A stretch of 48,351 bases of DNA from an uncultured Clostridia bacterium (lineage in GTDB: Bacteria; Bacillota; Clostridia; Oscillospirales; Ruminococcaceae), in assembly GCA_944382845.1 (NCBI GenBank), contig CALWNN010000064.1:1-48351 (forward strand). The letters are read 5' to 3'. A program made the translations under genes and the position numbers. Position 1 is the stretch's first letter, and each line of letters opens with the position of its first letter. The notes beneath the pieces are model-generated. The model made no database searches. It saw nothing but the letters and a program-made list of their open reading frames with translations, and was not told the DNA's origin. This document shows, piece after piece, positions 1-48,351 of this stretch.

Positions 1-51
1 TATACTTACAAACTCAAGTTGATTTCTTTCTTTTTTATCCTTTTGCAGCAT
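1..51 (-). CDS. Partial transposase-like protein (N-terminus only)
   Basis: An open frame begins at an ATG at 51-49 on the minus strand and runs off the left edge after 17 codons (starts MLQKDKKERNQLEF). A GGGTGA-type ribosome site lies just upstream, and a TATAAT box lies near 70-75. The residues resemble the start of IS1182-type transposases, which often begin with a similar charged stretch before a VPxDHLLRKI segment. The fragment is too short to be certain, and the inverted repeat of such an element was not identified. Confidence 0.3.
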   Translation of the reverse strand, partial: MLQKDKKERNQLEFVSI

Positions 52-85
52 TTTTATCACCCTTTTCATTATACCATATTTGACT

Positions 86-116
86 CAAAAAAGCCACCCT
101 TTCGGGTGACTTTTTC
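86..116. terminator. Bidirectional hairpin terminator
   Basis: CACCC/GGGTG stem flanked by A- and T-runs on both sides, between the edge gene and the sugar transporter operon. Confidence 0.6.
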
Positions 117-125
117 GACAGACTG

Positions 126-151
126 ACGGCATGACAATTACGTCATGCCGT
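126..151. terminator. Terminator of the sugar ABC operon
   Basis: A perfect 10-bp stem (ACGGCATGAC / GTCATGCCGT) with a 6-nt loop lies 26 bases past the permease stop codon. The T-run on the minus strand is poor, but the following 86-116 hairpin supplies one. Confidence 0.6.
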
Positions 152-177
152 TTAGTTATTAAGGGACGCCTATGGAT

Positions 178-1062
178 TTAACCCTTGACTGCACCAAGTG
201 CAATTCCTCTGATAATATATTTAGAGAGGAAAAGATATACAATAACAACAGGAAGAATTGCAAGTACCATGTACATATTCATAAGACCTGCGTTAGCAAT
301 CATCGGGTTACTAATAATGTTAGCTCTCATATACTGAAGAACCATCGGGATAGTTCTCTTGGAATCCAAGATCATCATAGGCATAAACAGGTTGTTCCAG
401 CTTGCAACGAATGTGAAAATCGCCTGAACTGCAAGAGCCGGTTTAAGTATAGGAAGAACAAGAGAATTAAATGTTCTGAACTCTCCGCTTCCGTCAATTC
501 TTGCCGCTTCAACAATATCAAGCGGAAGTGAACTTTCCATGTACTGCTTCATGAAGAAGTATACAGCCGGTGCTGCAATTGATGGAACAATAAGTGGAAT
601 AAAGGAGTCAATAAGACCCATTGATTTTATAAGTCTGTAAAGACCGATTGCCGATGCCTGTGTCGGAACCATCATTACAAGCATTATAAATGTGTGAACA
701 ACTTTCTTAAGTTTAAAATCATATACATGAACTGCATATGCAGTAAGAGCTGAGAAGTAAATTGAAAGCATCGCAGAAAGTGATGCAATTATAAAGCTGT
801 ATCCAAACGACGCAACTATATTGCCATAGTTTACCTCAGTCTGTTCACTGAAAATATTTTTTAAATTGTTAAGAAAATTACCTTCGGGGATAAGTTTAAG
901 TCCAGAAATAACTTTTCCTCTGGTTGCATTAATTATAAGAAGATAAAACGGAAAAAGTGAAATGAACACAAGTAATATCAAAACAAAGTAAGCTATGATT
1001 CTACGAATCAAAAGAACCGCTTTATCATCTTTCTGACCGGCAATACCGGAAATTCTACTCAT
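178..1062 (-). CDS. Carbohydrate ABC transporter permease (MalG type)
   Basis: This is the second inner-membrane permease of a sugar importer, 294 residues with six predicted membrane spans. The cytoplasmic loop carries the EAA motif (EAARIDG, residues about 185-191) that contacts the ATPase, followed by a LPILKPALA segment. It lies 15 bases downstream of the partner permease and ends the operon before two hairpins. No ATPase gene lies in the window, so the transporter probably shares an MsmX-type ATPase encoded elsewhere. The sugar cannot be named from the sequence. Confidence 0.93.
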   Translation of the reverse strand: MSRISGIAGQKDDKAVLLIRRIIAYFVLILLVFISLFPFYLLIINATRGKVISGLKLIPEGNFLNNLKNIFSEQTEVNYGNIVASFGYSFIIASLSAMLSIYFSALTAYAVHVYDFKLKKVVHTFIMLVMMVPTQASAIGLYRLIKSMGLIDSFIPLIVPSIAAPAVYFFMKQYMESSLPLDIVEAARIDGSGEFRTFNSLVLPILKPALAVQAIFTFVASWNNLFMPMMILDSKRTIPMVLQYMRANIISNPMIANAGLMNMYMVLAILPVVIVYLFLSKYIIRGIALGAVKG

Positions 1063-1077
1063 AATTCATTCACCCCT

Positions 1078-2058
1078 TTACGCTTTAACTTTCTTTACTT
1101 TTTTCTTCTTGATTTTCGTGCTGTCATCCATGAGTTTAAGAGTAATAAATCCAAGGATAGCCGAAACAATAAAGATTAGTATACTGAGCGCTGCAACCTT
1201 ACTTACGTTAGAATCTCTTCCTGCCTGGATCTGTTTTACAAGAGTTGCAAGAACAGTTTTAGGTCCACCGGTAGGTCCACCTATAAGAAGCGGAACGTCG
1301 TACATCTGGAGACCACCGATCATGGATGTTACAAGAACGTATGCAAGAATCGGTTTGATAAGCGGAATGGTAATCTTCCAAAATGTCTGGCTTGGATTAG
1401 CTCCGTCAATCTGAGCAGATTCATAAAGCGAAGTATCAATACCCATAATAGCAGCCATAAGCATAATTGTTGTATTACCGTACCACATAATGAAGTTGAT
1501 AATACCAACAACTGTTCTGGCACCTGTGGGAGTATTGATCAGTGATACATCATACCCGGTAAGGGATTTGATGATTTCGTAAATTCCTCCGCCCTGTGTA
1601 AAAAGAGAATAGAACAGAAGTGAAAAAGCCGAAGCCATAATTACATTGGGAAGATAAATAACAGTTTTGAAAAATCCCTGGGCTTTTATCTTAAGACGGA
1701 TGTCCGTAAACCAGACTGCAAGAAGTAATGAGAAAATGATCTGGGGGATAAATCCGCCAAGCCACAAAATTATTGTATTCTTGAGAGGAATTATAAATGA
1801 AATTGCGGTATCCTCTGTAAGTCCAAGAACATCAAGATAATTTTCAATTCCGCAGAAACCGTTATCTACTACAGCGTATTCACCTGTGAATATTGAAGGC
1901 GGCTTTGACGTATCTACAAAATAGTCAATAAAGCTATAGTAGAATGTCTGCAGCATTGGAATCAACGAAAATATAAAGTAAACCACGAAAAAAGGAAGTA
2001 CAAAAAAGTAACCCCATTTAGCATAGCTTATGCTTTTCTTTTTCATAAATTGTTTCAC
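1078..2058 (-). CDS. Carbohydrate ABC transporter permease (MalF/UgpA type)
   Basis: First permease of the importer, 326 residues with about six membrane spans. The EAA-like loop reads ESAQIDGANP (residues about 213-222) and continues into IPLIKPIL. The C-terminus is very basic (KKKKVKKVKA). The gene follows the binding-protein gene after an 80-base gap holding a strong hairpin, an arrangement that often allows more binding protein than permease. Length and topology fit the MalF/UgpA family. Confidence 0.93.
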   Translation of the reverse strand: MKQFMKKKSISYAKWGYFFVLPFFVVYFIFSLIPMLQTFYYSFIDYFVDTSKPPSIFTGEYAVVDNGFCGIENYLDVLGLTEDTAISFIIPLKNTIILWLGGFIPQIIFSLLLAVWFTDIRLKIKAQGFFKTVIYLPNVIMASAFSLLFYSLFTQGGGIYEIIKSLTGYDVSLINTPTGARTVVGIINFIMWYGNTTIMLMAAIMGIDTSLYESAQIDGANPSQTFWKITIPLIKPILAYVLVTSMIGGLQMYDVPLLIGGPTGGPKTVLATLVKQIQAGRDSNVSKVAALSILIFIVSAILGFITLKLMDDSTKIKKKKVKKVKA

Positions 2059-2090
2059 CTGCGGTTTCTAAAATTTAACTCAGATAAAAT

Positions 2091-2122
2091 TAAGGGGAGA
2101 GGATTTCCTCCCACTCCCCTTA
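2091..2122. promoter_or_regulatory. Intercistronic hairpin between binding protein and permeases
   Basis: A near-perfect palindrome with arms TAAGGGGAG and CTCCCCTTA and an inner GGA/TCC pair. It lies just after the binding-protein stop codon and has no T-run. A stem here could protect the upstream mRNA from 3' decay or attenuate read-through; which one is inference. Confidence 0.55.
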
Positions 2123-2138
2123 AATCTGATTGTTTTAA

Positions 2139-3521
2139 TTACATTGTAAGGTCGCCATGGATTTCCTGAACATTCTTGAGGAATGTGTCAAGAGCTTCTT
2201 CATATGTTGTATTGCCAAGGAAGTAATCCTTCATAGCGCCCTGGAACTTTTCGTTACAAGCCTGGTCATACTTAGAAAGTTTGTTAGAAAGGTCAACCTT
2301 TTCAGCAGCTTCTGTAAGAAGTGAGAGGTGATCCTGTCCGCCGAGGAATGGGTTCTCATATCCGCCCTCAATAAGTTCCTTGATAGCAGTCTTGTTGTTT
2401 GTGTAGTCCTGCTCAGTTGCTGTGATATTCTTCATTGTTTCCTTATCACAAGTCATCTTGAGCATGATATCCTTTGTGATCTCAACGTTATCAGATGTAG
2501 CGCAGCCCATGATCCATGTACCGCCCCAGAAGTATGACTGAGGACCTTCACAAGCTCTCCATTCACCATAACCACCGTTTCCTACTTCTTCCTTACCACC
2601 GTTATCAACGGAAGTTTCAAGTGTGTTAGGAAGGAGTGTGAAAGGAATGCCCCATGTTGAGAAGAAGTAACCAAATGTCTTGCCATCGATCTTCTGTCCT
2701 GCTACCCAAGCATCATCCCAAAGAGAAGTCTTGTTGTTGTAGCCGTTATCTGTATATTCCTTGGTCTGGTCAACCCAAGCCTTGAGCTGAGGATCAACAG
2801 TGATCTTTCCATCTGTTACCCAAGGAGCAGAAACGTTGTTTGAGAAGCATCTGTATGTATCGTCAAATCCTGATACCATTACAATGCCTGCTTCCTTCAT
2901 CTTAGCAGCTGTTTCTGTGAATGTATCCCAGTCCTTAACGTATTCCTGAACTTCAGCAGGATCATCTGTTCCAAGAACTTCTCTTGCATATACAGCATTA
3001 TAAAGGAAAAGTCCAGGAGTAGCCTGCCAGGAAACACCCTTTATAGCACCGTTAGAGTCAGTCATAACGTCCTTTGTATACTGATACATATCAGCCATAT
3101 CCTCGTCAGTAAGTCCGATTGTCTTAACGTCAACTGAAGCGTCAGAATCTACATACTTAAGAGCGTAGTCAGCTTCGCAAAGGAACATATCGATCTTCAT
3201 TTCGTCAGTTGCCTGAGTTGAAAGAGCTTCGTCAAGCTTTGTCTGATATACGTTGTCGGTATTGGTGTTGATTACCCAGTTTACTTCTACGCCGTCCCAA
3301 AGAGCTGTATCTCTCTGCTCCCAGTAGTACTTTTCAAATCTCTGCTTGAATTCGTCATTCCAGCAATAGATGTTGTAAGTCTTCTTGGATGCGTCGCTGC
3401 TGTTTGATCCTCCGGCTGATCCTCCGGAACTGGTGCTGTCGTCATTGCCGCAAGCAGTCATAACTGATGAAGCCATCATAACTGCAAGTGTTCCGGCAAG
3501 AATCTTTTTAATTTTTGTCAT
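2139..3521 (-). CDS. Sugar ABC transporter substrate-binding lipoprotein
   Basis: Extracellular sugar-binding protein of 460 residues. The N-terminus is a lipoprotein signal with lipobox VMTAC; Cys24 would be lipidated. A Gly/Ser/Asp-rich spacer follows, then a family-1-like solute-binding domain (YNIYCWNDEFKQRF start). The AAGGAGGAAAAAG ribosome site precedes ATG 3521. A TATAAT-like box at 3548-3553 suggests some transcription starting in the 54-base gap after the LacI gene. Substrate unknown. Confidence 0.92.
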   Translation of the reverse strand: MTKIKKILAGTLAVMMASSVMTACGNDDSTSSGGSAGGSNSSDASKKTYNIYCWNDEFKQRFEKYYWEQRDTALWDGVEVNWVINTNTDNVYQTKLDEALSTQATDEMKIDMFLCEADYALKYVDSDASVDVKTIGLTDEDMADMYQYTKDVMTDSNGAIKGVSWQATPGLFLYNAVYAREVLGTDDPAEVQEYVKDWDTFTETAAKMKEAGIVMVSGFDDTYRCFSNNVSAPWVTDGKITVDPQLKAWVDQTKEYTDNGYNNKTSLWDDAWVAGQKIDGKTFGYFFSTWGIPFTLLPNTLETSVDNGGKEEVGNGGYGEWRACEGPQSYFWGGTWIMGCATSDNVEITKDIMLKMTCDKETMKNITATEQDYTNNKTAIKELIEGGYENPFLGGQDHLSLLTEAAEKVDLSNKLSKYDQACNEKFQGAMKDYFLGNTTYEEALDTFLKNVQEIHGDLTM

Positions 3522-3575
3522 AACTTTTTCCTCCTTGAATTCTGTGCATTATATGTTGATTTTTAATTAATGCCT

Positions 3576-4586
3576 TTACTTTAATTCGCCTACAGATTTT
3601 CCCGCAAGCATCTCTCCGCTAACCGTTAAAACCTCGGTAAACGTAGTGTGTGGATTTTCAATGAGCTTAATAAGCTGCTGAGCCGCAAGTTTACCAAGCT
3701 GTTCTGTATCCTGCTTGTATGTTGTAAGCTTCGGATTTAAAAACTGTGAGTAGGAAATTCCGTCATATCCCACAAATGAAACGTCCTTTCCAACCTCAAG
3801 CTTAAGGTCGTGCGCCGCATTATATCCCCCTATCGCCGAATAATCATCGGGAACAAATATACATGTCGGCGGTTCTTCACGAGAAAGAAGCTCTTTTGTA
3901 TATTTATATGTAAGATCGGGATTATGATAATCTGCAACTATCACATTTTCAGGTCTGACTTCAATTCCGTTTTTCATACAAGCTGTATAAAAGCCCGCAA
4001 GCCGCTTTTCGGCAACCGCTGATTTGTTACCCTGAATAAATGCAAGTCTCTTATGTCCTAAATTACAGACATATTCAACCAAAGCTGATATGCCCGCAAA
4101 ATTATCTGAAAGTACAGCTGTGCGGCAATCAAATATGTGGTCAATTGTTACAACAGGAATATTCCCGTTTATCACTTCATAAACATCCGGGTCTGTAAAA
4201 TCCGTACAGGCTATAAGCACTCCGTCAACATTTCTGTATTTGCAATGCTCATATGTAGTCATTTTTCGCTTCCCAAGATTTCTGTTTATAAACGTGATAT
4301 CATAACCGAAATTCTCTGCTTCCGTCTTGAAGCTGTTTAGGATCTTTGCAAAAAATTCATGAGTAAGACCGCTGTCTGCCGCATCGAGAAACATAACTCC
4401 AAGGTTATATGTTCTGTTTGTTTTCAAAGCCCTTGCCTGTGAATTTGGGAAATAGCCCATTTCCTTAGCCACCTGCAAAAGCCTTTGCTTAGTTTCTGCA
4501 CTTACGTCCTTATGGTCGTTTAGCGCCTTGCTTACCGTCGCAACCGAAACTCCGCAGCGTGCGGAAATGTCTTTAAGTGATACCAC
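3576..4586 (-). CDS. LacI-family transcriptional regulator
   Basis: A 336-residue DNA-binding regulator. The N-terminal helix-turn-helix is clear (SLKDISARCGVSVATVSKAL, residues 3-22), followed by a hinge helix with the usual RALKTNRTYNLGV junction and a periplasmic-binding-protein-like effector domain to the end. The start is GTG at 4586 behind a GGCGGAA ribosome site. It lies immediately upstream of the sugar transporter genes in the same direction, so it probably controls them, and perhaps itself through the palindrome at 4618-4633. Confidence 0.92.
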   Translation of the reverse strand: MVSLKDISARCGVSVATVSKALNDHKDVSAETKQRLLQVAKEMGYFPNSQARALKTNRTYNLGVMFLDAADSGLTHEFFAKILNSFKTEAENFGYDITFINRNLGKRKMTTYEHCKYRNVDGVLIACTDFTDPDVYEVINGNIPVVTIDHIFDCRTAVLSDNFAGISALVEYVCNLGHKRLAFIQGNKSAVAEKRLAGFYTACMKNGIEVRPENVIVADYHNPDLTYKYTKELLSREEPPTCIFVPDDYSAIGGYNAAHDLKLEVGKDVSFVGYDGISYSQFLNPKLTTYKQDTEQLGKLAAQQLIKLIENPHTTFTEVLTVSGEMLAGKSVGELK

Positions 4587-4617
4587 TCTTTATTTCCGCC
4601 TTTCATGTCATACTTAT

Positions 4618-4633
4618 CTCAAACGTTTTACGT
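4618..4633. promoter_or_regulatory. Candidate LacI-type operator
   Basis: The palindrome AAACGTTT (4621-4628) with a central CG is typical of LacI/CcpA-family operators. It lies about 35 bases upstream of the regulator's start codon. One site only; its link to this regulator is inference. Confidence 0.35.
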
Positions 4634-5176
4634 TAATAAAAATATACAATATTTTTCGGATAATATCAAGCTTTTTAGTTCAAAATCATCTAATTGTAAT
4701 TAATTATGGCGTTTTGTACATATATTTATTACTTTCTTTATTTATTTTCACAATAAAACAAACTTCTTTGTTACTGTTTTGTAATATTTAAAGGCTGCGT
4801 CTTTTCAATTTACGAAAACATTTAAGTAAAATCCGGTGAGTTTTTTGGGTTATTCAGGAAATTAATTTTATTTCAAAAAACACTGTTCCGTCTTGTTATT
4901 CAGTCTTTAACAGGGTTATTTTTTATTAATTCTTAAAATAATTAGTTAATTATCACAAACAAAAACCTACTTATATTAATAAAAATATGCATAGTTTATA
5001 TTTTTCATTCGTCTGTTTATTTTGCAAATAGAATCAATAAAAATTTTTGAAATCAACTTAATCGTTTAAGAAAAGTGTTGTATCCCTATCTTATCTTACT
5101 TTAACTTCTCCACACAAGCTACACATATTAATATATGAATATATCAATGTTTTTATAATTTGATTTCTTTACGTTT
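4634..5176. other. AT-rich intergenic region, no gene seen
   Basis: About 540 very AT-rich bases between the LacI gene and the dpaA remnant. No convincing reading frame or RNA gene was seen. The right edge (about 5175) is where recognisable dpaA coding sequence begins abruptly, so it probably marks a deletion or replacement endpoint. Confidence 0.6.
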
Positions 5177-5296
5177 CTTCCGGGAAAAGTTGCCCCTGTA
5201 ACTGCCGGAAGGATCATCGGTGAAAGTATCATAAACATACTCAAAGAGGAAGGAATTGATATTCCTGTTTCGGAAGGAGGCGAGAGTCATGGATAA
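5177..5296 (+). pseudogene. dpaA: 3' remnant of dipicolinate synthase subunit A
   Basis: In the frame preceding dpaB, 39 codons plus TAA encode LPGKVAPVTAGRIIGES and onward to EGGESHG. This matches the C-terminal end of DpaA/SpoVFA, which typically has a LPG-VAP-TAG segment. The stop codon overlaps the dpaB start (ATGGATAA), as in intact dpaAB operons. Upstream the frame meets a stop at 5156-5158 in AT-rich non-coding DNA, so the N-terminal ~250 residues, including the nucleotide-binding domain, are missing. The family call rests on a short stretch, but the position and overlap support it. Confidence 0.75.
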
Positions 5297-5873
5297 GCTT
5301 AAAGGAGCAAGGGTCGGTTTTGCCATGTGCGGTTCATTCTGCACATTTGAACGGGCTTTTAAAGCGGCAAGGCGACTTGTTGAGCTTGGATGTGATGTAA
5401 CGCCTATAATGTCGTTTAACTCAGCCTCTATCGACAGTCGTTTCGGAAAGGCTTCGGAGAATATTGAACAAATTGAAAATATCTGTGGCAAAAAGGTCGT
5501 TATGACTATTGCCGACGCCGAGCCCATAGGCCCGAAAAAGTTGTTTGATATCCTTGTAGTTGCGCCGTGCACATCAAATACTTTAGCTAAGCTTGCTCTT
5601 GGAATAACAGACACGCCGGTCACTATGGCGGTAAAAAGTCATGTGCGAAATATGAAGCCTGTTGTTATTGCAATTTCTACAAACGACGCACTTGGCGCTT
5701 CCGCCAAAAATATCGGCTATCTTCAGAACACAAGAAATTTTTACTTTGTTCCTTATTCACAGGACGATTTTGAAGCTAAACCGTTTTCTATGGTTGCCCA
5801 TTTTGAACTTATCCCTCATACTATCTCAGCCGCTCTTGAAGGCAGACAGCTTCAGCCTATAATAATTTGTTAG
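5289..5873 (+). CDS. dpaB: Dipicolinate synthase subunit B
   Basis: Flavoprotein-like subunit of dipicolinate synthase, which makes the spore-core chelator from dihydrodipicolinate. It has 194 residues, close to the usual ~200. The N-terminal segment GARVGFAMCGSFCTF and the central VVAPCTSNTLAKLALGITDT are characteristic of this subgroup of the flavoprotein family, and it ends EGRQLQPIII. I chose ATG 5289 because GGAAGGAGG (5272-5280) sits 8 bases upstream; a longer in-frame start lies inside the dpaA remnant. With dpaA truncated here, DpaB activity would need a subunit A encoded elsewhere. Confidence 0.9.
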   Translation: MDKLKGARVGFAMCGSFCTFERAFKAARRLVELGCDVTPIMSFNSASIDSRFGKASENIEQIENICGKKVVMTIADAEPIGPKKLFDILVVAPCTSNTLAKLALGITDTPVTMAVKSHVRNMKPVVIAISTNDALGASAKNIGYLQNTRNFYFVPYSQDDFEAKPFSMVAHFELIPHTISAALEGRQLQPIIIC

Positions 5874-5900
5874 TTTTACTATACCTCTGTTATTTTTCAC

Positions 5901-5921
5901 AAGTCCGGCAAAACCGGACAA
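5901..5921. terminator. Hairpin after dpaB
   Basis: GTCCGG/CCGGAC stem with a 5-base loop about 30 bases past the dpaB stop. It lacks a T-run on the plus strand. A second stem (GCCCTCC / GGAGGGC, about 5930-5966) follows. Confidence 0.4.
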
Positions 5922-6000
5922 TAAAAAGCGCCCTCCTAAGATATTATAAAAATACCATGGGAGGGCATAGTTGTGCCAAGAGAATAAGAAAGTGAGAACA

Positions 6001-6153
6001 TCTGAATGGAACCCCGCCTCCCACAGGAGGCGGATCATCCCACAGGAGGCGGATCATCCCACAGGAGGCTGATCATCCCACAGGAGGCGGATCATTCCAC
6101 AGGAGTCAGGCCTGCTGATTATTCAGCAGGGGGACATCGTCGACAAGGTTATA
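6001..6153 (+). repeat. Intergenic modular repeat A, copy 1 (3' part plus tandem array)
   Basis: Shares with the other copies the TCTGAATGGAA segment, the CTGCTGA/TCAGCAG terminal hairpin and the closing GGGGGACATCG-CGAC-GGTTATA end. The 5' hairpins are absent. Inside is a tandem array of a 19-bp unit (6020-6110). Same orientation as all other copies. Confidence 0.75.
6020..6110. repeat. Tandem repeat of a 19-bp unit, about 4.8 copies
   Basis: Unit CCCACAGGAGGCGGATCAT, with single changes in units three and five. It sits where other copies of the modular repeat have single hairpins, so it probably arose by local duplication within the repeat. Confidence 0.85.
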
Positions 6154-6183
6154 TTTTTTAATAAAAAAACATACAAAATGCGG

Positions 6184-6212
6184 TTGAAAAATAACTCTTT
6201 ATGTGATATACT
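6184..6212 (+). promoter_or_regulatory. Promoter of the agr-like operon
   Basis: TTGAAA (6184-6189), a 17-base spacer and TATACT (6207-6212), with a TG two to three bases upstream of the -10. Transcription would start near 6219, about 37 bases before the regulator's start codon. Confidence 0.7.
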
Positions 6213-6255
6213 TAATATGTATTTTTTGAAAAATTATATGTAAGGATGAGGAATT

Positions 6256-7005
6256 TTGAATATTGCAATATGCGACGACAATGTGGAATTTGTTGAACAG
6301 CTTGCGCAACGCATAAAAAATTTCTGTAGCTCAAAAGACCAGGACTGCCGTATAACCAGCTTTACTTCCGGCAACGAGCTTATTGAAAATATCAACAGGT
6401 ATGATTTCGATATAGTTATTCTCGACATAGATATGCCTGATATAAACGGAAAAGATGTTGCCTGTCGATTAAGAAATGTTTCAAATTATCAGTTCAAGCT
6501 TATGTTTATTTCAAATATGCAGGACGAAGTTTTTTCAACTTTCAGATATGACATTTCTTCATTCATTCCCAAGACAGAACTGGATAAATATCTTGACAGA
6601 GAACTCGACCGCATTTTCAGACAAATAAATAACAGCGTTTCTCAGACTATCACCCTGAAATTTCTTGAGGACAACACGGTTTCATGTAAAAGTGTAAGAT
6701 TTAACGATATACTCTATATCGAAGCCCTAAAGGGTGAAATCATAGTTCACACAACAAAAAAGTCATACAGCCTTGTTCATTATCAATTTGAACAGCTCAG
6801 AGCAAAGTTTCTTAAACATGGTTTTATCGATGTTCACAGATATTATACCGTAAATCCCGCGTATATTGATTTTTTTGGTCCTGATCATGTTATTCTCAGA
6901 AGCAAAACAAACGACAAACAGTTCAATATTCCTGTGAGCCGAAGAAAAAAGACTGAGGTGAAGGATAAGTTCTTTAAATATATCAAAGGCAAGGTGAGCG
7001 AATAA
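6256..7005 (+). CDS. LytTR-family response regulator (AgrA-like)
   Basis: Response regulator of 249 residues. The receiver domain occupies about residues 1-120, with acidic pair D7/D8 and phospho-acceptor Asp57 in VILDIDMPD. The C-terminal LytTR DNA-binding domain (about 140-245) includes DILYIEALKGEIIVHT and FIDVHRYYTVNPAYI. The start is TTG at 6256, behind GGATGAGG (6244-6251); no ATG fits better. Its TAA shares a base with the ATG of the kinase gene (translational coupling). Together with kinase, AgrB and AgrD it forms a peptide quorum-sensing circuit. The regulator gene comes first here, unlike staphylococcal agrBDCA. Confidence 0.93.
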   Translation: MNIAICDDNVEFVEQLAQRIKNFCSSKDQDCRITSFTSGNELIENINRYDFDIVILDIDMPDINGKDVACRLRNVSNYQFKLMFISNMQDEVFSTFRYDISSFIPKTELDKYLDRELDRIFRQINNSVSQTITLKFLEDNTVSCKSVRFNDILYIEALKGEIIVHTTKKSYSLVHYQFEQLRAKFLKHGFIDVHRYYTVNPAYIDFFGPDHVILRSKTNDKQFNIPVSRRKKTEVKDKFFKYIKGKVSE

Positions 7006-8318
7006 TGGAACATACTTTTGATTTTCTGTTCTGCGTTATAGAGGCTTTGTGTATTGTTTATTTCTTCAACCGCACAATGACAAAACGCTGCTTCAAAACC
7101 AAAATACCCGCAGGCGTCATAAGATGTGGCATGATATTTTTTTATATTATAATAAGCTTTGCTGTAAACGGTCTTCCCACTATCGCAAAGCTTATTTCAT
7201 ATGCAGCGGCAATGTTAGTTTTCTGCATGGTATGCTACAAGGAAAATACTGTTGTAAAAACAGGCTACATCGCCCACGCTTATTACCTTGTAGTATCCTC
7301 AGACATAATTATCGGTGAGGTCGTGGCTATACTGAGCAGAACAAGCGTTGCGGAATATATGTTTTCATTAAACCTGATAAGGTTTGCATTTGCTCTGGCG
7401 GTAAAAATATTCAATTTTATTCTGATAAATATTTCAGTTGTAATTCTTAAAAAGCTCAACAACAATCAAAAAAGTCATTATTGGTATTATTTCAACATAA
7501 TTAACATCTGTTTTTTCCTTATAATGTATTTATTTATATCCTACTATCCTTCACTTTCTCAGAATTTGAACACGTCAGTAATGTCCCTTGCTCTGAGTCT
7601 TATGTTTCTCATTATAAGCTATATTGTAATCAAGATGTTTGTTTCGCTCAATATTTATCTCGAAAGGGACAAGCTCAGTGCTATAACCACAGTAAAGTAT
7701 GATCTGCTTGAAAATCAACTTGAAGCTCAGCGTTCTTACATCAATGAAGCAAACAAAGCGCGGCATGATTTAAAAAATATCTTTTCAACGATTTCCATAC
7801 TTCTTGACAAAGGAGATATCTCCGAACTTAAAGAATACGCTTCATATCTTTCCAACAGTGATTTTCTCATTAAAAACAAAACATTTTGCAGCAACAAATA
7901 CATTGATGCTGTTTTAAACCTTAAAAGCCGTGAATGTGAAAATAAAAAAATCACTCTGAAAGCTGAGATTGCTCCGGATCTTCAGTGCAAACTCAGCGGA
8001 GCTGATATAGTTCTTCTTCTCTCAAATATCCTTGATAATGCAATGGAAGCCGTGAGTGAAATGAAGTCTGAAAATAAAAGCGTACTTCTAAAAATTATAA
8101 ACCATAAAAGTAATATCGTTATTTACTCAAGCAACCGATTTGAGCAAAGCTCACACAGCGGAGACTTTTTTGCCTCAAGAAAGAAAAACGCAGAGCATCA
8201 CGGCTTTGGCATACAGATAATTAAAGATATTGTCTGCAAGGAGAAGGGCGATATTTCCTTCGATCACGAAAACGGTGTTTTTGAAGTGACGATCATTATT
8301 CCTCAAAGGGAATTATAA
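7005..8318 (+). CDS. GHKL-type sensor histidine kinase (AgrC-like)
   Basis: Membrane sensor of 437 residues. Roughly seven hydrophobic segments occupy residues 1-215, the usual AgrC peptide-sensing part, followed by a helical linker. The phospho-acceptor is His254 in ARHDLKN. The ATP-binding domain shows the N box (LLLSNILDNAMEAV) and a glycine box (HHGFGIQIIKDI) of the GHKL fold. It is the likely receptor for the AgrD-derived peptide encoded 0.7 kb downstream and would phosphorylate the LytTR regulator. Confidence 0.92.
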   Translation: MEHTFDFLFCVIEALCIVYFFNRTMTKRCFKTKIPAGVIRCGMIFFYIIISFAVNGLPTIAKLISYAAAMLVFCMVCYKENTVVKTGYIAHAYYLVVSSDIIIGEVVAILSRTSVAEYMFSLNLIRFAFALAVKIFNFILINISVVILKKLNNNQKSHYWYYFNIINICFFLIMYLFISYYPSLSQNLNTSVMSLALSLMFLIISYIVIKMFVSLNIYLERDKLSAITTVKYDLLENQLEAQRSYINEANKARHDLKNIFSTISILLDKGDISELKEYASYLSNSDFLIKNKTFCSNKYIDAVLNLKSRECENKKITLKAEIAPDLQCKLSGADIVLLLSNILDNAMEAVSEMKSENKSVLLKIINHKSNIVIYSSNRFEQSSHSGDFFASRKKNAEHHGFGIQIIKDIVCKEKGDISFDHENGVFEVTIIIPQREL

Positions 8319-8412
8319 CCATTTAATATACCACAGAGGCGGATTATACTGCCGATCATGCTGAAAGTATTGATAACAGCGAGAAAAAAGTGTAAGCTTA
8401 AAAAAAAAAGAG

Positions 8413-9021
8413 ATGATATGTCTGGAAAAATTATCACAGCTTATCGCAGCAAAGCTTGTAAAGGAAGAGATCATTAACGACGATGATTTTTCTGTTGAAT
8501 GCTGCGTGTACGGACTTGAGCTTATACTTTCCTCGCTGTTTATTTTTGCCACAATGATGACAATTGCAGCGTTTACAGGTCTTGTAACAGAGTGTCTGGC
8601 ATTTGCGGCTTTTTTCTGTTCATTAAGAATACTTGCCGGAGGATTTCACTGCAAAAATTATATTTCCTGCTTTTTGGTTTCCGTAAGCCTTTGGGGCGTA
8701 CTTTGCGTACTTCTTCTGACTGACGCATGGCAATTTGTAAACAGCGGCTTATTTGCTGCGGCTACGTTCGTTTTTACAGGTTATATAGCATTGCGTGCGC
8801 CTATCGAACATAAAAACAGGCCCTTAAGTTCCGACGATATAAAAAATATTAAAGGAAAGGCAAGATTTCTTTGCGCATTGCACCTGATGGTCGCAGTAAT
8901 TCTCGTGCTGCTGCAAAGAGACAAGCTTATATTCATTCAGTGCTACAGCGATCTTCTCACGACGCTGTTTATGCTGATACCGTCAATGGAGGTGAAAGGA
9001 AATGAAAAAGACCATTCTTAA
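8413..9021 (+). CDS. agrB: Accessory gene regulator B (AgrB) peptide-processing protease
   Basis: Integral-membrane cysteine endopeptidase of 202 residues that cleaves the AgrD C-terminal tail and cyclises the peptide. The family motif LRILAGGFHCKNYISCF carries catalytic His79 and Cys86, with the seven-residue spacing of S. aureus AgrB His77/Cys84. Four to six membrane segments follow the N-terminal amphipathic region. The start at 8413 follows a purine-rich stretch; an upstream stop in frame (8374-8376) limits alternatives. The last 20 bases overlap agrD. Confidence 0.93.
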   Translation: MICLEKLSQLIAAKLVKEEIINDDDFSVECCVYGLELILSSLFIFATMMTIAAFTGLVTECLAFAAFFCSLRILAGGFHCKNYISCFLVSVSLWGVLCVLLLTDAWQFVNSGLFAAATFVFTGYIALRAPIEHKNRPLSSDDIKNIKGKARFLCALHLMVAVILVLLQRDKLIFIQCYSDLLTTLFMLIPSMEVKGNEKDHS

Positions 9022-9148
9022 AGCAGTTGAAAAGCTTACACGTACAAGTGTAAAACTTGCAAACAACACTGCAAGCCTGGCTTGGTCGTACGAGCCAAAA
9101 GCTCCTGCCGATATTAAAAAATTCGACAGCAAAAAAACTGAAAAGTAA
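9002..9148 (+). CDS. agrD: AgrD-like cyclic autoinducer prepeptide (Ser ring residue)
   Basis: A 48-residue prepeptide starting inside the agrB 3' end, with GGAGG (8988-8992) 9 bases before its ATG. It has the AgrD layout: an amphipathic basic leader (MKKTILKAVEKLTRTSVKL), a core NNTASLAWS, and a charged tail beginning YEPKAPADIKKF. The YEPK-P tail start matches Listeria and clostridial AgrD, where AgrB cuts just before it. The residue in the ring-forming Cys position is Ser25, predicting a five-residue lactone ring S-L-A-W-S instead of a thiolactone. Ring size and cleavage sites are inference by alignment. Confidence 0.87.
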   Translation: MKKTILKAVEKLTRTSVKLANNTASLAWSYEPKAPADIKKFDSKKTEK

Positions 9149-9159
9149 TTGAGTTTTCA

Positions 9160-9190
9160 CCGCTTCCCATTTTTTGAGGAGGCGGCTTTT
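9160..9190 (+). terminator. Terminator of the agr-like operon
   Basis: An 8-bp stem CCGCTTCC / GGAGGCGG with one G-T pair, followed by CTTTTTCT, 12 bases after the agrD stop codon. Confidence 0.85.
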
Positions 9191-9255
9191 TCTGCTTCTT
9201 CCCTTTACAAAAGCCCGATTCGGTGGTAAAATTGTATTGAAAAGAGGTAGATTAG

Positions 9256-9912
9256 ATGACTAAAAAAGAATTATCCAAACGCTACGGGCTTTTTATCATA
9301 AGCCTGTTTTTTGCTGCATTGGGAGTTGCGTTCACCAAACATGGCGAACTTGGAGTTTCCCCTATTTCTTCTATTCCTAACGTGGTAAACTGCAAATTTT
9401 CCGCAATATCCTTAGGCACCCTTCTTATTATCTGGAACTGTATACTTATCATAGGACAGATAATTATTCTGAGAAAGGATTTTAAACTTATCCAGCTTCT
9501 GCAAATTCCCCTTTCGGTTCTTTTCGGAGTATTCACAGATATCGGACTTAAAATCGTTTCTCCTATCCCTGTTTCAAACTATTTTCTGAGGATCTCCATG
9601 GTCGCCGTGGGGATAATCATTATGGGTTTTGGCATTTCCCTTGCAGTGACGGCAGACGCTGTTTTAAATTCGGGAGAGGCGTTTGTCAAAGCCATTTCGG
9701 ATAAGTGGAACAAAAATTTCGGCAGAGTAAAAATTGCTTTTGACATAAGCTGTGTTATAGGCGCAATTATCCTTTCTATGTGGTTTTTTGACTTTAAAAT
9801 AGTCGGGACCCGTGAAGGAACAATAATTTCCGCCCTGATCACAGGGATCTTTGTTAATTTTTTCTTCAAGCTTACAAACAAACCTGTTACAAATCTTCTT
9901 AAAAAGCAGTAA
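9256..9912 (+). CDS. YczE/YitT-like integral membrane protein (DUF6198 type)
   Basis: A 218-residue protein with five to six membrane spans. It has the N-terminal GVAFTKHGELGVSPISSIP segment typical of the YczE/YyaS group and a second glycine-rich span (GFGISLAVTADAVLNSGEAF). The ATG follows GAAAAGAGGTAG. It stands alone between the agr terminator and the sigma-like gene. The family has no settled biochemical role. Confidence is high for family type and low for function. Confidence 0.75.
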   Translation: MTKKELSKRYGLFIISLFFAALGVAFTKHGELGVSPISSIPNVVNCKFSAISLGTLLIIWNCILIIGQIIILRKDFKLIQLLQIPLSVLFGVFTDIGLKIVSPIPVSNYFLRISMVAVGIIIMGFGISLAVTADAVLNSGEAFVKAISDKWNKNFGRVKIAFDISCVIGAIILSMWFFDFKIVGTREGTIISALITGIFVNFFFKLTNKPVTNLLKKQ

Positions 9913-9955
9913 AAATATCACCAACCTTTTTTTGAAACTCCCCACTATATAATTG

Positions 9956-9966
9956 AGAACGTTCTT
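9956..9966. promoter_or_regulatory. Palindrome upstream of the sigma-like gene
   Basis: AGAACGTTCT, a perfect 10-bp palindrome overlapping the end of a TATAAT box (9948-9953) and ~30 bases before the start codon. It could be an operator; it lacks the 4-base spacing of a LexA box. Confidence 0.35.
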
Positions 9967-9991
9967 AAAACAAAAGAAAGCCGGGAAGAAA

Positions 9992-11590
9992 ATGAACAAA
10001 ATCGACGCAGATAAGGTAATATCTTCATACATAAAAAAGATATTCGGATTTTCAATGTCGAAACTTTCGGATATCAGCAAAGCTGAGGAGCTTGCCTCGG
10101 AAATAACCATTCAGGCGTACTGTTCACTTTTAAGGCAGGACGGCATTGAAAACATGGACGGTTATATTTTCAGAATTGCAAAAAATATCTATGCAAGATT
10201 TATTTGCAACTCAGACAGGTTTATTGCCGTGGACGGAATAGAATGTCTTCCTGACACAAAGGATTTTACTCTTGACATTATTAATTCTGAAAGTGCGGGG
10301 ATTCTCAGACGTGAGATAACGTATCTGTCCGAAATACAGCGCAAGGTTATCATTCTTCACTACTTTGAGGATAAAAAGGTAAGAGAAATTGCGTATGCTC
10401 TATCGATTCCCGAAAACACAGTCAAATGGCATCTTGCATGCTCACGGAAGGAGTTAAGAACAGGTATGGATAAAATTCGCACAACAGGCAACTTAGGCGC
10501 ACAGCCTATCAGATTCAATGAAATGGGCCACAGCGGCTCTCCCGGCTCTCTGGGAGACACATCTTATTTCCTTGCAAAGGTCATCACCCAGAACATAGCA
10601 TATGCGGCTTATCATCAGCCGAGAACGGTAAGTGAAATTGCCGACGAACTTGGCATGAATCCGATTTTTGTTGAAGATGAGGTTAATGTTCTTGAAGAAT
10701 ACGGCTTTATGGATAAACTTAAAAACGGAAAATACCGCACAAACATAATGATTTTCGAGCCGAACGAAACCAGCTACATGATATACAGAAAAATCCAACC
10801 CAAGTACGCACGGCTTTTTGCTGAAAAATACTATGCGCCCTTTCTTGAAAGCGTCAAGGAAATACCTGAATTTGTTCATGTTCCCGACAACGATATAAAT
10901 CTTCTCAAGTGGAGCATGGTAAGCTTTCTTGCAAACAGGCTTGTTCCGAAGGATTGGGATTGGAACAAATTTTCAGTAAAGCGTCCCGACGGCGGAGATT
11001 ATAAGGCATTCGCCACGGTGGATATCAAGCCCGATTGGGATATAAGCGACGCCGAGCCTTATATTTACGGCTATTGCGGTGATATGTGGCGAGATAACAT
11101 TTCCGACACGGTATGGTGGAAAGCATGGCAGTTAAATTGCCACTGGACGGACAGACAAGGCGGCTGGAAAGAAAACCTGTCCACAGATTTTGACAAGCTT
11201 TACTTTTTTGCAAAGGGCAAGCTCCCTCAGAACGAATCAAATGCGGAAAGCTATGCAAGATTACTTGATAAGGGGTATATCGTAAAGCTGAGAGACGCTT
11301 ACAAGTTAAATTGTATCACCTGCGACAGCTTAGACAAATGGTGTAAGCTATTTAACAATCCTGACGAGGAAATAACAACTCTTTGCGAAGAGTATTCCTC
11401 CCTTTACGCCGAGGCGGAACTTTGCGGACAACCGAAACATATGCACGATCGTATCATATACGAATCCCGTATAGCTTCAACCGCACTTGTTACCAGAGTT
11501 ATGAAAAGCCTGCTTGATGATGGTATACTGAAGCTTCCCTCAGATACTCAGGCAAAATCTCTTCTTACTATATTGTTTACAGGTAAATGA
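9992..11590 (+). CDS. Sigma-70-family protein with a long C-terminal extension
   Basis: A 532-residue protein. Residues ~1-160 resemble an ECF sigma factor: region 2 is divergent (EELASEITIQAYCSLL) and region 4 is clear (LSEIQRKVIILHYFEDKKV, then EIAYALSIPENTVKWHLACS, a helix-turn-helix). A second winged-helix-like segment (YHQPRTVSEIADELGMNPIF) and about 330 residues rich in Trp and charged residues follow. That is much longer than ordinary ECF factors (~180 residues). I chose ATG 9992 over an upstream TTG because of a GGGAAG site. The extension may sense a ligand, but nothing in it identifies one. A strong terminator follows. Confidence 0.8.
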   Translation: MNKIDADKVISSYIKKIFGFSMSKLSDISKAEELASEITIQAYCSLLRQDGIENMDGYIFRIAKNIYARFICNSDRFIAVDGIECLPDTKDFTLDIINSESAGILRREITYLSEIQRKVIILHYFEDKKVREIAYALSIPENTVKWHLACSRKELRTGMDKIRTTGNLGAQPIRFNEMGHSGSPGSLGDTSYFLAKVITQNIAYAAYHQPRTVSEIADELGMNPIFVEDEVNVLEEYGFMDKLKNGKYRTNIMIFEPNETSYMIYRKIQPKYARLFAEKYYAPFLESVKEIPEFVHVPDNDINLLKWSMVSFLANRLVPKDWDWNKFSVKRPDGGDYKAFATVDIKPDWDISDAEPYIYGYCGDMWRDNISDTVWWKAWQLNCHWTDRQGGWKENLSTDFDKLYFFAKGKLPQNESNAESYARLLDKGYIVKLRDAYKLNCITCDSLDKWCKLFNNPDEEITTLCEEYSSLYAEAELCGQPKHMHDRIIYESRIASTALVTRVMKSLLDDGILKLPSDTQAKSLLTILFTGK

Positions 11591-11608
11591 AATATACGAG
11601 TAAATTAA

Positions 11609-11646
11609 AAACCTACAGCTTTTTCGGGGAGCTGTAGGTTTTTTCA
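11609..11646 (+). terminator. Strong terminator of the sigma-like gene
   Basis: An 11-bp stem AACCTACAGCT / AGCTGTAGGTT with a GGGG-containing loop followed by a T-run, 19 bases after the stop codon. Confidence 0.93.
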
Positions 11647-11662
11647 TGTTCAAAATATTTTT

Positions 11663-11817
11663 AAATCGTCGCCGTGGAACTTTGCTCCTCAATTTTTCAG
11701 TGGGGGATTAAACCACCACTGAAAGTCTGAATGGAATCCGACTCTACAGAAGGCAGACCTGCTGAATAATCAGCAAACCTGCCGTTTAGGCAGGGGGACA
11801 TCGGCGACTTGGTTATA
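11663..11817 (+). repeat. Intergenic modular repeat A, copy 2
   Basis: Begins at AAATCGTCGCCG and lacks the first hairpin. It contains the TTTCAGTGG/CCACTGAAA stem, CTGAATGGAATCC, two terminal hairpins (TGCTGA/TCAGCA and CTGCC/GGCAG) and the end GGGGGACATCGGCGACTT then GGTTATA. GTCGCCG near the start pairs with CGGCGAC near the end. The terminal TTATA contains the stop codon of the flanking permease gene on the minus strand. Confidence 0.85.
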
Positions 11818-12652
11818 CAAATTGAAAGCCCAAAATTCCTGCGGTACATATTATACTTCCTGCAATATTTAACGGCGACGGCTTTTGCTCCTTGCTGAAA
11901 AGCCCGATAATCAGAGCGACAAGAAGTATCATAGGCTGAATAAAGGAATAGTTTGCAAGGCTTGTTGCCGCAACAGCGTTTTCACCCATTAGTCCAAGAG
12001 CATTTGGCAGTTTACAGCCCACAACAATAGCAACTCCCTTCACTCCTTCGGGACTGTTTTTTGCAATATTCCATGGTTTTGCCATAGGAACAAGCAGGAT
12101 TGCCAACAGAACAAGTGCAAAAAACAAGGTCATTGTTGTGGAAATATATTCCTCGGCTTTGACCATTACAAATCCATATCCAAATTTAGCCGTAAGATAA
12201 AGCACAAGCGAAATTGCAATTTTCAGGTAGTGGACTCTTCCCCGCCCTGTTGAAGCAATTATAACAAGACCTGCGGCAGTTATAGCTATAAATATAATCT
12301 TAAGCCAGCTGAGCGCCAAGTCATATATAAGAACATCAGAAAAATACGAGACAAAAAGAATTATTCCAAGCCACGCTTTAAGTTCAAAAACAGACATTTC
12401 CTTTAAAATTGCAGCTCCGGTAAAAAACTCTATATATTTACATAGCGCTATAAGTACGATGCAGATAAAAGATTGAGGGCAAATGGTAAACGTCCTGTCT
12501 GCAAAAGGAAGAAGTAGTCCAAGAAAAGGGACAGTGCCTGCCGCCATTAAAAATGTAAGCTCATAGCCGTTATAGCCGGCCTTGCTCACTGCATACTTAT
12601 CATTAAATGCGCAAATTGAATACAGCGCAACAACCATTAACATTGTAGCCAT
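11813..12652 (-). CDS. EamA/DMT-superfamily transporter
   Basis: A 279-residue protein with about ten membrane spans in two repeats, as in the drug/metabolite transporter family. It is the last gene of the vitamin-uptake operon, 32 bases after the ECF S gene, with AAAGGAG 7 bases before its ATG. It could export or import a related small molecule, but the sequence does not identify it. The C-terminus ends GILGFQFV, and its TAA lies within the end of repeat copy 2. Confidence 0.85.
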   Translation of the reverse strand: MATMLMVVALYSICAFNDKYAVSKAGYNGYELTFLMAAGTVPFLGLLLPFADRTFTICPQSFICIVLIALCKYIEFFTGAAILKEMSVFELKAWLGIILFVSYFSDVLIYDLALSWLKIIFIAITAAGLVIIASTGRGRVHYLKIAISLVLYLTAKFGYGFVMVKAEEYISTTMTLFFALVLLAILLVPMAKPWNIAKNSPEGVKGVAIVVGCKLPNALGLMGENAVAATSLANYSFIQPMILLVALIIGLFSKEQKPSPLNIAGSIICTAGILGFQFV

Positions 12653-12684
12653 AAATACTCTCCTTTAAAACGTCGTATTTTAGC

Positions 12685-13374
12685 TTATTTCAGCTTCAAG
12701 CCGTATTTTTTTACAATCCTCGAAAGTGTTCTGCAAAGAGGAGTTCCTATAAGAAAAAGAAATATAATATTAGAAATCATATAGGAAGCTGTAACAGGAA
12801 TAGCAGAAATGACCAGTGTTGAAAATCTTGCGGGTATAAACTTTCCGTCAATCCATAGAACTGACCAGCAATCCATAATAAGGGAATATACTATTCCTGA
12901 GAGTCCTCCGTAAATGTAAAGAAAAACTTTGGACTTATAGAATTTTTCAGAAAACACTCCTGCAAGAAATCCAATAATTCCCCACGAAAGCATTTGAAAA
13001 GGAGTCCATGGACCTTGTCCGAAATAAATATTAGAAACTAAAGCCGAAAGAGCGCCTGTCATGAATCCACACTGTCTGCCAAGACTCATGCCTGTTACTA
13101 TTACGATTGCAGTTACCGGTTTAAAAAAGGGCAGCGGCGCAAAAAGAAACCGTCCCGCAACTGAAATACCTGTCATCACAGCAGCCAATGCAAGAAGCTC
13201 GGTTGCGGCTTTTCTTTCAAAGCTTTCAAAAAAAGGCAGAATTACAGCAAAAGCAGCCAAAATGGAAAACAAAGCAAAATATTTTCCGCCTGAAAATATA
13301 GAAGCAAGCAGCGCACATACAACTACAACAATTACACTTGCAAAAGAAAACACTTTACTCTTCAAGGGCTTCAC
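12685..13374 (-). CDS. ECF transporter S component (possible corrinoid type)
   Basis: Membrane substrate-binding subunit of an energy-coupling-factor importer, 229 residues with six to seven spans. The central segment (VSNIYFGQGPWTPFQMLSWG, about residues 113-132) looks like the signature of one S-component family, but I cannot tie that family firmly to a vitamin. The start is GTG at 13374, overlapping the ATPase gene by 20 bases. Its own T and A components lie just upstream, so this is a dedicated (group I) ECF transporter. The substrate is inferred as cobalamin-like only from the two upstream surface proteins. Confidence 0.85.
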   Translation of the reverse strand: MKPLKSKVFSFASVIVVVVCALLASIFSGGKYFALFSILAAFAVILPFFESFERKAATELLALAAVMTGISVAGRFLFAPLPFFKPVTAIVIVTGMSLGRQCGFMTGALSALVSNIYFGQGPWTPFQMLSWGIIGFLAGVFSEKFYKSKVFLYIYGGLSGIVYSLIMDCWSVLWIDGKFIPARFSTLVISAIPVTASYMISNIIFLFLIGTPLCRTLSRIVKKYGLKLK

Positions 13375-15019
13375 CGCCTTTACAAGCCTTTACGACCTGC
13401 TCACAGGTAACACAGCCGTCAATTATTCCTTTTGATATTCGCCTTGCGGCAGTTGTATAAAAATCCACAGAGCAGAAAAATTCTTGAGGAGCTCCTACGC
13501 CTGCAATTTTTCCGTCAGACAATAGTCCACACCTGGACGCAAACTCACCGGCAAATTCAACATCGTGAGTCACCGCCACAATAGTTATTCCGTTTTCAAC
13601 AAGTTCGCTTAAAAATTTTCCAAGTTCATACTTTGCAAAACTGTCTATTGCTTTTGTAGGCTCATCAAGTATGAGTATCTCCGGCTGAGACAGCAAAACC
13701 TTTCCAAGAGCGGCTTTCTGACGTTCACCACCTGACAAATCAAGAGGATTTCGGGTTGAAAATTCTTTTATCTTAAGCTTTTCCATAATCATTTCAATCC
13801 GTTTTACAGCTTCATGCCTGTTAAGTCCTAAAACTTTACAGCAACAATAATAATCATCAATAAGCGTGGTTTTAACGAAACAATATGCCGGATCTTGTGG
13901 CAGTACAGAAAGGACCCCGTTGTAAAGGCTATTGCCTTTATAGCTTTTTATAGGCTTATTTAATATTTTTATAGTCCCACTGTATGGTCTTGCCGTACCT
14001 GCCATAACATTAACGGCTGTCGTCTTTCCTGTACCGTTAGAACCGAGCAGACAAAAAAATTCATTTTTATAAATTTCAAGATTTAAATCACGAAGAACAT
14101 CATTTAAATCCTTCCCGTACCTGAACATGATATTTTTCATTTCGATTACAGGTTCAGCTTTATCAGAATCTTTATTAGAAGGCTTGTTTATTTGCTTTAA
14201 ATTCAGATCCGTCAGATATTTTCTGCCTTCTTTAACTGAAATAGGGATCATTCCTTTCCCCTCTGTCTGCGAGAAAATTCTTGCAGAAGCCGGCAGGAGA
14301 AATTCAAAATCGGTTTTCACAATGCTTTGGGAAACCTCTTGAGCTGTTCCGCAAGCAGTTATCATGCCGTTATTGAGAAGAAGTATCTTGTCTGATGCGC
14401 CGAAAAGTTCTTCAAGACTATGTTCGGCAATAATTATAGTTTTTCCAAGTGTTCTGTTTATCTTAATTAAAAGACTTATGAAATTTTCTGTTGCTATTGG
14501 ATCAAGCTGGGCTGTTGGCTCGTCAAGAATAAGTAATTCAGGATCCATCGCAAGCACAGACGCAAGAGAAAGAATTTGTTTCTGACCGCCTGAGAGTTGT
14601 GAGGTATTTTCCGTAAGCCAGCTGTCAATTCCAAAAAAAGCTGCAATTTCGGCAATTTTCAACCTTATCCGTTCAGCGTCTGCTCCAATATTTTCAAGTC
14701 CGAATGCAAGTTCATGCCATACCTTATCAGTGACAACCTGATCTTCAGGAGACTGCATCACAAAACCGATTTCCCTTGCACTCCGCAGCATTGAACCTTC
14801 CTTTAAGTCCTTTGATTTAAATAAAATTTTGCCTGACATTTCACCGAAGGGTGCAATTTCAGGCTTCAGAAGCTGAAGAAGGGTCGTTTTGCCGCAGCCT
14901 GACCTTCCGCAGACGAGAACAAAATCCCCCTTATTAACTGTAAAGCTGATTTCCTTTAAAGCAAAGCTTTCATTATCAGGATATTTAAAATTCAAATCTT
15001 CGATATGTAATATTTCCAT
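13355..15019 (-). CDS. ECF transporter ATPase, fused A and A' domains
   Basis: A 554-residue cytoplasmic ATPase with two complete ABC domains. Domain 1 has Walker A GRSGCGKTT, signature LSGGQKQ and Walker B LLILDEPTAQLD. Domain 2 has GSNGTGKTT, LSGGERQ and ILILDEPTKAID. Both sites look catalytically competent. A Lys-rich linker near residues 265-290 joins them. The ATG at 15019 lies inside the end of the T-component gene (28-base overlap), behind GGAG. Fusion of A and A' is common in CbrU-type and other dedicated ECF systems. Confidence 0.93.
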   Translation of the reverse strand: MEILHIEDLNFKYPDNESFALKEISFTVNKGDFVLVCGRSGCGKTTLLQLLKPEIAPFGEMSGKILFKSKDLKEGSMLRSAREIGFVMQSPEDQVVTDKVWHELAFGLENIGADAERIRLKIAEIAAFFGIDSWLTENTSQLSGGQKQILSLASVLAMDPELLILDEPTAQLDPIATENFISLLIKINRTLGKTIIIAEHSLEELFGASDKILLLNNGMITACGTAQEVSQSIVKTDFEFLLPASARIFSQTEGKGMIPISVKEGRKYLTDLNLKQINKPSNKDSDKAEPVIEMKNIMFRYGKDLNDVLRDLNLEIYKNEFFCLLGSNGTGKTTAVNVMAGTARPYSGTIKILNKPIKSYKGNSLYNGVLSVLPQDPAYCFVKTTLIDDYYCCCKVLGLNRHEAVKRIEMIMEKLKIKEFSTRNPLDLSGGERQKAALGKVLLSQPEILILDEPTKAIDSFAKYELGKFLSELVENGITIVAVTHDVEFAGEFASRCGLLSDGKIAGVGAPQEFFCSVDFYTTAARRISKGIIDGCVTCEQVVKACKGGEALEE

Positions 15020-15879
15020 TTCAAATACTCCGTCGCTTCAATTATAGTTGGTAAAAATGCTGTGATTCCGTACAAAATATAGGTCGATACCGCCATGAAG
15101 TTTACGGGAAGTTCAGTTACAGATGGATAAAATTCAATTCCGACCTTTCCAGAAATTACGGCTATTATCTCTGCAACAAAGGTTATCAAACTGACCACGG
15201 CCAAAACCACATCGGAAACTCGCAGAAAAAACCTTGAGTAAGCTGTACTCCCCTTCATACCATAGCCTCTTGCTCTCATTGACCTTGAGATTATAACAGA
15301 CGACTCAACCGATTTAGCCGAAACAGACATTAAGATTCCCAATTTAAATTTCAGACGGTCAAAAAAGCTGTCAGATGTCAACAATCCGGCAGTTTTCTGT
15401 GCATTTTCACAAGCAGAAAAATCCTTTTTCAATCTTGGGACAAACCTTAACGCCATTGAGATTGTTAAGCCTAATCTCGGAAAAAACCTGCCTGCAAGAT
15501 AAACAATTTTCTCGTCGTCAATAATTTCGGCGGCGCTTGCAAACCATATTATTGAGGCAAGAATTGCGGCGGCAATGGAAGCCCCGCACTTGAAGGCTTC
15601 CAGAGTCACCGGATTGCCGTTCATAAAAAACAACGGAGTTTCGCCATTATGGGAAAAGAGCGGGTTAGTTATCCAGATAAGGATAAATAAAATCAGGTAG
15701 AACCAGATATCAGAAACCATTCTTCTTTTTCTGATAAGAGAAAGAAAAATCACTCCGCCAAGCAATGCCTCTAACCGGACAACAGGATTTACTATAAACA
15801 TACTTCCAAAAAGTATTGCCATATAATAAACAACAAGAGCGAATGGATGAAAGCTGTAAAATCTGAAATGTATTCTCAT
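14992..15879 (-). CDS. ECF transporter T component
   Basis: Transmembrane coupling subunit of 295 residues. Membrane spans fill the first 115 residues and the C-terminal third. The coupling region includes FPRLGLTISMALRFVPRL and the family's SRSMRARGYG motif, which docks on the ATPases. I placed the start at ATG 15879 because GGAGG lies 8 bases upstream and the upstream gene ends at 15884; an earlier in-frame ATG (15897) overlaps that gene. Part of the five-gene surface-capture/import block. Confidence 0.92.
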   Translation of the reverse strand: MRIHFRFYSFHPFALVVYYMAILFGSMFIVNPVVRLEALLGGVIFLSLIRKRRMVSDIWFYLILFILIWITNPLFSHNGETPLFFMNGNPVTLEAFKCGASIAAAILASIIWFASAAEIIDDEKIVYLAGRFFPRLGLTISMALRFVPRLKKDFSACENAQKTAGLLTSDSFFDRLKFKLGILMSVSAKSVESSVIISRSMRARGYGMKGSTAYSRFFLRVSDVVLAVVSLITFVAEIIAVISGKVGIEFYPSVTELPVNFMAVSTYILYGITAFLPTIIEATEYLKWKYYISKI

Positions 15880-15883
15880 CGCT

Positions 15884-16432
15884 TCATCCTCCGACATCCT
15901 GTCCGAGTTCAAGACTGTAAACCCACTCAACCACATCTCCATCGGAAAGCTTGTAATTTCCGCAGGAATTTTCAGGCTGTTGTCCATTCACAAGATATAT
16001 CCACCCGGCCGTCTCTCCGCAATCAAATTCGTACAAGTAATTAATCCCCTGAATATAAACACTGTTGTAAATATTTTGATCCGATCCTTGATATTCCATC
16101 TGAATTTTATTATACCTTGTGACCCTGCTAAGCATATCAAAAACAGTATCCCCATCCCGGAGTACATATTCCGTAGGCTCTAAAATAATCCCATCACCGA
16201 TTAGCTTACGTTGACGGTCGTTTAAAAATTCAGATTTTTCAAGCGCCTTTTCACAATTAATCGAAAAAGTAACCGTTTTAGAATTTTCACTGATATCGTC
16301 TATATGCGTCAGGTAATATTCGTCAACAGTCTGAAATTCCGTTCCCTTTATAAGAATTACAACAGCAATAAAGATAACAAACAAAACAACAATATCTTTT
16401 TTGGCTCCTTTCAGACTGCTCACCTCTTTCAT
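15884..16432 (-). CDS. Membrane-anchored DUF4430 (transcobalamin C-terminal-like) protein
   Basis: A 182-residue protein with an N-terminal membrane anchor (VVLFVIFIAVVILI, residues 15-28) and an extracellular part. Residues ~85-178 match the DUF4430 pattern: LRDGDTVFDML, then FDCGETAGWIYLVNGQQPE, then LSDGDVVEWVYS. DUF4430 is the same fold as the beta domain of human intrinsic factor and transcobalamin. The next gene upstream, 3 bases away, encodes a separate alpha/alpha-toroid protein, the fold of the other half of those carriers. A role as the small clamp of a surface corrinoid receptor is inference. Confidence 0.85.
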   Translation of the reverse strand: MKEVSSLKGAKKDIVVLFVIFIAVVILIKGTEFQTVDEYYLTHIDDISENSKTVTFSINCEKALEKSEFLNDRQRKLIGDGIILEPTEYVLRDGDTVFDMLSRVTRYNKIQMEYQGSDQNIYNSVYIQGINYLYEFDCGETAGWIYLVNGQQPENSCGNYKLSDGDVVEWVYSLELGQDVGG

Positions 16433-16435
16433 ATT

Positions 16436-17875
16436 TTACAAATCATATTTCTTTTTTGTCTTAACCAGAATCACTCCGCAGGCAACAACAACTACAATCA
16501 GACTTACTGCTATTATAATACGTCTTGTTTCACTGTTTACCCTTGCTCTCATTTCCTCAAGACTCCCTGCATTTGTAACCAGGCTTTTGTCCTTGTCGTT
16601 TATGCTGTTATAACGCTCTTCCAGATCCTCTATCTTATCCTTATCGCCGATACCCACTCCGGAATTATAAAGCTTATATATTTCTTTGTCCAATTGGGTT
16701 ATCTCCTCACGAAGTTCCTCCGCCTTAGAAATAGCCGAACTTAACGCAATTTTAATAACATCATAATCATCAGGCTTTGCCTGCTCAAGGGTCTGTAAAA
16801 GTCTTTCAAGAGTTTTGATATCCGACGCATGAGTTTCAGTTGAAAACTGTCTGACAAGCTCTCTGTCTTCATTTGAAAATTCCAAAGCATTCGTCTCTTG
16901 TTCGTTATTAAATGTATACAGTCTTTCTCCGGCTTCGTATTTTTTCAAAGCCGCAATAGCAAGCAATGCTTGCTGTGTCGCCATACCGTTAATTTCAGAA
17001 TCTGATTTTACATGACAAAATCCCAGATCTTTAATTTCATATTTTAACATTGCGTCAACGACCGATATACCGTTTTTCACAAATCTTTCATCATTATCGG
17101 GATCAATTCCAACAGAGCAAAGCGCAATTACAGCCTGAGCGCAACTTTCACAGTTCTCAACTCCATAGCTCATAAAGCCGCCGTTTTCAAGCTGATTTTC
17201 CGATAAAAAGCTTACGGCCTTCTCTATTGTTTTACTTATTTTTTCTTCTTCTGCGTAGGGAGAAAGGGCGATAATCACCATGGCTGTCACATCAGGATCT
17301 CCCGAATTTCCGAAAAGAGTAAAGCCTCCGTCGTCAAGCTGGCTTTTAACAAGAGCGTCTACAAGTTCACGACGTTTGTCTTCTGACTCCACATTTGCGG
17401 CATCCATTGCTATTAATCCCCAGATATATGCAGAAAGCCCTTGTCGTTCGAAATCACGCAAGGTCACCCCGTCTTTTGCAATATTGATTCCGTCAATATC
17501 CGTCGGATCCCCTCCGCAAGCAAGATAAGCAAGGGTGATTCTGTGCCATTCGGTGGACTTGACAACATCAAGCTTGTTTTCAGTTTCATATTTTTGTATA
17601 ACGTAAGCTGAAAGAGCGGATCTGTACTTATCAAAATCTCCTTCAACTCCAAGTTGATTTAATGCGATAACAAGCCAATCAGACGATGGTGTTCCTGCTT
17701 TGTCGATAAATTCTTCAGAAAATGTTATCTCTTCGGTTTGTCCGAAAGCCCCATTCAACGCAGATTTTTCAGCGTTTTCAAGCTGCTCCTCATCAGCGGC
17801 AAAAGCACGTATTCCGCCAAAAGAAACTGTCAAGACCAACGTAAAAGCCAAAAGCTTAGTAAATAATTTGATCAT
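16436..17875 (-). CDS. Anchored surface protein with alpha/alpha-toroid (cyclase/intrinsic-factor-like) fold
   Basis: A 479-residue exported protein: signal peptide (residues 1-26, ending GGIRAFA), a helical toroid domain (~50-325), a coiled-coil stalk (~375-445) and a C-terminal membrane span (IIIAVSLIVVVVACGVIL) with basic tail. The toroid shows prenyltransferase/squalene-cyclase-type repeats: QLDDGGFTLFGNSGDPDVTA, QLENGGFMSYGVENCESCAQ and a LGFCHVK variant. No DxDD cyclase motif is seen, so it is more likely a binding protein than an enzyme. Intrinsic factor and transcobalamin alpha domains share this fold. Its start codon sits directly at the stop of the NaPRT gene. Confidence 0.83.
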   Translation of the reverse strand: MIKLFTKLLAFTLVLTVSFGGIRAFAADEEQLENAEKSALNGAFGQTEEITFSEEFIDKAGTPSSDWLVIALNQLGVEGDFDKYRSALSAYVIQKYETENKLDVVKSTEWHRITLAYLACGGDPTDIDGINIAKDGVTLRDFERQGLSAYIWGLIAMDAANVESEDKRRELVDALVKSQLDDGGFTLFGNSGDPDVTAMVIIALSPYAEEEKISKTIEKAVSFLSENQLENGGFMSYGVENCESCAQAVIALCSVGIDPDNDERFVKNGISVVDAMLKYEIKDLGFCHVKSDSEINGMATQQALLAIAALKKYEAGERLYTFNNEQETNALEFSNEDRELVRQFSTETHASDIKTLERLLQTLEQAKPDDYDVIKIALSSAISKAEELREEITQLDKEIYKLYNSGVGIGDKDKIEDLEERYNSINDKDKSLVTNAGSLEEMRARVNSETRRIIIAVSLIVVVVACGVILVKTKKKYDL

Positions 17876-17876
17876 A

Positions 17877-19307
17877 TCAGCCTTTCAGCCTTTCTAACAT
17901 CTCCGTTTTCTTCTTCCAAAGCTTAACAGACAGGTCAACATAATAAGAATGTGGATTTTCAAATCTTTTCACCTCGTCCCAAAGAGTGTCAAGCTGTTCA
18001 GCGCAGTATTGTTGAATTTCTTCAATTTCAGGAAGCTTATAAACCAGCTTTCCGTTTCTGAAAACAGGCACCTGAAGTTCTTTAGCAACAAAATTTTCAA
18101 TAGTCTTGGTTTTCCACACTGCAAACTGGTCGAAAATCTGCAAGGGTTTAGTTTCATCAATTATTTCGTCATGAATGCAGATATAGTCTGCAATCGCTTT
18201 ACCGCTTTCCTTATCAAAAATTCTGTATACCTTTTTAAAATGTGGGTTGGTTATCTTGCCTATATTCTCGCTAACCTTGATTTTAGGCACAATAACGCCG
18301 TTTTCTTCAACTGCCGCAAGCTTATACACTCCGCCGAATACAGGAGAACTGCTTGCGGTGATAAGTCTTTCCCCAACTCCGAAGGTGTCTATCTTTGCGT
18401 CCTGCATCATCAGGTCACGGATAAGATATTCGTCAAGAGAATTTGAAGCTGTTATCTTACAGCAGGAAAGTCCTGCATCATCAAGCATTTTACGTGCTTT
18501 TTTAGAAAGATATGAAATATCCCCCGAATCAAGACGAATAGCAAAATCAGTTATACCTTGTGGAACAAGAACCTCTTTAAAAACTTTAATTGCGTTAGGA
18601 ACACCGCTTTTAAGAGTATTATAGGTATCAACAAGAAGTGTAGCTCCGTGAGGATAGCTTTCACAGTAGGTCTTAAAAGCTTCGTACTCGCTGTCAAACA
18701 TCTGAACCCACGAATGAGCCATGGTTCCACCGGCAGGAACGCCAAAAAGCCTATCTGTAAGCGTGCATGCTGTTCCCTTGCAACCGCCTATAAAGGCAGC
18801 TCTTGCGCCGATAGTTGCGCCATCAGCGCCCTGGGCACGTCTTGAACCAAATTCAAGAACAGTTCTTCCCTGTGAAGCCCTGACGATACGGCTTGCCTTT
18901 GTTGCAATCAAGGATTGATGATTAAATTGCAAAAGCAAAAATGTTTCAATAAGCTGAGCCTCAATTGCAGGAGCCCTTACGGTAATTACCGGCTCGTGAG
19001 GAAAGATAGGAGTTCCTTCCGGAACAGCATAGATATCCCCTGTGAATTTGAAATCTTTCAGATAGGAAAGAAAACCCTCGTCAAAAATGCCTTTATTCCG
19101 CAGAAAATCAATATCATCGTCTGTAAATTGAAGTTTCTGAATATACTCGCATATTTGTTCAAGCCCCGCAAAAACAGCATAACCGCCTCCGTCGGGAACA
19201 GAGCGGAAAAACACATCAAAATAAGTTATCTTATTTGACAAGCCATTTTTGAAATATCCGTTTGACATTGTAAGCTCATAGAAGTCGCAAAGTAAAGTAT
19301 GATTCAT
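17877..19307 (-). CDS. pncB: Nicotinate phosphoribosyltransferase
   Basis: Makes nicotinate mononucleotide from nicotinate and PRPP in NAD salvage. 476 residues, the usual length. N-terminus LLCDFYELTMSNGYF, then FGSRRAQGADGATIGARAAF with the phosphate-binding region, SHAWVQMF, and IRLDSGDISYLSKKARKM. It is the first gene of the operon, and its stop abuts the start of the toroid protein gene. Nicotinate mononucleotide is also the donor CobT uses to activate cobamide lower ligands, which may or may not explain the linkage. Confidence 0.95.
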   Translation of the reverse strand: MNHTLLCDFYELTMSNGYFKNGLSNKITYFDVFFRSVPDGGGYAVFAGLEQICEYIQKLQFTDDDIDFLRNKGIFDEGFLSYLKDFKFTGDIYAVPEGTPIFPHEPVITVRAPAIEAQLIETFLLLQFNHQSLIATKASRIVRASQGRTVLEFGSRRAQGADGATIGARAAFIGGCKGTACTLTDRLFGVPAGGTMAHSWVQMFDSEYEAFKTYCESYPHGATLLVDTYNTLKSGVPNAIKVFKEVLVPQGITDFAIRLDSGDISYLSKKARKMLDDAGLSCCKITASNSLDEYLIRDLMMQDAKIDTFGVGERLITASSSPVFGGVYKLAAVEENGVIVPKIKVSENIGKITNPHFKKVYRIFDKESGKAIADYICIHDEIIDETKPLQIFDQFAVWKTKTIENFVAKELQVPVFRNGKLVYKLPEIEEIQQYCAEQLDTLWDEVKRFENPHSYYVDLSVKLWKKKTEMLERLKG

Positions 19308-19351
19308 AATCCACCTCGAATAGAAAGATAATATTTTACAAATGTTTATTT

Positions 19352-19522
19352 AAATCGGAGCAAAGCGTTGATAATTACATCTCCTTCGGAGCTATACATC
19401 TCTTTCAGAGCTGTGCTTAATCACGTTGCGACGATTGTAATCTGTCGCTGACTGCAGCAAGCTGCAGATAGGAGGCCGACCTGCTGAATAATCAGCATGG
19501 GGACATCGGCGACTTAGTTATA
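19352..19522 (+). repeat. Intergenic modular repeat A, copy 3
   Basis: Starts TAAATCGGAGCAAAGCG and ends ACATCGGCGAC then TTAGTTATA. It contains CTTAATCACGTTGCGACGAT, a replaced middle hairpin (CTGCAG-CAAG-CTGCAG) and the TGCTGA/TCAGCA stem. GTCGCTGA pairs with TCGGCGAC through a G-U. It occupies the 5' flank of the NaPRT operon on the minus strand. The flanks GTTTATT and AATAAAC are mutual inverted repeats. Confidence 0.85.
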
Positions 19523-19592
19523 ATAAACGATAATAAACGTTCTGCGTTTATTATACCATAGATTCATTTCTGTTGCAACCTGAATAAAGCAA

Positions 19593-19625
19593 AAAGGACT
19601 TCTTTTTTGAAGTCCGAAGTCCTTT
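19593..19625. terminator. Hairpin, possible bidirectional terminator
   Basis: AAAGGACTTC / GAAGTCCTTT, a 10-bp perfect stem with a T-rich loop. Confidence 0.6.
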
Positions 19626-19659
19626 AAGCCGAAATGGGTATGTTATTTTAAGAGGAATG

Positions 19660-19689
19660 TTTTGTAGTTAGCTTAAACTAACTACAAAA
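19660..19689. terminator. Hairpin, possible bidirectional terminator
   Basis: TTTTGTAGTTAG / CTAACTACAAAA, a perfect 12-bp stem with loop CTTAAA. It is the second of three stems between the NaPRT operon and the surface-protein gene. Confidence 0.65.
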
Positions 19690-19734
19690 AGTATAACACA
19701 TCAAATTGCATTTGTCAACACTTTTTCAAAAAAT

Positions 19735-19761
19735 AAAGAGTCCGCAAAGTGCGAACTCTTT
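19735..19761 (-). terminator. Terminator of the VPATG surface protein gene
   Basis: AAAGAGT-CGCA / TGCG-ACTCTTT stem about 20 bases past the stop codon, followed on the minus strand by ATTTTTTG. Confidence 0.8.
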
Positions 19762-19781
19762 AATATATGTAATTAAATTAA

Positions 19782-21095
19782 TTACTTTCTCTTCTTTGTT
19801 GCAACTACAGCAGCAGCAGCAAAAGCAACTCCGCCGAGAGCTACAGCAACACCTGTTGCAGGAACTTCGTCCTTGTCAGTAGCAGGTTCTTCTGTCGCAG
19901 GCTCTTCTGTTGTAGGTTCTTCAGGTGTTGTACCCTGATTCTGGAGAGCTTCTTCAAGCTGAGCTTCGAGTTCAGCCTTTTCAGCTTCAAGAGCAGCGAT
20001 CTGATCCTGGAGATCCTTTATTGTAGCAGCGTCAGTTTCATTCTGAGCGAGAGCTTCTTCAAGCTGAGCCTTAAGGTCAGCAATTTCCTGATCCTTCTTG
20101 TTAAGCTGTTCAGCTGTTGCAGCGTCATAAGCAGCGATAGCATCGTTAAGTGCCTTCTTTGCAGCGTCAAGATCAGCGCTTACCTTTTCTACAGCAGCCT
20201 TAGCAGCAGCAAATGCTTCTGTATCGGCAACGTCACCATCCTGAAGAGCGTCGAATGCAGCCTGAGCAGCAGCAAGCTCGTCAGCAAGAGCATCAATTTC
20301 TTCAGCAGCAGCGTCAGCCTGAGCAAGAATATCCTTAGCATTTGTAAGAGCCTCAGCAGCAGCGTTCATATCAGCAATTGTATCTGATACTGTAAGTTTT
20401 CCGATTTCAGCCTGAAGTGCAGCAAGGGCATCAGCAGCAGCTTCTTCTCTTGCAACTTTATTCATAGCAGCAGTATATTCAGCTTGAACATATACCTCTG
20501 TAGCAGCCTCGTCAATGAGAGCTATAGAAGAACCATCATCAAAGTTAATGGTAAACTCAGTAATATCAATTGACGGATTTGATCCCCACCAATATCCAAA
20601 CTGTATTGGACCTGCATTAATCATCTGTCCATATGTTTCACTTTCCACATCTTCATCAAGAATAAGGAATGGTGTTTCTGTTCCCTCAGGAAGTTCATAC
20701 GTAAACGAATACGGAGTATCTACAGAACCACCTTCAGCAACTTCTGCCCAACCTATTGAAATTTCATCAGTACCGTCACCAGCACAGTCAATCTGTGTCC
20801 ATGTATCTCCAGCCTGAATACCGATTCCGAATCCGCCGCCAAACCAGCCTTCGCCCCAATTTCCTGTGGATGGCTTAATTGTAAAATCAATAGATGCTAC
20901 ATTTGCATCAATAACTCCTTCAAATGCAGCAAGCTCAACCTGAACCATATTGGTGCCATTCGTATCCAATGTGATCGGAGCATACTTTGGAAGTCCGGCG
21001 ATTTCTTCAGCGCTTCCTGTTACTGCAAAAGCAGATAAAAGAGAAGCAGAAAGAGCGCCAGCCGAAAGAACGGCTAAAACTTTTTTCATTTTCAT
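19782..21095 (-). CDS. Sortase-anchored surface protein with CBM-like and coiled-coil domains
   Basis: A 437-residue exported protein. Signal peptide at residues 1-29. Residues ~38-200 form a beta-rich domain with many Trp/Tyr (NWGEGWFGGGFGIGI, FGYWWGSNPSIDI), resembling carbohydrate-binding modules of ruminococci. Residues ~205-385 are Ala/Glu-rich coiled coil, followed by a TTEEPATEEPATE linker, sorting motif VPATG, a hydrophobic stretch and KKRK. AGGAGG precedes the first ATG; a second ATG two codons later is also possible. A binding role towards a polysaccharide is inference. Confidence 0.8.
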   Translation of the reverse strand: MKMKKVLAVLSAGALSASLLSAFAVTGSAEEIAGLPKYAPITLDTNGTNMVQVELAAFEGVIDANVASIDFTIKPSTGNWGEGWFGGGFGIGIQAGDTWTQIDCAGDGTDEISIGWAEVAEGGSVDTPYSFTYELPEGTETPFLILDEDVESETYGQMINAGPIQFGYWWGSNPSIDITEFTINFDDGSSIALIDEAATEVYVQAEYTAAMNKVAREEAAADALAALQAEIGKLTVSDTIADMNAAAEALTNAKDILAQADAAAEEIDALADELAAAQAAFDALQDGDVADTEAFAAAKAAVEKVSADLDAAKKALNDAIAAYDAATAEQLNKKDQEIADLKAQLEEALAQNETDAATIKDLQDQIAALEAEKAELEAQLEEALQNQGTTPEEPTTEEPATEEPATDKDEVPATGVAVALGGVAFAAAAVVATKKRK

Positions 21096-21257
21096 TTTTT
21101 ATTATCCTCCTTAAAACAGTTTATCCTAACAATTTAGAATATATTGTAATTGTATTGTATCATATTAATAAATAAATTACAATGTACTTTTTTCACAAAA
21201 GATTATCACCTTTTTATAACATATTGCACATATTATTATTTTCATCATATAAGAAAA

Positions 21258-22001
21258 TCAGTCTTCTTCCTCTTCTTCTGGCATATCCCAATTATGATAT
21301 ACATTCTGCACATCGTCGTTGTCTTCAAGAGCGTCAAGGAGAAGATTCATCTTTCTTATAGCTTCCTCGTCCTCAAGCTTTGTGTATGTTGAAGGAATCT
21401 GCATAACTTCAGCAGAAACGACCTTATAGCCGAGACCTCTGAGAGTTTCTGCAGCGGAAGAAAGGTCATTCGGGGCAGTTTCAACTTCAATTTCATCGTC
21501 CTCGACCTTGAAATCCGCAGCACCCGCTTCAAAGCAGTCCTCCATTATCTTGTCCTCATCCTGACCCTCGTTTTCAATAACGATAATGCCTTTCTGGCTG
21601 AACATAAACGAAACACAACCGCTTGTTCCGAGGTTTCCGCCGAATTTGTCAAAATAGTGACGGATGTCTCCGGCAGTACGGTTTTTGTTATCGGTAAGAC
21701 ACTCAACGATAACCGCAACTCCGCTTGGTCCATAACCCTCGTAAACGTTGTTTTCATAGTTGTTCTTGTCCCCGTCGCCGGCAGCCTTTTTAATAACTCT
21801 GTCGATGTTATCGTTAGGAACATTGTTTGATTTTGCCTTTGCAATAAGGTCGCGAAGCTTTGCGTTATTGTTAGGGTCGGCTCCTCCCTCCTTAACAGCA
21901 ACCGTTATCTCACGTCCGATTTTTGTAAAGATTTTCGCCTTTACAGCATCCGTTGCCTCTTTTTTTCTTTTGATATTTGCCCATTTTGAATGTCCTGACA
22001 T
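21258..22001 (-). CDS. yebC: YebC/PmpR-family protein
   Basis: A 247-residue protein with the family's N-terminus MSGHSKWANIKRKKEATDA and FTKIGREITVAVKEGGADP, the three-domain YebC length, and an acidic C-terminal tail (PEEEEED). Family members are described as transcriptional regulators or, more recently, as ribosome-associated translation factors for proline-rich stretches. Here it is encoded 41 bases downstream of a flavodoxin gene and is probably the last gene of the obg region transcript. Confidence 0.95.
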   Translation of the reverse strand: MSGHSKWANIKRKKEATDAVKAKIFTKIGREITVAVKEGGADPNNNAKLRDLIAKAKSNNVPNDNIDRVIKKAAGDGDKNNYENNVYEGYGPSGVAVIVECLTDNKNRTAGDIRHYFDKFGGNLGTSGCVSFMFSQKGIIVIENEGQDEDKIMEDCFEAGAADFKVEDDEIEVETAPNDLSSAAETLRGLGYKVVSAEVMQIPSTYTKLEDEEAIRKMNLLLDALEDNDDVQNVYHNWDMPEEEEED

Positions 22002-22042
22002 TCATATACCACCTTTCAGAATTTTGCTTAGTATAAATCGTT

Positions 22043-22474
22043 TTAAACAATTGCTTCCAGTCGTCCCACAGCGTCCTTGACAAATCCCACCGCTTCTTTT
22101 ATATCGTTTTCGTTAGGTCTTTTGAAATTCATGAACAAAAAGCTTGCCGGAACAGAAGTACGGTCGAAAATTTCAATACCCTTATCTTCAAAAATCTTTT
22201 CAATTCCGGTTTTGCTGTAATTTCCGGAAGTGCTTGACATAACAAGGATAGCCCTTGAAACCCCGGTCTTTTCAATTCCTTTAAGATAGCTTGCCATTTC
22301 GTCGCTTAATTTTCCACCGTATATTCCGCATACAACAACCAGAACATCTGCATACAGCAAGTCGGGGGATTCATTTTTAACGTTAACCGGAGTTACTTCA
22401 AACTCAGCTCCCAAAGCTTTTGCGATTTTTTTCGAATGTCCTGTCATTGTGGAATAACAAATTGATATTTTCAT
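22043..22474 (-). CDS. Flavodoxin-like protein
   Basis: A 143-residue flavoprotein. The N-terminal ICYSTMTGHSKKIAKALG is the FMN phosphate-binding loop (T/S-x-T-G-x-[ST/H]); VVCGIYGGKLSDEM and LVMSSTSGNYSKTG provide the isoalloxazine-contacting loops. It sits 2 bases after mrnC and 41 before yebC. The partner electron donor or acceptor is not evident. Confidence 0.85.
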   Translation of the reverse strand: MKISICYSTMTGHSKKIAKALGAEFEVTPVNVKNESPDLLYADVLVVVCGIYGGKLSDEMASYLKGIEKTGVSRAILVMSSTSGNYSKTGIEKIFEDKGIEIFDRTSVPASFLFMNFKRPNENDIKEAVGFVKDAVGRLEAIV

Positions 22475-22476
22475 TT

Positions 22477-22899
22477 TTATTCCTCCTTGTTGTTATCGTC
22501 CGGAATATTCCATATCACTTCAAAAAGTTCCTCCGCCCTTTTATCTTGTCCGGAAAGATGAAGGTAGCCAAAAAGGCACTCCAGGGATGTCGCCGCTCTG
22601 TATTCTGCAACTGTAGAGTGCTTTGGAACGGAAATTCCGCTTGCGTTTCGTCCGCGTCTTAAAATATCAAGCTCTTCTTCCGAAAGCAAGGGTTTTACTA
22701 TCTCCACAGCCTTTGCCTGAAATTCTGCCCGAACCTTTTTTACCGACAGATTATGAAGCTTTGACACAGGCATATTTCCAATAAGCATAAGTCTTTCCCT
22801 GACCATTTTTTCATATACAACATCGCCCATGAAAGCAAGGCAAAGGGGAGAATAGCTATTGATTTGTCTTTTGTCTAAATTAAATTCCGTTTTTTTCAC
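22477..22899 (-). CDS. mrnC: Mini-ribonuclease III
   Basis: A 140-residue RNase III-fold enzyme without the dsRNA-binding domain; in Firmicutes it matures 23S rRNA. The catalytic signature is near the N-terminus (LAFMGDVVYEKMVRERLM), and the second acidic cluster is YRAATSLECLFGYLHL. Encoded between obg and the flavodoxin gene; the stop codon is 2 bases from the next ATG, suggesting coupling. Confidence 0.94.
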   Translation of the reverse strand: MKKTEFNLDKRQINSYSPLCLAFMGDVVYEKMVRERLMLIGNMPVSKLHNLSVKKVRAEFQAKAVEIVKPLLSEEELDILRRGRNASGISVPKHSTVAEYRAATSLECLFGYLHLSGQDKRAEELFEVIWNIPDDNNKEE

Positions 22900-22955
22900 C
22901 CCCGGACACTAAACACAAATTAATTGTATCACAATACAGATTTATTTTCAACCGG

Positions 22956-24233
22956 TTAGTTTACAAATTCAAATTCATAATCAAAGATAGAAACTATGTC
23001 TCCTTCTTCAATTCCCATCTCAAGAAGCTTGTCTATGATTCCGGAAGTCCTCAGCACCCTCTGGAAATACTGGAGGCTTGAATAGTCCTCCATGTTGACG
23101 CTTCTTAAAATATCCCAAAGCCACGGCGCTTCAACAAAGTAAACTCCGTCATCGACTGTCACTTCAAAACTCTTGTCATGAATTAGCTTCTGTTCCATTT
23201 CGGCAACAGTCACAGGCTGAGCCTCAAATTTTTTAACGGGAGGAAGCTTGCTCAGTTCCCCGGCAACAGCGAGCATAAGTTCTCTTGTTCCCTGAGTTGT
23301 TGCGGCAGAAATTTCATAAAAAGGAAGTCCTTTTTCCTCGATAAATTTTCTAAGCCTTTCAAGCCTTTCAGGGTCTGCCATATCACATTTGTTTGCCGCA
23401 ACTATCTGAGGAGCCTTTGCAAGCTCAGGAGAAAATCCCTCAAGCTCACGGTTTATGATATCAAAGTCATCGCAAACGTCTCTTCCCTCTATTTCCGAAG
23501 CGTCAAGGACGTGCAATATAAGTCTGCATCTCTCAACGTGTCTTAAAAATTCGTGTCCGAGTCCTGCGCCTTCGCTTGCTCCCTCGATAAGTCCGGGAAT
23601 ATCCGCCATTACAAATGAGTGTTCCTCATCTGTTTTTACAACCCCAAGAACAGGAGTAAGTGTGGTGAAATGATAGTTTGCGATCTTTGGCTTTGCCGCA
23701 GAAACAACTGAAATAAGCGTTGATTTTCCCACGTTGGGAAATCCTACAAGTCCCACGTCGGCAAGAAGCTTGAGTTCAAGCACAAGATCAAATTCCTCAC
23801 CACGGAATCCGGGTTTTGCAAATTTAGGTATCTGTCTTGTGGAAGTGGCAAAATGAGCGTTTCCTCTTCCGCCTTTTCCCCCTCTTGCGATTATAACAGG
23901 CTCATAATCGGAAAGATCCGCCAGAATCCTTCCCGTATTGGCTTCCTTGACAACAGTCCCCATCGGAACTTTGACAACAAGATCAGGCGCTCCTCTTCCT
24001 GAAGAATTCTTTGACGAACCGTTCTGTCCTTTTTCCGCAACATATTTCCTTTTATATCTAAAATCGATCAGATTGGATAGGTTATCGTCAACTACAAATA
24101 CAACATTTCCGCCCTTTCCTCCATCACCGCCGTCAGGTCCTCCTGCCGCAATATACTTTTCACGATGAAACGATACCGCACCATCGCCGCCGTCCCCTGC
24201 TTTTACGTAAATTTTCGCCTTGTCTACAAACAT
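22956..24233 (-). CDS. obg: GTPase Obg/CgtA
   Basis: Ribosome-associated essential GTPase of 425 residues. The glycine-rich Obg domain occupies ~1-155 (GGDGAVSFHREKY, GGDGGKGGNV), and the G domain ~158-330 has GFPNVGKSTLI, DIPGLIEGAS and AANKCD. The C-terminal OCT domain follows. I start at ATG 24233 because AGGAG lies 8 bases upstream and MFVDKAKIYVKAGDGG is the family N-terminus; an in-frame ATG six codons earlier is less likely. Confidence 0.95.
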   Translation of the reverse strand: MFVDKAKIYVKAGDGGDGAVSFHREKYIAAGGPDGGDGGKGGNVVFVVDDNLSNLIDFRYKRKYVAEKGQNGSSKNSSGRGAPDLVVKVPMGTVVKEANTGRILADLSDYEPVIIARGGKGGRGNAHFATSTRQIPKFAKPGFRGEEFDLVLELKLLADVGLVGFPNVGKSTLISVVSAAKPKIANYHFTTLTPVLGVVKTDEEHSFVMADIPGLIEGASEGAGLGHEFLRHVERCRLILHVLDASEIEGRDVCDDFDIINRELEGFSPELAKAPQIVAANKCDMADPERLERLRKFIEEKGLPFYEISAATTQGTRELMLAVAGELSKLPPVKKFEAQPVTVAEMEQKLIHDKSFEVTVDDGVYFVEAPWLWDILRSVNMEDYSSLQYFQRVLRTSGIIDKLLEMGIEEGDIVSIFDYEFEFVN

Positions 24234-24259
24234 TTTCACATCTCCTTTCACAACAAAAC

Positions 24260-24285
24260 AACCCCAAGCTTAAAGCTCAGGGTTT
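24260..24285 (-). terminator. Attenuator-like hairpin between rpmA and obg
   Basis: AACCC-AGCTT / AAGCT-GGGTT stem in the 74-base gap, followed on the minus strand by GTTTTGTTGTG. Probably partial termination of the ribosomal protein transcript. Confidence 0.55.
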
Positions 24286-24307
24286 TGCAAGCGGTTTATT
24301 AAGCTTT

Positions 24308-24592
24308 TTAAGCTTCCTTAGCGTATACAGAAACCTTTTTTCTGTCTCTGCCGTATCTTTCAAATTTTACAACGCCGTCAACTGTTGCAAAAAGTGTGTC
24401 GTCAGAACCCTTTCCTACGTTTACGCCAGGGTGAATGTGAGTTCCTCTCTGTCTTACAAGAATGTTTCCTGCAAGTACATACTGTCCATCTGCTCTCTTA
24501 ACTCCAAGTCTCTTAGCCTCTGAGTCACGTCCGTTCTTTGTAGAACCCATTCCCTTTTTATGAGCAAAGAACTGCATACTGATTCTTAACAT
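24308..24592 (-). CDS. rpmA: Ribosomal protein bL27
   Basis: Large-subunit protein near the peptidyl-transferase centre, 94 residues. It begins [18 protein letters not shown], the Firmicutes form whose first nine residues (ending QFF) must be cut by Prp to expose AHKKG. The rest ([29 protein letters not shown]) is canonical. It lies directly after the prp gene, which encodes that protease. Confidence 0.97.
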
Positions 24593-24621
24593 TTATAACA
24601 CCTCCGTATAGATATGTGTTT

Positions 24622-24960
24622 TTACGTTCCGGACAAGCCTTTGCCTGCCCCTCCTGTTCTGATTTCAATGCTTCCCGGAAATTCCTCGGCAATACATTCA
24701 AGCTGCATTGCAAGCCCCTTAATGAGCTTCTCTCCGTTTTCATCTTCCTTTTGAGAAAGAAAAAGCATTATCTTGTTTTCTTCCGCGCTGACTTCAGCGT
24801 CAACAGCAAAAATCTCTGTTACCATGTTGCAGGTCATCATTACCGCCGATGATACCGCCGCACAGCAGATATCTTCTCCTGCCTGAGCGTATCCCGCATG
24901 ACCTGAAATCTTAAATCCGAGGAACTTCTCCTCGCTTTTAATAAATTCGGCAATAATCAT
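24622..24960 (-). CDS. prp: Ribosomal-processing cysteine protease Prp
   Basis: A 112-residue protease that removes the N-terminal extension of L27. The catalytic pair is visible: His21 in ISGHAGYA and Cys33 in EDICCAAVS, at the His22/Cys34 spacing known from S. aureus Prp. The gene is sandwiched between rplU (9 bases) and rpmA (29 bases), the standard Firmicutes order. Confidence 0.95.
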   Translation of the reverse strand: MIIAEFIKSEEKFLGFKISGHAGYAQAGEDICCAAVSSAVMMTCNMVTEIFAVDAEVSAEENKIMLFLSQKEDENGEKLIKGLAMQLECIAEEFPGSIEIRTGGAGKGLSGT

Positions 24961-24969
24961 TTTATGCTA

Positions 24970-25281
24970 TTATGCGTTGATAGCTTCGATTCTTACCTGA
25001 GTGTAGGGCTGTCTGTGACCCTGCTTCTTCTTTTCACCCTTCTTAGGCTTGTAAGTGAAAACAGTGATCTTCTTTGCCTTTCCGTTCTTGAGGACCTTAG
25101 CCGATACTGTTGCACCCTCAACGTAAGGAGTTCCCACATTGATAGCATTGTCCTTATTTACAGCGATAACCTTGTCAAAGGTAACTGTATCCTCTGCGTT
25201 TACATCAAGCTTTTCAATGAAAACAACATCGCCTTCGTTTACCTGATACTGCTTTCCGCCTGTTTCGATAATTGCGTACAT
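24970..25281 (-). CDS. rplU: Ribosomal protein bL21
   Basis: A 103-residue 50S protein starting [20 protein letters not shown] and ending with the basic [14 protein letters not shown] tail. First gene of the rplU-prp-rpmA-obg cluster. A structured leader and a strong promoter lie upstream (25282-25403). Confidence 0.97.
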
Positions 25282-25368
25282 TCTTATAATGCACCTGCCT
25301 TTTCTTTAAATCTCGCTACTGCCGGCGTGAAGAAAATCTTCAGCTTTCATTAGCCGGAAATATGCGGC
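25282..25368 (-). ncRNA. Putative L21 leader (5' UTR structure)
   Basis: The transcript start predicted from the promoter leaves ~87 bases before rplU. Within them CCGGC pairs with GCCGG around an inner GAAGA/TCTTC hairpin. Firmicutes rplU genes commonly carry an autoregulatory L21 leader; I cannot confirm the Rfam match by eye. Confidence 0.45.
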
Positions 25369-25374
25369 TTATAT

Positions 25375-25403
25375 ATTTTAACACAACCCGTCCCTATTGT
25401 CAA
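25375..25403 (-). promoter_or_regulatory. Promoter of the rplU operon
   Basis: On the minus strand: TTGACA (25403-25398), a 17-base spacer and TAAAAT (25380-25375). Confidence 0.85.
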
Positions 25404-25449
25404 GAAACGGTGCAAATTAAAATAAAGATTTACAAATTGTTTACAATTT

Positions 25450-25637
25450 AAGTCGGAGCAAAGCGTGATACAGATGTCTGCTTGTCAGCAGACAGGCTTA
25501 ATCACGTTGCAACGATTGCAATCTCCGCCGAGGAGCTTTGCTCCCCAGTTTTTCATTGGCGGATCAAGACCCCCACTGAAAAACTGAATGGAATCCTGCC
25601 GAATACTCGTCAGGGGGACATCGGCGACTTTGTTATA
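25450..25637 (+). repeat. Intergenic modular repeat A, copy 4 (longest full copy)
   Basis: Order of parts: AGTCGGAGCAAAGCGTGAT; hairpin GTCTGC/GCAGAC; CTTAATCACGTTGCAACGAT; GGAGCTTTGCTCC stem; CCCCCACTGAAAAACTGAAT; CTGCCGAATACTCGTCAG; GGGGGACATCGGCGACTT; TTATA. CGCCGA pairs with TCGGCG. Its final TTATA contains the radA stop codon on the minus strand, and its 5' end lies 47 bases upstream of the rplU -35 box. Confidence 0.88.
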
Positions 25638-27012
25638 TATTTTGAATCTCCCCGATCGCCTGTCTGATTGAAGAAACTCCGGCAATTTTAATATCGCTTT
25701 TTGAAAGATCAAGCCCTTTCAGAGCCTGTTTTGGCAGGATTATCTTTTCAAATCCCATGCGTTTTGCTTCTCGTATACGTTGCAACGCGTGAGAAATGTT
25801 TCTCAGTTCTCCCCCGAGACCTATCTCTCCGAAAGCAACTATCTTATCGTTTATAACCTTATCGGTAAGCGACGAATAGAGCGCAAGGGCAACCGGCAGA
25901 TCCGCCGCAGGCTCGTCAAGCCGCAGTCCGCCCACGATATTTATATAAACGTCAAGATTTCCGAAAGCAAATCCCAGTCGTTTTTCAAGGACCGCTATTA
26001 TCAAATACAATCTGTTGTAATCAAATCCGGTAGCCGTCCTTCTCGGAGCCGAAAATCCGCTTTTTGTCACAAGCGCCTGAATCTCTGCCATCAAAGGTCT
26101 TGAGCCCTCCATAACTGCGCTTACACAGCATCCGGAAACATCTGTAGGTCTGCCTGAAAGAAGCATCATAGAAGGATTTTCAACTTCCTCAAGCCCTGCG
26201 TTTGCCATTTCAAAGACTCCTATTTCGTTTGTTGAGCCGAAACGGTTTTTGGCGGCTCTTAATATCCTATAGGAAAGGTTTTTCTGTCCCTCAAAGTAAA
26301 GCACCGCGTCAACTATATGCTCCATTACCTTTGGTCCTGCGATAGCTCCGTCCTTGTTTACGTGACCTACAATAAACATCGGTATCTCCTCGCTTTTTGC
26401 AGTTCTCATAAAAAGAGACGTACATTCTCTTACCTGAGTTATACTTCCGGGAGCCGAAGAAATATCTCTTATACCCATTGTCTGGATAGAGTCGATAACC
26501 GCTATTTCAGGCTTTTCAGACGCTATTGTATCCGCAATAGCTTCTGCGTCTGTTTCTGCGAGAAGATAGAGGTTTTCGGTATTTACTCCAAGTCTGTCCG
26601 CACGGAGTTTTATTTGTCTTACAGACTCTTCTCCCGAAACATACAAAATAGTATGGTCCTCGCCAAGGTACTGACATATCTGAAGAAGAAGGGTTGACTT
26701 TCCTATTCCCGGCTCGCCTCCCAAAAGGACAAGGCTTCCCTTTACAAGTCCTCCGCCAAGTACTCTGTCAAGCTCTTTCATGCCTGTTTTATATCTTATC
26801 TCGTCACGGCTTGCGTCAACGGAATTTATCCCGACAATTTTTTCTGCGGCATTTGCAGCTTTTCTTGCGGCGGTCTTTGAGACCGAGCTTTTTGCCGCCA
26901 CCTCAACCTCCTCAAAGGTGTTCCAGTTTTCGCAGGAAGGGCATTTACCGTTCCATTTTGCGCTTTCATATCCGCACTGGTTGCAGACGTAAACTGTTTT
27001 GGTCTTTGCCAT
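25633..27012 (-). CDS. radA: DNA repair protein RadA
   Basis: A 459-residue recombination ATPase/helicase. N-terminal zinc finger with four cysteines (CNQCGYESAKWNGKCPSC), RecA-like core with Walker A GGEPGIGKSTLLL, the RadA-specific KNRFGSTNEIGVF motif (~residues 255-267), and a C-terminal Lon-like domain (GGLRLDEPAADLPVALAL). The gene is 9 bases downstream of pcrA. The stop codon is supplied by the end of repeat copy 4, so the extreme C-terminus (EIQNI) may have been altered by that insertion. Confidence 0.96.
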   Translation of the reverse strand: MAKTKTVYVCNQCGYESAKWNGKCPSCENWNTFEEVEVAAKSSVSKTAARKAANAAEKIVGINSVDASRDEIRYKTGMKELDRVLGGGLVKGSLVLLGGEPGIGKSTLLLQICQYLGEDHTILYVSGEESVRQIKLRADRLGVNTENLYLLAETDAEAIADTIASEKPEIAVIDSIQTMGIRDISSAPGSITQVRECTSLFMRTAKSEEIPMFIVGHVNKDGAIAGPKVMEHIVDAVLYFEGQKNLSYRILRAAKNRFGSTNEIGVFEMANAGLEEVENPSMMLLSGRPTDVSGCCVSAVMEGSRPLMAEIQALVTKSGFSAPRRTATGFDYNRLYLIIAVLEKRLGFAFGNLDVYINIVGGLRLDEPAADLPVALALYSSLTDKVINDKIVAFGEIGLGGELRNISHALQRIREAKRMGFEKIILPKQALKGLDLSKSDIKIAGVSSIRQAIGEIQNI

Positions 27013-27021
27013 AATTTCTCC

Positions 27022-29370
27022 TTAAATCTTTTTTATTCTTGCGAAATTTGCCATAAGTTTTTTTGTTCCGACCTTGTCAAAGGCAACCTCGAGCATTGTA
27101 TCTCCCGCCATATTTTTAGCGCTCACAACCATACCTTCTCCGAAGATCTTATGGGACACCCTGTCACCGGGAAGGAATTTTTCCCCTCCGGAATTTGCGG
27201 ATTGCTCTCCCGACAGAATTGCCGAACCGCCGGGAAAGGCAGATGTATTATAACTTGTTCCGGATCCTCTTCCCACTGCCGTGCCAAGTCCCTTTTGTTC
27301 CTGCTTGATTGTGTTTTCCTCAGGAAGCTCTCTTACAAATCTTGAAACTTTATTATAGCTTGTATTTCCGAATATCATTCTCGAATCGGCATAAGTAAGA
27401 TAAAGCTTTTGTTTTGCTCTTGTTACGGCAACGTAAGCCAGACGTCGTTCTTCCTCAATTGCCGAAGGGTCGTCTGTATTTCTTATTGAAGGAAAGATAT
27501 TTTCTTCAAGTCCCGTAACAAACACAACGGGATATTCAAGTCCTTTTGCGGCGTGAATTGTCATAAGCACAACGCAGTCCTCGTTTTCATCGATATTATC
27601 GGCGTCCGTGTAAAGTGAAATTTCTTCAAGAAAGCCGGAAAGAGTGGGTTCTTCCGCATTTTCCGTATAATTTGCCATAGTGGTTTTAAGTTCGTTTATG
27701 TTTTCAAGTCTTGTCTGCCCCTCGTCCCCTAAAGACTCCATATAATCTCTGTAGCCGCTTTTGTCAAGAAGCTCGTCCAACAGCTCGTCAAGCGGCAGAA
27801 ATTCCGACATTTGAGCAAGATCGTCAAACATTTGAGCAAGTCTCAGAAGCGTCGGAGCTTTTTTTGCAAGAGGAGCGAGATATTCCGACTGACGCATAGC
27901 TTCCACCGGAGTTATCCCAAGACCTGCCGAGACCTGTTCAATCGCCGCAACGGTTGCTTCTCCGATTTTTCTCTTAGGCTCGTTTATGATTCTTCTGAGT
28001 CTCAAGATATCGGCATTATTTGCAATTACCGAAAGATAGGCAACAACGTCCTTGATTTCCTTACGCTCATAGAATTTAAGTCCGCTAATTACTTTGTAAG
28101 GAATAGCGTTTGCGGTAAGAGCCTGTTCAATTGCGTTTGACTGCGCATTCATACGATAAAGTACGGCATGGTCGCCGTAAGCCGCTCCGTTTTTCACGTT
28201 TTCAGAAATTGTATCCGCAACAAAAGCCGCTTCGCTTCTCTGATCTGCGCTTCTATAGACGACAACTTTTTCCCCGTCGCCTGTATCCGTCCAAAGATTT
28301 TTACCTTTTCTTCCGCTGTTATTCTGAATAAGTTCATTTGCGCAGGTAAGGATATTCTGTGTGGAGCGGTAATTTCTTTCAAGCCGTATAACTCTCGCCC
28401 CCGGAAAATGTTTTTCAAAGTTAAGTATATTTTCAATATTAGCGCCTCGGAAGCTATATATAGACTGGTCGTCGTCCCCGACAACGCAAAGATTTTTATA
28501 CTTTGAAGAAATAAGAGCCGCAAATTTGTACTGAACATGGTTTGTATCCTGATACTCGTCTATCATAACATACTTATACAAATTCTGATAGTGGTCGAGA
28601 ACGTCGCTGTTTTCCTCAAAAAGTCTGACAGTAAAATATAATATATCATCAAAGTCCATAGCGTTTGCGTTCTTAAGAGTTTTCTGGTACATCTTATAGA
28701 TCTTTGCAACGACGTTGATTTTGTATTCCCCGTGCGTATCGGAAGCGTATTCCTCCGGGGAAATCATTTTCTCCTTTTGCTTTGAAATTTCATTAAGGAT
28801 AGTTCTTGGAGGAAATGTCTTATCAGAAAGGTTCAGGTCTTTTAATATCGCCTTGATAATTCTCAATGAATCGTCTGTATCATAGATTACAAAACCGGAG
28901 GAAAAACCGATCTTGTCGTGTTCTCGTCTTAAAATTCTCAAGCAGGCAGAGTGAAAGGTTGCGGCGCATATTCCCTCTCCCCTTTCGGCAAGGAGTCCTT
29001 CAAGTCTTGCCTTAAGTTCGTTTGCCGCCTTATTTGTAAAAGTTATTGCAAGTATATTCCACGGATTTACGCAGTTTATCCCAACAATTTCAGAAAGCGT
29101 TATCCCACTTGTTTCTCTTCCGTCAATATAATCCCTGAGAAACTTTCTTTGTTCTTCCGAATAAGCGTTGTCCGGGATATCGATTTCATAAGCGTTTCCG
29201 AAATATATCATATCAGCAATCCTGTTTACAAGCACAGTTGTTTTTCCGCTTCCCGCCCCTGCAAGAACAAGGAGCGGACCTGTTACTTGAAACACCGCTT
29301 TTTTCTGCATATCATTCATTTTGCCGAAAAACTTCTCAAGTGCAGCTTTTTTAAGAGCGTTATCTGTCAT
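27022..29370 (-). CDS. pcrA: ATP-dependent DNA helicase PcrA/UvrD
   Basis: SF1A 3'-5' helicase of 782 residues. Walker A is GAGSGKTTVLVNRI; also visible are FTNKAANELK (Ia), DEYQDTN (II), GDDDQSIYSFRGA (III), RNYRST (IV), MTIHAAKGLEYPVVF (V) and VAVTRAKQKLYLTYA (VI). The C-terminal ~60 residues form the RNA-polymerase-binding Tudor-like segment (GDRVSHKIFGEGMVV). I chose ATG 29370 (MTDNALKK) with GGAAAG upstream; an ATG ten codons earlier is possible. Confidence 0.95.
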   Translation of the reverse strand: MTDNALKKAALEKFFGKMNDMQKKAVFQVTGPLLVLAGAGSGKTTVLVNRIADMIYFGNAYEIDIPDNAYSEEQRKFLRDYIDGRETSGITLSEIVGINCVNPWNILAITFTNKAANELKARLEGLLAERGEGICAATFHSACLRILRREHDKIGFSSGFVIYDTDDSLRIIKAILKDLNLSDKTFPPRTILNEISKQKEKMISPEEYASDTHGEYKINVVAKIYKMYQKTLKNANAMDFDDILYFTVRLFEENSDVLDHYQNLYKYVMIDEYQDTNHVQYKFAALISSKYKNLCVVGDDDQSIYSFRGANIENILNFEKHFPGARVIRLERNYRSTQNILTCANELIQNNSGRKGKNLWTDTGDGEKVVVYRSADQRSEAAFVADTISENVKNGAAYGDHAVLYRMNAQSNAIEQALTANAIPYKVISGLKFYERKEIKDVVAYLSVIANNADILRLRRIINEPKRKIGEATVAAIEQVSAGLGITPVEAMRQSEYLAPLAKKAPTLLRLAQMFDDLAQMSEFLPLDELLDELLDKSGYRDYMESLGDEGQTRLENINELKTTMANYTENAEEPTLSGFLEEISLYTDADNIDENEDCVVLMTIHAAKGLEYPVVFVTGLEENIFPSIRNTDDPSAIEEERRLAYVAVTRAKQKLYLTYADSRMIFGNTSYNKVSRFVRELPEENTIKQEQKGLGTAVGRGSGTSYNTSAFPGGSAILSGEQSANSGGEKFLPGDRVSHKIFGEGMVVSAKNMAGDTMLEVAFDKVGTKKLMANFARIKKI

Positions 29371-29504
29371 AAAATCTTTCCTTTCATTTTTTAAAAGCAC
29401 TTTTTATTGTAGCACATTTTTTTCTTTTTGTCATCTGTTTTTTCTTTCACATACAGGTCTTTACATCTTGAAGACCAAGCATCACAAAGTGCCTCCAAAA
29501 GTAT

Positions 29505-29590
29505 AAGAAAACGCAGATTGCCCCGTGTCTCCTTTGGCGGCACGGGGCGGGTAAACAGGGAACGCAACCTAAGGTTGCAAAAGCAGTTTA
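29505..29590. repeat. Intergenic repeat B, copy 1 (putative)
   Basis: Contains a GCCCCGTG / CACGGGGC stem, a GCAACC/GGTTGC stem, and the tail GGGCGGGTAAACAGGGAACG then GGTTGCAAAAGC, which resembles the tail of a block at 36190-36295. The gap between pcrA and the AEC gene (29371-29649) otherwise holds no supported gene; a 76-codon minus frame over it looks fortuitous. Confidence 0.45.
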
Positions 29591-29649
29591 AAGCAAAATC
29601 AAAACGTCTCTTTGTCATCATAATTATTTTAACAAGATTTTGCAGACTA

Positions 29650-30579
29650 TCAGAATATCGCTTGCTGTATAAAAATTACTGCCGGCATGGTCAGTACTGA
29701 CAGAATAGTAGTAACCGCAAAAATTTCAGCGGCATAAACTGCGTTTTTATCGTATCTTACGGCAAACATTGTTCCCATAGTTGCGGTAGGACAGCAAAAA
29801 GCAAGCACGGTCGCAAGTTCAGCCATTTCGCTTATTTCAAACGGTATCAGAGTAAAAAGCCACAGGCATAAAACAGGAAAGACCAAAAGCTTAAGCAGAC
29901 AGACAAAGTATATCCTCGGCTTTGATATCGCTTTAAGTATGCTTGTCTGCGCAATGATAACTCCCGCAACTATCATGGCAAGAGGCGCAACAGAGCTGCT
30001 CAAAGTAGAGCAGGCGGAATATATCATTTCAGGAAGTTGAATTTTTAGCACAAAGAACAAAAATCCAATAAAAGTTGCGATTATTGTAGGATTTGTAACT
30101 ATCTTTTTTAAATTCATCTGGCTTTTGTCCCCGGAAATCAGAGTTACTCCATGAGTCCACACAAGTATGTTAAATACGGTATTGAAAGCAGTAATATAAA
30201 AAACTCCTTCGTTTCCGAAAAGCACTTTTGCAATAGGTATTCCCATAAATCCGCAGTTTGAATATATCACTGAGAAAATTTCAGTTGCTCGTGACGCATT
30301 ATCTCCTCCGCGTACAAGAAGCATTGCTCCGATGATAAACAAAACATACCCTATAGTAGAAAGCGCAAAAGTTGTTCCAAGTCCCGAAAGAAGCTTCATT
30401 GAAAATTCCTGTTGATATGAAACAAAAATAAGAACAGGATTTATAACATAAAGAACAAGGTTTGAAATGCCCTTGTTGGACGTATCGGTAATAAGTCCTG
30501 TTTTGTGGCACATTATCCCGATACAAAGATACAAAAGCATTATAACTACCTGTTGAAGCAAAATCACTGCAAGTTCCAT
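29650..30579 (-). CDS. AEC-family transporter (auxin efflux carrier type)
   Basis: A 309-residue membrane protein with about ten spans in two inverted halves. Characteristic features are the N-terminal IMCHKTGLITDTSNKGISNL segment, a central IYSNCGFMGIPIAKVLFG span, and the C-terminal LAFCCPTATMGTMFAVRY. Bacterial members move organic acids or unknown metabolites. No adjacent gene reveals the substrate. Confidence 0.9.
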   Translation of the reverse strand: MELAVILLQQVVIMLLYLCIGIMCHKTGLITDTSNKGISNLVLYVINPVLIFVSYQQEFSMKLLSGLGTTFALSTIGYVLFIIGAMLLVRGGDNASRATEIFSVIYSNCGFMGIPIAKVLFGNEGVFYITAFNTVFNILVWTHGVTLISGDKSQMNLKKIVTNPTIIATFIGFLFFVLKIQLPEMIYSACSTLSSSVAPLAMIVAGVIIAQTSILKAISKPRIYFVCLLKLLVFPVLCLWLFTLIPFEISEMAELATVLAFCCPTATMGTMFAVRYDKNAVYAAEIFAVTTILSVLTMPAVIFIQQAIF

Positions 30580-30616
30580 AGCCCTATCTGTCCTCTTCCC
30601 TTTTTATCAAAAATTA

Positions 30617-30640
30617 CGGACAGGCTTTTTCACCTGTCCG
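30617..30640 (-). terminator. Terminator of the panT-coaX transcript
   Basis: CGGACAGG / CCTGTCCG, an 8-bp perfect stem, followed on the minus strand by TAATTTTTG, 22 bases past the S-component stop. Confidence 0.85.
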
Positions 30641-30661
30641 CAGTCTTAAATCGCCTTTTGA

Positions 30662-31291
30662 TCAGGCGTTTGTTTTCTTTGAAATAACCACCGACAACGC
30701 CTTGCTGAGTGCGGCTCCGACTACAAAGCATACACCGGCTTCAATAAGTCCGTTTACTCCCACAAAAGCTGCAAGGAATTTTCCGAACGAATCAACAGGA
30801 AGTCCCCAGCCCGTCATTTCTGAAATGAATGTATTGTTGTTCCAGAAGAAAACGAGGATTGAAAGCATGAAGAAAATCGTGTTGAAAAGCGCGCCGGAAA
30901 CGGTAGCTCCGCAAAATGAAACAATGCCTGTTCTGTCTATCTTGTTAAGCCCCCTGAAAACAAGTCCGGCTAAAAATCCGGCAAGTATTCTCGGAACAAG
31001 GCACATAATAAACGTAAGCACAGGATTTATGGTCATAAGAAATGTTCCGAACGCACTCATTCCGAAGCACTGTATAAAACTTGTTATACCGAATACTCCG
31101 CCTAAAATCGCACCGCCTACAGGTCCTACGATAATCGCGCCGATAACTACGGGGATCATATTGAATGTGATCTCGATAGCCCCCACCTTCATGTATCCCA
31201 AAGGAGTAAACGCCATAAGTACAAGTACTGCGGTAAGAACCCCAAGCGTGGTGAGTCTGACAACTTTGTTGTGGTTTTGTGTGTTTGACAT
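30662..31291 (-). CDS. panT: ECF transporter S component, pantothenate type
   Basis: A 209-residue membrane protein with about six spans. The N-terminal block VGAIEITFNMIPVVIGAIIV followed by GPVGGAILGGVFGITSF matches the PanT/riboflavin-like S-component layout. It lies 70 bases downstream of coaX, whose product phosphorylates pantothenate, which supports a pantothenate substrate. No ATPase or T gene is adjacent, so it would use the shared ECF module encoded elsewhere. Confidence 0.8.
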   Translation of the reverse strand: MSNTQNHNKVVRLTTLGVLTAVLVLMAFTPLGYMKVGAIEITFNMIPVVIGAIIVGPVGGAILGGVFGITSFIQCFGMSAFGTFLMTINPVLTFIMCLVPRILAGFLAGLVFRGLNKIDRTGIVSFCGATVSGALFNTIFFMLSILVFFWNNNTFISEMTGWGLPVDSFGKFLAAFVGVNGLIEAGVCFVVGAALSKALSVVISKKTNA

Positions 31292-31361
31292 AAATAAATC
31301 TCTCCTTGCTGCTGTTCAGGCAAATCTATTATTCCCGATACAGCGCTTAATATTTAGGAAG

Positions 31362-32135
31362 CTATTCAGCCGTATTCTTTTTGTAAATTTCGTAAAGCCC
31401 GTCAAGAAGAAGATTTTCTTCAACATAGACCTTTCTTCTGCAATGTCCCGCAATAATTTTTGCAAGTCCTCCTGTTACGATGACCACAGCGTTTTCGCCA
31501 AGCGCCTCGCGGTATCTGTCTATCATGCCCTCCATCATAGCAGCGTTTCCAAGCACGACTCCCGATGTCATACAGTCGACTGTATTTCCCCCGATAACAA
31601 TATCGTTTTTCATTTCAAGACTTATATCGGGAAGCTGAGCTGTGCCCTTGGAAAGTGCCTGAAGAGAAAGTCTGATTCCAGGCATTATGGAGCCTCCAAG
31701 CATTTCGCCTTTGGAATTGATTGCGGAAATTGTCGTTGCGGTACCCATGTCAAAAATTATCATTGGCGGCTCGTACTTATGAAGCGCCCCTACTGCGCCG
31801 CAAACAAGGTCGGCGCCAAGAATCGCAGGGTTGTCGATCTTAATATTCAGCCCGGTCTTTATTCCGGGTCCGACAACAAATACTCTGCATTTCAAAAGCT
31901 TTTTCACGGCAGCTTTAAGGGTGTGCATAAGAGGTGGAACGACTGTCGATATGATAGCACCGTCAAACTGACTTGGCTTATAACCGTTGAGTCTTATGAT
32001 GTTGTCAAATTCAATCGCATACTGATCCTCCATTTTCAAGACTTCAGTTGCAACTCTCGAAGTGAATTTGAGCTTATCGTTTTCAAAAGCGCCAAGAACG
32101 ATATTGGTGTTTCCTACATCAACAGTAAAGATCAT
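31362..32135 (-). CDS. coaX: Type III pantothenate kinase
   Basis: First step of CoA synthesis from pantothenate. 257 residues from ATG 32135 (GGAGG 9 bases upstream; a longer frame continues upstream without family similarity). It shows the ASKHA phosphate-binding start FTVDVGNTNIVLGAF, the GPGIKTGLNIKIDNPAILGA block, FDMGTATTISAI and the C-terminal VIVTGGLAKIIA. Cotranscribed with the panT-like gene. Confidence 0.95.
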   Translation of the reverse strand: MIFTVDVGNTNIVLGAFENDKLKFTSRVATEVLKMEDQYAIEFDNIIRLNGYKPSQFDGAIISTVVPPLMHTLKAAVKKLLKCRVFVVGPGIKTGLNIKIDNPAILGADLVCGAVGALHKYEPPMIIFDMGTATTISAINSKGEMLGGSIMPGIRLSLQALSKGTAQLPDISLEMKNDIVIGGNTVDCMTSGVVLGNAAMMEGMIDRYREALGENAVVIVTGGLAKIIAGHCRRKVYVEENLLLDGLYEIYKKNTAE

Positions 32136-32323
32136 CTTATACAGCCTCCGTTCATTTACAATAATACAGAAGATAACTTCCTCAAATATTATAACCGAAA
32201 TCATTTGAGATTGCAACAGTGATTTTTAACGTTTTTAAGCAAATTTCACTCTGTTTTTTTCACCAAGTTAAACCGAAGCAGCCGATTGTAATAATTCCGT
32301 ATCAATTTGTAACAAATTTGTAG

Positions 32324-32510
32324 TTGTATTTATTTATCGAACGTTTATAATTATATATAAAGATATAAAAACAACAAAACGGTATTTTATATTTTTGAAA
32401 CTTTTTTTGCTCATTTTTTATATTCCCGAACCGTTTACTCGGGAAAGTTCTCCTCTCCAAAATTATTTTTTTTAATTAAAGCAGCCTTCAATAGGGCTGC
32501 TTTTCTTTTT
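32324..32510 (+). ncRNA. Candidate small RNA between coaX and pyrE
   Basis: The 468-base gap 32136-32603 has no gene. On the plus strand it holds TTGTAT-16-TATAAT (32324-32351), a 7-bp hairpin TTCCCGA/TCGGGAA (32423-32445), an unpaired CU-rich stretch CTCCTCTCC (32450-32458) that could pair with ribosome sites, and a terminator AAAGCAGCC/GGGCTGCTTT with TTTTCTTTTT (32478-32510). Together these outline a ~150-nt transcript antisense to nothing. Inferred from signals only. Confidence 0.35.
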
Positions 32511-32535
32511 GGGAGTGTTTTTATCAAACCAAAAA

Positions 32536-32576
32536 ACGAAAATACAGGCCTTACCCCACAACGGATAAGACCTGCT
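32536..32576 (-). terminator. Terminator of pyrE
   Basis: CAGG-CTTA / TAAG-CCTG stem with a 9-12 base loop just past the pyrE stop, followed on the minus strand by TATTTTCGTTTTTTGG. Confidence 0.75.
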
Positions 32577-32603
32577 GTTAAAATATTCCGACCTGATTGA
32601 TCA

Positions 32604-33260
32604 TTATTTAACGCCGTACTGTTCCCTGTAAGCGTACATTTTGTCAAGATATTCCTTGCCTTCAACTATGCCGCTTTCAATAGCCTCAATTATGTCAACC
32701 ATATTTACAATAGAATAAACCCTTATGCCAAACTCGCTGTAAGCTTCCTGAACGGCTGAAAGATCGCTGTTAAGTCCCTTTTCCATTCTGTCAACAGTAA
32801 TTACCATGCCTGTGATATCAACATCGGCCGCACCCTTAAGCTTGGGAACAGACTCTTTGAGAGCCTTTCCCGAAGTCATAACGTCATCTATTATAATAAC
32901 CTTTTCACCGTCAGAAAGACTCTTTCCCACAAACATTCCGCCTTCGCCGTGGTCCTTTGCTTCCTTCCTGTCAAAGCAATAGCTAACATTGATTCCAAAC
33001 TTATTGTAAAGAGCAGTCACCGCCGATACCGCAAGAGGTATTCCCTTGTAGGCAGGTCCGAAAAGCGTTTCAACAGGAATATCGTTGTCCTTTATGCACT
33101 CAGCATAAAATTCCCCGAGCTTTGCAAGCTGTGCGCCGGTCTTGTAGTTGCCGCAATTGATAAAGTACGGAGCCTTTCTTCCGCTTTTAAGGGTAAAATC
33201 CCCAAAAGTGAGTACTCCGCTGTCAACCATGAATTTGATAAACTGCTGTTTGTAATTCAT
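32604..33260 (-). CDS. pyrE: Orotate phosphoribosyltransferase
   Basis: Converts orotate and PRPP to OMP. 218 residues. N-terminal FGDFTLKSGRKAPYFINCGN is the OPRTase signature, and the PRPP-binding loop is VIIIDDVMTSGKA (about residues 121-133). It stands apart from other pyrimidine genes, between repeat copy 5 and its terminator. Confidence 0.96.
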   Translation of the reverse strand: MNYKQQFIKFMVDSGVLTFGDFTLKSGRKAPYFINCGNYKTGAQLAKLGEFYAECIKDNDIPVETLFGPAYKGIPLAVSAVTALYNKFGINVSYCFDRKEAKDHGEGGMFVGKSLSDGEKVIIIDDVMTSGKALKESVPKLKGAADVDITGMVITVDRMEKGLNSDLSAVQEAYSEFGIRVYSIVNMVDIIEAIESGIVEGKEYLDKMYAYREQYGVK

Positions 33261-33330
33261 AAAACTATCCCCTTTTTAGATTTTTGTCAAATTAATTTTA
33301 CCATAAAAAAGCTCTTTCGTCAACTTTTCA

Positions 33331-33401
33331 TATCGGGACAAAGCGTGATAAGGATGTCTGCTTGTCGGCAGACTTACCGAATAATCGGCGACTTGGTTAT
33401 A
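33331..33401 (+). repeat. Intergenic modular repeat A, copy 5 (short form)
   Basis: Only 71 bases: TATCGGGACAAAGCGTGATA, hairpin GTCTGC/GCAGAC, hairpin CCGA/TCGG, then CGGCGACTTGGTTATA. The middle hairpins are absent. The end supplies the TAA of the flanking permease gene on the minus strand. Confidence 0.85.
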
Positions 33402-34245
33402 ACAGATTTATAACTGTTCCGGAAATAACCGCAACGGCGTAAAGCACTGCCACAATAGCTAAATTCTGTTTTAAATGCCTGTTTGTTTTAAAAAGGACTA
33501 CAAGTCCGACCCCTGCACCTGTTGAAAGTCCTGCTACAACAGAGCCAAATGACAATACACCGTCAAGAAAAAGCTGAGTTAGAATTACAGAGGATGCGCA
33601 GTTGGGAATAAACCCAATAAGAGCCGCCACAAAAGGCTGGAAAGCGGAATCTGTCATAAGAATCTTTGATATCCTGTCATCACCCACAAGTTCTATTGCG
33701 CTGTTTAAAATAATATTTACAACAAGAATAAAAAGCGCAATGCTTACGGTGTGCTTTATTGCAGAGTGCAAAACCGAATGATGTTCGCATCCGCAGTGGG
33801 CGCACAGTTCCTCAAAAGGTTTTTCTTCCATCTTACCTTTTACAAGTATCTTCAGAACAAGGTCAACAAGAATCCCCGCAACAACAGCAATCAAAACTTT
33901 GGCGGCAATAAGCTTCCAAAGGACGCCTATCCTATCAGGCTGTGAAATTATTATAGGCACCGCCTCATCGCTTGTTGAAATAAATACCGCAATGAGAGTT
34001 CCTGCTGAAATAAGCCTTCCCGCAAAAAGGTTCGCAGCCATTACCGAAAATCCGCACTGTGGAACGCAGCCGAGAATCGCTCCTCCTACTGCGCCGAAGG
34101 GTCCGAGCTTTGTAAGAGAATTAGCAAGCTTCTCAGAGCCTTTATGTTCCGCATACTCTATAAAAAGATATACAATAAACAAAAAAGGCAGTATTTTAAA
34201 GCTGTCAAGCAATGCGTCAACACACACGTCAATTACTATTTCCAT
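33397..34245 (-). CDS. Putative metal permease (ArsP_2 / putative manganese transporter type)
   Basis: A 282-residue membrane protein with eight to ten spans in two related halves: GGAILGCVPQCGFSVMAANL in the first and ALIGFIPNCASSVILTQLFL in the second. A cytoplasmic loop between them has a metal-binding-looking cluster CAHCGCEHH (~residues 147-155). These features fit the ArsP_2 family, annotated as arsenic efflux or manganese transporter. Its stop codon lies in repeat copy 5. Confidence 0.78.
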   Translation of the reverse strand: MEIVIDVCVDALLDSFKILPFLFIVYLFIEYAEHKGSEKLANSLTKLGPFGAVGGAILGCVPQCGFSVMAANLFAGRLISAGTLIAVFISTSDEAVPIIISQPDRIGVLWKLIAAKVLIAVVAGILVDLVLKILVKGKMEEKPFEELCAHCGCEHHSVLHSAIKHTVSIALFILVVNIILNSAIELVGDDRISKILMTDSAFQPFVAALIGFIPNCASSVILTQLFLDGVLSFGSVVAGLSTGAGVGLVVLFKTNRHLKQNLAIVAVLYAVAVISGTVINLL

Positions 34246-34383
34246 AATATATTTCTGCTCCTTTTAATTATTATCCTATATATATTTTAGCACGTTTTTC
34301 ATCTGAATGCAAGACATAACATGCTCATATGAATATATGTTTAATCTTGACTTGAATTAAAAAAGCATTTACAGCAAAAAACT

Positions 34384-34408
34384 CCGCTCTCTCAAAGCGA
34401 AAGAGCGG
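34384..34408 (-). terminator. Terminator of queT
   Basis: CCGCTCTTTC / GAGAGAGCGG stem followed on the minus strand by AGTTTTTTG, ~45 bases after the queT stop. Confidence 0.85.
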
Positions 34409-34452
34409 AAGATGTAAATTTGTTGTTGATTATCCAACTGACGTATAAGCTT

Positions 34453-34980
34453 TCAGGCATTCTTTTTTTCGTCTGAAAAGCAAACTAACTTCATGAACAT
34501 TCTGTTCTTTTCAAGAAGTCCGAAAATAATTACGCCTAAAACCGTTACACATACAAACTCGCCGAATGCAACCTGCGCCATGTAAAGCCAGAGCGGTATA
34601 CCTCCGTAGAGAACAAAAAGCTCGATACCGACAATTATTCCGTTTGCGACAGCCGGAACAAGCGATGCAGCTATCATAAGAGGAAATCTCCTTTTGCCTT
34701 CCGCTTTTTTGCCAATAAGATACATTGCCACTGCGGCAATAACTGTTGCTGCAGTTCCTACAACCATATCAATCGGCATCGGACTGAACATATTTGAAAT
34801 AAAACATCCTACAGAAAGAGCATAACAATATTCTTTCCTGTAGAAGCAAAGAAGCATAAGCGCTTCAGATATTCTGAACTGCACACCGCCGTATGCAAGG
34901 TTTCCGAGAGATATTGTAAGCACAACATATGCCGCTGCAACAACTCCCATAATTGCGATCTTTTTTACATCAAACTTCAT
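34453..34980 (-). CDS. queT: Queuosine precursor transporter QueT
   Basis: A 175-residue membrane protein with six spans, an ECF S component for queuosine precursors. The N-terminal block AAAYVVLTISLGNLAYGGVQ with FRISEALMLLCFYRKEY is typical. A GGAAAGGAAA ribosome site precedes ATG 34980. A structured leader with a candidate preQ1 aptamer lies upstream. queH, a late queuosine pathway gene, lies 7.6 kb away, so the strain probably salvages preQ1/queuine and finishes queuosine synthesis. Confidence 0.92.
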   Translation of the reverse strand: MKFDVKKIAIMGVVAAAYVVLTISLGNLAYGGVQFRISEALMLLCFYRKEYCYALSVGCFISNMFSPMPIDMVVGTAATVIAAVAMYLIGKKAEGKRRFPLMIAASLVPAVANGIIVGIELFVLYGGIPLWLYMAQVAFGEFVCVTVLGVIIFGLLEKNRMFMKLVCFSDEKKNA

Positions 34981-34989
34981 TTTACAATT

Positions 34990-35083
34990 TCCTTTCCGTT
35001 ATGCGATTACGGAACGAAAAGTGCGCCCCTGAAAGGTCAGGAACGCACTGATAACACGAATACAGTATGTCGTTTTTCGTCCC
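34990..35083 (-). ncRNA. Structured leader of queT, candidate preQ1 riboswitch (class III?)
   Basis: The predicted transcript starts almost at a closing stem GGGACGAAAA (35083-35074) / TTTTCGTTCC (35020-35011). It encloses hairpin ACGA-ATA/TAT-TCGT and hairpin GTGCG/CGCAC with inner CCTGA/TCAGG. Downstream, TTCCGT can instead pair with ACGGAA next to the ribosome site, sharing TTCC with the closing stem. Mutually exclusive stems upstream of queT suggest a preQ1 switch. PreQ1-III is known upstream of queT in Ruminococcaceae, but I cannot verify the consensus by eye. Confidence 0.55.
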
Positions 35084-35090
35084 TGTTTTT

Positions 35091-35096
35091 ATTATA
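35091..35096 (-). promoter_or_regulatory. -10 box of queT
   Basis: TATAAT on the minus strand, about 7 bases before the predicted start of the leader RNA. No convincing -35 match. Confidence 0.5.
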
Positions 35097-35160
35097 GAGT
35101 GGTGAGTAGTTTTACCCCGCTGGGATACACTCTTTAATCATGTCTTTTTTTAAATTATTT

Positions 35161-36024
35161 TTAAGCCTTGCCGATTGATCCGAAAAGCTCCATCTTTTCT
35201 TTAACTGTAGCCTTTATAGCTTCAAATCCGGGAGCAAGAAGCTTTCTTGGGTCAAATCCCTTTCCGACAAGGTCCTTGCCTTCTTCAATATATTTTCTTG
35301 TTGCTTCCTGGAATGCAAGCTGACATTCAGTGTTAACATTAATCTTAGCAACTCCGAGAGAAATCGCCTTCTTTATCATGTCGGCAGGGATACCTGTTCC
35401 GCCGTGAAGAACCAAAGGCATATCTCCGACCTTTTCCTTGATAGCTGCAAGGGTGTCAAATGAAAGTCCTGCCCAGTTTTCAGGGTACTTACCGTGAATG
35501 TTTCCGATACCTGCCGCAAGCATTGTTACTCCAAGGTCAGCAACAGCCTTGCACTCGTCCGGGTCAGCACATTCGCCCATTCCGACTACGCCGTCTTCCT
35601 CGCCGCCGATAGAACCAACTTCAGCTTCAAGTGAAAGTCCGAGAATGTTGCAGGCATTAACAAGCTCAGTTGTCTTTGCAATGTTCTCTTCTATCGGATA
35701 ATGTGATCCGTCGAACATAATAGATGAGAATCCTGCATTGATGCAAGCCTTTGCGCCTTCGTATGAGCCGTGGTCAAGATGAAGTGCAACAGGAACAGTG
35801 ATATTAAGTTCCTCTATCATTCCCTTTACCATGCCGACTACAGTCTTATAGCCGCACATATACTTTCCTGCGCCCTCAGAAACACCGAGAATTACAGGTG
35901 AATTGTTTTCCTGAGCGGTAAGAAGGATAGCTTTTGTCCATTCAAGGTTATTGATATTGAACTGACCAACTGCGTACTTGCCGTCTCTTGCTTTGTTAAG
36001 CATTTCCTTAGCTGAAACTAACAT
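35161..36024 (-). CDS. fba: Class II fructose-bisphosphate aldolase
   Basis: Zinc-dependent aldolase of glycolysis, 287 residues. VPVALHLDHGSYEGAKACI carries the zinc-ligand His and catalytic Asp; EAEVGSIGGEEDGVVGMGE is the mobile loop; VLHGGTGIPADMIKKAISLG and KINVNTECQ hold the phosphate-binding region. The ATG follows CGGAGGAATAAAA. Monocistronic in appearance. Confidence 0.96.
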   Translation of the reverse strand: MLVSAKEMLNKARDGKYAVGQFNINNLEWTKAILLTAQENNSPVILGVSEGAGKYMCGYKTVVGMVKGMIEELNITVPVALHLDHGSYEGAKACINAGFSSIMFDGSHYPIEENIAKTTELVNACNILGLSLEAEVGSIGGEEDGVVGMGECADPDECKAVADLGVTMLAAGIGNIHGKYPENWAGLSFDTLAAIKEKVGDMPLVLHGGTGIPADMIKKAISLGVAKINVNTECQLAFQEATRKYIEEGKDLVGKGFDPRKLLAPGFEAIKATVKEKMELFGSIGKA

Positions 36025-36460
36025 TTTTTATTCCTCCGTCTGACGTTTGATTTTCTTTGGCAGCACATCCTCTGCCACTTACTTTTTTATTATAACTCAA
36101 ACAGAACCAAATTGCAATTATTTTTATGAAAATTTATTATTCGTACAAATTTTAACTTCTATATTTATTTTTATTTGTATATTCTTTGGGTTAAGGCAAT
36201 TTACGACTTCCCGCTCTCCAACGGCGGTCAGGAAGGCTCCCGGAAGGGAGAGTCGGGCGAATAGAGCATAACGTCGCAAAAGCTTCCCGACTAAAAATAA
36301 TTACAGATTCTCGCTTAGTATACTATTTATTAATTTGTAATTATGCACAAAATTTCGCTTTAAGATTTGGCTATATTTTTGCATAAAAAATCTAATAATT
36401 TATTTAAAATTTATTGCAAAAGTGATAGGAATGTGATAAAATAAGAATCACGGGTTTTAA
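36025..36460. other. Intergenic region with putative repeat B, copy 2
   Basis: AT-rich region between fba and the membrane-protein gene. Around 36190-36295 it is unlike its surroundings, GC-rich and self-complementary (GACTTCCCGCTCTCC / GGGAGAGTCGGG), ending GGGCGAATAGAGCATAACG then GTCGCAAAAGC. The end resembles the tail of the block at 29505-29590. No gene supported. Confidence 0.45.
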
Positions 36461-36541
36461 ACCTGAGCAAAGCGTGATAAGGATGTCTGCTTATCGGCAG
36501 ACCTGCCGTTTTGGCTGGGGGACATCGGCGACTTGGTTATA
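36461..36541 (+). repeat. Intergenic modular repeat A, copy 6 (short form)
   Basis: An 81-base copy: CTGAGCAAAGCGTGATAAGG, hairpin GTCTGC/GCAGAC, hairpin CTGCC/GGCTG, GGGGGACATCGGCGACTT, GGTTATA. Flanks GGGTTTTA (left) and TAAAACCC (right) are inverted repeats of each other. Confidence 0.87.
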
Positions 36542-36577
36542 AAACCCTACAATCATTTTTTATAAGGAGAGATTTTT

Positions 36578-38038
36578 TTGGTACAGTATTACAAAAGCAA
36601 AATTTTTATGCCGATCGGTATGATATTAATTGCCGCCGCTGTTGCGGTAATCGGCTCGCTTCTCAGTTTTATTTACTTAAAGATAAACCAGGTTTGTCCC
36701 TCGGCTTATCTGTGCATTGTCTGTGCAGTCTTATTTGGCACAGCGCTGGGCGGTGTTGCATACGTTCTTATCAAGCTTTTTAAAATCCGAAGCGTTGCGT
36801 CGGCAGTTGTCGGAATGATAATCGGCTGTCTCATATTCACTGTTTTCAAGTGGGCTCTTTACGTTCAGTGGGACTGCGAAGATAATATTTACAATTCGAT
36901 GAAGAGTGTAAACGCCGCTTCATACATTGGATTTAATATTGATTTCACCGACGAAGACGGAAACCTTCTCACCAATGAAGCTGAAATCAATGAAACAGTT
37001 GCCATTTTGAAGTCTATTCCTATGACTAATTATATTGAATATTATTCTGCTGATTTTCCTGAGGGAGTAGACAGTTTCGTTGAATGGTACAACAAAAACT
37101 TTTACGACAGCATTACTGCTAAGCAGGTAAAAGAATCGAGTTATTTTGACATTTTCTATCCACCTGAGTTTATTGATGAGGACAATGTTGCAGGCTGTAT
37201 CAAAGCCGCTTCAGAAATGAACCTTTACGAATATGTTTACGATTATATCGGAGTTAAAAAGGCATACACGGTTTCATATCTTGTTACTCATCCCTCTGAG
37301 TTCTGGCAGCAGATAAAGAACATCAACAAAGACGGAAGATGGTCATTATCTGCAAACCATTCTTACACTTCTTCTTCAACTTCAAACTTGGACGAATTCA
37401 AGGGTATCGAACTCTGGATAGTATGGATCGGAGAAATCTTCCTTATCTGTGTTCCTGCTATTGTGATCGCCGCACGAAGAGCAGGAAAGCCATTTATCGA
37501 AAGCGAAAAGAAGTGGGCTAAGGTAATTGAAAGCGACGGACTTGCTTTAACTCCTCCCACATTTACCGCAGGAATGCAAAACGCTATAAAATCAGATCCC
37601 GAGGTCCTTTTAACATACGAACCTATGGTGATAACCTCGGGAAGGGCCCCTCGTATAAGGCTTGAGCTTTATCACTCGACCGACTATACAGAGTGCTATC
37701 TTACTGTAAAATACAGATCTTTCAACAAGAAAAATCATCCTCAGGACAAAACTCTTGTCAAGTACATAAAGGTCTCTATTTTGTACGTTGCAAAGCTGTT
37801 CAAGCACTGCCGTCAGCACATTCCGTTTTCCACAGCAGGACTTGGACTTGAAAGCGATTCAATGCCTACGACTCAGCCTGCGCCTGCAAACGCTTATGGC
37901 AATTATACCGCTCCGAATCCCGCAAATACGGAAACAGTTTCCGTTCCGGATGCATATACTACTTCCTCTGCACAGCCTGCAAGCGGTCTGAAGGACGAAA
38001 AATCACAGCAGGACGTTTTTAACGAATTTAACAAGTGA
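36578..38038 (+). CDS. Unrecognised membrane protein
   Basis: A 486-residue protein from TTG 36578 (AAGGAGAG 7 bases upstream). Three hydrophobic spans lie in residues ~12-100, an extracellular-looking region of ~180 residues follows, a fourth span near 290-308 (LWIVWIGEIFLICVPAIVIA) and a cytoplasmic half ending in a Pro/Ala/Thr-rich tail. No motif identifies a function. It follows repeat copy 6, and the transposon begins 12 bases after its stop. Confidence 0.75.
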   Translation: MVQYYKSKIFMPIGMILIAAAVAVIGSLLSFIYLKINQVCPSAYLCIVCAVLFGTALGGVAYVLIKLFKIRSVASAVVGMIIGCLIFTVFKWALYVQWDCEDNIYNSMKSVNAASYIGFNIDFTDEDGNLLTNEAEINETVAILKSIPMTNYIEYYSADFPEGVDSFVEWYNKNFYDSITAKQVKESSYFDIFYPPEFIDEDNVAGCIKAASEMNLYEYVYDYIGVKKAYTVSYLVTHPSEFWQQIKNINKDGRWSLSANHSYTSSSTSNLDEFKGIELWIVWIGEIFLICVPAIVIAARRAGKPFIESEKKWAKVIESDGLALTPPTFTAGMQNAIKSDPEVLLTYEPMVITSGRAPRIRLELYHSTDYTECYLTVKYRSFNKKNHPQDKTLVKYIKVSILYVAKLFKHCRQHIPFSTAGLGLESDSMPTTQPAPANAYGNYTAPNPANTETVSVPDAYTTSSAQPASGLKDEKSQQDVFNEFNK

Positions 38039-38050
38039 TCATGATAAATC

Positions 38051-38091
38051 AAAACACAGGGTTTAAAGTCGTGCAGTCATAAAGAAGTATT
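38051..38091 (+). repeat. Left terminal inverted repeat of the 4.5 kb element
   Basis: 41 bases beginning AAAACACAGGGT and ending AGTCATAAAGAAGTATT. It matches the reverse complement of 42531-42570 at about 33 of 41 positions, counted by hand with one gap. The outer 12 and the inner 16-17 bases are nearly identical. Confidence 0.82.
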
Positions 38092-38346
38092 CAAATATGT
38101 AGTAAAAGGTTGCGTGGGAAAGCCATACGCAACCTTTCTCTTTTTGTCATTGTTCATACTGTCAGCGACAGCTATGGATGTTGCTACGTGAAATCTGAGC
38201 CGTTCGATGATTTCATCAATGCTCTCGGCTTGCAGGTTGAAATGCGTTTCCACATAATAAGTAGTGTTCGATTTTGTACTCCGTACAGTTAACCGCTTCG
38301 TTGATTGTTTCCATTGAACATACTCTCTTTCAGATGAAATCAGCAT
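38077..38346 (-). CDS. Small TnpW-like transposon-associated protein
   Basis: An 89-residue minus-strand frame just inside the left inverted repeat. The core SNTTYYVETHFNLQAESIDE resembles TnpW proteins of clostridial transposons, which share a TTYxVxxHF segment followed by a helix. The ribosome-site-like AGGAG is too close to the ATG, and an AAAGGAGGTG with a short GTG frame ends just upstream, so the gene may be a remnant of a longer operon. Role unknown. Confidence 0.5.
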   Translation of the reverse strand: MLISSEREYVQWKQSTKRLTVRSTKSNTTYYVETHFNLQAESIDEIIERLRFHVATSIAVADSMNNDKKRKVAYGFPTQPFTTYLNTSL

Positions 38347-38417
38347 TCTCCTACATACTTTCGTATGCGGGTGAAACGGTATCGGAATACACTATTTTGT
38401 TACGCACCTCCTTTCAG

Positions 38418-40370
38418 GTATTGAGTTTTTGCGTAGGAATATCCGCAACAGCTACACTTCCATCGGTCCTTTGCAATTACGACCTGCACTATCTTTCTGT
38501 AAAAATGAGTAGCGCATATTCGCATATTTCTCCTGATGACATGAAACGGTTAAAAACCAAGTTTGAACATAGCCAAAAAGGATATAAGGACATCGATATT
38601 CACGCCGAGCTGTTTGACAGCTCCAATTATTCTTCTGCATTATGGAGCAATATATTTAATGATAAAGAATTAGCAGATGCAGCGTGTGATGAAATCGCAC
38701 GTTCTCTATACAATAATGGTCAAAACAGTAATAACACCTTTAAGCACGAGCGGTATTACAAAATAGCTCTGGCTTTTAAGCAATTTATAGAAAATGCAGA
38801 CATACGCTCGTTCCTTTGTGTTCTAAACAAGTTCCCGAAACCTAATGATAGAGATTTGAATGTAGATACGCTAAATAAGCTGTTTCGTTATATAGCAGGT
38901 GCAGACGCAGAAAAAAGGACATTTTTACTTGATGGTAACAACTATGACGAAAATAAAAATGAGCTTATAAAGAGGCTGTCTGCCGGGAAAAAATTATTTG
39001 TTATATCTACATATCAAACTATCGGCGCAGGACAGAATATTCAATACGATATTCCTGATGATTTAAAGGATTCTCTAATAAAAACTAACGATAGAGATGC
39101 TTCATCGCAAAAAGACTTTGATGCCATTTATCTTGAGAAACCTACAAATCTTACCGTAAATCTAAATTCTTCCGAAACGATTGAAGATAAAGCGTTTATC
39201 AAATACATATTTGAAACAGAATTATTGCAGGAAAATGCAGAAATTTCCGAGGGGACTGCAAGGCAGAACATAAAAGATGCATTTGCAAAGTGTTATTGTG
39301 GATTGAAGAATTATAGTAAAGGATACAAGACAAAAAGCGTTGGATATTATGCTACTAAACAGATTGTTCAAGCTATCGGACGAATATGCCGAACAAATAT
39401 GAAACAGAAAAAAATATATGTATTTGCGGATGCTCAAATATGCGAGCTATTCCAAGTTGGAATAGCCGATAATCGTTTGCTTAATCTCGAAGTCCTTGCA
39501 TTGATAGATCAAGTAAAAAAGCAAGGCTCAAAAGATATAGCAAGTTCTGATTTGATTTGGAAGGCTGAGCTATGTTCAATGAGAGTAAATAAATTCATCA
39601 ACAATCTGTTGCGTGAAGAATGGAATGACATAAAAATGGAGCAATGGTGTGACTTGCGAAACCTTGCTCTCTCCAAGCCTACAGCTACGGAAGATGATTA
39701 TAAGTCTGATTTCAGAATTAGTCAGTTCTATGTCCAGATGGATAAACCGAGAAATAGGTATTACTATTCTCAAAATGAAGATTACAACAAAATTAATGTA
39801 TCTCTTGCTTCAACCACCGATATAAAACAAGAGGTGTCTGAATGGTCAGCAAAACTTGATAGGATTATGATGTTTCGAGGGGTTAAACAGTTCTTTCAAA
39901 ACAAAGGGTGGGCCGCCTCCTTTGATACGAACATATTCAATATGTCTGCAGCGTTTTTTAACAACATCTATAAGGGTGCATTAGGCGAAGAGGCAGGTTG
40001 GTATTGGTTTAATAATGTACTTAACATTCGGCTTGAAACAATCAAAACCCCAGAAATATTTGAGATGTTCGATTATATCGTTCCAAATTCACCTGTATAT
40101 GTTGATTTTAAAAATTGGCACGAAACCACACAATTTGATGAAAATAAAACACTTGAAAAGGTTATAAACAAGGCCATACAATGTCAAGCAAAGTGTGTGA
40201 TAGTAGCAAATATTATTTCTAAAATAAAGCATAGCGTTATAATTACACATCACAACAACATTACAATTATCCGTTGTCAATCACTTATGATAGACAATGT
40301 AACATCTGTTGACGTTAACAAAGAAGCCGCAAGTAAAATAAGAAGGTGTATCAATGAAATCAGTAATTAG
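38418..40370 (+). pseudogene. 5'-truncated SF2 helicase with C-terminal PD-(D/E)XK nuclease domain
   Basis: About 650 codons remain. The frame enters abruptly at motif III (VGISATATLPS, ~38430-38460), then motif V-like TYQTIGAGQNIQYD (~39009-39050) and motif VI QAIGRICRT (~39369-39395). The first RecA half with Walker A and B is absent; the ORF's upstream ~48 codons overlap the TnpW-like region and are not helicase. The C-terminal ~150 residues read as a nuclease: GALGEEAG (~39979-39999), FDYIV, then VYVDFKNW (D-x-K at ~40104-40112). The stop overlaps the next gene by 17 bases. Without its ATP-binding half it should be inactive as a helicase. Confidence 0.78.
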
Positions 40371-42150
40371 AACGAATAAGGTTATACCATATCTTGATTA
40401 TGCTATGATAGACAAAAAATATGACATATTATGTTTGGAAACCTCGCAAAAGTACATAAAGAACGGAGCACGGATAATTGATGCGCCATTGTTAAATAAA
40501 GGTGTGAAATCGGTGTTATTTGAAAATGGACGCAGGTTTTATGTCCTTCTTGAGCATAAGGCAGATAATCTATCAGTTATGAAAAATGTGCTCTCCGATA
40601 CTGAATACGGTAGTTCTATATCTATCATTCAGATAAATAGTAACACTATGAAATAACACCAACTTTTACAGTTGCTTATAAATGGTCTCGCTGCCAAAGC
40701 TCACCCTTTATTGCGCTTTAACAATCTTACAGGTCATTTATACACTTTTATGCCAAAATGGATTTTAAAGAATAAGAATAATGTTATTTGTAGTATACCT
40801 ACTCTTGAGGTATCTGTTCTGGACGGCTGTATTATGAAGTTGTCAGTACGAACTTTTACATCAACAAAACTACGTAACAAAATAACATCTAAGAAGACAA
40901 AGTTTGAAGACTATCCCAAATACGTTCTTTCATCTGACAATTCTCTCCGCAGAAAAATTAAAGGTGATTTCGCCGACGATTTTATCCTGCGCCAAATTGA
41001 CAATCAACGTAACGAGATACCTTTTCTCGATATATCTAGTGCTACAGCCTTTGAAAATACGAAAATTGGCGTTCTTACAAATATTGTTGAGAGTTTCAAC
41101 AAACGCTATTCCGGAATGGCAAAAATAACTTTTCAAACAATTTCCGAATACTACACCATAGATACAAGGGCAACGGCAAAGGAAAACGCTGCGGCGATAA
41201 AAAACTATCTCGCTGATAAAAATATAAGAATAGTTGATTGCATAAAAAATGAACAATCTGAACGTTTGTGCTCCGACATAGTTGAGTTGATAAAGGAAAA
41301 GTATGATATTACTGCAAAGATTGGTACTAAACTCTCAAAAGCAGCGTTGAATATACGGCTTATCCATAACAAGCAATACTATGAAAAGCTTGAAAACGAC
41401 CCTCATAACGAACATTTGGCAAAATACACCATTCAACATATTACATTTGAAGATTTTTATCATAGCAGAAAATTTGCTATCAGCACAGTAATAAACGAGC
41501 TTATCATCAAGAACGACATAAAAAACGGAAAGCTCTCTCTATTTGATTGGTCACAGTTCGGTTTTGATAGCTGTTTATCTTTTGGAATATCGACAGGTGG
41601 TGATATTCCCAAATATTTCTTTATGACAATCAGTCCAGACGGTACATTTTTATTGTCGGAACAACAGTTGGATTTATTTAGCTATAATGATTATTCTTCG
41701 TGTGTAGAGATATTTAATGACGATAAGCAGGTACAAGGTATTATTAAATTTTCTGAGCACGATATACTTGCTATTAGAAATACGGATATGTTCACCATCC
41801 CCGAAATGCATGAGCTACATAACGAGCTGACAAGTGGTAACACGGCTCTGCGAAACAAGGAGAGCCGTGAGGAATATCTTACATCGATGACAGAAATCAG
41901 ACATTATTGTATTGACGACGTTGATTATTACTTTGTCGGTGTATGTGGTACAGGAATGAAACCCAAATTACAAACGGCAGCACTAATACGTTCGGTATCG
42001 CAGGTTAAGAATGGGAACGTTGAATTTAACAAGCTGCTTTCGCTTATGAATGTGACATTCATCCGAAATGGACAACTTACTGTAATTCCTTTTCCGTTTA
42101 AGTATTTACGAGAATATATTTCACTTTCAGCGAATATAAACAAGGATTGA
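40354..42150 (+). pseudogene. Unrecognised helicase-partner gene interrupted by an in-frame TAA
   Basis: Two frames (40354-40653 and 40657-42150) lie in the same phase, separated only by TAA at 40654-40656. Read through, they make one ~598-residue protein; the joint reads NTMK-stop-HQLLQLLINGLAAK, where CAA would give Gln. Its ATG overlaps the helicase end, with AAGGTG upstream. Strong-looking blocks are AHPLLRFNNLTGHLY, PFLDISSATAFE and LNIRLIHNKQYYE. I do not recognise the family; the pairing with a helicase-nuclease suggests a phage-defence partner. The second part could still start at a TTG at 40672. Confidence 0.72.
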
Positions 42151-42530
42151 TTAAACTTCCATTTTATCTAAACCCGTTCTAAACTGACCGGACTACTGTT
42201 TCAGAAAAAGACAAATCCAGGAAGAAAAACTGTATTTTTCGCTTTATGCAGTAAAGAATGCGGCAATTAATTTCCATTTAAAGCGAAGCTCTTATGGCAA
42301 TTATATGACGGTTTTTCACATTTTTATCAGCTCTTGACCTGTTAAAGTTAGTGAAATCTTTGATGGAAAATGCAAAAATGATGTAGGGTATGCTTGCATA
42401 ATTCCATGAGCGAAAAATATAAGGTTTGTCAGGTATAGAGCGTAATTGCCACAAAACAAACACCACTGTATCTCATTTGATACGATGGTGTTGTCATATC
42501 CGCTGTAATTAGTCTTGGCCTTGTTTTTTC
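42151..42530. other. Right-hand non-coding end of the transposon
   Basis: About 380 bases without a supported gene. A hairpin CACCA-GTATC / GATAC-TGGTG (42461-42490) could end transcription of the cassette. A 62-codon minus-strand frame (42278-42466) may be a transposase relic but is not recognisable. Confidence 0.45.
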
Positions 42531-42570
42531 AATACTTCTATATGACTATCGAACTAATACCCTGTGTTTT
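42531..42570 (-). repeat. Right terminal inverted repeat of the 4.5 kb element
   Basis: Plus strand runs AATACTTCTATATGACTATC to ACCCTGTGTTTT; it is the inverted partner of 38051-38091. Confidence 0.82.
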
Positions 42571-42573
42571 TTA

Positions 42574-42602
42574 TTGCTTTTTTTATATATTTGTAGTATA
42601 AT
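42574..42602 (+). promoter_or_regulatory. Promoter of queH
   Basis: TTGCTT (42574-42579), a 17-base spacer and TATAAT (42597-42602), directly outside the transposon end. Confidence 0.65.
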
Positions 42603-42620
42603 CATCTTGAGGTGAATTAA

Positions 42621-43268
42621 ATGAACAAGGAAAATTACAGTCTTATGCTTGAAAAAATAATTGCCCGTAACAAAGAGCAGCATATTCGCCCAACCCTTTT
42701 AATTCATGCCTGCTGCGCTCCCTGTTCAAGCTATGTTTTAGAATATTTAAACTCATATTTTGATATAACTCTTTTGTTTTACAATCCAAATATCAACACC
42801 GAAAAAGAATTTCTTTTCAGGCAATCCGAACTTGAGCGGCTTATTTCTCAAATGCCTCTTGAATACCCTGTTAAACTTATAAAATGTGATTATAACAGCA
42901 ACGACTTCTACTCTGCGGTCAATGGCTTTGAAGAATGCAGAGAGGGCGGCGAACGATGCTTTAAATGCTATGAATTGCGACTTTTGCACACCGCTTTAAA
43001 GGCAAAGGAAATGGGTTTCGACTTCTTTTGCACAACTCTTACCATAAGTCCCATGAAAAATGCACAAAAGTTAAACGAGATAGGATATGCGCTCGCTGAT
43101 AAAATCGGAGTGGATTTTCTTCCGTCAGATTTCAAAAAGAAAAACGGCTACAAGCGTTCTATTGAGCTTTCAAAGGAGTACAACCTATACAGGCAGAATT
43201 ACTGTGGCTGTTGTTACTCATACAAAGAAAGTCTTGAACGAACAAACGCAATGCAGAATTACAACTAA
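42621..43268 (+). CDS. queH: Epoxyqueuosine reductase QueH
   Basis: Last step of tRNA queuosine synthesis (non-cobalamin type). 215 residues. The family signature is HACCAPCSSY (Cys31, Cys32, Cys35), then EGGERCFKCYELRL and a C-terminal NYCGCCYSY cluster; these cysteines bind the iron-sulfur and second metal sites. GAGGTG lies upstream of ATG 42621. Complements queT in this window. Confidence 0.95.
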   Translation: MNKENYSLMLEKIIARNKEQHIRPTLLIHACCAPCSSYVLEYLNSYFDITLLFYNPNINTEKEFLFRQSELERLISQMPLEYPVKLIKCDYNSNDFYSAVNGFEECREGGERCFKCYELRLLHTALKAKEMGFDFFCTTLTISPMKNAQKLNEIGYALADKIGVDFLPSDFKKKNGYKRSIELSKEYNLYRQNYCGCCYSYKESLERTNAMQNYN

Positions 43269-43272
43269 AAAT

Positions 43273-43300
43273 GAGCAGCCCCGTAATAAGGCGCTGCTCG
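43273..43300. terminator. Bidirectional terminator between queH and the cohesin-type gene
   Basis: GAGCAGC / GCTGCTC stem with A-rich 5' flank and GTTTTTATT 3' flank; serves both convergent genes. Confidence 0.85.
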
Positions 43301-43318
43301 TTTTTATTATTGATTATT

Positions 43319-44761
43319 TTACTTTATTTTCTTTCTTATCCTGATAATTGTTGCAACAGTTGTACCTATCATTGCAAAAGGAAGAACAGCAAGAAGAATT
43401 ATTGGGAATGAACCTGTGTCAGGAACCCGATCTGAGGCGTCCGCGCTGTTCATCTGCGGAGCTTCATCTTCACTATCCTCACCGGCGTCAGCAGTATTTG
43501 TCTCTCCCTCAACGCTGTCGGAAGGCTGAGAGTTGTCATCAGTGCCGAGTTCCACCTCGTTATCGGTAGTTTCGACCGGCGTTACTTCAATAGCTTCAAC
43601 GGTAAATTCCGCTCCATTTGCCATATAATAAATCGGGATAACTACAAGGTCGTGATTTTCATCAAGCACAAGATTTGAAACGCTCCAGACAGCTTCTCCG
43701 GCTTCTGTGAAACGGTATTCAACAGTTTCCCAAACACCATCTGAATTGTTATAACCTATGGCACCGTTTACTCCGCCTGTTGCGCAAACATGAATATCCA
43801 GATTGTATGCAACATCAAAATCGCTTATGTAATCGCCGAGATAAAAACTATAGTTTGCGTCATCGGTTTCCGTAAAATCACCTTCGCCCTCATATTTATA
43901 GCTGAAAAGCGGCTGTGACTCTTCTTTGATTTCTTCACCGGATGTAACATCGTCACCTGAAGAGTTTTCTGAATCCCCAGGCTCAGAAATGGTATTATCG
44001 CTTCCCGGAGTTGTTGTAACAACCGAACTTCCGCCTTGCGGATTTGTGATAACCGATGAAGATACAGATTGTTCGGGACGACCGGAAGTTACAGGAGCTG
44101 TAGTTACGGCGGATGAACCTGAACTGCTGACTGCAGGAGGAGCATTTACAGAAGGGACCTTAGTTGTTTCATGAGTTGAAGTCGTAGTTGTTTTTGAGGT
44201 TGTGACAACAGGCTCACTGCTCTTTACATTTACCTTTATAACTGATGATTTCGTTGGAACTGTACATGAAGCTTCCTTAAGATTTCCATCGCTTGAAACG
44301 GTAGTCACCGTATCCTTGTTGATCCAAAATCCAAAGCTGTCCTTCGCAGTATCCTTTACTTTGAACGTAACAAGAGCAAGATTTGACTTGGTCTTTACAT
44401 TATTTGCACTGTAACCCGTAATCCTTACAGCGTCCGAGCTGAATTTATAGTTATACGAAACATAATTGAATTTAGAGGATACATTATATTTATTTTCAAG
44501 TTCTTCCTGAGTCGGGTTATACACTTCCAACTTATCAGAATCGTATCTGAGGTCAACAGTAAAAGCTGCAACTCCGTCCGATCCCGGTTCAAAAGCCACC
44601 ATAACATCAAATGTGTCACCCGGTGAAACAACAGTGTCTGACGGTGATATTGTAATACGATTTGCACTTGAAGCGGAAGATATCCCGCCGGTTATAGCAG
44701 ACGCCGCAATTACAGCCGCAGTTACAGAGCCTGCTAAAAGCTTCTTTAAACTGAAACCCAT
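43319..44761 (-). CDS. Cell-wall-anchored protein with a cohesin-like domain
   Basis: A 480-residue exported protein. Signal peptide at residues 1-33; cohesin-like beta domain at ~34-180 (RITISPSDTVVSPGDTFDVM, FTVDLRYDSDKLEVYNP, LALVTFKVKDTAKDSF); Thr/Ser/Pro-rich linker at ~185-280; a second beta domain at ~285-395; then an acidic linker, VPDTG sorting motif, hydrophobic span and basic tail. Cohesins bind dockerins, and a dockerin-bearing enzyme is encoded divergently 575 bases away. A GGAGGCAAAAAT site precedes the ATG. Cohesin assignment is by pattern; specificity is unknown. Confidence 0.78.
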   Translation of the reverse strand: MGFSLKKLLAGSVTAAVIAASAITGGISSASSANRITISPSDTVVSPGDTFDVMVAFEPGSDGVAAFTVDLRYDSDKLEVYNPTQEELENKYNVSSKFNYVSYNYKFSSDAVRITGYSANNVKTKSNLALVTFKVKDTAKDSFGFWINKDTVTTVSSDGNLKEASCTVPTKSSVIKVNVKSSEPVVTTSKTTTTSTHETTKVPSVNAPPAVSSSGSSAVTTAPVTSGRPEQSVSSSVITNPQGGSSVVTTTPGSDNTISEPGDSENSSGDDVTSGEEIKEESQPLFSYKYEGEGDFTETDDANYSFYLGDYISDFDVAYNLDIHVCATGGVNGAIGYNNSDGVWETVEYRFTEAGEAVWSVSNLVLDENHDLVVIPIYYMANGAEFTVEAIEVTPVETTDNEVELGTDDNSQPSDSVEGETNTADAGEDSEDEAPQMNSADASDRVPDTGSFPIILLAVLPFAMIGTTVATIIRIRKKIK

Positions 44762-44790
44762 ATTTTTGCCTCCTTAATTTTTCTCTGTTG

Positions 44791-44964
44791 TAAATCGGAG
44801 CAAAGCCGATCAAGCTTGCTTAAAATATCGGCTGCAACGATTGCAACAGCCGCAGGGAACTTTAGCTCCTCAAGATTTCAGTAGGGTTATTTATTGATCC
44901 TGCAAAAATCCCGAAATGTTCCTCTGACGACAAACGGCAGGAGAACATCTGCGGTATAGTTATA
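44791..44964 (+). repeat. Intergenic modular repeat A, copy 7 (divergent)
   Basis: Starts TAAATCGGAGCAAAGCCGAT. Several arms differ, yet pair: GCCGAT with ATCGGC, and CCGCAG with CTGCGG, the latter replacing the usual GTCGCCGA/TCGGCGAC pair. It ends GGTATAGTTATA. These compensatory changes support selection on structure. Located upstream of the cohesin-type gene start. Confidence 0.75.
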
Positions 44965-45244
44965 TTCTTTATTTATGTCAATCTACAATATGTCGTGCAC
45001 TCAGTATATCACATCCCAAAATAATTGTCAACAACCCAGCAAGCCTCATTTTTCGGGCTTTTCTCCTGTTTTTTCCTTAATATCCAACCTTCAGACTACT
45101 TTTGGGATATGAGATATATGACAAAACACAATATCTTGTAATTGAATTGTAATTTGTTTTTACAGTAATGTTATTTGTAAAATATTTTTGAACTTGAATT
45201 TTGTCGGAAATTTTTTCTTTTACCCGAAAAATCACAAAAAACCG

Positions 45245-45274
45245 TTGACAAAGGGTGCGTGATTGCATTATAAT
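45245..45274 (+). promoter_or_regulatory. Promoter of the dockerin glucosaminidase gene
   Basis: TTGACA (45245-45250), 18-base spacer, TATAAT (45269-45274). Confidence 0.8.
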
Positions 45275-45336
45275 TATAACAAATAAACAAAAACCACCAT
45301 GCTTTGATATGCATATGTAAAAAACAGGAGATCAAA

Positions 45337-47100
45337 ATGAAAGCAAAAAAAATCACAAGGATCATATCGGTGATCCTCACGGCATTGGTGATTCTTATCG
45401 CCTGTGTTCCGTACACAATCGCAGCAGACAATCTAAAGGGCGTTGTTACAGGGATAACTACATACTTAAATGTTCGGAGCGGTCCAAGCACAACCTCCAC
45501 AGTTATAGGAAAGCTTTACAACAATGACAGCGTAACCGTTTTAGGGTCAAGCGGCAACTTTTACAAGATTTCGTATGTTTCCGGGGGACAAACTATTACG
45601 GGATATGCTTCACAGGATTACATAAAAGTAACTTCTGTTTCATCAGGCGCAACAGACGCAGAGTTTGAAAAATACCTTGACAGTCAAGGATTTCCCGAAA
45701 GTTATAAGCCGGCTCTCAGGGCGCTGCATGAGCTTCACCCGGAATGGATTTTTACCGTTCTCGACACTGGGCTTGACTGGAATACAGTTGTAAAAAACCA
45801 GATGGTTTTAGGAAGAAACCTTGTCCACTCAAGCAGCGCAGAATCATGGAAGTCCATGGAAAAGGGCGCATATAATTTTACTACAGGAAGTTATGTAGGG
45901 CTTGACGGGAATAGCTGGGTAGCCGCATCCGAGGCTATCGTAAAATATTATCTTGACCCAAGAAATTTTCTTACCGAATCAACAATACTAATGTTTGAAA
46001 ATCTTTCATACAATTCCAGCGTACAGACGGAAAGCAATGTCAAGACAATACTTTCAAATTCATTTATGAACGGAAGTTATACGACTCCCGACACCAAAAA
46101 ATCTTATACATATTCCAAGACTTTTATGGATGCTGCTAAGCTTTCGGGAGTAAGTCCTTATCATCTTGCCGCAAGGGCCTTGCAGGAACAGGGTACCAAT
46201 GGTACTTCCCTGTCTTTCGGAACAGTTTCGGGATACACCGGATATTTCAATTTCTTCAATATCCAGGCCTATGCCGCAAACGGTTTGACCGCCGTTCAGA
46301 ACGGAGCAAAATATGCTTCAACCACAAACTCAAAGTATTCGCTCCCATGGACCAACCAATACAAAGCCATTACGGGAGGTTCTGTCTGGATAGGTACAGG
46401 ATACATAGATAAGCTTCAAGACACTTTATATTTGCAGAAGTTTGACGTTGTAGACGGAGGCAATGGATATTACGCTCATCAGTACATGACCAATGTACAG
46501 GCCGCGGAATCCGAAGCCAAAATTATGAAAAAAGCATATCCGGACAAGGTATTCAATTCAAAGCTTGAGTTTGTGATTCCCGTATACAAAAATATGCCTG
46601 ATACAGCTTGTACAAAGCCTGCCTCAACTGCCAGCAACAACAATCTCCTTGACAGCATAACCGTAGGTTCATATAAGTTAAATCCTTCTTTTAACAGGTA
46701 CACTTATTCGTACAGCCTTACTGTACCGGCAAATATAAGTTCTGTTACGCTTTCGGCAAAAGCAAACAATTCTTCCGCCGTTATCAGCGGCATCGGAAAG
46801 ATCACGCTCAAAGAGGGAGCTAACAAGATAACCATAAGCTGCAAATCTCCAAGCGGACTTGTAAGGAATTATACCGTTACAATAACAAGAGAAAAATCTA
46901 CTGTTACTCGAGGCGACGCCACAGGCGACGGAAAGGTAAACATCAACGACGTTCTCACAATTGTAAGGTATATTAACGGTCTTACATCTCTTAACAGTAC
47001 AGCTCTTAGTGCGGCTGACGTTACAGACGACGGAAAAGTAAACATCAACGACGCACTTACTATTGTGCGTTATATAAACGGTTATATAACAAAACTATAA
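45337..47100 (+). CDS. Dockerin-bearing SH3b-glucosaminidase (cell-wall hydrolase)
   Basis: A 587-residue secreted protein. Signal peptide (~1-34, ending YTIAADN); SH3b domain (TYLNVRSGPSTTSTVIGKL); glucosaminidase-like domain (~130-400: YYLDPRNFLTESTILMFENL, SPYHLAARALQEQGTNGTSL); cadherin-like beta-sandwich (~440-520); type I dockerin at the C-terminus with two calcium loops (GDATGDGKVNINDVLTIV and ADVTDDGKVNINDALTIV, each ending VRYING). I chose ATG 45337 (CAGGAG 6 bases upstream). A dockerin on a peptidoglycan hydrolase suggests surface tethering through a cohesin. Confidence 0.92.
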   Translation: MKAKKITRIISVILTALVILIACVPYTIAADNLKGVVTGITTYLNVRSGPSTTSTVIGKLYNNDSVTVLGSSGNFYKISYVSGGQTITGYASQDYIKVTSVSSGATDAEFEKYLDSQGFPESYKPALRALHELHPEWIFTVLDTGLDWNTVVKNQMVLGRNLVHSSSAESWKSMEKGAYNFTTGSYVGLDGNSWVAASEAIVKYYLDPRNFLTESTILMFENLSYNSSVQTESNVKTILSNSFMNGSYTTPDTKKSYTYSKTFMDAAKLSGVSPYHLAARALQEQGTNGTSLSFGTVSGYTGYFNFFNIQAYAANGLTAVQNGAKYASTTNSKYSLPWTNQYKAITGGSVWIGTGYIDKLQDTLYLQKFDVVDGGNGYYAHQYMTNVQAAESEAKIMKKAYPDKVFNSKLEFVIPVYKNMPDTACTKPASTASNNNLLDSITVGSYKLNPSFNRYTYSYSLTVPANISSVTLSAKANNSSAVISGIGKITLKEGANKITISCKSPSGLVRNYTVTITREKSTVTRGDATGDGKVNINDVLTIVRYINGLTSLNSTALSAADVTDDGKVNINDALTIVRYINGYITKL

Positions 47101-47164
47101 ACTATAACAAGAGCGTTTATTTTCGGAAAAATCTCTGTACAAAGTGCAGATAATAATTATTACG

Positions 47165-47200
47165 GACGGTGAAGCCTCAGACTTTACCGTCTTTGTTTTG
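47165..47200 (+). terminator. Terminator of the glucosaminidase gene
   Basis: GACGGT-GAAG / CTTT-ACCGTC stem followed by TTTGTTTTGTTT. Confidence 0.88.
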
Positions 47201-47237
47201 TTTCTTCCGTGACAGGGCATATAATAGATAAGAAATT

Positions 47238-47255
47238 TATAACCAAGTGGTTATA
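47238..47255. repeat. Possible solo end of modular repeat A
   Basis: TATAACCAAGTGGTTATA is the inverted repeat end (TATAACCAAG) joined to TGGTTATA. It could be a footprint of the repeat or chance. Confidence 0.3.
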
Positions 47256-47261
47256 CGAAAA

Positions 47262-47293
47262 CTCCCGTATCACATAATAACCGGATACGGGAG
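47262..47293 (-). terminator. Terminator of the DUF3737 gene
   Basis: CTCCCGTATC / GATACGGGAG, a perfect 10-bp stem, 11 bases past the stop codon, followed on the minus strand by TTTTCG. Confidence 0.8.
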
Positions 47294-47303
47294 CTTTATT
47301 TTG

Positions 47304-48170
47304 TTATGCGCCTTTCTGATTTGTCTGATCGCGGATCAACACCTCGCCGGTACATTCCATAACAGGATTTTCCCTTATTACCTCGCCTACACTGTCTGCA
47401 AGAATTTTTCCCGATTTAGGATTCTTGACAGAAATAATATGTCCTTTAACATCTGCGTCAACCTCTGTGTATTCAAAGGCAAAATCTGCTCCGTCCATTG
47501 TGCAGTTGATAAGTTTAAGATTCTTACAATAACAAAGAGGCTGTGTGCCTGTTATCTGACAGTCTATCAGAGTGAGATTTTCAGAAAACCAGCCAAGATA
47601 TTCCCCTTTCACAACGCTGTTTCTTACAGTTACGTTTTTGCTGTGCCAGAATGCGTCTTTTGTTGAAAGCACAGAGTTTTCAATTTCGAGATTTTTCATG
47701 TACTGGAATGAATATTTTCCGCTCATATTTACATTTTCAAGTCTGACGTTACTGCTGTCAAGAAACAGATATTCAGAGTCTATCTCGCAGTCTTTAAGAA
47801 ATATCCCCTTCGACTTCCATCCGAATTCCTCAGAATTTATCCGACAGTTTTCAAGACTTATGTTTTCACACTCTCTGACGGCTTTTATTCCTCCCAAAAC
47901 AGAATTTTTGATAACCCCGTTGTCTGCATACCATATCGCCGCACGTGTAAGTTCATCCATCACCGAATTTTCCATACTGAAGCCTTTAACATGCCATAAT
48001 GGATAACGAAGTGAAAACTTACAGTTATACACGCCTATATCACGGGATTCCTTCAGCGCCGATTCGCCATCGGCAGGACCTGCAAAAATACAGTCATTTA
48101 TATCTGCATTTTTTGTGTTGTATAACGCTCTTTCCTCATCAAACTGCTTTTTAGAAATGTTTGTTCTCAT
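47304..48170 (-). CDS. DUF3737-family protein (right-handed beta-helix)
   Basis: A 288-residue protein made of repeated short segments such as SENLTLIDCQITGTQP, SKNVTVRNSVVKGEYL and CKNLKLINCTMDGADF, predicting a beta-helix. The N-terminus KKQFDEERALYNTKNADIND and the GPADGESALKES block match DUF3737 (YdjO-like) proteins, whose role is unknown. No signal peptide, so cytoplasmic. A GGAGGAATTAT site precedes ATG 48170, and repeat copy 8 lies 58 bases upstream. Confidence 0.88.
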   Translation of the reverse strand: MRTNISKKQFDEERALYNTKNADINDCIFAGPADGESALKESRDIGVYNCKFSLRYPLWHVKGFSMENSVMDELTRAAIWYADNGVIKNSVLGGIKAVRECENISLENCRINSEEFGWKSKGIFLKDCEIDSEYLFLDSSNVRLENVNMSGKYSFQYMKNLEIENSVLSTKDAFWHSKNVTVRNSVVKGEYLGWFSENLTLIDCQITGTQPLCYCKNLKLINCTMDGADFAFEYTEVDADVKGHIISVKNPKSGKILADSVGEVIRENPVMECTGEVLIRDQTNQKGA

Positions 48171-48227
48171 ATAATTCCTCCTTGTTGTTCTTTTATAAAT
48201 TTCTATTTTTCTTTTCTATTATACATT

Positions 48228-48351
48228 TAAATCGGAGCAAAGCGTGATAAGCTCGCTTAATCACGTTGCGACGATTGCAATCTGTCGCCGAGGAGCTTTG
48301 CTCCTCAGGGTTTCAGTGGGGGATTAAAACCCCCACTGAAAAACTGAATGG
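48228..48351 (+). repeat. Intergenic modular repeat A, copy 8 (cut by window end)
   Basis: Starts TTAAATCGGAGCAAAGCGTG and includes GTGATAAG/CTTAATCAC, GTCGCCGAGGAGCTTTGCTC and the TTTCAGTGGGGG/CCCCCACTGAAA stem, to CTGAATGG. The 3' end lies outside the window. Confidence 0.88.

What the first reader, a model, noticed from the sequence alone, without database searches (positions are those of the whole stretch)
11813..19307. Split intrinsic-factor-like surface receptor wired to a dedicated ECF importer
Two adjacent genes encode, as separate membrane-anchored proteins, an alpha/alpha-toroid domain (16436-17875) and a DUF4430 domain (15884-16432). In human intrinsic factor and transcobalamin these two folds are fused and close around cobalamin. 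Here they are translationally packed with ECF T, A/A' and S genes. Seen: the folds' motifs, the overlaps, the anchors. Inferred: the two proteins form an extracellular clamp that captures a corrinoid or related large vitamin and hands it to the ECF S component. I do not know of a described Gram-positive system of this layout.
Basis: partly seen in the sequence, partly recalled or inferred. Interest (0 to 1): 0.88.

Follow-up and report, generated by a model that had tools for sequence, protein, structure and literature searches.

The report
Bacterial vitamin B12 capture-and-import operon
A gut bacterium carries an operon that most likely catches vitamin B12 on the cell surface, using proteins related to the ones humans use, and hands it to a membrane pump; a system of this kind was predicted in 2007 but we found no experimental test of it.

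Summary
On the minus strand lie pncB, a secreted C-terminally anchored toroid, a membrane-anchored DUF4430 protein, ecfT, fused ecfA/A' and ecfS, with gaps of 1-4 nt or short overlaps.

A corrinoid substrate is well supported. The S component's best solved relative is CbrT, the cobalamin S component (profile E 8e-17). A broad DUF4430 profile reaches the beta-domains of transcobalamin and, weakly, intrinsic factor. 22 of 74 toroid hits in relatives are fused to DUF4430, 15 in intrinsic-factor order. Of 61 related loci scanned, 34 carry a riboswitch, always cobalamin class. In 198 family genomes DUF4430 and CbrT-type S occur together in 98, singly in 7. The genome has a MetH-type enzyme but no cobalamin-synthesis methylases or BtuC-type permease.

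Limits: the window's operon has no riboswitch; the toroid resembles terpene cyclases, not transcobalamin, by sequence; structure predictions failed, so clamp and hand-off are inferred.

Novelty is lower than claimed: Burroughs et al. 2007 predicted Gram-positive operons joining transcobalamin-like domains, toroids and CbiO/CbiQ for B12 scavenging. Added here: the CbrT link, the riboswitches, the split form.

The parts
16436..17875 (-). secreted alpha/alpha-toroid protein, N-terminal signal segment, C-terminal membrane anchor; proposed alpha half of the corrinoid clamp
   Evidence: relatives; natural fusions
15884..16432 (-). DUF4430 (homologue of the transcobalamin beta-domain) with N-terminal membrane anchor; proposed beta half of the clamp and partner of the S component
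14992..15879 (-). EcfT, transmembrane coupling protein (likely start ATG at 15879 rather than 15987)
13355..15019 (-). EcfA/A' fused, two ATPase domains
   Evidence: TIGR04520 above cut-off
12685..13374 (-). EcfS, CbrT-class substrate component (PF07155; best PDB match 6fnp_A CbrT)
17877..19307 (-). pncB, nicotinate phosphoribosyltransferase; first gene of the local unit, seen there only in this genus; not part of the conserved system
11813..12652 (-). EamA-like transporter gene after ecfS; not found in relatives' loci
   Evidence: E 0.001, below cut-off; 0 of 100 loci

Best explanation
The operon encodes an uptake system for cobalamin or related corrinoids. The secreted toroid and the DUF4430 beta-grasp protein, each tethered to the outer face of the membrane, are the split equivalents of the alpha and beta domains of transcobalamin and intrinsic factor and together capture a corrinoid. 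They pass it to the CbrT-class S component, and the EcfT-EcfAA' motor drives import, mainly to supply a MetH-type methionine synthase. Shown by computation: gene content, hydrophobic anchors, DUF4430 homology to the transcobalamin beta-domain, CbrT class of S, near-obligate co-occurrence of DUF4430 with CbrT-type S, cobalamin riboswitches on many related loci, and no cobalamin-synthesis methylases or BtuC-type permease found in this genome. Inferred: that the two proteins form one clamp, that the ligand is bound between them, and the hand-off to S.
For: S: best PDB match 6fnp_A (CbrT), E 2e-8 alone and 7.9e-17 as a profile of 30, next match 2.9e-4; PMC5997447 (passages) identifies 6FNP as ECF-CbrT, which transports cobalamin and cobinamide and was not competed by hemin. 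DUF4430: a profile of 44 members hits transcobalamin-2 at 9.8e-7, transcobalamin-1 at 1e-6 and intrinsic factor at 0.01, each in its C-terminal domain. Fusions: 22 of 74 toroid hits share a frame with DUF4430, 15 toroid-first; by eye the 12 named fusions have two hydrophobic segments between the domains, consistent with both facing outward. Co-occurrence in 198 genomes: both 98, S only 3, DUF4430 only 4, neither 93. Short CbrT-type S: 44 of 47 have DUF4430 at most 72 nt upstream; outside the family 12 of 19 loci have it adjacent, two of these at weak E (0.004, 0.001), and 3 more a toroid. Riboswitches: 34 of 61 loci scanned with all Rfam carry a cobalamin-class riboswitch and none another metabolite class, many of the 61 having been picked for or against a riboswitch; 22 of 64 S hits have a listed RF00174 within 14 kb upstream against 0.15 expected. 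Host: one B12-binding protein, MetH-type; one TP_methylase, the 16S rRNA enzyme; no FecCD permease. The genome's second DUF4430 gene follows a (repeat-interrupted) cobalamin riboswitch, as in the congener, where it is uninterrupted.
Against: The window has no riboswitch and pncB heads the local unit. Toroids resemble squalene-hopene cyclases by sequence, and the eukaryotic cobalamin-binding Pfam family was not among the 25 families shown, of 137, for 43 toroid proteins. 27 of 61 loci had no riboswitch at gathering score, including all 9 (picked as negatives of a profile search) and all 4 plasmid loci. A toroid hit lies near only 33 of 64 long S hits and 0 of 47 short ones. Both structure predictions were interrupted, so no interface or pocket was examined. 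The narrow DUF4430 profile did not reach transcobalamin. The co-occurrence count is not corrected for kinship.
Confidence: 0.78

Rival explanations
1. Same corrinoid importer, but the two extracellular proteins act separately: DUF4430 is the partner of S, and the toroid is an independent capture or tethering protein, so there is no intrinsic-factor-like clamp.
For: DUF4430 lies at most 72 nt before a CbrT-type S in 44 of 47 short-S loci, none of the 47 with a toroid hit within 8 kb; a toroid hit lies near the long S in 33 of 64. Toroid and DUF4430 copies also occur in large anchored proteins.
Against: Toroid and DUF4430 share a frame in 22 of 74 toroid hits, and of 55 named long-S loci with enough upstream sequence 50 have DUF4430 and 46 a toroid; in transcobalamin both domains hold one cobalamin (PMC1796856, passages).
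Confidence: 0.25
2. The system imports a nicotinate-type compound, because pncB is the first gene of the local unit.
For: pncB ends 1 nt before the toroid gene in the window and precedes the operon in the one congener.
Against: Apart from that congener (two records of one contig) no other of 100 loci, many cut short, has pncB; S is CbrT-like; riboswitches on related loci are cobalamin class.
Confidence: 0.04
3. The ligand is another large tetrapyrrole or metal complex, such as heme, or a corrinoid precursor other than cobalamin.
For: An ECF importer for heme is in print (PMC7299338, title and abstract start in a search listing only). One solved DUF4430-like protein, 3u7z, is labelled a putative metal binding protein.
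Against: Cobalamin riboswitches and CbrT similarity; hemin did not compete with cobalamin in ECF-CbrT (PMC5997447, passages). Cobinamide is not excluded and is also a CbrT substrate.
Confidence: 0.06

Closest known systems
Transcobalamin-like SLBB clade of low-GC Gram-positive bacteria (Burroughs et al. 2007, PMC1796856; abstract, passages and section 7 part 1 of 2 read)
   Same: [quoted passage not shown] B12 scavenging proposed there.
   Different: Here the toroid and the beta-grasp domain are separate proteins. The CbrT-class S component and the cobalamin riboswitches are added; the terms riboswitch, ECF, CbiM, S component and split have 0 occurrences in that paper.
ECF-CbrT of Lactobacillus delbrueckii (6FNP; PMC5997447, passages read)
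   Same: S component of the same class; motor of T plus two ATPases.
   Different: The passages read describe CbrT itself as the binding component and mention no extracellular partner; its gene sits in nrdJ-cbrS-cbrT-pduO and it is predicted to share one motor with other S components. Whether cbrS is a DUF4430 gene was not checked.
Human transcobalamin and gastric intrinsic factor
   Same: Beta-domain homology by profile; toroid plus beta-domain, in the same order in 15 of 22 fused relatives.
   Different: Single chains, taken up in humans by endocytosis (recalled, and PMC12075633 passage); here two membrane-tethered chains beside an ABC-type importer. The toroid was not linked to the human alpha-domain by sequence.
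ECF genes on Lactiplantibacillus plantarum pMF1298-5 (PMC6722938, passages read)
   Same: Homologous T, A/A' and S genes, presumably the CbrV, CbrU and CbrT of that paper, followed by a toroid gene (annotated fucose-binding lectin II) and a DUF4430 gene, on a plasmid with other cobalamin genes.
   Different: Gene order T-A-S-toroid-DUF4430. In the passages read the authors name only the three ECF genes.

Membership tests
CbrT-class cobalamin ECF transporter | S component related to CbrT more than to other solved S components | tested here: met
   6fnp_A E 7.9e-17, next 4hzu_S 2.9e-4; weak control: another annotated S gene on pMF1298-5 (its end cut) gave no PDB match at E<=1
CbrT-class cobalamin ECF transporter | ECF motor: T plus two ATPase domains | tested here: met
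   the window's T ORF itself matched no Pfam model
CbrT-class cobalamin ECF transporter | cobalamin regulation or cobalamin gene neighbours | tested here: inconclusive
   no riboswitch in the window; present on many related loci and before the second DUF4430 gene of this genome
CbrT-class cobalamin ECF transporter | binds and transports cobalamin | not testable with these tools
   needs binding and uptake assays
[quoted passage not shown]
   PF14478 E 1e-16; broad profile hits transcobalamin-1 and -2, intrinsic factor marginally
Transcobalamin-like SLBB uptake operon (Burroughs 2007) | secreted or surface anchored | tested here: met
   hydrophobic N- and C-terminal segments; hydropathy only, no dedicated predictor
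Transcobalamin-like SLBB uptake operon (Burroughs 2007) | alpha/alpha toroid fused or in the operon | tested here: met
   fusions
Transcobalamin-like SLBB uptake operon (Burroughs 2007) | host lacks cobalamin synthesis enzymes | tested here: met
   one TP_methylase, the 16S rRNA enzyme; genome 99.82% complete; other synthesis genes not searched
Transcobalamin / intrinsic factor proper | single chain with alpha-domain related by sequence | tested here: not met
   two chains in the window; toroid profile finds cyclases, no transcobalamin at E<=10; eukaryotic cobalamin-binding family not among the 25 of 137 families shown
Transcobalamin / intrinsic factor proper | corrinoid held between the two domains | not testable with these tools
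BtuCDF cobalamin importer | FecCD-type permease | tested here: not met
   0 of 2 genomes of the genus, 13 of 14 control genomes positive
Terpene cyclase / squalene-hopene cyclase | intact DxDD motif (importance of the motif recalled) | tested here: not met
   first D in 41 of 43, third-position D in 43 of 43, fourth position D in 0 of 43 (aligned to the cyclase)

The most novel reading that the evidence does not exclude
In ECF transporters the S component itself is the binding protein. Here the transcobalamin-like beta-grasp protein behaves as a near-obligate extracellular partner of CbrT-type S components across a bacterial family (98 of 101 S-bearing genomes). Optional toroids, wall-anchored copies and dockerin-bearing copies would form a capture-and-relay chain that carries corrinoid through the Gram-positive wall, or even from a cellulosome, to the importer. 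Human intrinsic factor would be a soluble descendant or cousin of that relay.
Probability: 0.45. Interest if true: 0.8.

Novelty: new member of a known kind. Interest (0 to 1): 0.6.

Why it matters
A 2019 survey called the identification of B12 transporters in many gut genomes an open problem (PMC6593275, passages). This operon ties a 2007 prediction to a biochemically proven transporter class and names a small testable unit: DUF4430 plus CbrT. If right, bacteria and their human host catch the same vitamin with homologous proteins, and an ECF importer has a dedicated extracellular binding partner. Dockerin-bearing members would also link vitamin capture to fibre-degrading surface machinery.

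Tried and rejected
Nicotinate uptake (from pncB): rejected because pncB is local to the genus. Enzymatic toroid: disfavoured, the cyclase motif is not intact and the protein looks secreted. A hidden riboswitch in the window: profile search at full sensitivity gave only E >= 0.29. A narrow DUF4430 profile (A2) against solved structures found no transcobalamin; a broad one did. The eukaryotic cobalamin-binding family was not shown for 43 toroid proteins. The Rodionov 2009 paper cited for CbrT is not held; its content is known here only through citing papers. Paper searches for DUF4430, transcobalamin with ECF, CbrT, transcobalamin-like, cobalamin riboswitch with surface protein, the 2007 paper's title words and dockerin with B12 listed no title or abstract start that reports an experiment on this system; the library holds open-licence papers only, and most listed papers were not opened.

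Full report
WHAT IS THERE. On the minus strand of the window lie pncB (17877-19307), a toroid gene (16436-17875), a DUF4430 gene (15884-16432), ecfT (14992-15879), fused ecfA/A' (13355-15019), ecfS (12685-13374) and an EamA-like gene (11813-12652). From pncB to ecfS the gaps are 1, 3 and 4 nt and the overlaps 28 and 20 nt. The toroid protein has a hydrophobic N-terminus and a C-terminal hydrophobic segment with a basic tail, the DUF4430 protein an N-terminal hydrophobic segment. By the usual positive-inside rule both folded domains face outward (inference).

THE S COMPONENT. Its nearest solved relative is 6fnp_A, E 2e-8 by single sequence and 7.9e-17 by a profile of 30 relatives; the next chain is 4hzu_S at 2.9e-4. 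PMC5997447 (passages) states that 6FNP is ECF-CbrT and that it transports cobalamin and cobinamide, with no competition by hemin. A homologue from a Lactiplantibacillus plasmid also hits 6fnp_A best (1.8e-9). A weak control, another annotated S gene of that plasmid with its end cut, hits nothing at E<=1.

THE DUF4430 DOMAIN. A narrow profile found no transcobalamin. A broad one of 44 members hits 3u7z (named putative metal binding protein RUMGNA_00854, E 1.6e-16), transcobalamin-2 (9.8e-7), transcobalamin-1 (1e-6) and, marginally, intrinsic factor (0.01), each vertebrate protein in its C-terminal domain. PMC4350170 (passages) also names the transcobalamin C-terminal domain DUF4430.

THE TOROID. 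Its profile hits squalene-hopene cyclases (E 8e-12) and no transcobalamin at E<=10; the eukaryotic cobalamin-binding family was not among the 25 families shown, of 137, for 43 members. So the toroid fold is supported; a specific tie to the human alpha-domain is not. The cyclase DxDD motif is incomplete: its last D is absent in 43 of 43.

FUSION. In the 198-genome family survey, 22 of 74 toroid hits share an open frame with DUF4430 (judged by equal frame length within 4 kb), 15 toroid-first as in intrinsic factor and 7 DUF4430-first. Twelve named loci hold toroid-DUF4430 fusions, whose alignment shows by eye two hydrophobic segments between the domains, as if the C-terminal anchor of one and the N-terminal anchor of the other had been joined. 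This links the two window proteins functionally.

GENE NEIGHBOURHOODS. Same 198 genomes: toroid in 63, DUF4430 in 102, S in 63 (64 hits). 51 of 64 S hits have DUF4430 within 6 kb on the same strand and 33 of 64 a toroid hit within 8 kb. One search kept the best 80 of 522 stretches found by S alone, most titled Clostridia, Oscillospiraceae, Lachnospiraceae or Ruminococcus; 55 of the 80 reach at least 6.5 kb before S (repeated contigs not dropped here), and 50 of these have DUF4430 and 46 a toroid. A common order is riboswitch, larger DUF4430 protein, toroid, small DUF4430, T, A/A', S. Four of the 80 loci repeat contigs already among the 20 loci and were dropped. pncB appears only in the congener's contig (two records of it), EamA in none of 100 loci.

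A SMALLER UNIT. Seven loci with a riboswitch-led short DUF4430 gene were fetched, and all seven hold a short CbrT-type S; the one compared with solved structures hits 6fnp_A best (5e-12). Family-wide there are 54 short-S hits, 47 not overlapping the long ones; 44 of the 47 have DUF4430 at most 72 nt upstream, and 0 of 47 a toroid hit within 8 kb. Taking both S types, DUF4430 and S occur together in 98 of 198 genomes, S alone in 3, DUF4430 alone in 4, neither in 93 (not corrected for kinship). Outside the family, 19 of 398 genomes sampled from the phylum have a hit; 12 of the 19 loci have DUF4430 adjacent (two at weak E), 3 more a toroid, 4 neither within the 1.5 kb flanks. In Lactobacillaceae, an L. 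curvatus plasmid has LPXTG-toroid, DUF4430, T, A, S, and L. plantarum pMF1298-5 has T, A, S, toroid, DUF4430; [quoted passage not shown] DUF4430 is not confined to such operons: a Collinsella record has two DUF4430 genes with no ECF gene in the stretch shown, and 19 of 136 family hits lie near neither S nor toroid.

RIBOSWITCHES. 61 loci were scanned with all of Rfam at gathering score: 20 (17 positive; many picked because one search showed a riboswitch), 20 (6 picked for a listed riboswitch, all 6 positive; 14 of the 19 phylum loci, 5 positive), 4 (none), 9 (picked because a profile search had found none; none) and 8 (all 8 picked with a profile hit; 6 positive). In all, 34 of 61 carry a cobalamin-class riboswitch (RF00174, or in L047 RF01689 just over its cut-off) and none another metabolite riboswitch; other hits were tRNAs and one cspA element. 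A sequence profile made from 17 of these riboswitches gave 56 hits on 100 loci and 0 on the reversed sequences. With it, 23 of 34 non-duplicate loci whose operon start lies inside the locus and which hold a toroid or DUF4430 gene have one upstream. In the genome survey 22 of 64 S hits have a listed riboswitch within 14 kb upstream on the same strand, 0.15 expected (the list printed was cut, so 22 is a lower bound).

THE HOST GENOME. 2.14 Mb, 99.82% complete. It has one B12-binding protein, a 797-aa MetH-type protein with homocysteine, pterin and B12 domains, scoring below the full-length MetH cut-off. It has one TP_methylase, the 16S rRNA enzyme, no PduO-type adenosyltransferase and no FecCD permease, where 13 of 14 control genomes have one. 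Other importers (BtuM) and metE were not searched. A second DUF4430 protein (C48:4216-5151, 23.2 bits against a cut-off of 23.8) lies behind a cobalamin riboswitch that is interrupted by a repeat; the congener has the same pair uninterrupted. In this genome, therefore, the riboswitch-led first gene stands apart and the rest of the system follows pncB.

MECHANISM. Best reading: toroid and DUF4430, tethered side by side, close on a corrinoid as in transcobalamin; DUF4430, the part that nearly always accompanies CbrT, passes it to S; T and A/A' drive import for MetH. Capture between the two proteins and the hand-off are inferred. Further copies on sortase-type, S-layer or dockerin-bearing proteins in relatives suggest outposts that feed the membrane pair (inference). 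The window's own organism has dockerins: one follows at 45304-47100.

WHAT IS KNOWN. Burroughs et al. 2007 (PMC1796856; abstract, passages, section 7 part 1 of 2 read; [quoted passage not shown] it proposed B12 scavenging and an origin of the animal proteins from such bacteria. That paper has 0 occurrences of riboswitch, ECF, CbiM or S component. What this work adds is the CbrT class of S, the near-obligate DUF4430-CbrT pairing, the riboswitches, and the split form. A 2025 paper on ECF-CbrT mentions intrinsic factor only as the human comparison in the passages read.

VERDICT. A real and well-conserved corrinoid uptake operon, a new member of a kind predicted in 2007, with new supporting evidence; the clamp itself is untested.

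Noticed in passing
L006 (G000:C48) 5232-5541, minus strand: The cobalamin riboswitch before the genome's second DUF4430 gene is interrupted: profile positions 32-94 match at 5541-5479 and 100-176 at 5304-5232, and the stretch between holds the interspersed repeat also seen in the window. The congener's copy is uninterrupted.
   Followed up: partly
window 6105-6156, 11769-11820, 19474-19525, 25589-25640, 36493-36544: Interspersed repeat family (core TAACCAAGTCGCCGATGTCCCC on the minus strand; the 6105 copy is weaker); one copy overlaps the end of the EamA-like gene, another lies before pncB.
   Followed up: partly
L060, L062, L067, L077, L084, L086, L121 (first gene of the operon): Proteins found by the DUF4430 profile carry a C-terminal dockerin domain in 7 of 10 scanned, the ten having been picked by their C-termini or size; five of the seven also match DUF4430 in Pfam. 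Corrinoid binders docked on a cellulosome would be unexpected.
   Followed up: partly
window 45304-47100: A 598-aa protein with SH3, cadherin-like and C-terminal dockerin domains (Dockerin_1 E 1e-11; repeat seen), so this organism has dockerin-bearing proteins.
   Followed up: partly
L087:15995-17884: In Anaerovorax sp. IOR16 a second operon copy begins at a cobalamin riboswitch with a toroid protein carrying S-layer homology domains.
   Followed up: no
L171:6344-7396 (NZ_CP013155.2): The gene annotated fucose-binding lectin II is a toroid-family protein (family profile E 1e-20) with no Pfam match at E<=0.01; a probable misannotation.
   Followed up: partly
window 19782-21095, minus strand: Protein with a signal-like start, only sub-cut-off Pfam matches and a C-terminal VPATG plus hydrophobic tail, a likely sortase signal (motif recalled; sequence).
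   Followed up: no
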